41,214 nt of DNA from Halanaerobiaceae bacterium. Lineage in GTDB: Bacteria > Bacillota > Halanaerobiia > Halanaerobiales > Halarsenatibacteraceae. The translations under genes were made by a program, and so were the position numbers. Location: assembly GCA_007134885.1 (NCBI GenBank), contig SLJX01000106.1, positions 1 through 41,214 on the forward strand, written 5' to 3'. The notes below the pieces were generated by a model. The model was given only the letters and a program-made list of their open reading frames with translations. It was not told the origin of the DNA and did not search any database. Below are positions 1 through 41,214 of the stretch, piece after piece; within the stretch, counting starts at the first letter, position 1; every line of letters starts with the position of its first letter.

Positions 1-381
1 ACCTCGGTGGCCATGGCTGAGATCGGTAAGATGGATGGCTTGTAGGTAGGTACCGGCGATCCCTTCGCCACAGTTTCTACCCACGGATTGTCGACTGCCA
101 TGGGCGGAATGCGCACTGCCGGAGACCTGGTAATGCGAATGCAGATGGCAAAAGCAATGCGTCTGGGAGAAGCTAAAGAGTATGTTGCTGATAAACTTGG
201 AATTGCAGTGGAAGATCTATCTGATAATATTAAAATGGACAAAATTAGACGCAAACTGGGACTGGGCCGGATCAGACCTTCAGTTCAGGAAGCAGTTAAT
301 CTTCAGGCCAAGGCCAATATAGCTGAACTTCTGGATATCAAAATTAATTCAGTGGAAAAATATGGCCTGTCCCGGAACTAA
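1..381 (+). CDS. mtbB: Dimethylamine:corrinoid methyltransferase, C-terminal part, with in-frame UAG (pyrrolysine) at 43-45; 5' end outside window
   Basis: Frame 1 reads TSVAMAEIGKMDGL-(TAG)-VGTGDPFATVSTHGLSTAMGGMRTAGDLVMRMQMAKAMRLGEAKEYVADKLG...INSVEKYGLSRN, then TAA at 379-381. MtbB-like sequence lies on both sides of the TAG. The 111 codons after TAG match the recalled spacing in MtbB (Pyl356 of about 467 aa). Confidence 0.88.
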
Positions 382-507
382 TCCTGCCGGGAGATTACTG
401 TTTACCGGGAGAATAAAATTCATGTCATGCAGTATAATATTTAATATTTGTTTTGTAAAAAATTGCAATAAAAAGAAATAAATAAGCTTCTTTCTGAAAA
501 TGAAAAT

Positions 508-565
508 ACCCCGCCTTTTTACCGGGATGCTGTAATACCTGGCCCAGCAGAGGCGGGGTTTTTTC
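508..565 (+). terminator. Rho-independent terminator after mtbB
   Basis: Inverted repeat ACCCCGCCT (508-516) / AGGCGGGGT (551-559) followed by a T-run. Confidence 0.7.
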
Positions 566-618
566 TTGATTTCTTGATTTTTGATTTAAAGGATTTTTAG
601 TTTAATGTAATAGCAATT

Positions 619-2169
619 TTAGTTATTCATATGTTTGGAAGCATCCACCCTTTCACCTCTGGCATGGAGGAAATAAAGGGCGGCAGTTAAAATAGCAATA
701 CTGATTATTAATGGCAGAATTGCTGCATCCATTACTGCAGCCAGGATATAGCCGATGGCTGAAACAATGGCTGCCAGAATAGCGTAGGGCAGCTGGGTAT
801 TAACATGATCTATGTGATTGCAGGCCGCACCTGTTGAAGACAGCACCGTAGTATCAGAGATTGGTGAGGAGTGGTCGCCAAAGATTGAGCCTCCCAGCAC
901 TGCGGCAATACACATAGCAGGATTGATACCCAGAGTTACTGCCAGCGGCACCCCGATGGGCATCATAATGGCAAAGGTTCCCCAGGAGGTACCGGTGGCA
1001 AAGGCCATGAAGGCTGAAACCAGGAAAATAGCCACCGGGATGCTCCAGAGAGGCAGAGTTTCACTGACGATGCCAGAAACATATTCACCAGTTCCCAGCA
1101 TTCCGGCTACATCGCCGATTGACCAGGCCAGCAGCAGAATAGTTAAAGCTGGAACCATTGCTTTAATGCCCTGAATGAAGGCTTCCATGGCTTCGGAGAT
1201 TGAGAGAACCTTTCGGCTGGTATACCAGATAATTCCAACCAGGTTGCCAAGCAGGGTAGCATAAAGCAGGGCTGTGGCTACATCAGAGTCGCCAATGGCA
1301 TCTCTGAAGCTTATACCGTTGTCAAAATACCCGCCGGTGTAGAGCATGGCAATAATAGTAACAGCAATCAGGGTGATTATTGGCAGCAGCAGATCGGATA
1401 CCCTGCCTCTTTCTGAGATGGATAGGTCGGTTATATCCTGCCCGGGTATCTCTTCTTTGGACTCCTCGGCAAAGAGTTCTCCCTTTTCCAGAGCCCTCTT
1501 TTCAGCGCTGGCCATGGGTCCAAATTCCAGATTGGTGACTGCCACTACAAAAACCATGATAATAGCCAGCAAAGCATAGAAATTATAAGGAATGGTTTCC
1601 AGGAACATTTCAAAGGGGGCTATTTCTACTTCCAGCCTTTCAAATTCGGCTACATAGAGGGACATGGCATAGGCAATCCAGGAGGAAAGGGGAACAATAA
1701 TTGCTACCGGTGCTGCTGTGGAGTCAACAATATAGGCCAGCTTCTCCCGCGAAACTTTAAACTTATCGGTTATATTCCGCATCACAGATCCAACAGTCAG
1801 AGTATTAAAATAATCATCGAAGAAAATAATTAAACCCAGCACCCAGGTTGAAACCTGAGCCTGCTTGCGGGATTTAATCTTGCTGGCTGCCCAGTCTCCA
1901 AAGGCCTTAGAGCCGCCTGAACTGTACATGATCCCTACCATGCTTCCCAAAAGACAGGTGAAGATCAGCACTCTGGCATTCCAGTCATCGCTGAGATTGG
2001 CTGTTAGCACCTCTCCCAGTTCAATCAGAGTACCTCCCAGGCTCCCGGTGTAAAATGCCAGTCCGGCTACTATCCCGAGAAATAACGACATGACAACCCG
2101 TTTTGAGATGATCGCCAGGACAATAGCCAGCAGAGGTGGTATTATTGATATAATACCAAAATGATCCAT
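619..2169 (-). CDS. NhaC-family Na+/H+ (or organic acid) antiporter
   Basis: 516 aa multi-TM protein with NhaC-type motifs (IIFFDDYFNTLTVGSVMRNITDKFKVSREKLAYIVDSTAAPVAIIVPLSSW; GTSWGTFAIMMPIGVPLA; GDHSSPISDTTVLSSTGA). Confidence 0.9.
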   Translation of the reverse strand: MDHFGIISIIPPLLAIVLAIISKRVVMSLFLGIVAGLAFYTGSLGGTLIELGEVLTANLSDDWNARVLIFTCLLGSMVGIMYSSGGSKAFGDWAASKIKSRKQAQVSTWVLGLIIFFDDYFNTLTVGSVMRNITDKFKVSREKLAYIVDSTAAPVAIIVPLSSWIAYAMSLYVAEFERLEVEIAPFEMFLETIPYNFYALLAIIMVFVVAVTNLEFGPMASAEKRALEKGELFAEESKEEIPGQDITDLSISERGRVSDLLLPIITLIAVTIIAMLYTGGYFDNGISFRDAIGDSDVATALLYATLLGNLVGIIWYTSRKVLSISEAMEAFIQGIKAMVPALTILLLAWSIGDVAGMLGTGEYVSGIVSETLPLWSIPVAIFLVSAFMAFATGTSWGTFAIMMPIGVPLAVTLGINPAMCIAAVLGGSIFGDHSSPISDTTVLSSTGAACNHIDHVNTQLPYAILAAIVSAIGYILAAVMDAAILPLIISIAILTAALYFLHARGERVDASKHMNN

Positions 2170-2418
2170 CTTTTCTCACTCCTCGTTAATAAATTTGTTT
2201 AAATTTTACTCACAGTTATAATTATCGATATATTATATTTTTCCTTCATTTCACCTGTGTTTAAGCAAATTTTACAACCATTTAAATATTTCTAATTAAA
2301 TGGCACAAAAATATAAGTTAGCTGTCAGATAACATTCTGGGCCTTTGAATGTACTATTTTGCACATGGAATTATTGTCATACCGGGAATGAGAGTTTATT
2401 ACTCGGGAAATATAATTC

Positions 2419-2447
2419 TTGAAATATATCGTTTTTTGTAATATAAT
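2419..2447 (+). promoter_or_regulatory. Sigma70-type promoter for the ABC transporter operon
   Basis: TTGAAA (2419-2424), 17-bp spacer, TATAAT (2442-2447), about 50 bp upstream of the substrate-binding protein start. Confidence 0.65.
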
Positions 2448-2498
2448 TTAAATTGACGAGTTAACATAGCACTAAACTAAAAAACGGAGGGTGAGAAG

Positions 2499-4100
2499 AT
2501 GAGCAGAAAAATACTGATCTTATTGATCTTGCCGATGCTGGTGCTGGGTTTAAGCCTGACTGCTGGTGCTGAGCCGCTGCCAGAATTTGAGTTGATGACA
2601 ACCACCGAAGGTTATGACCCTATCAGGTATGAGGCTGCTTTTTTAATCGAGGAGAATTTTGCTGAACTGGGAATCCAAGTTGATGTTCAGCCGACTGAAT
2701 TCAGTACTTTAATTGATAATTTTTATAACGAGCAGGATTTTGATGTAGCAATAGTCGGTTGGTCCGGACGGGTAGAGCGTCTTGATCCCCAGCATTTCCT
2801 GGGAACCCTGCATTCCGGTCAGACCGACCCCGGCGGTAATAACCCGGGTGGTTATGCAAATGAACGGGTAGATGAATTATTTGCCCAGCAGGAAGTAGAA
2901 TTTGATATGGAACGGCGTCAGGAAATGGTATATGAGATTCAGGAAATTTCGGTTTCCGAACAGCCGGTCAATGTGCTCTTTTACCGGGATGAGGTCCTGG
3001 CCTTTAACCGCAATAAATTTGAAGGTTTCCAGCCCATGGCCGGAGAGGGAATTTATACCGAATGGCTGCCCTTTGATGTTACCCCTCTGACCGATGATAG
3101 AATGGTTACCATCGGAACCAGCCAGGAACCTGATAATATTAATCCACTGGATTCCACCACTGTTTGGGGCTGGAAATTCATGAGGCTTTATTATGATAAG
3201 CTGGTGCGCCTGACTCCCGATGTGGAGCCCGAGCCCTGGGCAGCAGAGTCCTTTGAGGCCATTGATGAGGATACCATTGAAGTAGTTCTCAGAGAAGGAA
3301 TGTATTTCCACGATGGTGAGCCTGTAACCGTAGAAGACGTAAAGTTTTCCTATGATTATTATATGGATCAGGATTTTGCCTATTTCCGCCCCTTCTATCA
3401 GCCTCTGGATTATGTAGAAATTGTAGATGACAGTACCTTACATTTTCATCTCGAAGTACCGGTATCCAACTTTATTACCGTGACAATGAGTCAGATTCCG
3501 ATTCTGCCCGAGCATCTCTGGGCTGATATTGAAGTTGCACAGGATCTGGCCCCTGATGAAATTCCGACAGTTGGCAGCGGCCCCATGAAATTTGAGACCT
3601 TTGATTCAGGTGAATATAAGAGCCTGTCAACTTTTGAAGATCACTTCGCTGCTGACGATATAGATATTGATGGAATTGACTATATCATCTATGCCGATGC
3701 CGAGGGAGTATTTACCGGTTTGATCACTGAAGAGGTCGACATGAATGCCTGGAGGCTGGAGCCCGGGCATATCGAACCGGCAGAGGCAGAAGACCATCTG
3801 GAAGTTGTCAGTGTGCCCGACCACGGTTATTACCACATGACCTATAATTTAAGAATTGAGCCCTTTGACGATGTCAATTTCCGCAGGGCGATTGCTCACG
3901 CCATCCCCAAGGATACCTTTGTTGATGTTCTGCTTGATGGTCTGGGAGAGCCGGGAACTTCGGTTATTTCTCCTGCCAATCCCTTCTGGCACAACCCTGA
4001 TGTAGAAAGATTTGAATATGATCTTGATAGGGCCCGGGAACTTCTGGAAGAAGCAGGATATTACATTGAAGACGGCGTCCTGCATTTTCCTGAAAATTAA
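2499..4100 (+). CDS. ABC transporter substrate-binding protein, SBP_bac_5 (peptide/nickel) family, apparently circularly permuted
   Basis: Signal peptide MSRKILILLILPMLVLGLSLTAGA, then canonical C-lobe sequence (aa ~28-190: IEENFAELGIQVDVQP...DVAIVGWSGRVERLDPQHFL...YANERVDELFAQQ...AFNRNKFEGF), then canonical N-terminal sequence (aa ~200-533: VTIGTSQEPDNINPLD...LREGMYFHDGEPVTVEDVKFSYDYY...FRRAIAHAI...YDLDRARELLEEAGYYIEDGVLHFPEN). Confidence 0.88.
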   Translation: MSRKILILLILPMLVLGLSLTAGAEPLPEFELMTTTEGYDPIRYEAAFLIEENFAELGIQVDVQPTEFSTLIDNFYNEQDFDVAIVGWSGRVERLDPQHFLGTLHSGQTDPGGNNPGGYANERVDELFAQQEVEFDMERRQEMVYEIQEISVSEQPVNVLFYRDEVLAFNRNKFEGFQPMAGEGIYTEWLPFDVTPLTDDRMVTIGTSQEPDNINPLDSTTVWGWKFMRLYYDKLVRLTPDVEPEPWAAESFEAIDEDTIEVVLREGMYFHDGEPVTVEDVKFSYDYYMDQDFAYFRPFYQPLDYVEIVDDSTLHFHLEVPVSNFITVTMSQIPILPEHLWADIEVAQDLAPDEIPTVGSGPMKFETFDSGEYKSLSTFEDHFAADDIDIDGIDYIIYADAEGVFTGLITEEVDMNAWRLEPGHIEPAEAEDHLEVVSVPDHGYYHMTYNLRIEPFDDVNFRRAIAHAIPKDTFVDVLLDGLGEPGTSVISPANPFWHNPDVERFEYDLDRARELLEEAGYYIEDGVLHFPEN

Positions 4101-4185
4101 GGAGTCGCGGATTCCCCTGAACTGTTTTAATGCAGTCGAGCTGTTTAACCGCAGCTTAAAAATATGCTGTTAATTTAAGCAGGAG

Positions 4186-4216
4186 AAAATGGGGGGATAA
4201 TTTCCCCCCATTTTTT
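4186..4216 (+). terminator. Intra-operon hairpin/terminator between SBP and permease genes
   Basis: AAAATGGGGGG-ATAATTT-CCCCCCATTTTTT. Confidence 0.75.
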
Positions 4217-4260
4217 CAATGCTATTTTTTATTATTAATTTGATTGCTGAGGTGAACTAG

Positions 4261-5250
4261 ATGGGCAAAGGTAAATTTATAACACGGCGTATTTTGCAGA
4301 TGCTTTTATCTTATTTTATTATACTAACCATGCTGTTTTTTGTTTTTAGACTGGCCCTTCCTGATCCAACTGCAGCCCTGGTTATGGAGGGTTTATCAGC
4401 TGAGGAACAGGCAATGGTAAGAGCCCGTTTCGGTCTTGATCAGCCTCTGTTGGGCCAATATTTTACCTATCTGACTAATTTTGTTCAGGGTGAACTGGGA
4501 CTTTCTTTCCATTACAGGGCCCCGGTTTTTCCCATCATACTGGATCGACTTTATAATACCCTGGCTTTAATGATACCTGCTATTATTGTATCCTATCTGC
4601 TGGGTCCTCTGTTGGGTGTTTTTCTTTCCTGGAAGAGAGGCAGCAGATCAGAATTTGCCGGTATTATAGGAGGGCTGGTGCTGCGTTCTGCCCCTCTTTT
4701 CTGGACCGGAATGATTTTTATTATGGTCTTTGGTATCTGGTTCAATATTTTTCCCACCAGCGGCATGAGAACCCTGCCCTATGAAGCAGCTTACTTTTTT
4801 GATAAAATTTTTACTCTAGATTATCTCTGGCATTTATTCCTTCCTATGATGACCATTGCCATCTATTACCTGGGACTTCCCATGCTGATAATGAGAAATA
4901 CCATGCTGGAAGTTATGGGAGAAGATTTTATTGAACTCTGTCAGGCCAAGGGGTTAAGTGAGCGCCGAATTATGTATCACCATGTGGCCCGCAACGCCCT
5001 GCTGCCGGTGGTAACCCAGGCAGCAATTACCATTGGTCTGGCGGTTGGAGGTCAGGTTGTGGTTGAAGTGGTCTTTTCCTGGCCGGGCCTGGGCCGAGAA
5101 ATTGTGCAGGCCGTAAGGACCAGTGATTTTCCCATGGCTCAGGGTTCTTTTATGATGATGTCGGGACTGGTTCTGATCATGAACTTCCTGGCTGATGTAA
5201 TCTACAGCTATCTCGATCCCCGGGTAGTTTATAAGGGGGGTAAAGAATAA
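4261..5250 (+). CDS. ABC transporter permease, DppB/OppB family
   Basis: 329 aa; RARFGLDQPLLGQYFTYLTNFVQGELGLSF and CQAKGLSERRIMYHHVARNALLPVVTQ (EAA loop) are typical of the family. Confidence 0.93.
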   Translation: MGKGKFITRRILQMLLSYFIILTMLFFVFRLALPDPTAALVMEGLSAEEQAMVRARFGLDQPLLGQYFTYLTNFVQGELGLSFHYRAPVFPIILDRLYNTLALMIPAIIVSYLLGPLLGVFLSWKRGSRSEFAGIIGGLVLRSAPLFWTGMIFIMVFGIWFNIFPTSGMRTLPYEAAYFFDKIFTLDYLWHLFLPMMTIAIYYLGLPMLIMRNTMLEVMGEDFIELCQAKGLSERRIMYHHVARNALLPVVTQAAITIGLAVGGQVVVEVVFSWPGLGREIVQAVRTSDFPMAQGSFMMMSGLVLIMNFLADVIYSYLDPRVVYKGGKE

Positions 5251-5251
5251 G

Positions 5252-7060
5252 ATGAATAATAAAAACGCCAGCCCTAAAAAGGGACTGAGAGAAAGATTAA
5301 AATATTTAAAACCTTTTTTGAATACAATCTTGGAACCGGTAAAAATCATCTTTAAGGATCCCCTGGGTATAGCTGGAGCTATTATTTTTTCAATTATTGT
5401 GCTAATAGCTATATTTGCTCCCCTGCTGGCAACCCATAATCCGGCTGAGATGAATGAAAGAATCGAGGGCAGTTTACTTGCCTTTTCTCCCGGCGGTCAA
5501 TGGCAGGATTATGAGATTATTGGCGATAAACCCATAAATGATCTGGTAATTAGAGGCCAGCAGATGATAGCAGCAGCAGAAAGTGGTTCTATCATGATGC
5601 TGCAAGAAGATGGCAGCTGGCAGGAGGTAAAAATTGATGCTGGAATAGATTTCTTTGCTGCTACAGTTGCAGAAGATATGATTCTGGCAGCTGGGGAGCA
5701 GGGGAGAATATACAGTTATCAGAATGGCAGCTGGCAGGAAAATCATCTGGAGCAGGAAATTGATATCTATGGCCTGACTGTTTCTCCCGGAGGTACTATT
5801 TATGCAGTGGGAGAAGAGGGTTCAGTTTTTAGCTGGCAGGAAGAAAGCTGGCAGCAGCTGAACACAGGATCCAGCCGTACACTTAAAGATATAAATTTTG
5901 TTGCTGCAGATGATGCTATAGTAATTGGAGAACGTGGAACCATCATTCATTATCGGCAGGGAGAATTTCTCGCTCCTCAGTTTAGAAGCTTCACTGATGA
6001 AACCTTCAGAGATCTTAATGGCCTGCATTATTTCAGTGAAGAGCTGGCCTTTGCTGTAGGTGAAAGAGGAACAATAATGGGTTATGACGGTACCGAGTGG
6101 TTTGCCATGAGAAGTGACTCTTCCCGGGAACTTAGAGGGGTTACTATAATCAGTTCTGAGGAAGCCTATGCTGTTGGTTATCGAGGCACAATCCAGCAGT
6201 ATGATGGAGAAAGCTGGCAGACCCATGAGAGAATAACCCGCAGGGGTTATCGGGGAATAACAACTGCTGGAGAAACCGGCTATATTTATGGAGTAGATCC
6301 CTATGTAAATGAACTGGCTCCTCCCTCCAGGGAGCACTTCTTTGGGACAACCCACCTGGGGAGGGATATCTGGAGTCAGGTTATCTACGGTTCCCGCACT
6401 GCTCTGATGGTCGGCATTATTGCAGCCCTGATGGTTAACCTGCTCGGTTTTACCGTGGGACTTATCTCCGGTTATTATCGAGGAGGAGTCGATAGTTTTC
6501 TAATGCGGGTGGTGGATATTATGTACGGGATGCCGCTGGAACCTTTTGCCATTGTGCTGGTGCTGATCTTTGGTCCGGGACTCTGGATAATAATTCTGGC
6601 TATTGGTCTCTTAACCTGGAGAACCAATGCCCGGGTAATTCGTTCTCAGGTGCTTTCTCTGGTGGAAAGACCCTTTATTAAAGCTGCCCGGATAGCAGGA
6701 GCCAGTAATATTAGAATCATGCTGGTTCATATCGCTCCCAATGTTCTGCCCCTGGCCTTTCTGCAGCTGGCAGTGGCCATGGGTTATGCGATTACTGCTG
6801 AGGCAACCTTAAGCTTTTTAGGTCTAGGGCCTCCAAGGGTATACAGCTGGGGGACCATTCTTCATGCAGCCCGCCTTTCCGGGGCCTGGAGGACAGCCTG
6901 GTGGTGGATTATTCCCCCGGGAATTTTTATTTCGGCCACCGTGGTTTCGGTTTTCCTGGTTTCCCGTGCTCTGGAAGTTCTGACCAATCCCCGCCTGAGA
7001 GGAGGCAATGAGAGTGCTCCTGAACCTAAAGAATCTCAAGACGTATTACCGCATGAATAG
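5252..7060 (+). CDS. ABC transporter permease, DppC/OppC family, with a large beta-propeller-like insertion in the TM1-TM2 extracytoplasmic loop
   Basis: TM1 ([34 protein letters not shown]), about 280 aa of GxxGxIxxYxxxSWQ repeats, then normal DppC ([29 protein letters not shown]...[27 protein letters not shown]). Confidence 0.92.
5465..6310 (+). repeat. Protein-level repeat region: about seven blades of a YCF48/WD40-like propeller inserted in the permease
   Basis: Repeated units: [120 protein letters not shown], plus a half-blade at each end ([15 protein letters not shown] / GYIYGVDP). Confidence 0.8.
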
Positions 7061-9296
7061 CAAATCCATTAAAGCTGTGGATGGAGTGACCCTGAGCCTG
7101 GAACAGGGTGATAACCTGGGTCTGGTAGGAGAATCAGGCTGTGGCAAAACCACCCTGGCTAAATCCATTAACCGGATTTTACCTTCCAATGGAGGGATAG
7201 TCAGCGGTGAAATAAATTTTCAGGGTCGAAATCTGGTACAGCTTTCTGATAAAGAATTGAATCAACTGCGCTGGCAGGAAGTGGCAATGGTTACCCAGAG
7301 TGCTATGAATGCTTTAAATCCGGTATATTCAATTGGTGATCAGATGGTGGAAGCTTTCCAGACCCATATTGATATCAGCCGCAGGGAGGCTTTAGAACAG
7401 TCCGAGGAGCTTTTTTCTCTGGTGGGACTGGAGGCCAGCCGGCTGCAGGATTATCCTCACCAGTTATCCGGAGGCATGAAACAAAGGGTGGTAATAGCCA
7501 TGGCCATGGCCTTAAAACCTTCCTTAATTATAGCTGATGAGCCTACTACAGCCCTGGATGTGGTGGTGCAGGATGGGATTCTGCGGCAGTTTATTGACCT
7601 GCAGAAAAAGATTGATTCTTCCATTATTCTGGTTACCCATGATATATCTGTGGTGGCCGAGATCTGCCAGCGGGTGGCTGTCATGTATGCCGGCCATCTG
7701 ATGGAACAGGGTACCACCCGGGAGATATTTAAGGAGGCCTATCATCCCTATACCCTGGGCCTGATTAATGCCTTTCCTACCCTGGAGGCTGCTGCTGATG
7801 AACTGATTTCTATTCCTGGCTCCCCTCCTGATCTGGGAGCTGAACTTAAGGGTTGCCGCTTCCGAGAACGCTGCCCCTTCTCACGGGAGAAATGTAACAG
7901 ACTGCCTGAGAGGGTGGAAGTAGCTCCCGATCATTTTGTCCGCTGCCATTTTCCTGACAGGGTTGAAGAATTTCGGAAACGGGCCAGGCTGCCGAAAACC
8001 TGGTTTGGTGAAAGCTCCAGCGTGGTAAAGCAAAAGGAGGTTCAGAAGTCTAAGAACGATAAAGTTCTGGAAGTTGAATGGGTTCGAAAGGTTTTTCAGC
8101 TTTCCGACAGGGGGATAATTTTTCGGAAGAAACGAAATCTCAAGGCTGTTGACGGAGTCAGCTTTTCCATTAAAGATCGAGAAATCCTGGGACTGGCCGG
8201 CGAAAGCGGATCCGGCAAGAGCACCCTGGGAGAGCTGATAGCCCGACTGCAGAATATCACTGAGGGCAGAATTGCCTATCTCGGTCAGAACATTTCCGAA
8301 CTGGATAAAAGGCAGCTGAAAAAATTTCGCAGCAATCTGCAGATGATTTTTCAGGACCCATATGAAACTCTAAATCCCCGCTTTACAGTGCTGCAGACAA
8401 TTATGGAACCTCTGAAAATTCACGAAATTGGCTCCAATTTTTTTGAGCGGGTAGAAAGAGTCAAGCAGGCTCTGGACCGAGCTGAGCTCAGGCCCCCGGA
8501 GGACTTTTTTGACAGATTTCCCCATCAGCTTTCCGGGGGGCAGCGTCAGCGGGTAGCCCTGGCCCGGGCAATAGTGCTGGAACCTGATTTTATTGTGGCG
8601 GATGAGCCGGTTTCCATGCTGGATGTTTCTGTTCGGGCTGGAATTCTGAATCTGCTGAAGAATCTTAGAGATGAAATGGGGGCTTCAATACTTTATATTT
8701 CTCATGATCTGGCCACGATTCGTTATATCTGTGATCGTACTGCCATACTTTATCTCGGCAGGGTAATGGAGATTGGAGAAACTGAAGAAATTATTTCCAA
8801 TCCCTGCCACCCCTATACCAGGATGCTGCTGAAAGCAGTGCCGATTCCTGATCCCGACCGGGGACGAGAACGGGTCGATCCCCGGGGAGAAATCCCTGAT
8901 CCTATTGATCTGCCCAACGGCTGTCGTTTCCATCCCCGCTGTGAACTGGCCACCCCGGAATGCGGTTTCGAAGGCCGGGATGTGAAAAAAATAATCGTAA
9001 TGGAGCAGACCCGTCCGGATTATCTTAAGAGAAGTTCTGAGCTGGAAATAATCTCTGAGATAGAAGTTGAAGGACGCAATGTTTCTCTGAAAATAGAGGA
9101 AAGTTCTGGTAGTGAGAAAGAAGAAATGGAAAATAGACTCAAAGCTATTCTGAATGACTGGAACACCTCTCTTTTAAAGGCTACTGACGGCTGGCAGTGG
9201 CAGGATTCCCGCTTAAAAATAGAATTTCCGGAAAAGGCCGAACCTGAACTTAGACCGGGTCCGGAAGGCCAGCAGGTAGCCTGTGTTTTATATTAA
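7008..9296 (+). CDS. Fused peptide/nickel ABC transporter ATPase (DppD-DppF in one chain)
   Basis: Two Walker A motifs ([18 protein letters not shown]), two ABC signatures ([18 protein letters not shown]) and two oligopeptide-type C-terminal Cys motifs ([30 protein letters not shown]). GTG at 7014 is an alternative start with better spacing from GGAGG. Confidence 0.93.
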
Positions 9297-9371
9297 GTTA
9301 AGCCTGGATTAAATCGAGATATTTATGTTTAAAATATCAAACAATATCAAGAGATCTTTAAATTTAATCCG

Positions 9372-9402
9372 CCGGACAGCTTTATCAGCTGTCCGGTTTT
9401 TT
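9372..9402 (+). terminator. Rho-independent terminator ending the ABC operon
   Basis: CCGGACAGCT-TTATC-AGCTGTCCGG followed by TTTTTT. Confidence 0.85.
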
Positions 9403-9516
9403 ATCTGTGGTTGTAATTGTTCTTTGCTTGAGTTAGAATATATAATGTAAGCTGAAATAACGGAAAAGAAAAATTATCTGGCTGAGATAATCAAATTTAA
9501 AGAGGTGAGGTAAGCT

Positions 9517-10728
9517 GTGACTGACGAACAGGATCCCAGAATTGAAATCTACAGCCTGGAGTGGTGTCCCTACTGTCAGAAGGCCAAAAATTATTTTAAA
9601 AGCAAGGGATTCAGCTATCAGGAATATGATATCGGAAATAAAGATACCAAAGCTGAAATGGAGGAAAGAACCGGAGGAGCTAAAACCGTACCCCAGATTT
9701 TTATTAATGATAGGTTGATTGGCGGTTATGATGATCTGATAGACAAAAAACATACGGGAGAATTATATCAGATTGCCGGGTTTGCTGCTGAGGCCAAAGT
9801 ATATGAGAAACACTGGGATTTAATTATCATTGGCGCCGGGCCGGCGGGTTTAAATGCTGGACTCTATGGAGCCCGTAAGGGACTGGATGTTTTGATTGTG
9901 GCAAAGGCTCTGGGCGGCCAGATGCTGGAAACAGGAGAGATAGATAATTATCTGGGACTGCCCGGGGTGGAAGGAGCTGATATGATGGAGGCTTTCTGGC
10001 GTCATGTTAGTAATTATGATGTCATCATGGAACTGGGAGAAGAGATTACTGCTGTGGAAAAGACTGAAGAGGGTTTTCAGGTTCAGACGAAAAGTGGCGG
10101 GGAAATAAGTGGCAGTTCTCTGATTATAGCCAGCGGCACCACAAATCGAAAATTAGATGTTCCCGGAGAGAAGGAATTTAATGGCCTGGGGGTACATTAC
10201 TGTGCCACCTGTGACGGACACCTCTATGCCGGAGAGAAAGTGGCTGTTATTGGTGGTGGAAATTCTGGTCTGGAAGCAGCTCTGGATTTAGCCCGGCTGG
10301 ACTGTGAAATTTACCTGGTGGAGTTTCTTGATCATCTAACCGGGGATAAGGTGCTGGCGGACAGGGTAAGAGAAAATGACAGCATTGAAGTATATACTTC
10401 TTATGGGGTGAATAAAATAGACGGCCATAATAAAGTGGAAAGTCTGAGGCTGAAACATGCTGAAAATGGTGAGAAGCTGGACCTGGAGATTGCTGCTGTT
10501 TTTATAGAAATTGGTCTGATTCCTAATAATGACTTTGTGGAAGATATGATTGTGGTTAATGACCTGGGTGAAATAAAAATAAATAACAAAAATGAAACCA
10601 GTCTGGAAGGCATCTGGGCTGCCGGAGATGTTACCAGTATTATGGATAAACAGGTTATTGTCGCTGCTGCCGAGGGGGCTAAGGCCGCCCTAAGGGTAAA
10701 CGAATCTCTTGGCTTGTTATCCAGGTGA
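9517..10728 (+). CDS. Glutaredoxin domain fused to AhpF/TrxR-type FAD disulfide reductase
   Basis: N-terminal Grx (CPYC...KTVPQIFINDRLIGGYDDL); FAD domain (IIIGAGPAGLNAGLYGARKG); CATC redox motif; nucleotide-binding segment GGGNSGLEAALDLARLDCEIYLVEF resembles AhpF rather than NADPH-type TrxR. GTG start. Confidence 0.9.
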   Translation: MTDEQDPRIEIYSLEWCPYCQKAKNYFKSKGFSYQEYDIGNKDTKAEMEERTGGAKTVPQIFINDRLIGGYDDLIDKKHTGELYQIAGFAAEAKVYEKHWDLIIIGAGPAGLNAGLYGARKGLDVLIVAKALGGQMLETGEIDNYLGLPGVEGADMMEAFWRHVSNYDVIMELGEEITAVEKTEEGFQVQTKSGGEISGSSLIIASGTTNRKLDVPGEKEFNGLGVHYCATCDGHLYAGEKVAVIGGGNSGLEAALDLARLDCEIYLVEFLDHLTGDKVLADRVRENDSIEVYTSYGVNKIDGHNKVESLRLKHAENGEKLDLEIAAVFIEIGLIPNNDFVEDMIVVNDLGEIKINNKNETSLEGIWAAGDVTSIMDKQVIVAAAEGAKAALRVNESLGLLSR

Positions 10729-10735
10729 ATTTACC

Positions 10736-11515
10736 ATGAAAAAGGTTAAACTAAGATTTTATGGATCTCTTAGAGATTTTTTGTCCGAAGAACATTTTGC
10801 CGGCAATTTGCCCGGACAATCCAGGTTTTTTATCTACGAATTTCAGGGGAGGCAGACCACCCGGGATATAATAGAAGCCCAGGGGGTGCCCCATACAGCT
10901 GTAGATTTGATTTTGATCAAAGGAAAACCGGTTGATTTTAGCTATTTGGTGCAGCCAGGAGAATACCTCAGTATTTATCCGGCCTGGCGTAATTTGAAAC
11001 TATCCCCTCAAGATAAATTAATACCCGGACTGCCGGGGGAAATCAAATTTGTGCTGGATGCCCATCTGGGAAAACTTGCTTCTTACCTGAGAATGCTGGG
11101 CTTTGATACCCTTTACCGCAATGACTTTGACGATTCGGAACTGGCCCGTCTTGCCGATGAAACATCCCGGATTCTTTTAACCCGTGATAGGGGTTTATTG
11201 ATGCGGCATCAGGTAAGACTGGCCTATTTTATCCGTTCGGATTATCCTGCAGTCCAGCTGGAAGAAGTGCTGGAAAGATTTGAGCTACTGGAAAGGATCC
11301 CGGAAAACAGGCGCTGTCCGGTCTGCAATAGGGCACTGGAAAAAGTCTCCAAGCAGGAAATCCTGGATCGACTGGAACCACTCACTAAAAAATATTATCA
11401 GAAGTTCAGCAAATGCCCGGATTGTAACAAAATTTACTGGCAGGGAAGTCATTACAAACAATTAGAAGAACTGCTGCAAAAAATAAAGAAAAAAATTAAA
11501 TTTATTAGTAAATAA
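10736..11515 (+). CDS. Ub-Mut7-C / Mut7-C RNase-domain protein
   Basis: N-terminal ubiquitin-like fold followed by KFVLDAHLGKLASYLRMLGFDTLYRND...ILLTRDRGLL and two CxxC pairs (CPVCNRALEKV, CPDCNKIYWQGSHY). ATG at 10736; the ORF track extends to 10709. Confidence 0.88.
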   Translation: MKKVKLRFYGSLRDFLSEEHFAGNLPGQSRFFIYEFQGRQTTRDIIEAQGVPHTAVDLILIKGKPVDFSYLVQPGEYLSIYPAWRNLKLSPQDKLIPGLPGEIKFVLDAHLGKLASYLRMLGFDTLYRNDFDDSELARLADETSRILLTRDRGLLMRHQVRLAYFIRSDYPAVQLEEVLERFELLERIPENRRCPVCNRALEKVSKQEILDRLEPLTKKYYQKFSKCPDCNKIYWQGSHYKQLEELLQKIKKKIKFISK

Positions 11516-11562
11516 AAAAAGGAATTTGCAAGTTTATATCTAATTAAATGAGTACAGGTTAA

Positions 11563-11572
11563 AATCATGATT
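11563..11572. promoter_or_regulatory. Candidate operator palindrome AATCATGATT
   Basis: Perfect 10-bp palindrome in the long leader region upstream of the first corrinoid gene. Confidence 0.25.
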
Positions 11573-11831
11573 AGTTTGTGCTCGGAATCATTTTATCCTG
11601 TTCTGTCTGGCAGGCCGGGCAAAACAGTGATATACAAATTAATAAGTTAATTGTCAAAATATTAGATATTTATAGCTTCAACAAAACTTGGGCTGGAAGG
11701 AGGGATTTACTGGAGATAGAGGTATAATTTTACAGGATTCCAGATTGGATTAAGCAAAACAGAAAAGCAGTGAAGGCAATGGTTATTCTTCATTATTTGG
11801 GAGTGGTGAAGAAAAAATTTTGTTCACCTGA

Positions 11832-11843
11832 TAATCATGATTA
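11832..11843. promoter_or_regulatory. Candidate operator palindrome TAATCATGATTA
   Basis: Perfect 12-bp palindrome about 30 bp upstream of the corrinoid protein start; shares its core with 11563-11572. Confidence 0.3.
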
Positions 11844-11874
11844 ATTTTATTAACTTTCTGGGAGGGTAAATAAT

Positions 11875-12513
11875 ATGGTAGATTTTGAAAAGTTAAGCAA
11901 CAGTGTAATTAAAGGTAATAGAGAAGAGGTAGTGGAATTAACTCAGGAGGCAGTTGATGAAGGGGTTAAGCCGAATGAGATTATCAATCAGGGTTTAATC
12001 AACGGCATGAATGTGGTGGGTAAAAGGTTTAAAGCCGGCGACATGTTTGTACCTGAGGTACTTATGGCAGCCAAAGCTATGAAGGGCGGCATGGAGATAG
12101 TTCAGCCCCTGCTGGTTGAAGGAGAAAGGGAAGAGGCCGGCAGGGTTTTACTGGGTACGGTAGCCGGAGACTTGCATGATATCGGCAAGAACCTGGTAGG
12201 TATGATGATGGAGAGCGGCGGACTGGAGGTTACCGACCTCGGCACCGATGTCGAGGCCGATGAATTTGTGGAGAACATCAGGGAGGTCAAGCCCCATGTG
12301 CTGGGCATGAGTGCTCTGCTGACCACCACCATGCTGGAGATGAAGGATGTTATAGAGGTTCTGGAGGAAGAGGGCTTGAGAGATGATGTTAAGGTAATCG
12401 TTGGAGGAGCCCCGGTTACCAAGGAGTTTGCTGATGAGATTGGAGCAGACGGCTGGGCGCCGGATGCTGCTTCAGCCAAGGATCTTGCCTTTGAACTTCT
12501 GGAAGATAAATAG
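11875..12513 (+). CDS. Corrinoid (B12-binding) methyl carrier protein, copy 1
   Basis: 212 aa; MtbC/MtgC-like helical cap plus DLHDIGKNLVGMMMESGG (DxHxxG) Co-binding motif. Confidence 0.95.
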   Translation: MVDFEKLSNSVIKGNREEVVELTQEAVDEGVKPNEIINQGLINGMNVVGKRFKAGDMFVPEVLMAAKAMKGGMEIVQPLLVEGEREEAGRVLLGTVAGDLHDIGKNLVGMMMESGGLEVTDLGTDVEADEFVENIREVKPHVLGMSALLTTTMLEMKDVIEVLEEEGLRDDVKVIVGGAPVTKEFADEIGADGWAPDAASAKDLAFELLEDK

Positions 12514-12534
12514 GTTTGAGGAGGGGTACTAATA

Positions 12535-14031
12535 ATGAGCAAATATGTAAGGGCTCGTAATAATGTTAATGCTTCGGTCTATTTCCAGTCTCTAACCGAT
12601 GATGAATGCCGGGAGATTTATCTGGCAGCTCTCGAAGTTTTGGAGAGAACCGGTGTCAAACTTTTTTCTGAAGAAGCCCGCAGCATTTTAAAGGAAGCAG
12701 GTGGTTATGAAGAAGAGGACGGTCTTATTAAGATTCCCATTGGTTTATGCCAGTGGGCCGTGGATGCTGCTCCTTCCAAAATTGTTCTCTATGACCAGGA
12801 GGGAAATCCTGCCCTGGACCTTCACGACAATAATACTTATTATGGTCCGGGACCGACAAATACCTATCACCGGGACCCCTATACCGGGGAACGCCGCCGG
12901 CCGGTAGTTCAGGATAACCGAAATGCGGCTAAAGTATGTGACGCCCTGGAATATATTGATTATGTTATGGACCTGGGAACTCCCACCGATGTTACCGATA
13001 ATATTGCTGATATTCACGCCTTTAAGGCCATGATAGAAAATACTAATATGCCCATTGTTCACTGGGGCTTTGATATTGAGCAGTATGAAGATATGATTGA
13101 CATGGCAGCAGTTATTGCCGGTTCACTGGAAGAACTGCAGAAGAAACCCTTCTTTTTCCTCTATTCCGAACCAACTTCTCCCCTGCTGCATTCCCGGGAG
13201 GCCATTGAGAAGGTAATTCTGGCTGCCCGGAAAAAGATTCCTATTGTCTATACACCCTGTGTAATTTCTGGAGCTACCACACCTGCAACTCTGGCCGGCA
13301 CCCTGGTGCAGGGGATTGCCGAGAGTATTGCCGGAATTACCCTGGCTCAGTTGATCAGAAGAGGTCAACCCATAATAATGGGTGGGGTTTATGGCATCAT
13401 GGATATGAATACCACCATCTACAGTTATGGCAGTCCGGAATTTAACGCCCTGCAGGCGGGAGTTGCTCAGGTTTCAACCCACATGGGTATCCCGGTTTTT
13501 GGGACAGCTGGCTGTACTGACTCCCATACCATCGATGAACAGGCTGCCGCTGAGGCCGCCATGAGCATCCTGACAGCCGCTCAATCAGGAGCCAACCTGG
13601 TTCATGACTGCGGTTATATCAGTTCCGGTCAGTGCGGTTCCCTGGAGCAACTGGTAATGGATGACGAGATTATCGGTATGGTAAAAAGGATTATGCGAGG
13701 AATTGAAGTAACAGATGAAACCCTGGCAGTAAATGTGGTTAAAGAGGTGGGTCCCGGAGGTCACTTCCTAGGTGAAGATCATACCATGGAGCATTTCAAG
13801 GAACAGACCTGGTTCCCCACTCTGATGAACAGAATGCGCCATGATGGCTGGAAAACCAAGGCTGATGGTTCTAGAATGGCCGATAGAATAAAAGAAAAAC
13901 TCCATGATATTTTAGAAAATCACGAAACTCCTAAACTGCCAGAAGATAAGCAGCAGGCAATAGATGAGATTATGGAACAGGCAGAATCCCGGGAAGCTGA
14001 AAGAGACAAGAAAAAGAAGGAGGACAAATAA
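12535..14031 (+). CDS. MttB-family methyltransferase, non-pyrrolysine (glycine-betaine-type or related)
   Basis: 498 aa, no in-frame TAG; MttB-family motifs (YGPGPTNTYHRDPYTGERR; PFFFLYSEPTSPLLHS; VFGTAGCTDSHTIDEQAAAEAAMSIL). Confidence 0.92.
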   Translation: MSKYVRARNNVNASVYFQSLTDDECREIYLAALEVLERTGVKLFSEEARSILKEAGGYEEEDGLIKIPIGLCQWAVDAAPSKIVLYDQEGNPALDLHDNNTYYGPGPTNTYHRDPYTGERRRPVVQDNRNAAKVCDALEYIDYVMDLGTPTDVTDNIADIHAFKAMIENTNMPIVHWGFDIEQYEDMIDMAAVIAGSLEELQKKPFFFLYSEPTSPLLHSREAIEKVILAARKKIPIVYTPCVISGATTPATLAGTLVQGIAESIAGITLAQLIRRGQPIIMGGVYGIMDMNTTIYSYGSPEFNALQAGVAQVSTHMGIPVFGTAGCTDSHTIDEQAAAEAAMSILTAAQSGANLVHDCGYISSGQCGSLEQLVMDDEIIGMVKRIMRGIEVTDETLAVNVVKEVGPGGHFLGEDHTMEHFKEQTWFPTLMNRMRHDGWKTKADGSRMADRIKEKLHDILENHETPKLPEDKQQAIDEIMEQAESREAERDKKKKEDK

Positions 14032-14032
14032 T

Positions 14033-14671
14033 ATGGTAGATTTTGAAAAGTTAAGCAACAGTGTAATTAAAGGTAATAGAGAAGAGGTAGTGGAATTAAC
14101 TCAGGAGGCAGTTGATGAGGGAGTTAAGCCGAATGAGATTATCAATCAGGGTTTAATCAACGGCATGAATGTGGTGGGTAAAAGGTTTAAAGCCGGAGAT
14201 ATGTTTGTACCTGAGGTGCTTATGGCAGCCAAGGCCATGAAAGGCGGCATGGAAATAGTTCAGCCCCTGCTGGTTGAAGGAGAAAGGGAAGAAGCCGGCA
14301 GAGTGGTACTGGGCACGGTAGCCGGAGATCTGCATGATATTGGCAAGAACCTGGTAGGCATGATGATGGAAAGCGGCGGATTGGAGGTTACCGACCTCGG
14401 TACCGACGTAGAAGCAGATGAATTTGTGGAGAGCATCAGGGAGTTTAAGCCCCATGTGCTGGGCATGAGCGCTCTACTGACCACCACCATGCTGGAGATG
14501 AAGGATGTTATAGAGGTTCTGGAGGAAGAGGGCTTGAGAGATGATGTTAAGGTAATAGTAGGAGGAGCCCCGGTTACCAAGGAGTTTGCCGATGAGATTG
14601 GAGCAGACGGCTGGGCGCCGGATGCTGCTTCAGCCAAGGACCTTGTCTTTGAACTTCTGGAAGATAAATAG
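14033..14671 (+). CDS. Corrinoid (B12-binding) methyl carrier protein, copy 2
   Basis: 212 aa with 4 substitutions relative to copy 1. ATG at 14033; the ORF-track extension to 13964 overlaps the upstream gene and is not used. Confidence 0.95.
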   Translation: MVDFEKLSNSVIKGNREEVVELTQEAVDEGVKPNEIINQGLINGMNVVGKRFKAGDMFVPEVLMAAKAMKGGMEIVQPLLVEGEREEAGRVVLGTVAGDLHDIGKNLVGMMMESGGLEVTDLGTDVEADEFVESIREFKPHVLGMSALLTTTMLEMKDVIEVLEEEGLRDDVKVIVGGAPVTKEFADEIGADGWAPDAASAKDLVFELLEDK

Positions 14672-14688
14672 GTCAGGGGGGTTAAATT

Positions 14689-16137
14689 ATGAAAAGCAGT
14701 TATAAAGTAAATGCAGGAACTGTTCTAGAGGTTCTTTCTGAAGATCAGATAAAAAAGATCCTGGAAGCCTCCATGGAAATTCTGGAGAGCACCGGCGTTG
14801 TCTATCATGATGAAGAAGCTATTGAAATCATGAAAAATGCCGGCTGTTTTGTCGAGGATAACAGGGTCAGGATACCGGCCCGGCTGGTGGATCAGGCCAT
14901 AACAACAGCTCCCAGCAAGGTAACTCTCAGCAACAGCCGGACCCGGGAGAGGGTTATGGAATTGACCGGCAATAATGCTTATTTTGGTACCGGTTCTGAT
15001 ACACCGAAATTTATCGATCCCTATACCGGGGATAGAGTAACAGCCAGCAAAGAAACTGTGGCCATGGCGACCAAGACCATAGATGCTCTGGATAATCTGG
15101 ATTTCGTGATGTCACTGGGTATTGTTCAGGATGTACCACAGCCCGTCTATGACCGGCACCAGTTCCAGGCCATGGTTCTTAATACCTCCAAACCGATAGT
15201 TATTACTGCTAATGATGTGGCCGGCTACGCTGATATAATTGAAATGTGTGAAGCAGTTGTGGGCGGAGAAGAAGAATTGAGAAGTAATCCCTTCATGACG
15301 CTCTATGCCGAACCGATTTCTCCTCTGCAGCATGCTGAAGATGCAGCCCAGAAGCTGGTACTGGCCGGCAAGAAATCACTGCCGGTGGTCTATACACCCT
15401 GTATTATGGCCGGTGGAACCGTACCGGCTACCTTAGCCGGTGCAATGGCTACCGGCCTGGCAGAAAGCCTGAGCGGTCTGGTTTTAAATCAGCAGACCAA
15501 TGCCGGCAATCCCTTTATCATGGGTGGTGTTTTTACCATCATGGACATGAACACCACCATTTTCTCCTATGGGGCTCCTGAGTTCGATCTGATGCAGGCT
15601 GGCCTGGCTGATGTTTCTAATTATCTGGATATTCCGATGTTTGGCACCTGTGGCTGCTCCGATTCCAAAATTGTTGATGAGCAGGCTGCCATTGAGGATG
15701 CCCTTTCGATCTTAATTACCGCCCAGTCGGGAGCCAATCTCAATCATGATGTCGGTTATATTGAACACGGCAATGCTGCTTCCCTGGAAAATCTGGTAAT
15801 TTCTGATGAGCTGATCGGTTACGCCCGGCGGATAGTGCGGGGCATTGAGGTCAATGATGATACTCTGGCAACCCATGTAATTGACAGAGTAGGTCCCGGC
15901 GGACATTTCCTGGGCGATGAACACACTATGAAGTACTTCAAAACCGAAACCTGGTATCCGGAACTCTTCCAGCGAGTTTTCTATGACAACTGGGAGATGG
16001 ATGGCGAAAAGACCCTGTTTGACAGGGCCAATGAAAAGGTGAAAGATATCCTGGAAAACTATGAACCTGAACCGCTGCCCGAGGATGTTGTTAAAAGGCT
16101 GGATGAAATTGTGGAACGGGCTGAAAGCAAAATGTAA
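14689..16137 (+). CDS. MttB-family methyltransferase, non-pyrrolysine, second paralog
   Basis: 482 aa; YFGTGSDTPKFIDPYTGDR, PFMTLYAEPISPLQHAEDA, MFGTCGCSDSKIVDEQAAIEDALSIL. Confidence 0.92.
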   Translation: MKSSYKVNAGTVLEVLSEDQIKKILEASMEILESTGVVYHDEEAIEIMKNAGCFVEDNRVRIPARLVDQAITTAPSKVTLSNSRTRERVMELTGNNAYFGTGSDTPKFIDPYTGDRVTASKETVAMATKTIDALDNLDFVMSLGIVQDVPQPVYDRHQFQAMVLNTSKPIVITANDVAGYADIIEMCEAVVGGEEELRSNPFMTLYAEPISPLQHAEDAAQKLVLAGKKSLPVVYTPCIMAGGTVPATLAGAMATGLAESLSGLVLNQQTNAGNPFIMGGVFTIMDMNTTIFSYGAPEFDLMQAGLADVSNYLDIPMFGTCGCSDSKIVDEQAAIEDALSILITAQSGANLNHDVGYIEHGNAASLENLVISDELIGYARRIVRGIEVNDDTLATHVIDRVGPGGHFLGDEHTMKYFKTETWYPELFQRVFYDNWEMDGEKTLFDRANEKVKDILENYEPEPLPEDVVKRLDEIVERAESKM

Positions 16138-16282
16138 AAATAAATGCAGGAATTGTTCCGGTCAATGTTTAATTAGTTATAGTAGTGTAAAATATAAAGC
16201 ATAAAGCAAAAATCTTGGAGTTAATCTCAGAAATATTGCTGAACTTGATGGTTTCAGTTTTTGAGCCGGAGGAGGCAGGAAG

Positions 16283-18259
16283 ATGGCAGATCTTGCTCTG
16301 GGGATCGATACCGGAGGAACCTTTACCGATGGAGTAGTAATTGATCTTAACAATGAAGAAATAATAACCAGTACAAAAACAGTCACCACCCGGAGTGATT
16401 TAACCCAGGCGATTGGCAATTGTCTGCGAGAATTACTCGCCGTTCCTGAAATAGAAACTGATGACATTAAACTGGTCTCGCTCTCTACCACCCTGGCTAC
16501 CAACGCCATTGTTGAGGGCCAGGGTGCTGAGGTCGGGGCCATCATGATTGGTTTTGATCCTGATGAAGACCTGCCAACCCGCCATCAGCGGGTGGTTAGC
16601 GGTGGCTGTACCATTAAGGGTAAAATTAAAGAGCCGCTGGATGAAAAAGAAGTTCGTCAGGCTGCCAGGGAACTGCGGGAAAAAGTTGATGCCTATGCCA
16701 TCTGTGGTTATCTGGGAATGAGAAATCCTGTCCAGGAAAAAGAGGCAGCCAGGATTGTCACTGAAACCACTGGTTATCCGGTGGTAACTGCCCATCAATT
16801 AAGTTCTGATCTGGGCTTTCAGGAAAGAGTTACAACCGCGGTATTTAATGCCCGGCTGTTACCACTGATTACCGGTTTGATTGATAGCGTTAAAAAAATG
16901 CTGACCGAGAATGAAATTAATGCTCCTCTGATGGTGGTTCGTGGTGATGGCAGCCTAATCAGTGAGCAGGAAGCTCGAACCAGGCCGGTGGAAACATCTT
17001 TATCCGGACCGGCTGCCAGCGTGGTTGGTGCCAGGCAGCTGGCCGATGTTCAGGATGGTATTATTGTTGACATGGGAGGTACTACAACTGATCTGGCTGT
17101 TTTACAGGATGGTTCTCCCCGGATAAATCCCCAGGGAGCCAGGGTTGGCGGCTGGCATACCAGAATTAAAGCTGCCGACATTAGAACCATTGGGCTAGGG
17201 GGTGACAGTCTGGTAAAAGTTTCCTCCGAAGGAGAACTTGATCTCGGCCCTCAACGAGTCTTTCCTTTATCCTGGGCCACAACCAGGTATCCCAATTTGC
17301 TGGAAGAACTTAAGCAGATTGAGCGTTTTGCTCCTTTCCCGTTAACCTATCAACCTGTAAGCGCTCTGGTTCATATCAGAGATCCCGAGAAGTTTTCCCT
17401 TTCCCGCCTGCAGAAAAACATCCTGGAAGTTATCAAGGAAAAACCTCATACTATCTGGAAGCTGGCTAAAAAACTGGAGGTTGATGCTGAACTGCTTCCC
17501 TGGGAGAAACTGGTAGAAACAGGCTGCCTGCACCGGGCTTCTCTAACTCCCACAGATATACTTCACTGGCAGGGAACCTATACTGACTGGAACCGGGAGG
17601 CCGCCGAGCTTGGACTGAAAGTTATGGCAGAGCGTCGAGGTCAGAACCCGGAAGAACTGTCAGAGGATGTTCTTTTTCTGGTCTACTATCGAACTGCACT
17701 TCTGGTGGTAGAAGCAGCGCTGGAGCAGGAAGGGGCTGAGCTGAACTTCTCATCAAGGGAAGTTGAGTATCTGCTTGACAGAATGCTGGTTAATCCTGGT
17801 GGTGAGTTTCTGGATTTAATTCTGAAGCTCAATAAACCCCTTATCGGGGTTGGAGCTCCAGTCCGGGCTTATTTCCCGGAAATTGCCAGAATGCTGGGGG
17901 CTGAACTGAAACTGCCTGAAGCAGCTGAAGTAGCTAATGCTGTGGGAACTGTTATGGGAAAAATAATTGAACGATTAACTATAATAATTAAGCCCGATGA
18001 AGTTGGAGCTGGATATGCAGTTCATACTCCGGAGGAAAGACTTGGTTTTAAGGATCTGGAGGCAGCTCTGGCTGAGGCTGAAAGAATTGGTCGGGAATAT
18101 GCCCTGGAACGAGGCCGGGAGGCCGGAGGTAAGAATTTAGAAATCAATATGGAAAGAGAAGATAAATATGGCAGGCTCTCCTCTTTTCGGGAGGCTGATA
18201 AAATATTCATAGAAACCAGGCTGGAATTTTCAGCAGTTGGTAAACCCTGGACTGCTTAA
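16283..18259 (+). CDS. Hydantoinase/oxoprolinase (HyuA-like, ASKHA fold) family protein
   Basis: LALGIDTGGTFTDGVVID N-terminus, LVSLSTTLATNAIVEGQG, IIVDMGGTTTDLAVLQDG phosphate loops. Confidence 0.88.
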   Translation: MADLALGIDTGGTFTDGVVIDLNNEEIITSTKTVTTRSDLTQAIGNCLRELLAVPEIETDDIKLVSLSTTLATNAIVEGQGAEVGAIMIGFDPDEDLPTRHQRVVSGGCTIKGKIKEPLDEKEVRQAARELREKVDAYAICGYLGMRNPVQEKEAARIVTETTGYPVVTAHQLSSDLGFQERVTTAVFNARLLPLITGLIDSVKKMLTENEINAPLMVVRGDGSLISEQEARTRPVETSLSGPAASVVGARQLADVQDGIIVDMGGTTTDLAVLQDGSPRINPQGARVGGWHTRIKAADIRTIGLGGDSLVKVSSEGELDLGPQRVFPLSWATTRYPNLLEELKQIERFAPFPLTYQPVSALVHIRDPEKFSLSRLQKNILEVIKEKPHTIWKLAKKLEVDAELLPWEKLVETGCLHRASLTPTDILHWQGTYTDWNREAAELGLKVMAERRGQNPEELSEDVLFLVYYRTALLVVEAALEQEGAELNFSSREVEYLLDRMLVNPGGEFLDLILKLNKPLIGVGAPVRAYFPEIARMLGAELKLPEAAEVANAVGTVMGKIIERLTIIIKPDEVGAGYAVHTPEERLGFKDLEAALAEAERIGREYALERGREAGGKNLEINMEREDKYGRLSSFREADKIFIETRLEFSAVGKPWTA

Positions 18260-18275
18260 ACAGGAGGATTTAAAA

Positions 18276-18932
18276 TTGGTGGACAAAATAATAGCCTGCT
18301 CTACTATCAGACCTGAAATTGAAGCACTAAAACCCGACATGGACAGTCAATTTATGGAGTATGGATTACATCGTACTCCAGAGAAATTGAATAACAGCCT
18401 GCAGCAGGCAATATCTGAGAGCGAATCTCAGGGCTACAACTGCATCAGACTGGGTTACGGACTTTGCTCTCATGGCACCTCTGGTTTGAGTGGAGAAAGT
18501 GCTACCCTGATTATTCCCAGAGCTCATGACTGCATTTCAGTATTATTAGGATCTGCCCAGAACTATATGCAGGAATTTAAAGCTTCACCGGGAACTATTT
18601 ATCTTTCCCGGGGCTGGATTGAGTTTGGTGGTGACCCCTTAAGTGAATATGATAACTATGTGGAAGTGGTTGGTGAGGAAATAGCCAGGGAAACTATAGA
18701 GATGGAATATCGCAATTATAACAAACTGGTTTTTATCAATACCTGGCTGCCGGAAAAGGAATTGATAGAGTATCGGGAATATGCCCAACGGGTGGCTGAT
18801 TTTATCGGGTTGAAATACAGGGAGCAGGAAGGCTCTCCCGATTTGCTCAAAAAACTGCTGGAGGGGGAAGAGAATCAAGAAATTGCTCACTTCCCGCCGG
18901 GAAGGCTGATTTTACGCTCCAATCTGGTTTGA
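18276..18932 (+). CDS. DUF1638-family protein
   Basis: KIIACSTIRPEIEAL...CIRLGYGLCSHGTSGL...LIIPRAHDCISVLLGS matches the recalled DUF1638 pattern. TTG at 18276 preceded by AGGAGG; the ORF track extends to 18237. Confidence 0.8.
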   Translation: MVDKIIACSTIRPEIEALKPDMDSQFMEYGLHRTPEKLNNSLQQAISESESQGYNCIRLGYGLCSHGTSGLSGESATLIIPRAHDCISVLLGSAQNYMQEFKASPGTIYLSRGWIEFGGDPLSEYDNYVEVVGEEIARETIEMEYRNYNKLVFINTWLPEKELIEYREYAQRVADFIGLKYREQEGSPDLLKKLLEGEENQEIAHFPPGRLILRSNLV

Positions 18933-19081
18933 ATCAAACCCGTTATAGCATTGCAAAAATTTTGCTTTTTCTTTTAAAATTTGCTGGTCTTTCATTGTTA
19001 TACAAAGGTTTACAAAGCAGCATTTTTCTGAGTTAATCAGGTAAACTAAATTTTAATTCAGTGATGGGGAGGTAGAAAATA

Positions 19082-19876
19082 ATGATTGTTATCGGTGAAT
19101 TGATTAATTCCACCAGAGATGAGATTAAAGAAAAGATTGCTGAGCGCGATAAGGAATTTATCCAGGATGTAGCGCTAAAACAGGAAAAGGCAGGGGCTTC
19201 CTATATTGATGTGAATGCCGGAGCCTTTGTGGAAGAAGAAATTGATCATCTGCTCTGGCTGGTAGAGGTTGTCCAGGAAGTTGTAGAGAATCCGCTGGCT
19301 CTGGACAGTCCCAGTGCCAAGGCCCTGAAGGTTGCTGCTGAAAAGCATGAAGGCATCCCTCTGATAAATTCCATTACCCTGGAAGAAGAGCGTTATGCCA
19401 ACGTGCTACCCATTGTCAAAGAATTTGATGCCAAAGTTATTGCGCTCTGTATGAGCGATGAGGGAATGCCTGATAATGCCGAGGACAGGATTAATTATGG
19501 CAAAAGACTGGTTGATAAACTGATTGAGGATGGGGTACCGGCAGAAAATATCTTTGTCGATCCCATCATCAACCCCATTAGCGTTGATGGTACGGTGGGC
19601 CTGCAGATACTTGAAGCAATTGAAACTATATCCAATTATAACGAAAATATTCATATAACCTGCGGCCTGAGTAATATCTCCTTTGGTCTGCCGCATCGTT
19701 CTCTTTTAAATCAGGCCTTTATTATAATGGGCATCAGCCGGGGCATGGATTCGGCCATAATTGATCCTCTTGATGATGACATGATGAAACTGATTAAAGC
19801 TGCTGAAGTGCTCACCAATGCTGATGAGCATGCTATGAATTATCTCAAGGCTTCTAGAGCTGGAGAACTGGATTAA
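19082..19876 (+). CDS. Methylcorrinoid:tetrahydrofolate methyltransferase (MtgA/AcsE-like, pterin-binding TIM barrel)
   Basis: MIVIGELINSTRDEIKEKI...GASYIDVNAGAF...NIFVDPIINPISVD...ITCGLSNISFGLPHRSLLN. Confidence 0.92.
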   Translation: MIVIGELINSTRDEIKEKIAERDKEFIQDVALKQEKAGASYIDVNAGAFVEEEIDHLLWLVEVVQEVVENPLALDSPSAKALKVAAEKHEGIPLINSITLEEERYANVLPIVKEFDAKVIALCMSDEGMPDNAEDRINYGKRLVDKLIEDGVPAENIFVDPIINPISVDGTVGLQILEAIETISNYNENIHITCGLSNISFGLPHRSLLNQAFIIMGISRGMDSAIIDPLDDDMMKLIKAAEVLTNADEHAMNYLKASRAGELD

Positions 19877-19897
19877 GCAAATAAAGGGGCGAAAAAA

Positions 19898-20944
19898 ATG
19901 TCAAGAATAGCTGTTATAGGAGGTGGCATAGCGGGCTGTACGGCTGCGGCGGAACTGGCAGCAGCCGGGCAGCAGATACTGCTGGTGGAAAAAGAGGACA
20001 GCCTGGGGGGGAATATTAAAAACTATGGCTGTAAGGCTGATAGTTTATGTACCCGCTGTAATCTTTGCCTGGTAGATACTGTTTTCAATGAGGTGCGTGA
20101 GAACCAGGCTGTGGAAGTAACCTATAATACCACGGTGGTGGATTGTTTGCAGGAGAAGGATAAATTTACTCTGATAACCTCTGACCTCGAGGGAGAAAAA
20201 GAGGTTGATGATATTTCTGAAGTTGTACTGGCTACCGGTCATACCAGATGGTCGGAACTGGAAACAGGCACTCCCGAAATATTTCAGGACAGAAGAATAA
20301 TCTGGGCCAGTGATTTTGAAGATATGCTGGAACAAAGACAGGACCAACTTTCCGGTCAATCCCTGGAGTTTGATCTGGGCTTTGCTCCGGAGTCGGCTGT
20401 CTTTTTACAATGTAATGGTTCCCGCAGTCTGCAGGAAAAGGCTCAGTACTGTTCCCGGGTCTGCTGTGGTTATAATTATCGGATTGCCAGGGTGTTAAGG
20501 GAGAATTTTCCCGAGATGGAACTCAGCATGTTTTTCATTGACATGCAGGAAGCCGGTTTTTTAGTCAATCTTTCCCGCAGAGATTTACAGGAAAGGGAAA
20601 TTGCCTATTATAACTGCAAACCACTGAGGCTGGAGCGGGGCGAGGATTCTTTAACAATGCATTATGAGGATCAAAAATCCGGCAAAATGGCTACCATTGA
20701 AACAGACCTTCTGGTCCTTTCCGAGGGTATTCACCCCGGTCCCGAACATGAGAGATGGGCCAGAATTTTTAACCTGCAGCAGACAGAGGATGGTTTTTTA
20801 AGGCCGATCTGGTCTCCCGAGGAAAGCAAAGTATATCTGGCCGGCACCGTTACCAGTCCTGGTGATATAGCTACCACAATAGCGAAAAGTAAGACAATGG
20901 CCTACCGCCTGCTGGAAACCAGACAGGCCCGGGCTGAGGTTTAA
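19898..20944 (+). CDS. HdrA-like FAD/iron-sulfur protein (short form)
   Basis: RIAVIGGGIAGCTAAAELAAAG dinucleotide motif; CxxC-rich CKADSLCTRCNLC; CNGSRSLQEKAQYCSRVCC. Confidence 0.85.
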   Translation: MSRIAVIGGGIAGCTAAAELAAAGQQILLVEKEDSLGGNIKNYGCKADSLCTRCNLCLVDTVFNEVRENQAVEVTYNTTVVDCLQEKDKFTLITSDLEGEKEVDDISEVVLATGHTRWSELETGTPEIFQDRRIIWASDFEDMLEQRQDQLSGQSLEFDLGFAPESAVFLQCNGSRSLQEKAQYCSRVCCGYNYRIARVLRENFPEMELSMFFIDMQEAGFLVNLSRRDLQEREIAYYNCKPLRLERGEDSLTMHYEDQKSGKMATIETDLLVLSEGIHPGPEHERWARIFNLQQTEDGFLRPIWSPEESKVYLAGTVTSPGDIATTIAKSKTMAYRLLETRQARAEV

Positions 20945-20978
20945 TGAAAATGTTTTATCAAACAAAGGAGGTTTTTTA

Positions 20979-22355
20979 ATGTCAGGGTCAATAGCACACT
21001 ACGATGTTGCCTACATTGGCCAGGCTCTTAAGAATAATGAGCTGTCCCAGGTTACCCTGCCTGCCTCTTCCCTGACAGAATGCCGGGGTGAAATAGGTAA
21101 TTTTACTCTGAGCTATCAGGCAGAAGAAGAACTGGATCAGATTCAGACCAGTAATATTGTGATAAATCTGCCCCATCAGGAGGAATTACCGGTTGAAGGG
21201 TGTTTGTCTTTAACCGGGGTTGGAGAGGAGTTTCTGGCTGAAGCTGATGGAGATAAGCCACTGATTATAATTCAGGATTATCAGGAACTGTCAGCTGCCG
21301 CTCTGAGCCAGAGAGGTTTGAAGCTGGCCCTTCAGGCTAAATCAGAAGATCCAGCCAGGGAAGTTTATTATTTCTATCAGGCCATGCGCTTTATGGACAA
21401 TAACGATGAGCTCTATGAAGAAGCCCGGCGCCAGGAGGTAATTTTTCTCAAGCATGACCTGGGGGAGCTGGAAATTTCTCAAGATGGTGAGATCTTTTAC
21501 AGCCGGGAAGATATTGAATTAAGTCTCAGCGGAGAACTGGTAGTAGCACCGGAGTTAAAGCCGGCTGCAGAGGTTGACAGGCTGGCACGGATCTTTAATA
21601 TTACCCGGGGGCCAGAGGGCTATCTCCAGGTCGATAATATTTATCTTCAGCCCACCCTAAGCGGTAAACGGGGCTTATATGTGCTGGGCGGTGCCAGGGG
21701 GCCAAATGCTCTGACCTATCAGCAGGAAGAGCGGGAATATACCCTCCAGGAGATTAAGCGCAATCTGATCGGAGTTGAGGAACTGGATGAAGAGGAAAGA
21801 TCAGTTGATGATCAAAAATGTGTGGTCTGCTATACCTGTTACCGGGTCTGCCCTCATGGAGCAATTCAGAGGGATGAAGAGTTGAACTCCATGCAGATTA
21901 TGCCGCTGGCCTGCCAGTCCTGTAATCTCTGTATCAGCCGCTGTCCCATGGGAGCTATTACCAGGAGCGGAGAAGTTGAAGAACAGCCTCAATCGGATCG
22001 TCAGGTAATAATCTGTGAGAACTCTGCTGCTCTGGCCCGGGAAAAAGCTGATTTCGATCCAATGGCCGGCCTGGAGGTAACCGAGGTTCCCTGCGTCAGC
22101 ACGGTGAAAAAGGAGCATATTTACCAGCGTCTGGCAGGAAGTGAAGGCGATCTCCTGATTCTGGGCTGCATTTCTGAAGCCTGCAAGCATTTAACCGGCC
22201 ATGATCGCTGTGAACAGGTTGTCAGCTCAGCGAAATCAGATCTGGAAAAGCTGGATCTGGATCCCGAGCGGGTTAATTATCAGAGGCTCTCTCCCCGAAT
22301 GGCTGCTGATCTATCGGCCTATCTGACTGACTGGAAGGGGGAAGTTCTGCAATGA
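20979..22355 (+). CDS. Degenerate HdrA-like protein with 2x[4Fe-4S] ferredoxin and MvhD-like C-terminal domain
   Basis: Lacks a recognisable GxGxxG; contains CVVCYTCYRVCPHGAI and CQSCNLCISRCPMGAI, then an MvhD-like segment (VTEVPCVSTVKKEHIYQRL...LLILGCISEACKHLTG). Confidence 0.75.
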   Translation: MSGSIAHYDVAYIGQALKNNELSQVTLPASSLTECRGEIGNFTLSYQAEEELDQIQTSNIVINLPHQEELPVEGCLSLTGVGEEFLAEADGDKPLIIIQDYQELSAAALSQRGLKLALQAKSEDPAREVYYFYQAMRFMDNNDELYEEARRQEVIFLKHDLGELEISQDGEIFYSREDIELSLSGELVVAPELKPAAEVDRLARIFNITRGPEGYLQVDNIYLQPTLSGKRGLYVLGGARGPNALTYQQEEREYTLQEIKRNLIGVEELDEEERSVDDQKCVVCYTCYRVCPHGAIQRDEELNSMQIMPLACQSCNLCISRCPMGAITRSGEVEEQPQSDRQVIICENSAALAREKADFDPMAGLEVTEVPCVSTVKKEHIYQRLAGSEGDLLILGCISEACKHLTGHDRCEQVVSSAKSDLEKLDLDPERVNYQRLSPRMAADLSAYLTDWKGEVLQ

Positions 22356-23026
22356 TTGTTGGAAAACTAAAAGATGTAGCTGAAATAAAAGATATGCTGT
22401 CGGAGGACCTGGAAAGCCTTTTTATTATTGGCTGTGGAACCTGTGTTTCTGTCAGTCTGGCTGGAGGAGAGCGGGAAGCTAAGTCTCTGCGTGATCTGCT
22501 TGAGCTCTACTTCAGAAGCCAGGGGCGGGATGTGAAAGTTAATACAGCCACAATTAAAAGGCAGTGCGATGATGAATTTATTGACTCGGAAGAGCTGGCC
22601 ATTTCAGAACATGATGTTGTGCTGTCACTGGCCTGCGGGGTTGGAGTTCAGCACCTGGGCATTAAACATCCCGGTAAGATGATTCTGCCAGGTGTCAATA
22701 CCACCTTTTACGGACGAAATTCCGATGTTGGAGAATGGGAAGAGATGTGCCTGGGCTGCGGCGATTGTATTCTGGATGATTTTGCCGGTGTCTGTCCGGT
22801 AGCCCGATGTTCAAAAAGTCTGATCAATGGTCCCTGTGGAGGATCTCAGGACGGAAAATGTGAGGTCGATGATGAAATAGATTGCGGCTGGGATTTAATC
22901 TATAATAGGGCCAAGGAAATCGGTCAACTCGATCGGCTGCTCTCCTATGAGGGACCTAAAGACTGGTCTACCGCTCGAGATGGCGGCGTCCGGAGTCACA
23001 AAAATCCGGAGTTCTTCAGTGAGTGA
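22352..23026 (+). CDS. metV: Methylenetetrahydrofolate reductase partner MetV (zinc/iron-sulfur)
   Basis: CGTCVSVSLAGG...CLGCGDCILDDFAGVCPVARCSKSLINGPCGGSQDGKCEV; 4-bp ATGA overlap with the upstream gene; followed by metF. Confidence 0.9.
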   Translation: MIVGKLKDVAEIKDMLSEDLESLFIIGCGTCVSVSLAGGEREAKSLRDLLELYFRSQGRDVKVNTATIKRQCDDEFIDSEELAISEHDVVLSLACGVGVQHLGIKHPGKMILPGVNTTFYGRNSDVGEWEEMCLGCGDCILDDFAGVCPVARCSKSLINGPCGGSQDGKCEVDDEIDCGWDLIYNRAKEIGQLDRLLSYEGPKDWSTARDGGVRSHKNPEFFSE

Positions 23027-23040
23027 AAGGGGAATAGGTA

Positions 23041-23964
23041 ATGGCAGAATATATATCTAAACTGGAACAGTTGCTGGAAGAGGGAGAATTTGTAGTATGC
23101 AGTGAAATGGGGCCGCCCATCGGGGCGGATCCTGAGTTTATCCGGAAAAAATGTGATGATGTTAAGGGTTATGTTGATGCTGTAAATATAACCGATAACC
23201 AGACAGCAATCATCAGAATGTCCAGTATTGCTGCTGCCAAGATAGCCATGGAAGAGGGCCTGGAAATGATTATTCAGATTACCGGCCGGGATCGCAATCG
23301 CATAGGAATCCAGAGTGATCTCTTGGGTGCCAGCGCCCTGGGCTTGCGCAATGTTCTCTGTCTGACAGGAGATCATCAGTGCTTTGGCAATGATGAGGAT
23401 GCCAAAAATGTTTTTGATCTGGATTCGGTCAGCATCATCAAAGCCTGCCAGCAGATGACAGAAGAAGGTAAGTTGATAAATGGCAATGAGCTTAAAACTG
23501 AACCACCCAGACTTTATTACGGGGGAGCCCATAATCCCTTCGCCGACCCCTTTGAAATGCATATGCTGAAGCTGGAAAAGAAAATCGAAGCCGGCATGAA
23601 ATTCATCCAGACCCAGTGTATCTATAATATAGAAAAATTTGATTACTGGATGGAAGAGGTAAGAAAGCGGGGGCTGCATGAGAAGTGCCATATTATGGCC
23701 GGGATTCTGCCCACCCGTTCTGTTAAAGCCTTGAGAATGATGAAAAAATTTGTTGCCGGCATGGATGTCCCGGACTATACAATTGAAAGAATGGAAGCTG
23801 CTGAGGATAAAAAAGCTGAAGGAGTCCAGATGGCAGTTGATATAATAAATCATGTTAAAGAAATTGAGGGTGTCAGAGGAGTTCATCTGATGCCGGTTGC
23901 CTGGGAAGAAATAACCCCGGTAGTTGTAGAAAAAGCCAATTTATATCCCCGACCGGAGGTGTAA
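23041..23964 (+). CDS. metF: Methylenetetrahydrofolate reductase MetF
   Basis: VCSEMGPPIGADPEFIRKKCDDVKGYVDAVNITDNQTAI...LLGASALGLRNVLCLTGDHQ...FIQTQCIYNIEKF. Confidence 0.93.
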   Translation: MAEYISKLEQLLEEGEFVVCSEMGPPIGADPEFIRKKCDDVKGYVDAVNITDNQTAIIRMSSIAAAKIAMEEGLEMIIQITGRDRNRIGIQSDLLGASALGLRNVLCLTGDHQCFGNDEDAKNVFDLDSVSIIKACQQMTEEGKLINGNELKTEPPRLYYGGAHNPFADPFEMHMLKLEKKIEAGMKFIQTQCIYNIEKFDYWMEEVRKRGLHEKCHIMAGILPTRSVKALRMMKKFVAGMDVPDYTIERMEAAEDKKAEGVQMAVDIINHVKEIEGVRGVHLMPVAWEEITPVVVEKANLYPRPEV

Positions 23965-23970
23965 GAGGAA

Positions 23971-24399
23971 ATGAATAAGGAATTTAAACAGACCATTAAA
24001 GGCAGACCAGGGGGAGAAAATTTAAGCCTCTGCTATAGCTGTGGCAGCTGTACGGCTACCTGTCCGGTCAGTGAGCAGGTGGAGAGTTTTAATCCCCGGC
24101 TGATAATCAAGAAATCTCTGCTGGGTTTTCAGGAGGAGGTTCTCTCCGGTGAGGAGATCTGGCAGTGTATTCAGTGCCGGAGATGTGTCTCAGCCTGCCC
24201 CCAGAATGTTCGTTTTGCAGATATAGTTAGAGTTCTTAGAGAACTGGCTGTTGAAGAGGAATATTATCAAAAAGATCTGGAAGCCAATCTGGATGACTTT
24301 GATAAAAAAGTGCTGCGCTTCAGGCTTGAGAGCCTGGAAAAGGTACTAACAGGAGACAAGGATTTTTCCGATATTGAATTGAAAGCAGGTGGTGATTAA
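23971..24399 (+). CDS. hdrC: HdrC-like iron-sulfur protein
   Basis: 142 aa with CYSCGSCTATCPV and CIQCRRCVSACPQ motifs. Confidence 0.88.
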   Translation: MNKEFKQTIKGRPGGENLSLCYSCGSCTATCPVSEQVESFNPRLIIKKSLLGFQEEVLSGEEIWQCIQCRRCVSACPQNVRFADIVRVLRELAVEEEYYQKDLEANLDDFDKKVLRFRLESLEKVLTGDKDFSDIELKAGGD

Positions 24400-24400
24400 G

Positions 24401-27400
24401 ATGCCGGATCCTGTAGTCGTTGTCGGAGGTGGAATAGCAGGCATCCAGGCTGCAACTGATCTGGCTGAAATGGGGATTCCGGTATATCTGATAGAGAAGA
24501 GTCCCAGTCTGGGAGGGCGGATGGCTCAGCTTGATAAAACCTTCCCGACCAATGACTGTTCAACCTGTATTCTTGCTCCAAAAATTACCTCCTGTTACAA
24601 CCATGACAATGTAACCACCTATACCATGACCGAGCTGATTAATGTTGAGGGGGAGCCCGGCAATTTCCGGGTGCGCTTAAAGAAACGCCCCCGCTATGTA
24701 AATGAAGAGAAATGTACCGGCTGCGGAGACTGCCTGGATAAATGTCCGGTCAGCATTCCCGATGAATATAATATGGAAATGTCAGAATATGGCGCCATTC
24801 ATAAATACCAGCCTCAGGCTGTCCCCAATGTGGCAGCTATTGACCCCGAACGCTGTTTGAAATTGACCAAAGACAAATGCGGGGTCTGTGAGAAGGTCTG
24901 TAATTTTGATGCCGTTGAGTATGAACAGAAGGAGAAAAAGTTTATAGTTCAGGCAGCTTCAATTGTTTATGCTGCCGGTTATGAGGGATTTGCTGGAGAC
25001 CTGGTAAGCGAATACGGCTATAAAGATCAGGACAATGTAGTAACCAGTCTGGAATATGAGCGGATTTTGAATGCCGCCGGTCCCACCGATGGTCATATTG
25101 TTCGGCCTACCGATGGAGAAGAGGCCAGGAGAATTGCCTTTATTCACTGCAGCGGTTCCCGGGACCGCCGGACCGATAAAAATTACTGTTCTTCGGTCTG
25201 CTGCACCTATTCAATCAAGCATGCTCTAATCACCAAGGAGCATCTCAAAGATACCGAAGTAGATCTCTATTATATGGATATCAGAACCTTTGGCAAGGGA
25301 TTTGAGCGCTACTATAACCGGGCTCAGGAAACCGAAGGTGTTAACTTTATTCGTTCCCGGGTCTCAGAGATAGAGGCCGGCAGTCAGCCGGGAGATCTTA
25401 AGCTTAAGGTGACCGATGGTGATAACGGTTTTGCCGAAGAAGAGTATGATCTGGTGGTGCTGGCCAGCGGACTGGCTCCTACCCAGGAAGTTACCGATAC
25501 TCTGCAGAAACTCAAAGTCCGCACCAACAAATACGGTTTCATCGATATTGATGAATTTAATCCCTTAAGCACCAGCCGCAAGGGAATTTTTGGCTGTGGG
25601 GCTGTGAACGGACCTCGGGATATTCCGGAATCTGTCATGGATGCCAGCGGAGCAGCAGCCCTGGCCGGTCAGCATGCTGTGCTTGATGTTAATGATATGG
25701 GAGTGGAAAGTGCCGGTGAGCAGGAGTACCGGGTTACCCAGAATGAAAGAACCCGGGTAGGAGTGTTTGTCTGCCACTGCGGTACCAACATTGCGGGAGT
25801 TATTGATGTGGATGAAGTGGCCCGCCGGGCCAGAGAAATTCCCTTCGTGGAGCATGCCGAGGATGTCAAGTACCTCTGCTCCTCGGACAGTCAGGAGCTT
25901 ATCGGAGACCGGATTGAGGAGCATAATTTAAACCGGATTGTGGTGGCTTCCTGTACCCCCAGAACCCACGAGCCGCTTTTTATGGATGCCATTGCCGAAG
26001 CCGGACTTAATCCCTACCTGCTGGAGATGACCAATATCAGGGATCAGGGATCCTGGGTTCATAAAGAGGAACCGGAGAAAGCTACCTGGAAGGCCTATGA
26101 GCTGGTCAGGGCCGGGGTGGCCAGGGTCAAGAATGCTCTGCCCCTGGAACGAGGCGAGGTTGATAATATCGCCCGGGCTCTAATAGTTGGGGGAGGAGCA
26201 GCTGGACTGACGGCCGCTCTGGAGCTTGGCAAGCTCGGTTTTCCGGTCTCACTGGTAGAAAGGGAGACTGAGCTGGGCGGTCATGCCAGCAAGCTGGAGC
26301 ACAGTCTGGAAGGGCGTCCGGTCCAACCGCATCTGGAGCGTTTAATTAAGGAAGTAAGGGAACATGAACTAATTGACATCTATGCCGGTCATGAAATCAA
26401 AGATATATCCGGTTTTGTGGGTAATTATAAACTGGAGTTGATTCCTCCTATTCCCGAGGAGGCCAAAAAGGAAGATGACCTGCTGGAGATTGAAGGTGGA
26501 GTTGTAATTGTTGCCACCGGAGGTCAGGAATTTGAACCAGAGGAATACAGCTATCGAGACTCCGACCGGGTTATCACCCAGCTGGAACTGGAAGAGGGCC
26601 TGGGTCAACCCAACGGGCTTCCGGGGGAAGCTGAAGAATTAGAGGAAATTTATATGATTCAGTGTGTCGGTTCCCGGGAAGAGGACCGTCCCTACTGCAG
26701 CCGAATCTGCTGCAGTCAGGCCTTAAGAAATGCCGTTAATCTCAAAGAACGGAATCCTGAAGCTGAAATCACCATCCTGTACCGGGAGATGCGCAGCTAT
26801 GGCTATTATGAAGATCTTTACCGTCAGGCCCGGGATCTGGGAATTAACTTCAGCCGCTATGAGGTGGAGAATAAACCCCGGGTGACTGCTGAGGATAATG
26901 GCCGGGTGTCCCTGCAGTATGAAGAGCCCTTAAGCGGCCGGGAAATAACCGCTGAGCCCGATCTCCTGGTGCTGGCTGCAGCCATTCTGCCCCGGGATGA
27001 CAATCTGGAACTCAGCCAGATGCTGAAAACACCGCTCAATGAAGATAATTTCTTCCTGGAGGCCCATGTCAAGCTCCGTCCGGTAGACTCTGCCACTGAT
27101 GGGATCTTTCTGGCCGGTCTTTCCCATGGTCCCAAGAATTATTCGGAAAGTCTGGCTCAGAGCCGGGCAGCTGCAGGAAGAGCGGCTTCGATTTTAGCCC
27201 GGGAGTATCTCCTGACCCAGGCTACAGTCGCTGAAGTTGATGAAGAACTCTGCATCGCCTGCGGGGACTGCGAAAGAGTCTGTGCTTACAAAGCTATTGA
27301 AGTTAACGAAGAAGAGGATGTTGCTGAGGTTAACCGTGTTCTCTGCAAGGGCTGCGGCAACTGTACCGGTGTCTGCCGTCCCCATGCTGTCGATCTCCAT

Positions 27401-27487
27401 GGATTTATGAATCAGCAGATAATTGACGAAATAGAAACCCTGCTTGCTGAAGATGTCAGTGAGCTGGCCAAGTCAGGAGGGGTGTAA
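24401..27487 (+). CDS. hdrA: HdrA, tandem two-module form (about 1030 aa)
   Basis: Two FAD modules (VVVVGGGIAGIQAATDLAEMG and ALIVGGGAAGLTAALELGKLG), HdrA Cys signature (TFPTNDCSTCILAPK), multiple ferredoxin motifs. ATG at 24401; the ORF track extends to GTG 24389. Confidence 0.92.
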   Translation: MPDPVVVVGGGIAGIQAATDLAEMGIPVYLIEKSPSLGGRMAQLDKTFPTNDCSTCILAPKITSCYNHDNVTTYTMTELINVEGEPGNFRVRLKKRPRYVNEEKCTGCGDCLDKCPVSIPDEYNMEMSEYGAIHKYQPQAVPNVAAIDPERCLKLTKDKCGVCEKVCNFDAVEYEQKEKKFIVQAASIVYAAGYEGFAGDLVSEYGYKDQDNVVTSLEYERILNAAGPTDGHIVRPTDGEEARRIAFIHCSGSRDRRTDKNYCSSVCCTYSIKHALITKEHLKDTEVDLYYMDIRTFGKGFERYYNRAQETEGVNFIRSRVSEIEAGSQPGDLKLKVTDGDNGFAEEEYDLVVLASGLAPTQEVTDTLQKLKVRTNKYGFIDIDEFNPLSTSRKGIFGCGAVNGPRDIPESVMDASGAAALAGQHAVLDVNDMGVESAGEQEYRVTQNERTRVGVFVCHCGTNIAGVIDVDEVARRAREIPFVEHAEDVKYLCSSDSQELIGDRIEEHNLNRIVVASCTPRTHEPLFMDAIAEAGLNPYLLEMTNIRDQGSWVHKEEPEKATWKAYELVRAGVARVKNALPLERGEVDNIARALIVGGGAAGLTAALELGKLGFPVSLVERETELGGHASKLEHSLEGRPVQPHLERLIKEVREHELIDIYAGHEIKDISGFVGNYKLELIPPIPEEAKKEDDLLEIEGGVVIVATGGQEFEPEEYSYRDSDRVITQLELEEGLGQPNGLPGEAEELEEIYMIQCVGSREEDRPYCSRICCSQALRNAVNLKERNPEAEITILYREMRSYGYYEDLYRQARDLGINFSRYEVENKPRVTAEDNGRVSLQYEEPLSGREITAEPDLLVLAAAILPRDDNLELSQMLKTPLNEDNFFLEAHVKLRPVDSATDGIFLAGLSHGPKNYSESLAQSRAAAGRAASILAREYLLTQATVAEVDEELCIACGDCERVCAYKAIEVNEEEDVAEVNRVLCKGCGNCTGVCRPHAVDLHGFMNQQIIDEIETLLAEDVSELAKSGGV

Positions 27488-27991
27488 ATGGCAACCGCCC
27501 GTAAAGAAAAACAAGAGCAGCAGAAGGAATTTGACCCCAAAATAATTGCCTTTCTCTGCAACTGGTGCAGCTATGCCGCGGCTGATCTGGCCGGCAGCAG
27601 CAGACTGCAGTATCCATCTAATATTCGCACAATTAGAATACCCTGTACAGGGCGGCTTAATCCCCTGCTGGTGATTAAAGCCTTAAATAAGGGAGCAGAC
27701 GGTATTCTGGTTTCCGGCTGCCATCCCGGTGACTGTCATTATATTGATGGTAACTACTATGCCCGCCGGCGCTTCACCATGCTGAAGGATCTGCTGGAAT
27801 TTTCCGGAGTTGAGCCGGAAAGGTTGAATTTTACCTGGTGTTCTGCAGCTGAAGGGCGCCGTTTTGCTGAGATTGTCAGGAAGGTTGTGGATCGGGTTGA
27901 GTCTGTTGGCCCCTGGCAGGGCTTTCTCTCAGAGCCTGATGTTGTGGCAGAAAAAGAGGCAGGTGAAATTGAAGATGGCGAATTCTTATAA
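27488..27991 (+). CDS. MvhD/FlxD-like iron-sulfur subunit
   Basis: IIAFLCNWCSYAAADLAGSSRLQYPSNIRTIRIPCTGRLNPLLVIKALNKGADGILVSGCHPGDCHY. Confidence 0.93.
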   Translation: MATARKEKQEQQKEFDPKIIAFLCNWCSYAAADLAGSSRLQYPSNIRTIRIPCTGRLNPLLVIKALNKGADGILVSGCHPGDCHYIDGNYYARRRFTMLKDLLEFSGVEPERLNFTWCSAAEGRRFAEIVRKVVDRVESVGPWQGFLSEPDVVAEKEAGEIEDGEFL

Positions 27992-28829
27992 TGAGATCAC
28001 CAGAGAATTGCAGGAAATAGCAGCTGAGGTCTTTGCTGAACATGATATCAAACATCTTTTGGGCTTTGGCCGGGGGGAGTTTTCCGGCCTGACCGAACCT
28101 GTTTTTCTGAAAAAGCCCGAAGAGGCTGAAAGATTAATATTTCAGGATGATGCGGCACCAATGCTCTCTAAATATCTGTTAAAATACAAACCTGACCTTC
28201 AGGCGGTGGTAGCCAAACCCTGTGACAGCAGGGCCCTGGCCTACTATATTTCCGAAGGTAAGATCAGCCGGGATAACCTGGTCATCATTGGCATAAATGG
28301 CTGTCCCGGAATTGCAGGAAATACTGCCTGTGACGAATGTGATACCAGAAATCCGGTAATAGTTGATTATACTGTCGGTGAAGAGATGTCTCAGGAGGAA
28401 CTGGAAGCAGAGCTTGAAGGTGTTAAATATCTTCTGGAAGATATGTCTCCTGCTGAAAGAAAGGAACATTACAGCCGGGAATTTTCTCGCTGCACCCAGT
28501 GTTATGCCTGCCGGGATGCCTGTCCGGTCTGCTACTGCGACCACTGCTATGTGGAGAGCAATCAGCCTGAATGGCTGGAAGAGGGCAGTTCAGCTGATAA
28601 AGATATGATCTTTCATTTGATGCGGACCATGCATATGCCAGGGCGCTGTGTTAACTGCGGGGCCTGTGAAATGGCCTGTCCGGAAGGGATTGAAATGAGA
28701 TCGATGACCACCCATCTTTACCATCGAGCCAAAGAACTCTATAATTATCGACCGGGAATCTCACCGGAACAGTCCACGCTTTTTTCCGATTTTGATAAAG
28801 AAGATAGCGAACCAGGATTTCTGCAATAG
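27975..28829 (+). CDS. FlxC-like 4Fe-4S protein (FrhB/hydrogenase-beta related)
   Basis: AVVAKPCDSRALAYYISEGKISRDNLVIIGINGCPG; CTQCYACRDACPVCYCDHC; CVNCGACEMACP. ATG at 27975 (ORF track starts at 27864); 17-bp overlap with the flxD-like gene. Confidence 0.82.
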   Translation: MANSYNEITRELQEIAAEVFAEHDIKHLLGFGRGEFSGLTEPVFLKKPEEAERLIFQDDAAPMLSKYLLKYKPDLQAVVAKPCDSRALAYYISEGKISRDNLVIIGINGCPGIAGNTACDECDTRNPVIVDYTVGEEMSQEELEAELEGVKYLLEDMSPAERKEHYSREFSRCTQCYACRDACPVCYCDHCYVESNQPEWLEEGSSADKDMIFHLMRTMHMPGRCVNCGACEMACPEGIEMRSMTTHLYHRAKELYNYRPGISPEQSTLFSDFDKEDSEPGFLQ

Positions 28830-28845
28830 GAGGTGAAGTTAGCCA

Positions 28846-29904
28846 ATGATTAAAAAATTAACAGCACAGGACCTGAAGGAACTGCTTGGTGAGCTCCGGC
28901 AGAAATTCCTGGTGATTGCTCCCTTTCGGGTGAAGCAGGGCCGCCTGACCAAGGTGCTTTATCAGCCGGTTAAAACCAACGATCAGTTGAGTTCGATTTA
29001 TTTCAAGGAACAGCCCGATGCTTCACCCAAGGAATATTTTCTGCCCCGGGATGATCGTCTCGCTGAGGAAACGGCTGGTGCTGACTGTCAGCCCGAGGAG
29101 TGGTCTGATAACCCCAGGCTGTTTCTGGGGGTAAGAAGCTGTGATATAGCAGGTATTGAACTCTTTGATGATGTTTTTATTGAAAATGATTTTGTTGACC
29201 CCTTCTATCAGCGGCGCCGGGAGAACAGCCTGATTATCGGGTATTCCTGTCAGGAGCCGGCAGATAACTCTTTCTGCCAGGAGGTAGGAATAGATCCTCT
29301 GGAAAATGAAAATGTTCCCCTGATGCTCTATGATGCCGGAGAGGGTTTTTATTTAAAGGTTCAGGATCAGGAGCTTTTAAAAGGATTTGAGATATTGGAT
29401 ATGCTGCAGGAACTTCCTGAGGCAGAAAGCTCTGAACTTGAAGAAATTGTGACAGAGAACCGGAAGAATTTTTCCGGAGATGAATTTTCTCTGGAGCTGG
29501 AACTTCCCTTTCCGGAAAAGGAAGCCTTTACCTCGGTGGACTGGGAGGAGGCTACCGCCAGCTGTTTGGGCTGTGGTGTCTGTACCTTTTACTGTCCTAC
29601 CTGCTTCTGTTTTAAGTTTTTCTGGGAGGAGATAGAAAAGAATCGCGCCTGGGATTCCTGCATGTTCTCGCTTTTTACCGCCCATGCCTCGGGACACAAT
29701 CCCAGAGAAAGGCAGGATCAACGCTGGCGCCAGCGTTTATTGCATAAATTTTCCTACCATCCCACCAACTATCAGGGCAGCCCGGGCTGTGTAGGTTGCG
29801 GCCGCTGTGTCAGCAAATGTCCGGTTAATCTTGATATCAGAAAGGTGCTGAACCGGGTGGAAAAAACTCTGGCTGGGGAAGGGGTGAAAGGTAATGAAAG
29901 TTGA
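28846..29904 (+). CDS. FlxB/AsrA/sulfhydrogenase-beta-like 4Fe-4S protein
   Basis: RLFLGVRSCDIAGIELFDDVFI; CLGCGVCTFYCPTCFCF; CVGCGRCVSKCPVNLDIRKVL. Confidence 0.88.
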   Translation: MIKKLTAQDLKELLGELRQKFLVIAPFRVKQGRLTKVLYQPVKTNDQLSSIYFKEQPDASPKEYFLPRDDRLAEETAGADCQPEEWSDNPRLFLGVRSCDIAGIELFDDVFIENDFVDPFYQRRRENSLIIGYSCQEPADNSFCQEVGIDPLENENVPLMLYDAGEGFYLKVQDQELLKGFEILDMLQELPEAESSELEEIVTENRKNFSGDEFSLELELPFPEKEAFTSVDWEEATASCLGCGVCTFYCPTCFCFKFFWEEIEKNRAWDSCMFSLFTAHASGHNPRERQDQRWRQRLLHKFSYHPTNYQGSPGCVGCGRCVSKCPVNLDIRKVLNRVEKTLAGEGVKGNES

Positions 29905-30739
29905 TAATTATCTACCAAGAGAAGCTGAAATCACCAAGGTAGTCCAGGAAACCGGAATTAATTTAAATATCAAGACCTTTCATCTGCGTTTTACAGATGG
30001 AGAAGCAATGATGGAATTTCAGCCCGGTCAGTTTTTGATGCTGACTGTTTACGGAGTGGGGGAGGCCCCCTTTGGCCTGGCCTGTGCTCCCACCACTGAT
30101 TGTCAGGAGATTATTATTTCTGTCAAGGAGACCGGCAAGGTAACCTCGGCTCTGCATGAGCTTCAGGAAGGTGACAGCGTGGGCATTAGAGGCCCCTATG
30201 GCAACAGCTTTCCTCTGGAGAAAACCTCGGGCAAGGATGTTGTTTTTATCAGCGGAGGTATAGGCCTGGCACCACTGCGTTCCCTAATTGATTATGTGCT
30301 CCACCCTGATCTCCGCCAGGATTTTGGCCGGGTTCAGATGCTGCAGGCTTTTAGATCTCCTGAAGATATGCTCTATGACTATGAGCAGCAGAGGTGGGAA
30401 AATTCTCCCGGGACAACCGTAAAGTATACCATTGACCGTCCCTGTGAGGGCTGGGAACACTGTGTTGGTTTTCCCCATGATCTGATAGACGAAGAACTGG
30501 ACTGTCAGACTGAAGACACAGTTTACTATACCTGCGGCCCGCCGATTATGATTAAAGCTGTAACCAATGAACTGGTTAACCTCGGTATTGACCCGGAGGA
30601 TATCATTACCACTCTGGAAATGAGGATGTCCTGTGGACTGGGCAAATGCGGTAAATGTAATATTGGTCACCGTTATGTCTGCAAGGATGGTCCTGTTTAC
30701 AGCTATAAAGAGCTGCTGGAAATGCCTGATGAGTTTTAG
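29894..30739 (+). CDS. FlxA/AsrB/sulfhydrogenase-gamma-like FAD/NAD(P)H-binding oxidoreductase
   Basis: FQPGQFLMLTVYGVGEAPFGLA; VGIRGPYGNSFPLEKTSGKDVVFISGGIGLAPLRSLIDY; MSCGLGKCGKCNIGHRYVCKDGPVYSYKEL [2Fe-2S] motif. Confidence 0.92.
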   Translation: MKVDNYLPREAEITKVVQETGINLNIKTFHLRFTDGEAMMEFQPGQFLMLTVYGVGEAPFGLACAPTTDCQEIIISVKETGKVTSALHELQEGDSVGIRGPYGNSFPLEKTSGKDVVFISGGIGLAPLRSLIDYVLHPDLRQDFGRVQMLQAFRSPEDMLYDYEQQRWENSPGTTVKYTIDRPCEGWEHCVGFPHDLIDEELDCQTEDTVYYTCGPPIMIKAVTNELVNLGIDPEDIITTLEMRMSCGLGKCGKCNIGHRYVCKDGPVYSYKELLEMPDEF

Positions 30740-30762
30740 GCAGAAGCCCGGGGGGTGTAAAA

Positions 30763-32184
30763 ATGATAACCAGAAGAAAAGTCGGAGATGATGTTTTTTC
30801 GGCTGAAGATTTGGAAAAGATTCATGAAGCTACAATTAAGGTGCTTCAGGAAACCGGCGTGGAAGTTGTTTCGGATAGGGCCCGGGAGTATTTTAAAAAG
30901 GCAGGTGTCCGGGTGGAAAAGGGTCATGTATGTTTAACTGAAGAAGAAATTCATAAGTATACGAAAATGGCCCCGGAAGAATTTGAGCTCAAAGCTCGCA
31001 ATTCGGAAAACAATGTTCTGGTTGGGGGAAAGAACACCGTTCTTTCTCCTGGCTATGGCTCTCCCTTTGTAATGGAGTACAAAGACAGGGGCCGGCGTAA
31101 TTCCAGATTTAAGGACTATCAGAATTTCACCAAACTGGCCCACTGGAGTGATAATATTGATGTTGTGGGGGGAGTGCTGGTGGAGCCTACCGATCTGGAG
31201 GATAGGGTTCGGCACGGGAAAATGCTGCATACTGCTGTCACCCTCAGTGACAAGTGCCTGATGGGCAGTGCTATGGGGGCAAGAAAAGCCCGGGAATGTC
31301 TGGATATGGCAGCCATTGTGTTTGAAAGTAAAGAATTTGTCAGAAACAATGCTGTACTGATCTCACTGATCAATACCAACAGCCCTCTGCAGATAGATGA
31401 GCGGATGAGCGATGCCCTGATGGTTTATTCCCAAAATCAACAGGCCATGGTGATAGCTTCATTGTGTATGACCGGAACCACTTCACCTACTACCCTGCCG
31501 GCATCTCTGGTTCAACAGAATGCAGAAATTTTAACAGGCATCTGTCTGACTCAGATTATTAATCCCGGCACCCCGGTGGTCTATGGTTCAGCCTCCAGTG
31601 TGGTGGACCTGAAAACCGGAGACCTGGCCCTGGGCAGCCCCGAAACGGCAAAAATGTTTAACGGCACAGCTCAGATTGCCCGAAGATATGGTGTGCCATC
31701 CCGGGGTGGTGGAGCCCTGACTGATTCGCTTTTTCCTGACTCCCAGGCCGGTTATGAATCTATGCTCAATGTACTTTCTGCCATCAACAGCGGCTTTAAT
31801 TTCATGCTCCATTCAGCCGGGCTGCTGGAAAATTATATGTCAATGTCCTATGAGAAGTTTATCATTGATGAAGAAATTCTGGGAGTTGTCAATAATGTGG
31901 TTTCCGGCCTAAAAGCTGATGCTGAAACTTTAGCTGTCGAGGTAATAAATGAAGCTGGCAGCGGGGGCAACTTCATATCTTATGAGCATACCTACCGGCA
32001 TATGAAGGATATGAGGCAGCCATTACTCAGCGTCAGGGAGAGATATCTCAGCAACCGGCAGCAGCTGAATGCCGCTGATCGGGCTCATAAAAAGTGTCAG
32101 GAAGTTCTGGAAAACTTCTCCCCTCCGAAATTGCCTGCAGGAATTAAACAGGAACTAGAGAATTATATTGATGGCTTGGGGTAA
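30763..32184 (+). CDS. MttB-family methyltransferase, non-pyrrolysine, third and most divergent paralog
   Basis: 473 aa; KVLQETGVEVVSDRAREYFKKAGV...TNSPLQIDERM...SYGSP-equivalent LALGSPETAKMFNG; no in-frame TAG. Confidence 0.88.
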   Translation: MITRRKVGDDVFSAEDLEKIHEATIKVLQETGVEVVSDRAREYFKKAGVRVEKGHVCLTEEEIHKYTKMAPEEFELKARNSENNVLVGGKNTVLSPGYGSPFVMEYKDRGRRNSRFKDYQNFTKLAHWSDNIDVVGGVLVEPTDLEDRVRHGKMLHTAVTLSDKCLMGSAMGARKARECLDMAAIVFESKEFVRNNAVLISLINTNSPLQIDERMSDALMVYSQNQQAMVIASLCMTGTTSPTTLPASLVQQNAEILTGICLTQIINPGTPVVYGSASSVVDLKTGDLALGSPETAKMFNGTAQIARRYGVPSRGGGALTDSLFPDSQAGYESMLNVLSAINSGFNFMLHSAGLLENYMSMSYEKFIIDEEILGVVNNVVSGLKADAETLAVEVINEAGSGGNFISYEHTYRHMKDMRQPLLSVRERYLSNRQQLNAADRAHKKCQEVLENFSPPKLPAGIKQELENYIDGLG

Positions 32185-32258
32185 TTAAATTAAGTTAACG
32201 GAACCCGACAGATGGGCCGAGCTAACATAATAAAAATTAATTAAGGGAGGAATTTTGC

Positions 32259-33923
32259 ATGAGAAGTGATATTGAAATTGCTCAAGATGCTAATATGAAA
32301 TTGATTACAGACATTGCCGAGGAAGCCGGACTGGAACTTGATGATATTGAACAGTATGGTAAATACAAGGCCAAGGTTAATCTGGATGTGCTGGACAGAA
32401 TGGAACAGGACTCTGATCTGATTCTGGTCACAGCTATTACCCCCACTCCGGCCGGAGAAGGCAAAACCACCACCACAGTAGGACTGGGACAGGCTCTCTG
32501 CGGTATGGGAAAGAATGCTGCAATTGCTATTAGAGAACCCTCCCTGGGTCCGACCATGGGTATTAAAGGTGGTGCTGCCGGCGGGGGATATGCTCAGGTA
32601 GTGCCGATGGAAGATATTAATCTGCATTTTACCGGTGATATTCATGCCATTGGTGTGGCCCATAACCTGCTGTCTGCAGCTATTGATAATCACATCATGA
32701 AGGGCAATGAACTGGGCTTTGATACCACCCAGGTCAGCTGGCCCCGGGTAGTAGACATGAATGATAGAGCTCTGAGAAATATTGTGGTAGGTATGGGCGG
32801 CAAAGCTCATGGTGTACCCAGAGAGGACACTTTTATGATTACCGTGGCCTCTGAGATAATGGCCATTCTCTGCCTGGCAAACAATCTAACGGAGCTTAAG
32901 GAAATGATTGGCCGGATAGTGGTTGGTTACACCAAAGATGATGAACCAATCAGGACTAAAGATATTAATGTTCAGGGAGCCATGACTGCACTCCTGAAAG
33001 AGGCTATCAAGCCCAATCTGGTTCAGACTCTTGAGAATACCCCGGCCTTTATCCACGGAGGGCCCTTTGCCAATATCGCTCACGGCTGCAACAGCGCAAT
33101 GGCAACTAAAATGGCCATGGCTATCAGTGATATTACTGTAACTGAAGCCGGCTTTGGTGCCGATCTTGGTGCCGAGAAATTCTTCAATATTAAATCCCGC
33201 TTTGCTGATCTGGATCCCAAGGCTGTGGTGCTGGTAGCTACAGTCAGGGCTCTCAAGATGCACGGCGGCAAGGAGATGGAAGAACTTAAGGAAGAAGATT
33301 TAGAGGCAGTGAGCGCAGGTATAGAGAATCTGGAGAAGCACATTGAAAATATCCAGAAATTTGGTCTGCCACTGGTAGTGGCTATCAACCGTTTTCCCGA
33401 TGACACCGAAGCCGAGCTGGAACTAGTCAGAGAGCGCTGTGAAAAGATGGGTGTCAACGTTGCCCTTTCCGAAGTATTTGCCAGGGGCGGCGAAGGAGGC
33501 GAAGAACTGGCTGAAGAGGTGCTTGATATTCTGGATAAAGGCGAAGCAGATTTTGATTTTCTCTATGATCTGGAGGACAGCATCGAAGAAAAAATTGAAA
33601 CCATTGCCACTGAAATTTATGGAGCCGATGGAGTGGAGTACAGCGATCAAGCCAAAAAACAGATTACCAAGTACAAAAAGTACGGTTATGATGAAATGCC
33701 AATTTGCATGGCTAAAACTCAGAGCTCCATCTCCGACAACCCGGCCCTGAAAGGACGTCCCACCGGCTTTAAACTGACAGTCAGGGAGATTAATGTCTCA
33801 GCTGGAGCGGGCTTCCTGGTAGCTCTGACCGGACCGGTACTGACCATGCCCGGCCTGCCCAAGGTGCCGTCTGCTGAAGAGATTGATATTGATGCTGATG
33901 GTAAAATCAGCGGACTCTTTTAA
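32259..33923 (+). CDS. fhs: Formate--tetrahydrofolate ligase
   Basis: [19 protein letters not shown]-loop; [56 protein letters not shown]. Confidence 0.97.
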
Positions 33924-33931
33924 TCATGATT
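33922..33931. promoter_or_regulatory. Third AATCATGATT palindrome
   Basis: Same palindrome core as 11563 and 11832; overlaps the fhs stop codon. Confidence 0.15.
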
Positions 33932-34038
33932 TACAGGTTATAGTAGCTGGCGGTTTTTTCACCTGCGCTGTAAGAGGTTAAACAAATTAAATTATTTCTG
34001 GCAGGCTTCAAGGAACCGTCAGCAAAGATCAGGATAAA

Positions 34039-34072
34039 AACCGGGCAGCTTTCGGGCTGCCCGGTTAAATAT
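34039..34072 (+). terminator. Rho-independent terminator after fhs
   Basis: Perfect 11-bp stem AACCGGGCAGC-TTTCGG-GCTGCCCGGTT, weakly T-rich downstream. Confidence 0.7.
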
Positions 34073-34201
34073 TTATCTTTTGCTAAAGGATTGCCATAAG
34101 GATTTTTAAAACTCTTTATCTACTGTGCTAACCAATCATCTCTACAGCTGGAAGTTATTCTGGCTAATATAATTATCAGCTGATAAGGGAAGGTGTTAAA
34201 A

Positions 34202-36055
34202 TTGAGCTATCAGATTACCATAAGTCAATCCGGCAGGGAAAAGATTTCTCAGGTTGAGGCAGGAGCAGATTTACTGGAGATTATTAATAGAAGTGACTTC
34301 TATCTACCAAGCTACTGCGGCGGTCAGGGCATCTGCGGTAAATGCCGGGTCTTAATGCGCCCGGTGCCTGAAGCTAAAGACCCGGAGAGAGAAATGCTGA
34401 GCAGTCAGGAAATCCAGGCCGGAGTAAGACTGGCCTGCCTCCATCAGGTGGAGGCAGATCTGGAAATTGAAATTGAAGATGGGGGAGAAATTAATATTCT
34501 TACCGGAGAAGAGGAGGTAAGCTGCAACCTGAGTCCGGGCTGGCAGCAGAGCTATCTAAAAATAGAGGAGCCGGAACTCTATGATCAGCGCAGCTATCTG
34601 ACCAGGGTTTTTGAAAAAGCCAGCTGCCGCAGTATTGAACCCCGGGCTCTGGACAGACTGGAGGATATTGTTGAGGGCAAATCAGGACCGACGGGTAAGG
34701 GTTCAGATAATAACAGCCGGTCAAAATCTCATCAGCCCTTGGCTGCAGTTATTCAGGATGAAACGGTGGTGGACCTCAGGCTGGCTGACAGACCGGGCCG
34801 GCTGCTGGGAGCTGCCGTTGATATTGGCACAACCACTCTGGTTTTTTATCTGTTGGACCTGGAATCGGGAAGACAGCTGGCAGTTGATTCGGCCTATAAT
34901 CCTCAGAAAAAATTTGGCGCAGATGTAATTACCAGAGTTCAGCATACCCAGGGTAATCCTGAGGGGATAAATGAGCTGCGTGACACCCTGGTAAAAGCTT
35001 TGAACAGAGGCCTGAGTGAAACTGCTGCTAAAGCTGGGTCTGGTACTGATGATATATATCGTTTGACCCTGGCCGGCAATACCATCATGCTTCATACCTT
35101 ACTGGGAAAGGATTGTGAGAAAATAGCTCGGAGCCCCTTTGTTCCTCTGTTCAGCGAGCAACTGACCTTCAGGCCCGAGGCTCTCGGTCTGGAATTGAAT
35201 CCCGGAGGAGAGGTAGAGCTTTTACCCTCAATATCGGGCTATGTTGGTGCCGATATTACTGCCGATATGCTGGCTACCGGGGTAGGTGACAGTCCGGAAT
35301 ATCAGCTGCTGATTGATATAGGTACCAATGGTGAAATAGCTCTGGGCCGGAATGATAAAATTTATGCCTGTTCTGTAGCAGCCGGTCCTTCCTTTGAAGG
35401 CGGTAATATCAGTTCCGGAATGGCAGCTCTTCCAGGAGCGGTGGATAATTTTAAGGTTTTTGAAGATGGTCTGGAATATACAACTATAAAAAAAGAGAAG
35501 CCCCGGGGAATCTGCGGATCTGGTTTGCTGGATCTGATTGGAGGTTTGCTGGAAATCGGCATTATCACAGAAACCGGTGCCCTGCAGCAGCCCGGCAGTA
35601 TGCCGGAATTCTGGCAGAAAAGATATCAGGAGCTAGAAGAGGTTAAAGCTCTTAAACTTTTTTCTGAAGGAGAAAGTCAGGGAGGAAGAGAAATATATTT
35701 AACTCAGAAGGATATCAGGCAGCTTCAGCTGGCTAAAGGTGCCATTCGGGCCGGGATAGAAATTTTACAGCAGGAAGCTGAAATATCCAAGGAAGAAATA
35801 AAGGATGTATACCTGGTAGGAGGGTTTGCCAACTATCTTGCCCCGGAAATGGCCTGCCGGATCGGGATGGTGCCTGAGGTTTTAAGCGATCGAATTCAGC
35901 AGGCAGGAAATGGAGCCGGGGCCGGAGCCCGGATGATGCTCTTAAATCGCAAACTTGCCCAAAAAGCCCGGGAATTGAAGGAAAAAACCAGCTATCTGGA
36001 GCTTTCCAGCAATATGAAATTTCAGGAGGAATTTACCAGCCAAATGTCTTTTTAA
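34202..36055 (+). CDS. RACo-like corrinoid activation ATPase (N-terminal [2Fe-2S] ferredoxin + ASKHA/DUF4445)
   Basis: N-terminal CGGQGICGKCRVLM...RLACLHQV plant-type [2Fe-2S] motif; AAVDIGTTTLVFYLLDLESG; LLIDIGTNGEIALG; GICGSGLLDLIGGLLEIGII; VYLVGGFANYL. TTG 34202 has SD GGGAAGG; the ORF track uses GTG 34193. Confidence 0.92.
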   Translation: MSYQITISQSGREKISQVEAGADLLEIINRSDFYLPSYCGGQGICGKCRVLMRPVPEAKDPEREMLSSQEIQAGVRLACLHQVEADLEIEIEDGGEINILTGEEEVSCNLSPGWQQSYLKIEEPELYDQRSYLTRVFEKASCRSIEPRALDRLEDIVEGKSGPTGKGSDNNSRSKSHQPLAAVIQDETVVDLRLADRPGRLLGAAVDIGTTTLVFYLLDLESGRQLAVDSAYNPQKKFGADVITRVQHTQGNPEGINELRDTLVKALNRGLSETAAKAGSGTDDIYRLTLAGNTIMLHTLLGKDCEKIARSPFVPLFSEQLTFRPEALGLELNPGGEVELLPSISGYVGADITADMLATGVGDSPEYQLLIDIGTNGEIALGRNDKIYACSVAAGPSFEGGNISSGMAALPGAVDNFKVFEDGLEYTTIKKEKPRGICGSGLLDLIGGLLEIGIITETGALQQPGSMPEFWQKRYQELEEVKALKLFSEGESQGGREIYLTQKDIRQLQLAKGAIRAGIEILQQEAEISKEEIKDVYLVGGFANYLAPEMACRIGMVPEVLSDRIQQAGNGAGAGARMMLLNRKLAQKARELKEKTSYLELSSNMKFQEEFTSQMSF

Positions 36056-36234
36056 ATTTTAAACTCAAGGATTGACAAAAAGTAACAGCTTAAATCACAG
36101 GTTCTACCGCTGATAATATATTGGTAAAGAAAAAAGAAAAACAAAGTAAGGCTGGAAGCCAATCTGATCGGAGACATTTTGCTTCCAGCAGCTAAATTTC
36201 CTCAATGTCGGGGGGCGGTAAACTTATTGTTTTT

Positions 36235-36588
36235 TCAGTTATTATCTTCACAATTTTCACCATTGTTGTGGCGGGGATTTTTAGAAATAATTCTAATAGC
36301 CCTGGTTACAACCGACACTATATCAACATTTACCTGATGTTCAAATTCTATTAATTTGGCATGCAGACTTCCCCGCGGGCTGGCTATATACTTGGCCGGG
36401 ATCCGGTTTAGAGTATAGGAAGCAATATCCAGCAGGCAGTTTTCACAGGTACAGAAATCATCGAAATCCTCTTTATTTTTTAGGATTTCTTCCATTTTTT
36501 CCAGCACAAAATCTTCGGTATAATTGTGCAGTTCTTCTCTCAGTCTGTCTTTGTCCAGATTAAAATCTTCTTGTTTTTTTTCAACCAT
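36235..36588 (-). CDS. ComFB (late competence development) family protein
   Basis: MVEKKQEDFNLDKDRLREELHNYTEDFVLEKMEEILKNKEDFDDFCTCENCLLDIASYTLNRIPAKYIASPRG. ATG at 36588 preceded by GGGAGG on the minus strand; the longer ORF-track extension is rejected. Confidence 0.85.
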   Translation of the reverse strand: MVEKKQEDFNLDKDRLREELHNYTEDFVLEKMEEILKNKEDFDDFCTCENCLLDIASYTLNRIPAKYIASPRGSLHAKLIEFEHQVNVDIVSVVTRAIRIISKNPRHNNGENCEDNN

Positions 36589-36714
36589 TGCAGATACCTC
36601 CCTAATTATTAATTCTCTTTTTGAATCTAAATTCCTGCAGAGATTAGACTTTTGCAGGGCAATTGTATATGTGGTAAAATTAGTTTGAAAATGCCAGGGA
36701 AAGGAAGTGAAATA

Positions 36715-37200
36715 ATGACAGCAGCTGTGCGGGAAGACTATCAAAAGTTCTTTGCCAGACTGGATAAAAAACTTAAATCTGAGAGGGATTGGCTCAGCAA
36801 TATGGCTAATCTGGCAGCGCTGATTTATCAGGAACTGCCCGAGATTAACTGGGCTGGTTTTTATCTCAGGAGAAGGGGAGAAGACCTTAAGCTCGGTCCC
36901 TTTCAGGGAAAACCGGCAGTAAGCAAAATAACAGTGGGAAATGGTGTCTGCGGTACTGCAGTGGCCGAAGCAGAGGCCCAGCTGGTGGATAATGTTCATG
37001 AGTTTCCCGGACATATCGCCTGCGACTGTGAATCTGAATCTGAACTGGTAATTCCTATCTGGCTGAACAATGAAATAATTGGGGTTCTTGATATTGACAG
37101 CCCGGTGAGAGCTCGTTTTACCCCCCGGGATCAGAATATGCTGGAGAAAGCATTGGAGAAACTTCTGGCAGCCTCAGATTTTAGTGATTTTAAAGCTTAG
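36715..37200 (+). CDS. msrC: GAF-domain free-methionine-(R)-sulfoxide reductase
   Basis: INWAGFYLRRRGEDLKLGPFQGKPA...GVCGTAVAEAEAQLVDNVHEFPGHIACDCESESELVIPIW. ATG 36715; the ORF track extends to 36652. Confidence 0.9.
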   Translation: MTAAVREDYQKFFARLDKKLKSERDWLSNMANLAALIYQELPEINWAGFYLRRRGEDLKLGPFQGKPAVSKITVGNGVCGTAVAEAEAQLVDNVHEFPGHIACDCESESELVIPIWLNNEIIGVLDIDSPVRARFTPRDQNMLEKALEKLLAASDFSDFKA

Positions 37201-37217
37201 TTTAAAATAGATTTATC

Positions 37218-37337
37218 TTGAAAATACGCCATATTATTTTCATGTATTGTTGTGCCCCAGAGGGGCATGGCGGTTTATATTGAAAATAAGTTGTAATATT
37301 TTCATATATTGTTGTGCCTAAGGGGCACGGGGGTTTA
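37218..37337. repeat. Two tandem copies of a ~60-bp hairpin-containing repeat
   Basis: 37218-37277 and 37280-37337 share TTGAAAATA...TATTTTCAT.TATTGTTGTGCC and GGGGCA.GG.GGTTTA, with internal GTGCCCC/GGGGCA(C) inverted repeat. Confidence 0.75.
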
Positions 37338-37376
37338 CCTGAAAAAACAAATCCAAAAATAAAAAGGTGATAAAAT

Positions 37377-38252
37377 ATGCGCACTAATCAGGATCGGGTT
37401 GTTATGCAGTCTGTTCAGGGCAATATTTCTCATCCCAGAGCCGGTCGACTTCCCTATCGTCTGGATCGCGAAGGGCGGGGTCATAATCTTCCCGGAACCG
37501 GGGGTATTACCTATAATGTCAGGGTAGGGGATCCGGCAATGGGCTGGGCAGGCGATCATATTGAGCCTGCGGTCAGCATGAAGATTACCAAAGATTCCAG
37601 GGATAATGAGAATTATGGACTGGGTCTGCTGGCCTGCATAGGTAATCAGGCCAGAGTTGTCAGTGGTGAAGCTGAAGGAGCAAGAGGAGTGGTAACAGGA
37701 CTGCATGGCGGAATTAATCATGTGCTGGTAGATTTTGCACCCGAAGATATGGAGAAGATGAAGGTGGGAGACAGCATCCTGGTTAAGGCTCAAGGTCAGG
37801 GTCTCAGGCTGGAAGATTATCCCGAGGTCAGGGTATTTAATATCGATCCTGAACTTTTGATCCAGCTCGGAATTGAGGAATCCAGCCAGCAAGACAAGCT
37901 AAAGGTTCCAGTGGCTGCTGTGGTTCCCGGGCATCTCATGGGTTCGGGTATCGGTTCCTCTTCAGCGGCTATGGGTGACTATGATATAACCACCGGTGAC
38001 AAGGCCGAGCTGGAAAAACATAATTTAAATGATCTCAGACTGGGAGATCTGGTTTATCTGGCGGACTGTGATAATACCTACGGCCGGGAATATATTACCG
38101 GGGCAGGCAGTATTGGAGTGGTGGCTCATTCTGACTGCATTATAATGGGCCATGGTCCCGGAGTAACCACTATTATGACCTCCAAACAGGATATTATCCA
38201 GCCGAAAATTACCCGGGATGCCAATATTGCCGATTATTTCGAGATTAACTGA
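37377..38252 (+). CDS. DUF4438-family protein
   Basis: 291 aa; VQGNISHPRAGRLPYRLDREGRGHNLPGTGGITYNVRVGDPAMGWAGDHIEPAVSM; VPGHLMGSGIGSSSAAMGDYDI. Confidence 0.82.
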   Translation: MRTNQDRVVMQSVQGNISHPRAGRLPYRLDREGRGHNLPGTGGITYNVRVGDPAMGWAGDHIEPAVSMKITKDSRDNENYGLGLLACIGNQARVVSGEAEGARGVVTGLHGGINHVLVDFAPEDMEKMKVGDSILVKAQGQGLRLEDYPEVRVFNIDPELLIQLGIEESSQQDKLKVPVAAVVPGHLMGSGIGSSSAAMGDYDITTGDKAELEKHNLNDLRLGDLVYLADCDNTYGREYITGAGSIGVVAHSDCIIMGHGPGVTTIMTSKQDIIQPKITRDANIADYFEIN

Positions 38253-38346
38253 GTGGAAACTGGGAAATATCCGAAATTAATTCCAGCTAAAATAACCGTT
38301 TTTCAGAGAGAAAAATTTAATTCAGCCATAAGTTAGTTTTATTAGA

Positions 38347-40800
38347 ATGGGGATGATATTAGTGAACAGTTCAGAAATTCAGCCGGAAGCAGAAGAAGGT
38401 TTTGACCAGAATTTTTCGGGAAAATCAATGATATCAAATTTTCTTTTTCCGGAAAAAGTTAAAGCAGTCGAGGAAATTTCCGGCGGGTTAAGAGTAGATT
38501 TTGCAAAGCATCGGCTGGAGCTGCTTTGGTATCGGCCTGGTGTGGTCAGGGTGATTTTTGCTGATAACAGTAATTTTTCCAGAAAGACGACCCCGGCAGT
38601 CTACCGGAAATTTGCCCCGGAAAAGCTGGCAGAAAAAACTGATTATCAGGAGGAAGCCAACGTGGTGCTGCTTTCCGGACCTGACTGCAGTGTCAGGGTG
38701 GAGCTGGCTCCCTTTTCGTTAAACTTTCTTGATGGTGAGGGGGAGATTATTCAGGCTGATGTTCCCGGCAGTTCAGCGGGCTGGTGGCGCAATCAGGTCT
38801 GCTGTCAGAAAAAGTTAAGACCGGAGGAGAGAATTTATGGTTTGGGCGAGAAGACCGGTTTTCTCGATAAGAGAGGACGAAACTATACCATGTGGAATAC
38901 CGATGCCTATGAACCTCATGTGCCCTCCACCGACCCGCTCTACATTTCCATTCCCTTTTATCTGGGTTTTATTCCTGGTAAGAGTTATGGAGTTTATTTT
39001 GATAACAGCTACCGTTCTCATTTTGATATCGGTCACAGCTCTTCCCGACAGCTTTGGTATCGGGCTGAAGGAGGCAGCCTGGATTATTTCTGGCTGGCCG
39101 GACCGGAACTTAAGGATGTGATTAAATCCTACACCTGGCTTACCGGCAGAACTCCCCTGCCGCCGCTCTGGTCTCTGGGCTATCACCAATCCCGTTACAG
39201 TTATTATCCTCAGGAAAAGGTTCTGGAACTGGCCGATAAGTTTCGTGAAAATAAAATCCCCTGTGATGCCATTCACCTGGATATACATTATATGGATGGC
39301 TGCCGGGTTTTTACCTGGGACCAGGACCGTTTTCCCCGGCCTGAAAAGCTGGCTGAAAAGCTTGAGGAAAAGGGTATCAAGCCGGTAACCATTATAGATC
39401 CGGGGGTGAAGATTGACCCGGAATATCAGGTTTATCGCAGCGGACAGCAGCAGGACTATTTCTGCCGTTATCTTGACGGCCGTCTCTGCCGGGAGGAGGT
39501 CTGGCCGGGAGAAACAGCCTTCCCCGATTTTACCAGAGAGGAGGTACGACGCTGGTGGAAGAGCCTGCATAAGGATTTTCTCAATAGCGGTATCCGGGGT
39601 TTCTGGAATGATATGAATGAACCGGCAGCCTTCAATGACAGCATGACGCTGGATGAAGAGGTGGAACATCTGAATGATGGTGATCCCGGTTCCCATCTGA
39701 GATTTCACAATCTCTATGCTCTGGAGGAAGCCCGGGCCACCAGCTCGGCTATCAAAGAGTATCAGCGGGAACGTCCCTTTGTCCTGACCCGGGCCGGCTT
39801 TGCAGGCATTCAAAGATATGCTGCTGCCTGGACCGGTGATAATCGCAGCTTCTGGAGTGATCTTGAGCTGGTAATGCCGATGCTGGCCAATCTGGGCATG
39901 AGTGGCCTCGGCTTTAGCGGAGCCGATGTGGGAGGTTTTACCGGGGATGCCAGCGGTGAGCTTTTAACCCGCTGGATCCAGCTGGGGGCCTTTATGCCAT
40001 TTTTCCGCAATCATACCTCTCTCAATACCAGAAATCAGGAGCCCTGGGCCTTCGGGGAGCCCTATACTTCAATAATCAAGCGCTATATAAGGCTGCGCTA
40101 TCAGCTGCTCCCCGAAATTTATAACCTCTTTTATCAGCAGGCTGAGAATGGTCTCCCTCTCTGGCGGCCGCTGGTGCTTAATTATCCCGGAGACCCTGAA
40201 ACCCACAATCTTTCTGATCAGGTTATGATTGGAGACTCCCTGCTGCTGGCGCCGGTTGTCAGAGCGGACAGCCGGGAGAGAAGAGTTTACCTGCCGGGTT
40301 CAGGCTGGTATGATTTCTGGAGTGGCAAGTACTACCAGGGAGCTGAGAGCTACTTGATTGCAGCTCCCCTGGAGAAAATACCGATCTTTGTGTCAGAAAA
40401 TTCCCTGCTGCTAACTACCGAGTCAGACAAACTCCATACCGGAAGGGGTTTTTCCGATCTGGTCTTAAATATCTATCCCGGTCGGAAGCAGGTAGAGACT
40501 TCGGGCAATATCTACGAAGATGATGGCATCAGCTTTGATTATCAGGAGGGAAAGTATAATCTGATCAACTATCAGCTGGAATCTAGCGAGAACAACCTGA
40601 AACTGGTACTGAAAACCGAGAAGCAAAACTATTCCGGTGGTATTCAGGATTATACTATCAGACTGGCCGGGTTGGAAGCTTCCCCCCGGGCAGTTGAATT
40701 AAATGGTAAGGAAATTCAGGATAAATTTAATTACCAGGCCGGAGAACTGGAGCTGGTACTTACAGAACTGGATCAGATTAAACTGGTGGTTAAGTATTAA
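38347..40800 (+). CDS. Glycoside hydrolase family 31 alpha-glucosidase-type enzyme
   Basis: YGLGEKTGFLDKRGRNYTMWNTDAY; GFWNDMNEPAAF catalytic motif; WTGDNRSFWSDLELVMPMLANLGMSGLGFSGADVGGF. Confidence 0.95.
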   Translation: MGMILVNSSEIQPEAEEGFDQNFSGKSMISNFLFPEKVKAVEEISGGLRVDFAKHRLELLWYRPGVVRVIFADNSNFSRKTTPAVYRKFAPEKLAEKTDYQEEANVVLLSGPDCSVRVELAPFSLNFLDGEGEIIQADVPGSSAGWWRNQVCCQKKLRPEERIYGLGEKTGFLDKRGRNYTMWNTDAYEPHVPSTDPLYISIPFYLGFIPGKSYGVYFDNSYRSHFDIGHSSSRQLWYRAEGGSLDYFWLAGPELKDVIKSYTWLTGRTPLPPLWSLGYHQSRYSYYPQEKVLELADKFRENKIPCDAIHLDIHYMDGCRVFTWDQDRFPRPEKLAEKLEEKGIKPVTIIDPGVKIDPEYQVYRSGQQQDYFCRYLDGRLCREEVWPGETAFPDFTREEVRRWWKSLHKDFLNSGIRGFWNDMNEPAAFNDSMTLDEEVEHLNDGDPGSHLRFHNLYALEEARATSSAIKEYQRERPFVLTRAGFAGIQRYAAAWTGDNRSFWSDLELVMPMLANLGMSGLGFSGADVGGFTGDASGELLTRWIQLGAFMPFFRNHTSLNTRNQEPWAFGEPYTSIIKRYIRLRYQLLPEIYNLFYQQAENGLPLWRPLVLNYPGDPETHNLSDQVMIGDSLLLAPVVRADSRERRVYLPGSGWYDFWSGKYYQGAESYLIAAPLEKIPIFVSENSLLLTTESDKLHTGRGFSDLVLNIYPGRKQVETSGNIYEDDGISFDYQEGKYNLINYQLESSENNLKLVLKTEKQNYSGGIQDYTIRLAGLEASPRAVELNGKEIQDKFNYQAGELELVLTELDQIKLVVKY

Positions 40801-40813
40801 TAATTATTCCTTC

Positions 40814-40842
40814 TTGACAAAAAAATTACCAGGTGTTATTAT
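40814..40842 (+). promoter_or_regulatory. Sigma70-type promoter upstream of the superoxide reductase gene
   Basis: TTGACA (40814-40819), 17-bp spacer, TATTAT (40837-40842). Confidence 0.6.
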
Positions 40843-41053
40843 GATTTCAAGTAAAATTTTCACTCTACTTAAAAAATATTTTAGAATAATAATCGGATAA
40901 ACATTCCTTTCCAGTGACAATAGAGTCCGGGTTTGTTTCACTGGATATTTTGCCGAAAACAAATAAAGAAGGATGCATTTTTGATGGTGAATAATGAGAT
41001 GACTGCATAAAATTTACCTGAGACCTGCATTACTTTTCTGGAATGCAGGATAA

Positions 41054-41081
41054 TTTTAACCGGCTGTAAGACCGGTTAAAA
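41054..41081 (+). other. Leader hairpin upstream of the superoxide reductase gene
   Basis: Perfect 10-bp inverted repeat TTTTAACCGG-CTGTAAGA-CCGGTTAAAA. Confidence 0.5.
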
Positions 41082-41106
41082 TAAAAATAAATAAGGAGGC
41101 AAAAAT

Positions 41107-41214
41107 ATGTCAAAGTATCAAATTAAAACCCTGGAGGATCCCTCTGACAAGACTGCCCTGGAGAAAAAGCATGTTCCTTATTTTGTTGACGTGCCGGAAA
41201 AAGTCAAGAAGGGA
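41107..41214 (+). CDS. Superoxide reductase / desulfoferrodoxin-family protein, N-terminal fragment
   Basis: MSKYQIKTLEDPSDKTALEKKHVPYFVDVPEKVKKG runs off the window; KKHVPxxxxPEKVKKG resembles SORL-domain proteins; AAGGAGG upstream. Confidence 0.6.
   Translation, partial: MSKYQIKTLEDPSDKTALEKKHVPYFVDVPEKVKKG

Follow-up and report, generated by a model that had tools for sequence, protein, structure and literature searches.

Introduction

The methyltransferase MtbB demethylates dimethylamine with an active-site pyrrolysine (Pyl) and thereby methylates a corrinoid protein, and MttB acts likewise on trimethylamine. In bacteria, Pyl-containing methylamine methyltransferases have been published for Acetohalobium arabaticum and for gut bacteria, and a dimethylamine methyltransferase with an in-frame Pyl has been published for marine Deltaproteobacteria (PMC7593587, PMC8318568, PMC3941956). 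The pyrrolysine system of A. arabaticum is attributed to Prat et al. (2012) in the passages of PMC3941956 and PMC8318568 that cite it, and the usual bacterial gene orders are pylTScBCDSn or pylSnScBCD (PMC3941956, 2014). For MttB, a mechanism has been proposed in which the substrate attacks the imine carbon of Pyl334 (PMC9842639). Among the open papers listed for pyrrolysine and Halanaerobi-, no title or abstract dealt with Pyl genes of the lineage studied here, and the paper on soda-lake metagenome-assembled genomes (MAGs) mentions pyrrolysine only in the title of a reference.

Here, we analysed a stretch of 41,214 nucleotides (the window), which is the entire contig C10 of a draft genome (G000; 2,312,528 bases, 207 contigs, 95.8% complete) of a Halanaerobiaceae bacterium.

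An in-frame TAG at the pyrrolysine position of mtbB

The first base of the window is a contig end, and the gene that runs into it has its 5' part outside the window. On the plus strand, frame 1 of positions 1..381 comprises 126 codons and a TAA, that is 14 codons, a TAG (43..45), 111 sense codons (46..378) and the TAA (379-381), and its product reads TSVAMAEIGKMDGL-O-VGTGDPF...GLSRN*, with the motif DGL-O-VG at the TAG. In a profile search, this read-through product matched positions 341-460 of Dimeth_Pyl (PF09505) with an E-value of 7e-43 and 147 bits, against a curated cut-off of 25, and the part downstream of the TAG matched on its own with an E-value of 2.1e-36, which excludes a chance match. 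The first-pass annotation had proposed that frame 1 joins two MtbB-like halves across the TAG, and the profile match bears this out. It had also noted that the track reported only an open reading frame from position 88 and that standard annotation would break the gene; indeed, the mechanical list holds for this region only the TTG-start frame 88-381. A sequence search with the window fragment found no solved MtbB structure, its sole match being weak and unrelated.

We then aligned 33 MtbB sequences, taken from G000, from related genomes and from a phylum-wide draw. The TAG fell in the same column in 33/33, within the motif DGLO[VIL]G, in agreement with the earlier proposal that 111 codons after the TAG mark the Pyl position of MtbB. 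Among the 399 genomes of the phylum draw, mtbB occurred in 17, G000 included, and the 16 others carry the same TAG; a count of internal TAGs gave exactly one for every full-length match (31) in this draw. Judged by its sequence, positions 1-381 are thus confirmed as the 3' end of mtbB, with a TAG at the Pyl position of the whole family. The gene had been put forward as a new bacterial instance of Pyl-MtbB, and a further instance it is, although the claim becomes a modest one when 16 more genomes of the draw share the same TAG-containing mtbB.

The mttB-mtbB operon is divided between two contigs

The 5' part of mtbB was located at the end of contig C134 of the same draft genome (57670-58394, with a match at 57670-58392), where it covers positions 3-248 of PF09505 with 277 bits and runs in frame to the last contig bases (58394). 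Directly upstream of this half lies mttB (16016-17479 of L018, a stretch of C134), which contains one in-frame TAG (QYYKLPSYLAGG-O-ADSK) and reaches 661.6 bits against an NCBIfam trimeth_pyl cut-off of 525. The same order, mttB with a TAG followed by mtbB, was found in the genomes G028 and G029.

In G029, which belongs to the same genus, a single contig (C140) carries mttB(TAG), mtbB(TAG), an antiporter gene and an ABC transporter. On this contig, at a DNA identity of 90-94%, C134 ends at 5935 and C10 begins at 6207, so that 271 bp are unassembled between the two. Together with the 2 leftover bases of C134, these make 91 codons, and the frame of mtbB is therefore kept across the gap. Extending the gene upstream, as the first-pass annotation had advised, thus showed the assembled portion of the 5' part to be intact and in frame, with no frameshift, and a broken upstream frame was rejected by the comparison with G029. 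The gene has one in-frame UAG, which occupies the conserved column (33/33), and homology is unbroken on both of its sides, with the frame in the gap taken from G029. Nor is there support for a second, near-identical mtbB copy having caused the contig to break here, the three copies of the same-genus genome G027 being only ~68-70% alike in DNA. The NhaC-like antiporter gene next to mtbB (619-2169, minus strand) is intact in the window; G029 (L047) lacks ~1.1 kb of it (894-2009 of the window), which leaves an open reading frame of 160 aa.

Codons downstream of the TAG are under purifying selection

When the post-TAG codons of G000 were compared pairwise with those of G028, G029 and G027, the frame was never shifted and changes were not obviously more numerous on the G000 side. 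For mtbB, the post-TAG dN/dS was 0.098 (G000-G029) and 0.153 (G000-G027, contig C163), and for mttB it was 0.075-0.108; the post-TAG values lie in the same low range as the pre-TAG values (0.046-0.105). Since an unread 3' half would not show such purifying selection, these data argue for read-through of the TAG and give indirect support to an MtbB read-through product that would be made and used.

The same data bear on whether the TAG is a true stop, in which case 88-381 would be a separate small gene, or the region a pseudogene or sequencing error. Standard ORF calling, which yields only 88-381, is what such a reading would predict. Against it stand the unbroken homology across the TAG, the selection on the downstream frame and the conservation of the TAG in independently assembled genomes, and we regard it as scarcely credible.

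Low usage of TAG as a stop, which might betray Pyl decoding, was looked for in G000 and not seen: TAG ends ~17% of the long open reading frames sampled (14/84). There is thus no strong avoidance of TAG in this genome, and TAG is not reserved for Pyl. This frequency also weighs on the idea that the UAG is read without tRNA-Pyl, either by a conventional amber suppressor tRNA or by near-cognate read-through. The assembly contains no tRNA-Pyl (see below) and yet selection indicates that the read-through product is used, as would be expected under that idea. A general amber suppressor would nevertheless be costly when so many long frames end in TAG. Moreover, the TAG is invariant in 33/33 MtbB, and tRNA-Pyl(CUA) and PylS occur in related genomes of this genus and family. 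We therefore hold decoding by such a route to be very improbable.

pyl genes in relatives and in the draft genome

A complete pyl operon was found in G027, the soda-lake MAG Halanaerobiaceae bacterium T1Sed10_84, which is of the same genus. Its genes lie on contig C157 (PWEJ01000049.1) in the order pylT-Sn-Sc-B-C-D and adjoin an mttB with a TAG; PylSn, PylSc, PylB, PylC and PylD all exceed the NCBIfam equivalog cut-offs, and the anticodon of the tRNA-Pyl is CUA. Each of the three mtbB copies of this genome has a TAG. A second pyl set occurs near contig ends, with pylT/pylSn on C90 (tRNA at 787-858 of L045) and a pylB-like gene on C17 (487-1563 of L046), which suggests two pyl cassettes in one bacterium. 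Moreover, pylT and PylS are present in G024 and G026, two genomes of the same family.

The first-pass annotation had expected pylT, pylS and pylBCD elsewhere in the genome and had held that a genome without pyl genes would speak against its reading. In this draft the expectation was not borne out: pylT, pylS, pylB, pylD and the operon DNA were all sought in vain in the 207 contigs of G000 (95.8% complete). A search with PylS gave nothing, and neither PylB nor PylD occurred above the cut-off. A covariance model gave no pylT match in G000, while true pylT scored ~104 bits in three relatives, which also supplied the sequences for building the model. A 4.5-kb pyl operon query had no DNA match in G000, and this search is the one that covered pylC. 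ARAGORN found no tRNA-Pyl in the window or in the stretches L018, L019 and L024-L026 of G000. In G024, G026 and G027, the searches for PylS, PylD, pylT and the operon were successful. PylS was also not found in G028 and G029 (76-77% complete), both of which have the same TAG operon. A plasmid home for pylS was also considered, but 72,556 PLSDB records contained no match.

These negative searches can be read as a true loss of the pyl genes, which would have left mttB and mtbB recently orphaned and their products truncated and inactive. Such a loss would fit both the failure of every pyl search at a stated completeness of 95.8% and the lack of PylS in G028 and G029. It is at odds with the purifying selection on the post-TAG codons, which in G000 have neither frameshifts nor an obvious excess of changes, and with the position of the assembly holes. 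One of these, of 271 bp, lies in mtbB itself. In addition, contig C159 of G000, which carries a Mrp antiporter operon (L080 1-475), has its start within a gene, at the end that would face pyl, and its counterpart in G027 lies ~8 kb from the pyl operon; this break near the expected pyl site is suggestive, synteny there not being guaranteed. The pyl genes of G026 and G027 are likewise on or near contig ends and split between contigs. Given the post-TAG selection and the complete pyl operon in a genome of the same genus, a gap in assembly or binning is much likelier than real absence, and the pyl cassette is most likely present in the organism. Our strong preference for a missing over a lost cassette is a judgement and not a computed value. 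A recent loss confined to the G000 branch would be compatible with the dN/dS and assembly data, but true loss is on the whole improbable. It is also unlikely that the subclade of G000, G028 and G029 keeps its selected, UAG-interrupted mttB and mtbB without chromosomal pyl genes, through an unrecognised decoding route or an unbinned mobile replicon.

Proposed methylamine pathway

We consider it very probable that the locus is a methylamine operon of the ordinary, Pyl-dependent kind and that its pyl cassette is missing from the draft. The mtbB whose 3' end opens the window would then be functional and belong to an mttB(TAG)-mtbB(TAG) operon of an uncultured Halanaerobiales-type bacterium. The UAG would be decoded as pyrrolysine by a tRNA-Pyl(CUA) that receives its amino acid from a split PylSn/PylSc synthetase, and the Pyl side chain of MtbB would activate dimethylamine for transfer of its methyl group to a corrinoid protein. 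For the G000 organism, we infer Pyl as the inserted residue, the pyl genes and the catalytic role, the last from the literature on the family.

The window further encodes three proteins of the MttB superfamily without an internal TAG (12535-14031, 14689-16137 and 30763-32184), which are probably MtgB-type methyltransferases for quaternary amines or other substrates, and two MtgC/MtbC-like corrinoid proteins (11875-12513 and 13964-14671) beside two of these three genes. It also encodes a pterin-binding methyltransferase, MTHFR, Hdr-like proteins, FTHFS and a RACo-type corrinoid activator. Because corrinoid proteins, the pterin-binding methyltransferase, MTHFR, FTHFS and RACo are encoded in the same window, the methyl groups are probably passed on to tetrahydrofolate and into the Wood-Ljungdahl pathway rather than to coenzyme M. 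MtmB was not found in G000, so that the known route of demethylation does not evidently run all the way to ammonia.

Discussion

The mtbB gene studied here is very probably another case of a recoded UAG where standard annotation would split a real enzyme, and it provides a clear example of probable Pyl-dependent use of di- and trimethylamine in uncultured bacteria related to a soda-lake Halanaerobiaceae MAG. The missing pyl genes of a draft genome are unreliable evidence of absence, and conserved TAG-interrupted methyltransferases may serve as a flag for a missing pyl cassette.

The gene resembles described MtbB (PF09505 Dimeth_Pyl, TIGR02368) in its family, in the TAG ~111 codons before the end, in the DGLO[VIL]G motif and in its operon with mttB. 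It differs from the usual MtbB in being split over two contigs, with 271 bp missing, in an assembly without pyl genes. A further counterpart is found in T1Sed10_84, whose orthologous mtbB on C163 shares the same TAG and 86% identity over shared residues; unlike the G000 draft, that genome has pylT, Sn, Sc, B, C and D, three mtbB and a second, fragmented pyl set. As in A. arabaticum, a halophilic member of the Halanaerobiales (NCBI taxonomy), we find predicted Pyl methylamine methyltransferases and, in the relatives of G000, a split PylS. The order pylT-Sn-Sc-B-C-D of these relatives, however, is unlike the usual bacterial orders given in PMC3941956.

Follow-up and report, generated by a model that had tools for sequence, protein, structure and literature searches.

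Few groups of binding proteins are as numerous as the family-5 substrate-binding proteins (SBPs). In the Escherichia coli importer DppABCDF (8z1y), R355 of DppA (R383 in the preprotein) binds the carboxylate of the dipeptide and D408 (D436 in the preprotein) its amino group, and the engineered double change R383D+D436R abolished dipeptide binding (PMC12136057). The termini of the chain adjoin in canonical family-5 structures (PMC10924461), close enough together to be joined by a short linker. A natural circular permutation has been described for TpMglB-2 (Tp0684) of Treponema pallidum, a “Type Ic / Cluster Bc” SBP, for which an adaptation to membrane tethering was suggested and the possibility of a chimera raised (PMC4990184). 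It was the sole natural permuted ABC SBP found in the open-access papers covered, and none was found there for family 5. The initial annotation of the DNA described here knew of no described example, which agrees with this search for family 5 but does not hold for SBPs in general.

We analyzed a 41,214-nucleotide contig of a Halanaerobiaceae bacterium (the window), which encodes an apparently undescribed, permuted form of family-5 SBP. The open reading frame and its length had been given exactly in the initial annotation; the features of the locus are listed in Table 1. The chain runs from a signal peptide through the canonical C-terminal segment (aa ~26-186, rather than ~28-190 as first proposed) and a short linker to the canonical N-terminal part (aa ~202-533, previously taken to start at ~203). 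With a score of 228.7 bits (protein E-value 1.6e-67), the match to Pfam SBP_bac_5 far exceeded the cut-off of 32.4, and aa 243-526 corresponded to positions 1-283 of the model. Bacillus subtilis AppA (1xoc) was matched in two stretches, aa 204-524 to residues 25-347 (i-Evalue 1.1e-30) and aa 35-179 to residues 365-504 (1.4e-7), the order of which is reversed compared to AppA. When aligned with E. coli proteins, the chain corresponds in turn to DppA 344 onward, the linker, and DppA 2-343. The breakpoint thus falls between mature residues 343 and 344 of DppA (~356/359 of OppA), inside lobe 2, and not where the C-lobe normally begins, as had been assumed. It coincides with a region of length variation among canonical proteins, which suggests that the cut was made at an exposed turn. 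No collinear alignment with SBP_bac_5 was obtained with the Pfam, AppA or PDB matches, and the reversed matches to all three agree with the natural permutation initially proposed. The permuted order was not seen in any of the 60 best PDB chains in a family profile search, in which every best stretch started at a profile position of at least 190.

Table 1. Features of the permuted SBP gene and its operon in the window.
Feature	Position	Strand	Basis
Sigma-70-like promoter match TTGAAA-17-TATAAT, 5' of SBP gene	2419..2447	+	11/12 matches; consensus match only
Shine-Dalgarno GGAGG	2486..2490	+	Sequence
Circularly permuted family-5 SBP, 533 aa	2499..4100	+	ORF, Pfam and PDB-sequence matches
Predicted signal peptide, aa 1-24 (...GLSLTAGA/EPLPEF), without lipobox	2499..2570	+	Sequence inspection
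Canonical C-terminal segment, aa 26-186 (DppA ~344 onward)	2574..3056	+	Alignments to AppA and E. coli proteins
Codon of E37, at DppA R355 position (R383 in preprotein)	2607..2609	+	Alignment; PMC12136057
Codon of R91, at DppA D408 position (D436 in preprotein) / OppA D419	2769..2771	+	Alignment; PMC12136057
Linker, former C-terminus to former N-terminus, aa 187-201	3057..3101	+	Family alignment; similar length across family
Canonical N-terminal part, aa 202-533 (DppA 2-343), ending RARELLEEAGYYIEDGVLHFPEN	3102..4097	+	Pfam, AppA and DppA alignments
Strong terminator-like hairpin with T-run, between SBP and permease genes	4183..4217	+	z -6.1
DppB/OppB-type permease (PermB)	4261..5250	+	Domain profile matches
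DppC/OppC-type permease (PermC) with large insert, probably extracytoplasmic	5252..7060	+	Profile matches, model
Predicted seven-bladed beta-propeller insert, PermC aa 73-348 (276 residues), between TM1 and core	5468..6295	+	pLDDT mostly 80-95
Two fused Dpp/Opp-type ATPase domains, 762 aa	7008..9296	+	Profile matches; true start possibly slightly downstream of 7008
Terminator-like hairpin past operon	9371..9397	+	Hairpin scan

The whole protein belongs by sequence to family 5 (SBP_bac_5, Cluster C), and it has the secretion signal and the Dpp/Opp-type permease/ATPase operon expected of that family; no NCBIfam model reached its cut-off. The chain order is not the canonical one, and the protein is therefore regarded as a permuted variant rather than a standard member. 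It is very likely that the gene encodes a circularly permuted SBP of a Dpp/Opp-type importer, permutation and binding-protein role taken together. An AlphaFold model, proposed earlier as a check, had a mean pLDDT of only 57 (16 similar sequences), and all 50 of the top PDB matches listed for it were Cluster C SBPs, with TM only ~0.3. With a model this poor, the case for a retained fold rests on sequence, from which we infer that the two-lobed fold, the flytrap action and the delivery to the DppB/DppC permease are kept.

Nearly every locus with sufficient flanking sequence encodes two permeases and two ATPases along with the permuted SBP (SBP-B-C-D-F). Hairpins similar to the one at 4183-4217 are visible at the SBP-permease gap in relatives, and internal terminators of this kind are known to make SBP transcripts more abundant than those of the translocator in Clostridia (PMC9045158). 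By analogy, the hairpin in the window may act in a terminator-like manner and favor the SBP transcript. The insert of PermC matched the seven-bladed 7bif by fold (TMt 0.77), and the PermC core matched DppC-type chains. Located between TM1 and the core, the propeller is probably extracytoplasmic according to the model. The propeller and the fused ATPases were found in every complete operon seen of the window’s subclade, including Nitratireductor and the more distant locus L097, and none of the permuted operons examined outside this subclade had the propeller. In those operons, each ATPase mostly has a gene of its own; two haloarchaea have long single ATPase genes. The propeller-bearing PermC of Nitratireductor sp. 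OM-1 is located at L073:11613-13286. No description of a DppC-type permease with such a propeller was found in a literature search. PermB was inspected for a covarying scoop-loop: the E41-R42 pair of DppB is not kept in the permuted operons, but it is also missing from canonical relatives, so its absence says little.

Several other genes were observed in the window. Just downstream of the transporter operon, a glutaredoxin domain is fused to a thioredoxin-reductase/AhpF-like protein (9517-10728). A cluster at ~11.9-36 kb, which looks like one for methylated-amine demethylation, encodes three MttB-family proteins, a pterin-binding methyltransferase, a hydantoinase-A-like protein, Hdr/ferredoxin-like proteins and a formate-THF ligase; nearly identical corrinoid-protein genes (11875-12513 and 13964-14671) are placed on either side of an MttB-family methyltransferase gene. 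Genes for a DUF4438 protein (37377-38252) and a GH31-family glycosidase (38347-40800) are found near this cluster.

The clamping pair of DppA, R355/D408, is replaced by E37/R91 in the window protein, although the alignment of E37 with R355 adjoins a two-residue gap. Both residues are conserved in the window’s subclade, and Arg is common at the R91 position in the rest of the family. Such a charge reversal makes a DppA-like dipeptide an unlikely ligand. The permutation could nevertheless be neutral and the system an ordinary dipeptide/oligopeptide transporter with an unchanged ligand class, a reading that is possible but falls short of an even chance. Peptidases of the M20, M28, M81 or TldD type are encoded near permuted operons, and canonical family-5 proteins also vary at both ligand positions; this has to be weighed against the reversal of both charges throughout the subclade and the lost dipeptide binding of the similarly altered DppA. 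Other neighbors of permuted operons encode hydantoinase/oxoprolinase, Asp/Glu/hydantoin racemase, amidohydrolase, creatininase, D-aminoacylase and dipeptide epimerase. We tentatively suggest, with no greater assurance than for an unchanged ligand class, that the ligand may lack a free amino group or have an altered charge pattern and so differ from an ordinary zwitterionic dipeptide. Candidates are perhaps amino-blocked or amide compounds, such as a hydantoin or an N-carbamoyl or N-acyl amino acid.

The signal peptide had been placed at the new N-terminus before, and inspection of the sequence likewise predicts it there. With the break inside lobe 2, the chain ends shift from lobe 1 to lobe 2, as does the lipid anchor in ~19 members. 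Membrane tethering, as suggested for TpMglB-2, might accordingly have been what the permuted form was an adaptation to. A lipobox-like motif was observed in 19 of the 47 aligned sequences, haloarchaeal members included, but the other 28, among them the window protein, are without one, implying that the permuted form can be kept without tethering. We consider this origin unlikely.

To place the permuted proteins among canonical ones, an IQ-TREE phylogeny of 61 proteins was constructed, for which permuted sequences were re-ordered in silico and canonical proteins were sampled by means of the same query. All permuted proteins fell into one clade (UFBoot 92) nested within canonical family 5, and the canonical outsiders closest to it were L055 (Halanaerobiales) and L080 (Cytobacillus) (support 97). 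The moved segment could in principle derive from a different SBP gene, giving a chimera that merely resembles a circular permutation: many canonical proteins resemble the C segment less closely than they do the main segment, and trees of such short segments are weak, with supports for the permuted clade of 0.36 and 0.39 for either segment alone and with L080, a canonical protein, inside the permuted clade in the C-segment tree. However, both segments independently adjoined L055 and L080 (0.953 for the main and 0.815 for the C segment), which favors a true permutation of one gene and makes a chimera improbable. A repeated origin of the same permutation is marginally less probable still. The great diversity of the family (down to ~25% identity, across bacteria and archaea) and the weakly supported clade in segment-only trees would fit it, but the breakpoint is the same and the linker similar in all 46 collected proteins, and the clade is paralleled by that of the permeases. 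PermB sequences of permuted operons grouped together (UFBoot 75), and their sister pair, with support 100, was formed by the permeases of the canonical operons L080 and L110, which correspond to the SBP outsiders. The matching trees suggest joint inheritance of SBP and permease. One ancient permutation is thus most likely, with moderate clade support. A duplication/truncation route, as initially envisaged, is plausible, but none of the fetched ORFs represented a tandem or partially duplicated intermediate.

The search for orthologs with the same order, suggested at the outset, yielded ~46 distinct proteins sharing the breakpoint, from Halanaerobiales and relatives, Nitriliruptoria-labelled MAGs, alphaproteobacteria and haloarchaea. 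They begin at the same point, end alike (AGY.W...G.L.YPE, or a variant that is slightly shorter or longer) and have similar linkers; one of them, L072, is truncated at the end of its contig. Members with 63-97% identity occur in Halanaerobiales, Limnochordia-labelled and Nitriliruptoria-labelled genomes, and the permuted SBP is present in the isolate Halanaerobium polyolivorans Z-7514 and in a single-contig 2.6 Mb genome. Distant members (25-55% identity) aligned as one continuous match in the permuted order and are encoded on plasmids, closed ones among them, of Nitratireductor, Roseomonas, Microvirga, Ketogulonicigenium, Neorhizobium and Maritalea and of many haloarchaea. The gene is under strong purifying selection and is no pseudogene (dN/dS 0.035-0.04 against the nearest two relatives, at 94-97% identity). 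Although the window is one contig of a 207-contig draft genome, an artefact of assembly or binning in which parts of two SBP genes were fused, a join artefact being one of the doubts raised in the initial annotation, is refuted by these independent records and by the purifying selection.

By our reading, 19 of the 59 genomes of the window’s class have a permuted SBP. It is rare in the wider phylum sample (7/398, two of the seven being from the window’s class) and in the phylum of a Nitriliruptoria-labelled genome (2/296). No relatives were found in the viral collection and no convincing permuted member in phage records, where the only match covering at least 80% was to Fusobacterium phage FNU4, in two pieces. 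Cytobacillus plasmid matches seemed full-length when joined and were rejected for their canonical chain order. A 924-aa Nitriliruptoria frame was likewise rejected as a fusion, its N-terminal part resembling a spurious GC-rich frame before the lipobox. In Neorhizobium galegae pNgVX (L081:8736-12394), a single annotated frame takes in all of DppC together with a portion of DppB, and the SBP upstream of it is split into two annotated pieces, which points to frameshifts or to an artefact of annotation. Permuted members are annotated just as “ABC transporter substrate-binding protein”, leaving the rearrangement invisible.

We propose that the SBP chain of an ancient ancestor was circularly permuted once. 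A short linker would have connected the old N- and C-termini, which lie near each other on domain I of lobe 1, and a length-variable loop of lobe 2 would have been opened to give the new ends, the secretion signal being placed ahead of the new N-terminus. Signal peptide and, where present, lipid anchor would then be attached to lobe 2. Later, in the window’s subclade, the partner permease would have gained the beta-propeller and the two ATPases would have fused. The full scenario, a cross-domain “Cluster Cc” clade with one ancient permutation, ends and anchor moved to lobe 2, a co-inherited permease, a changed ligand class and a propeller-permease branch possibly acting with the SBP, seems to us evenly balanced between right and wrong. 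A single old permutation with such wide inheritance serves as a natural experiment on the importance of lobe connection and anchor position for closure of the flytrap and docking on the permease, and it indicates ready-made permissive termini for biosensor design.

Compared to the canonical family-5 (Cluster C) proteins AppA, DppA, OppA and GsiB, the window protein is homologous over both segments, has the same overall length and belongs to a DppBCDF-type operon, but its chain order is permuted and its ends lie in lobe 2. The gene set is that of E. coli DppABCDF, in which, unlike in the window’s subclade, DppC is without a propeller, DppD and DppF are separate chains and DppA is unpermuted (PMC12136057). 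The window SBP resembles TpMglB-2 in being a natural permuted ABC binding protein, probably with two lobes like TpMglB-2. TpMglB-2 differs in having a Cluster B sugar-binding fold, where sequence searches match the window protein to Cluster C families, and in that its permutation adds a fourth lobe crossing (PMC4990184). The moved part of TpMglB-2 has little sequence similarity to its canonical counterpart; both parts of the window protein, by contrast, are recognizable and have the same relatives.
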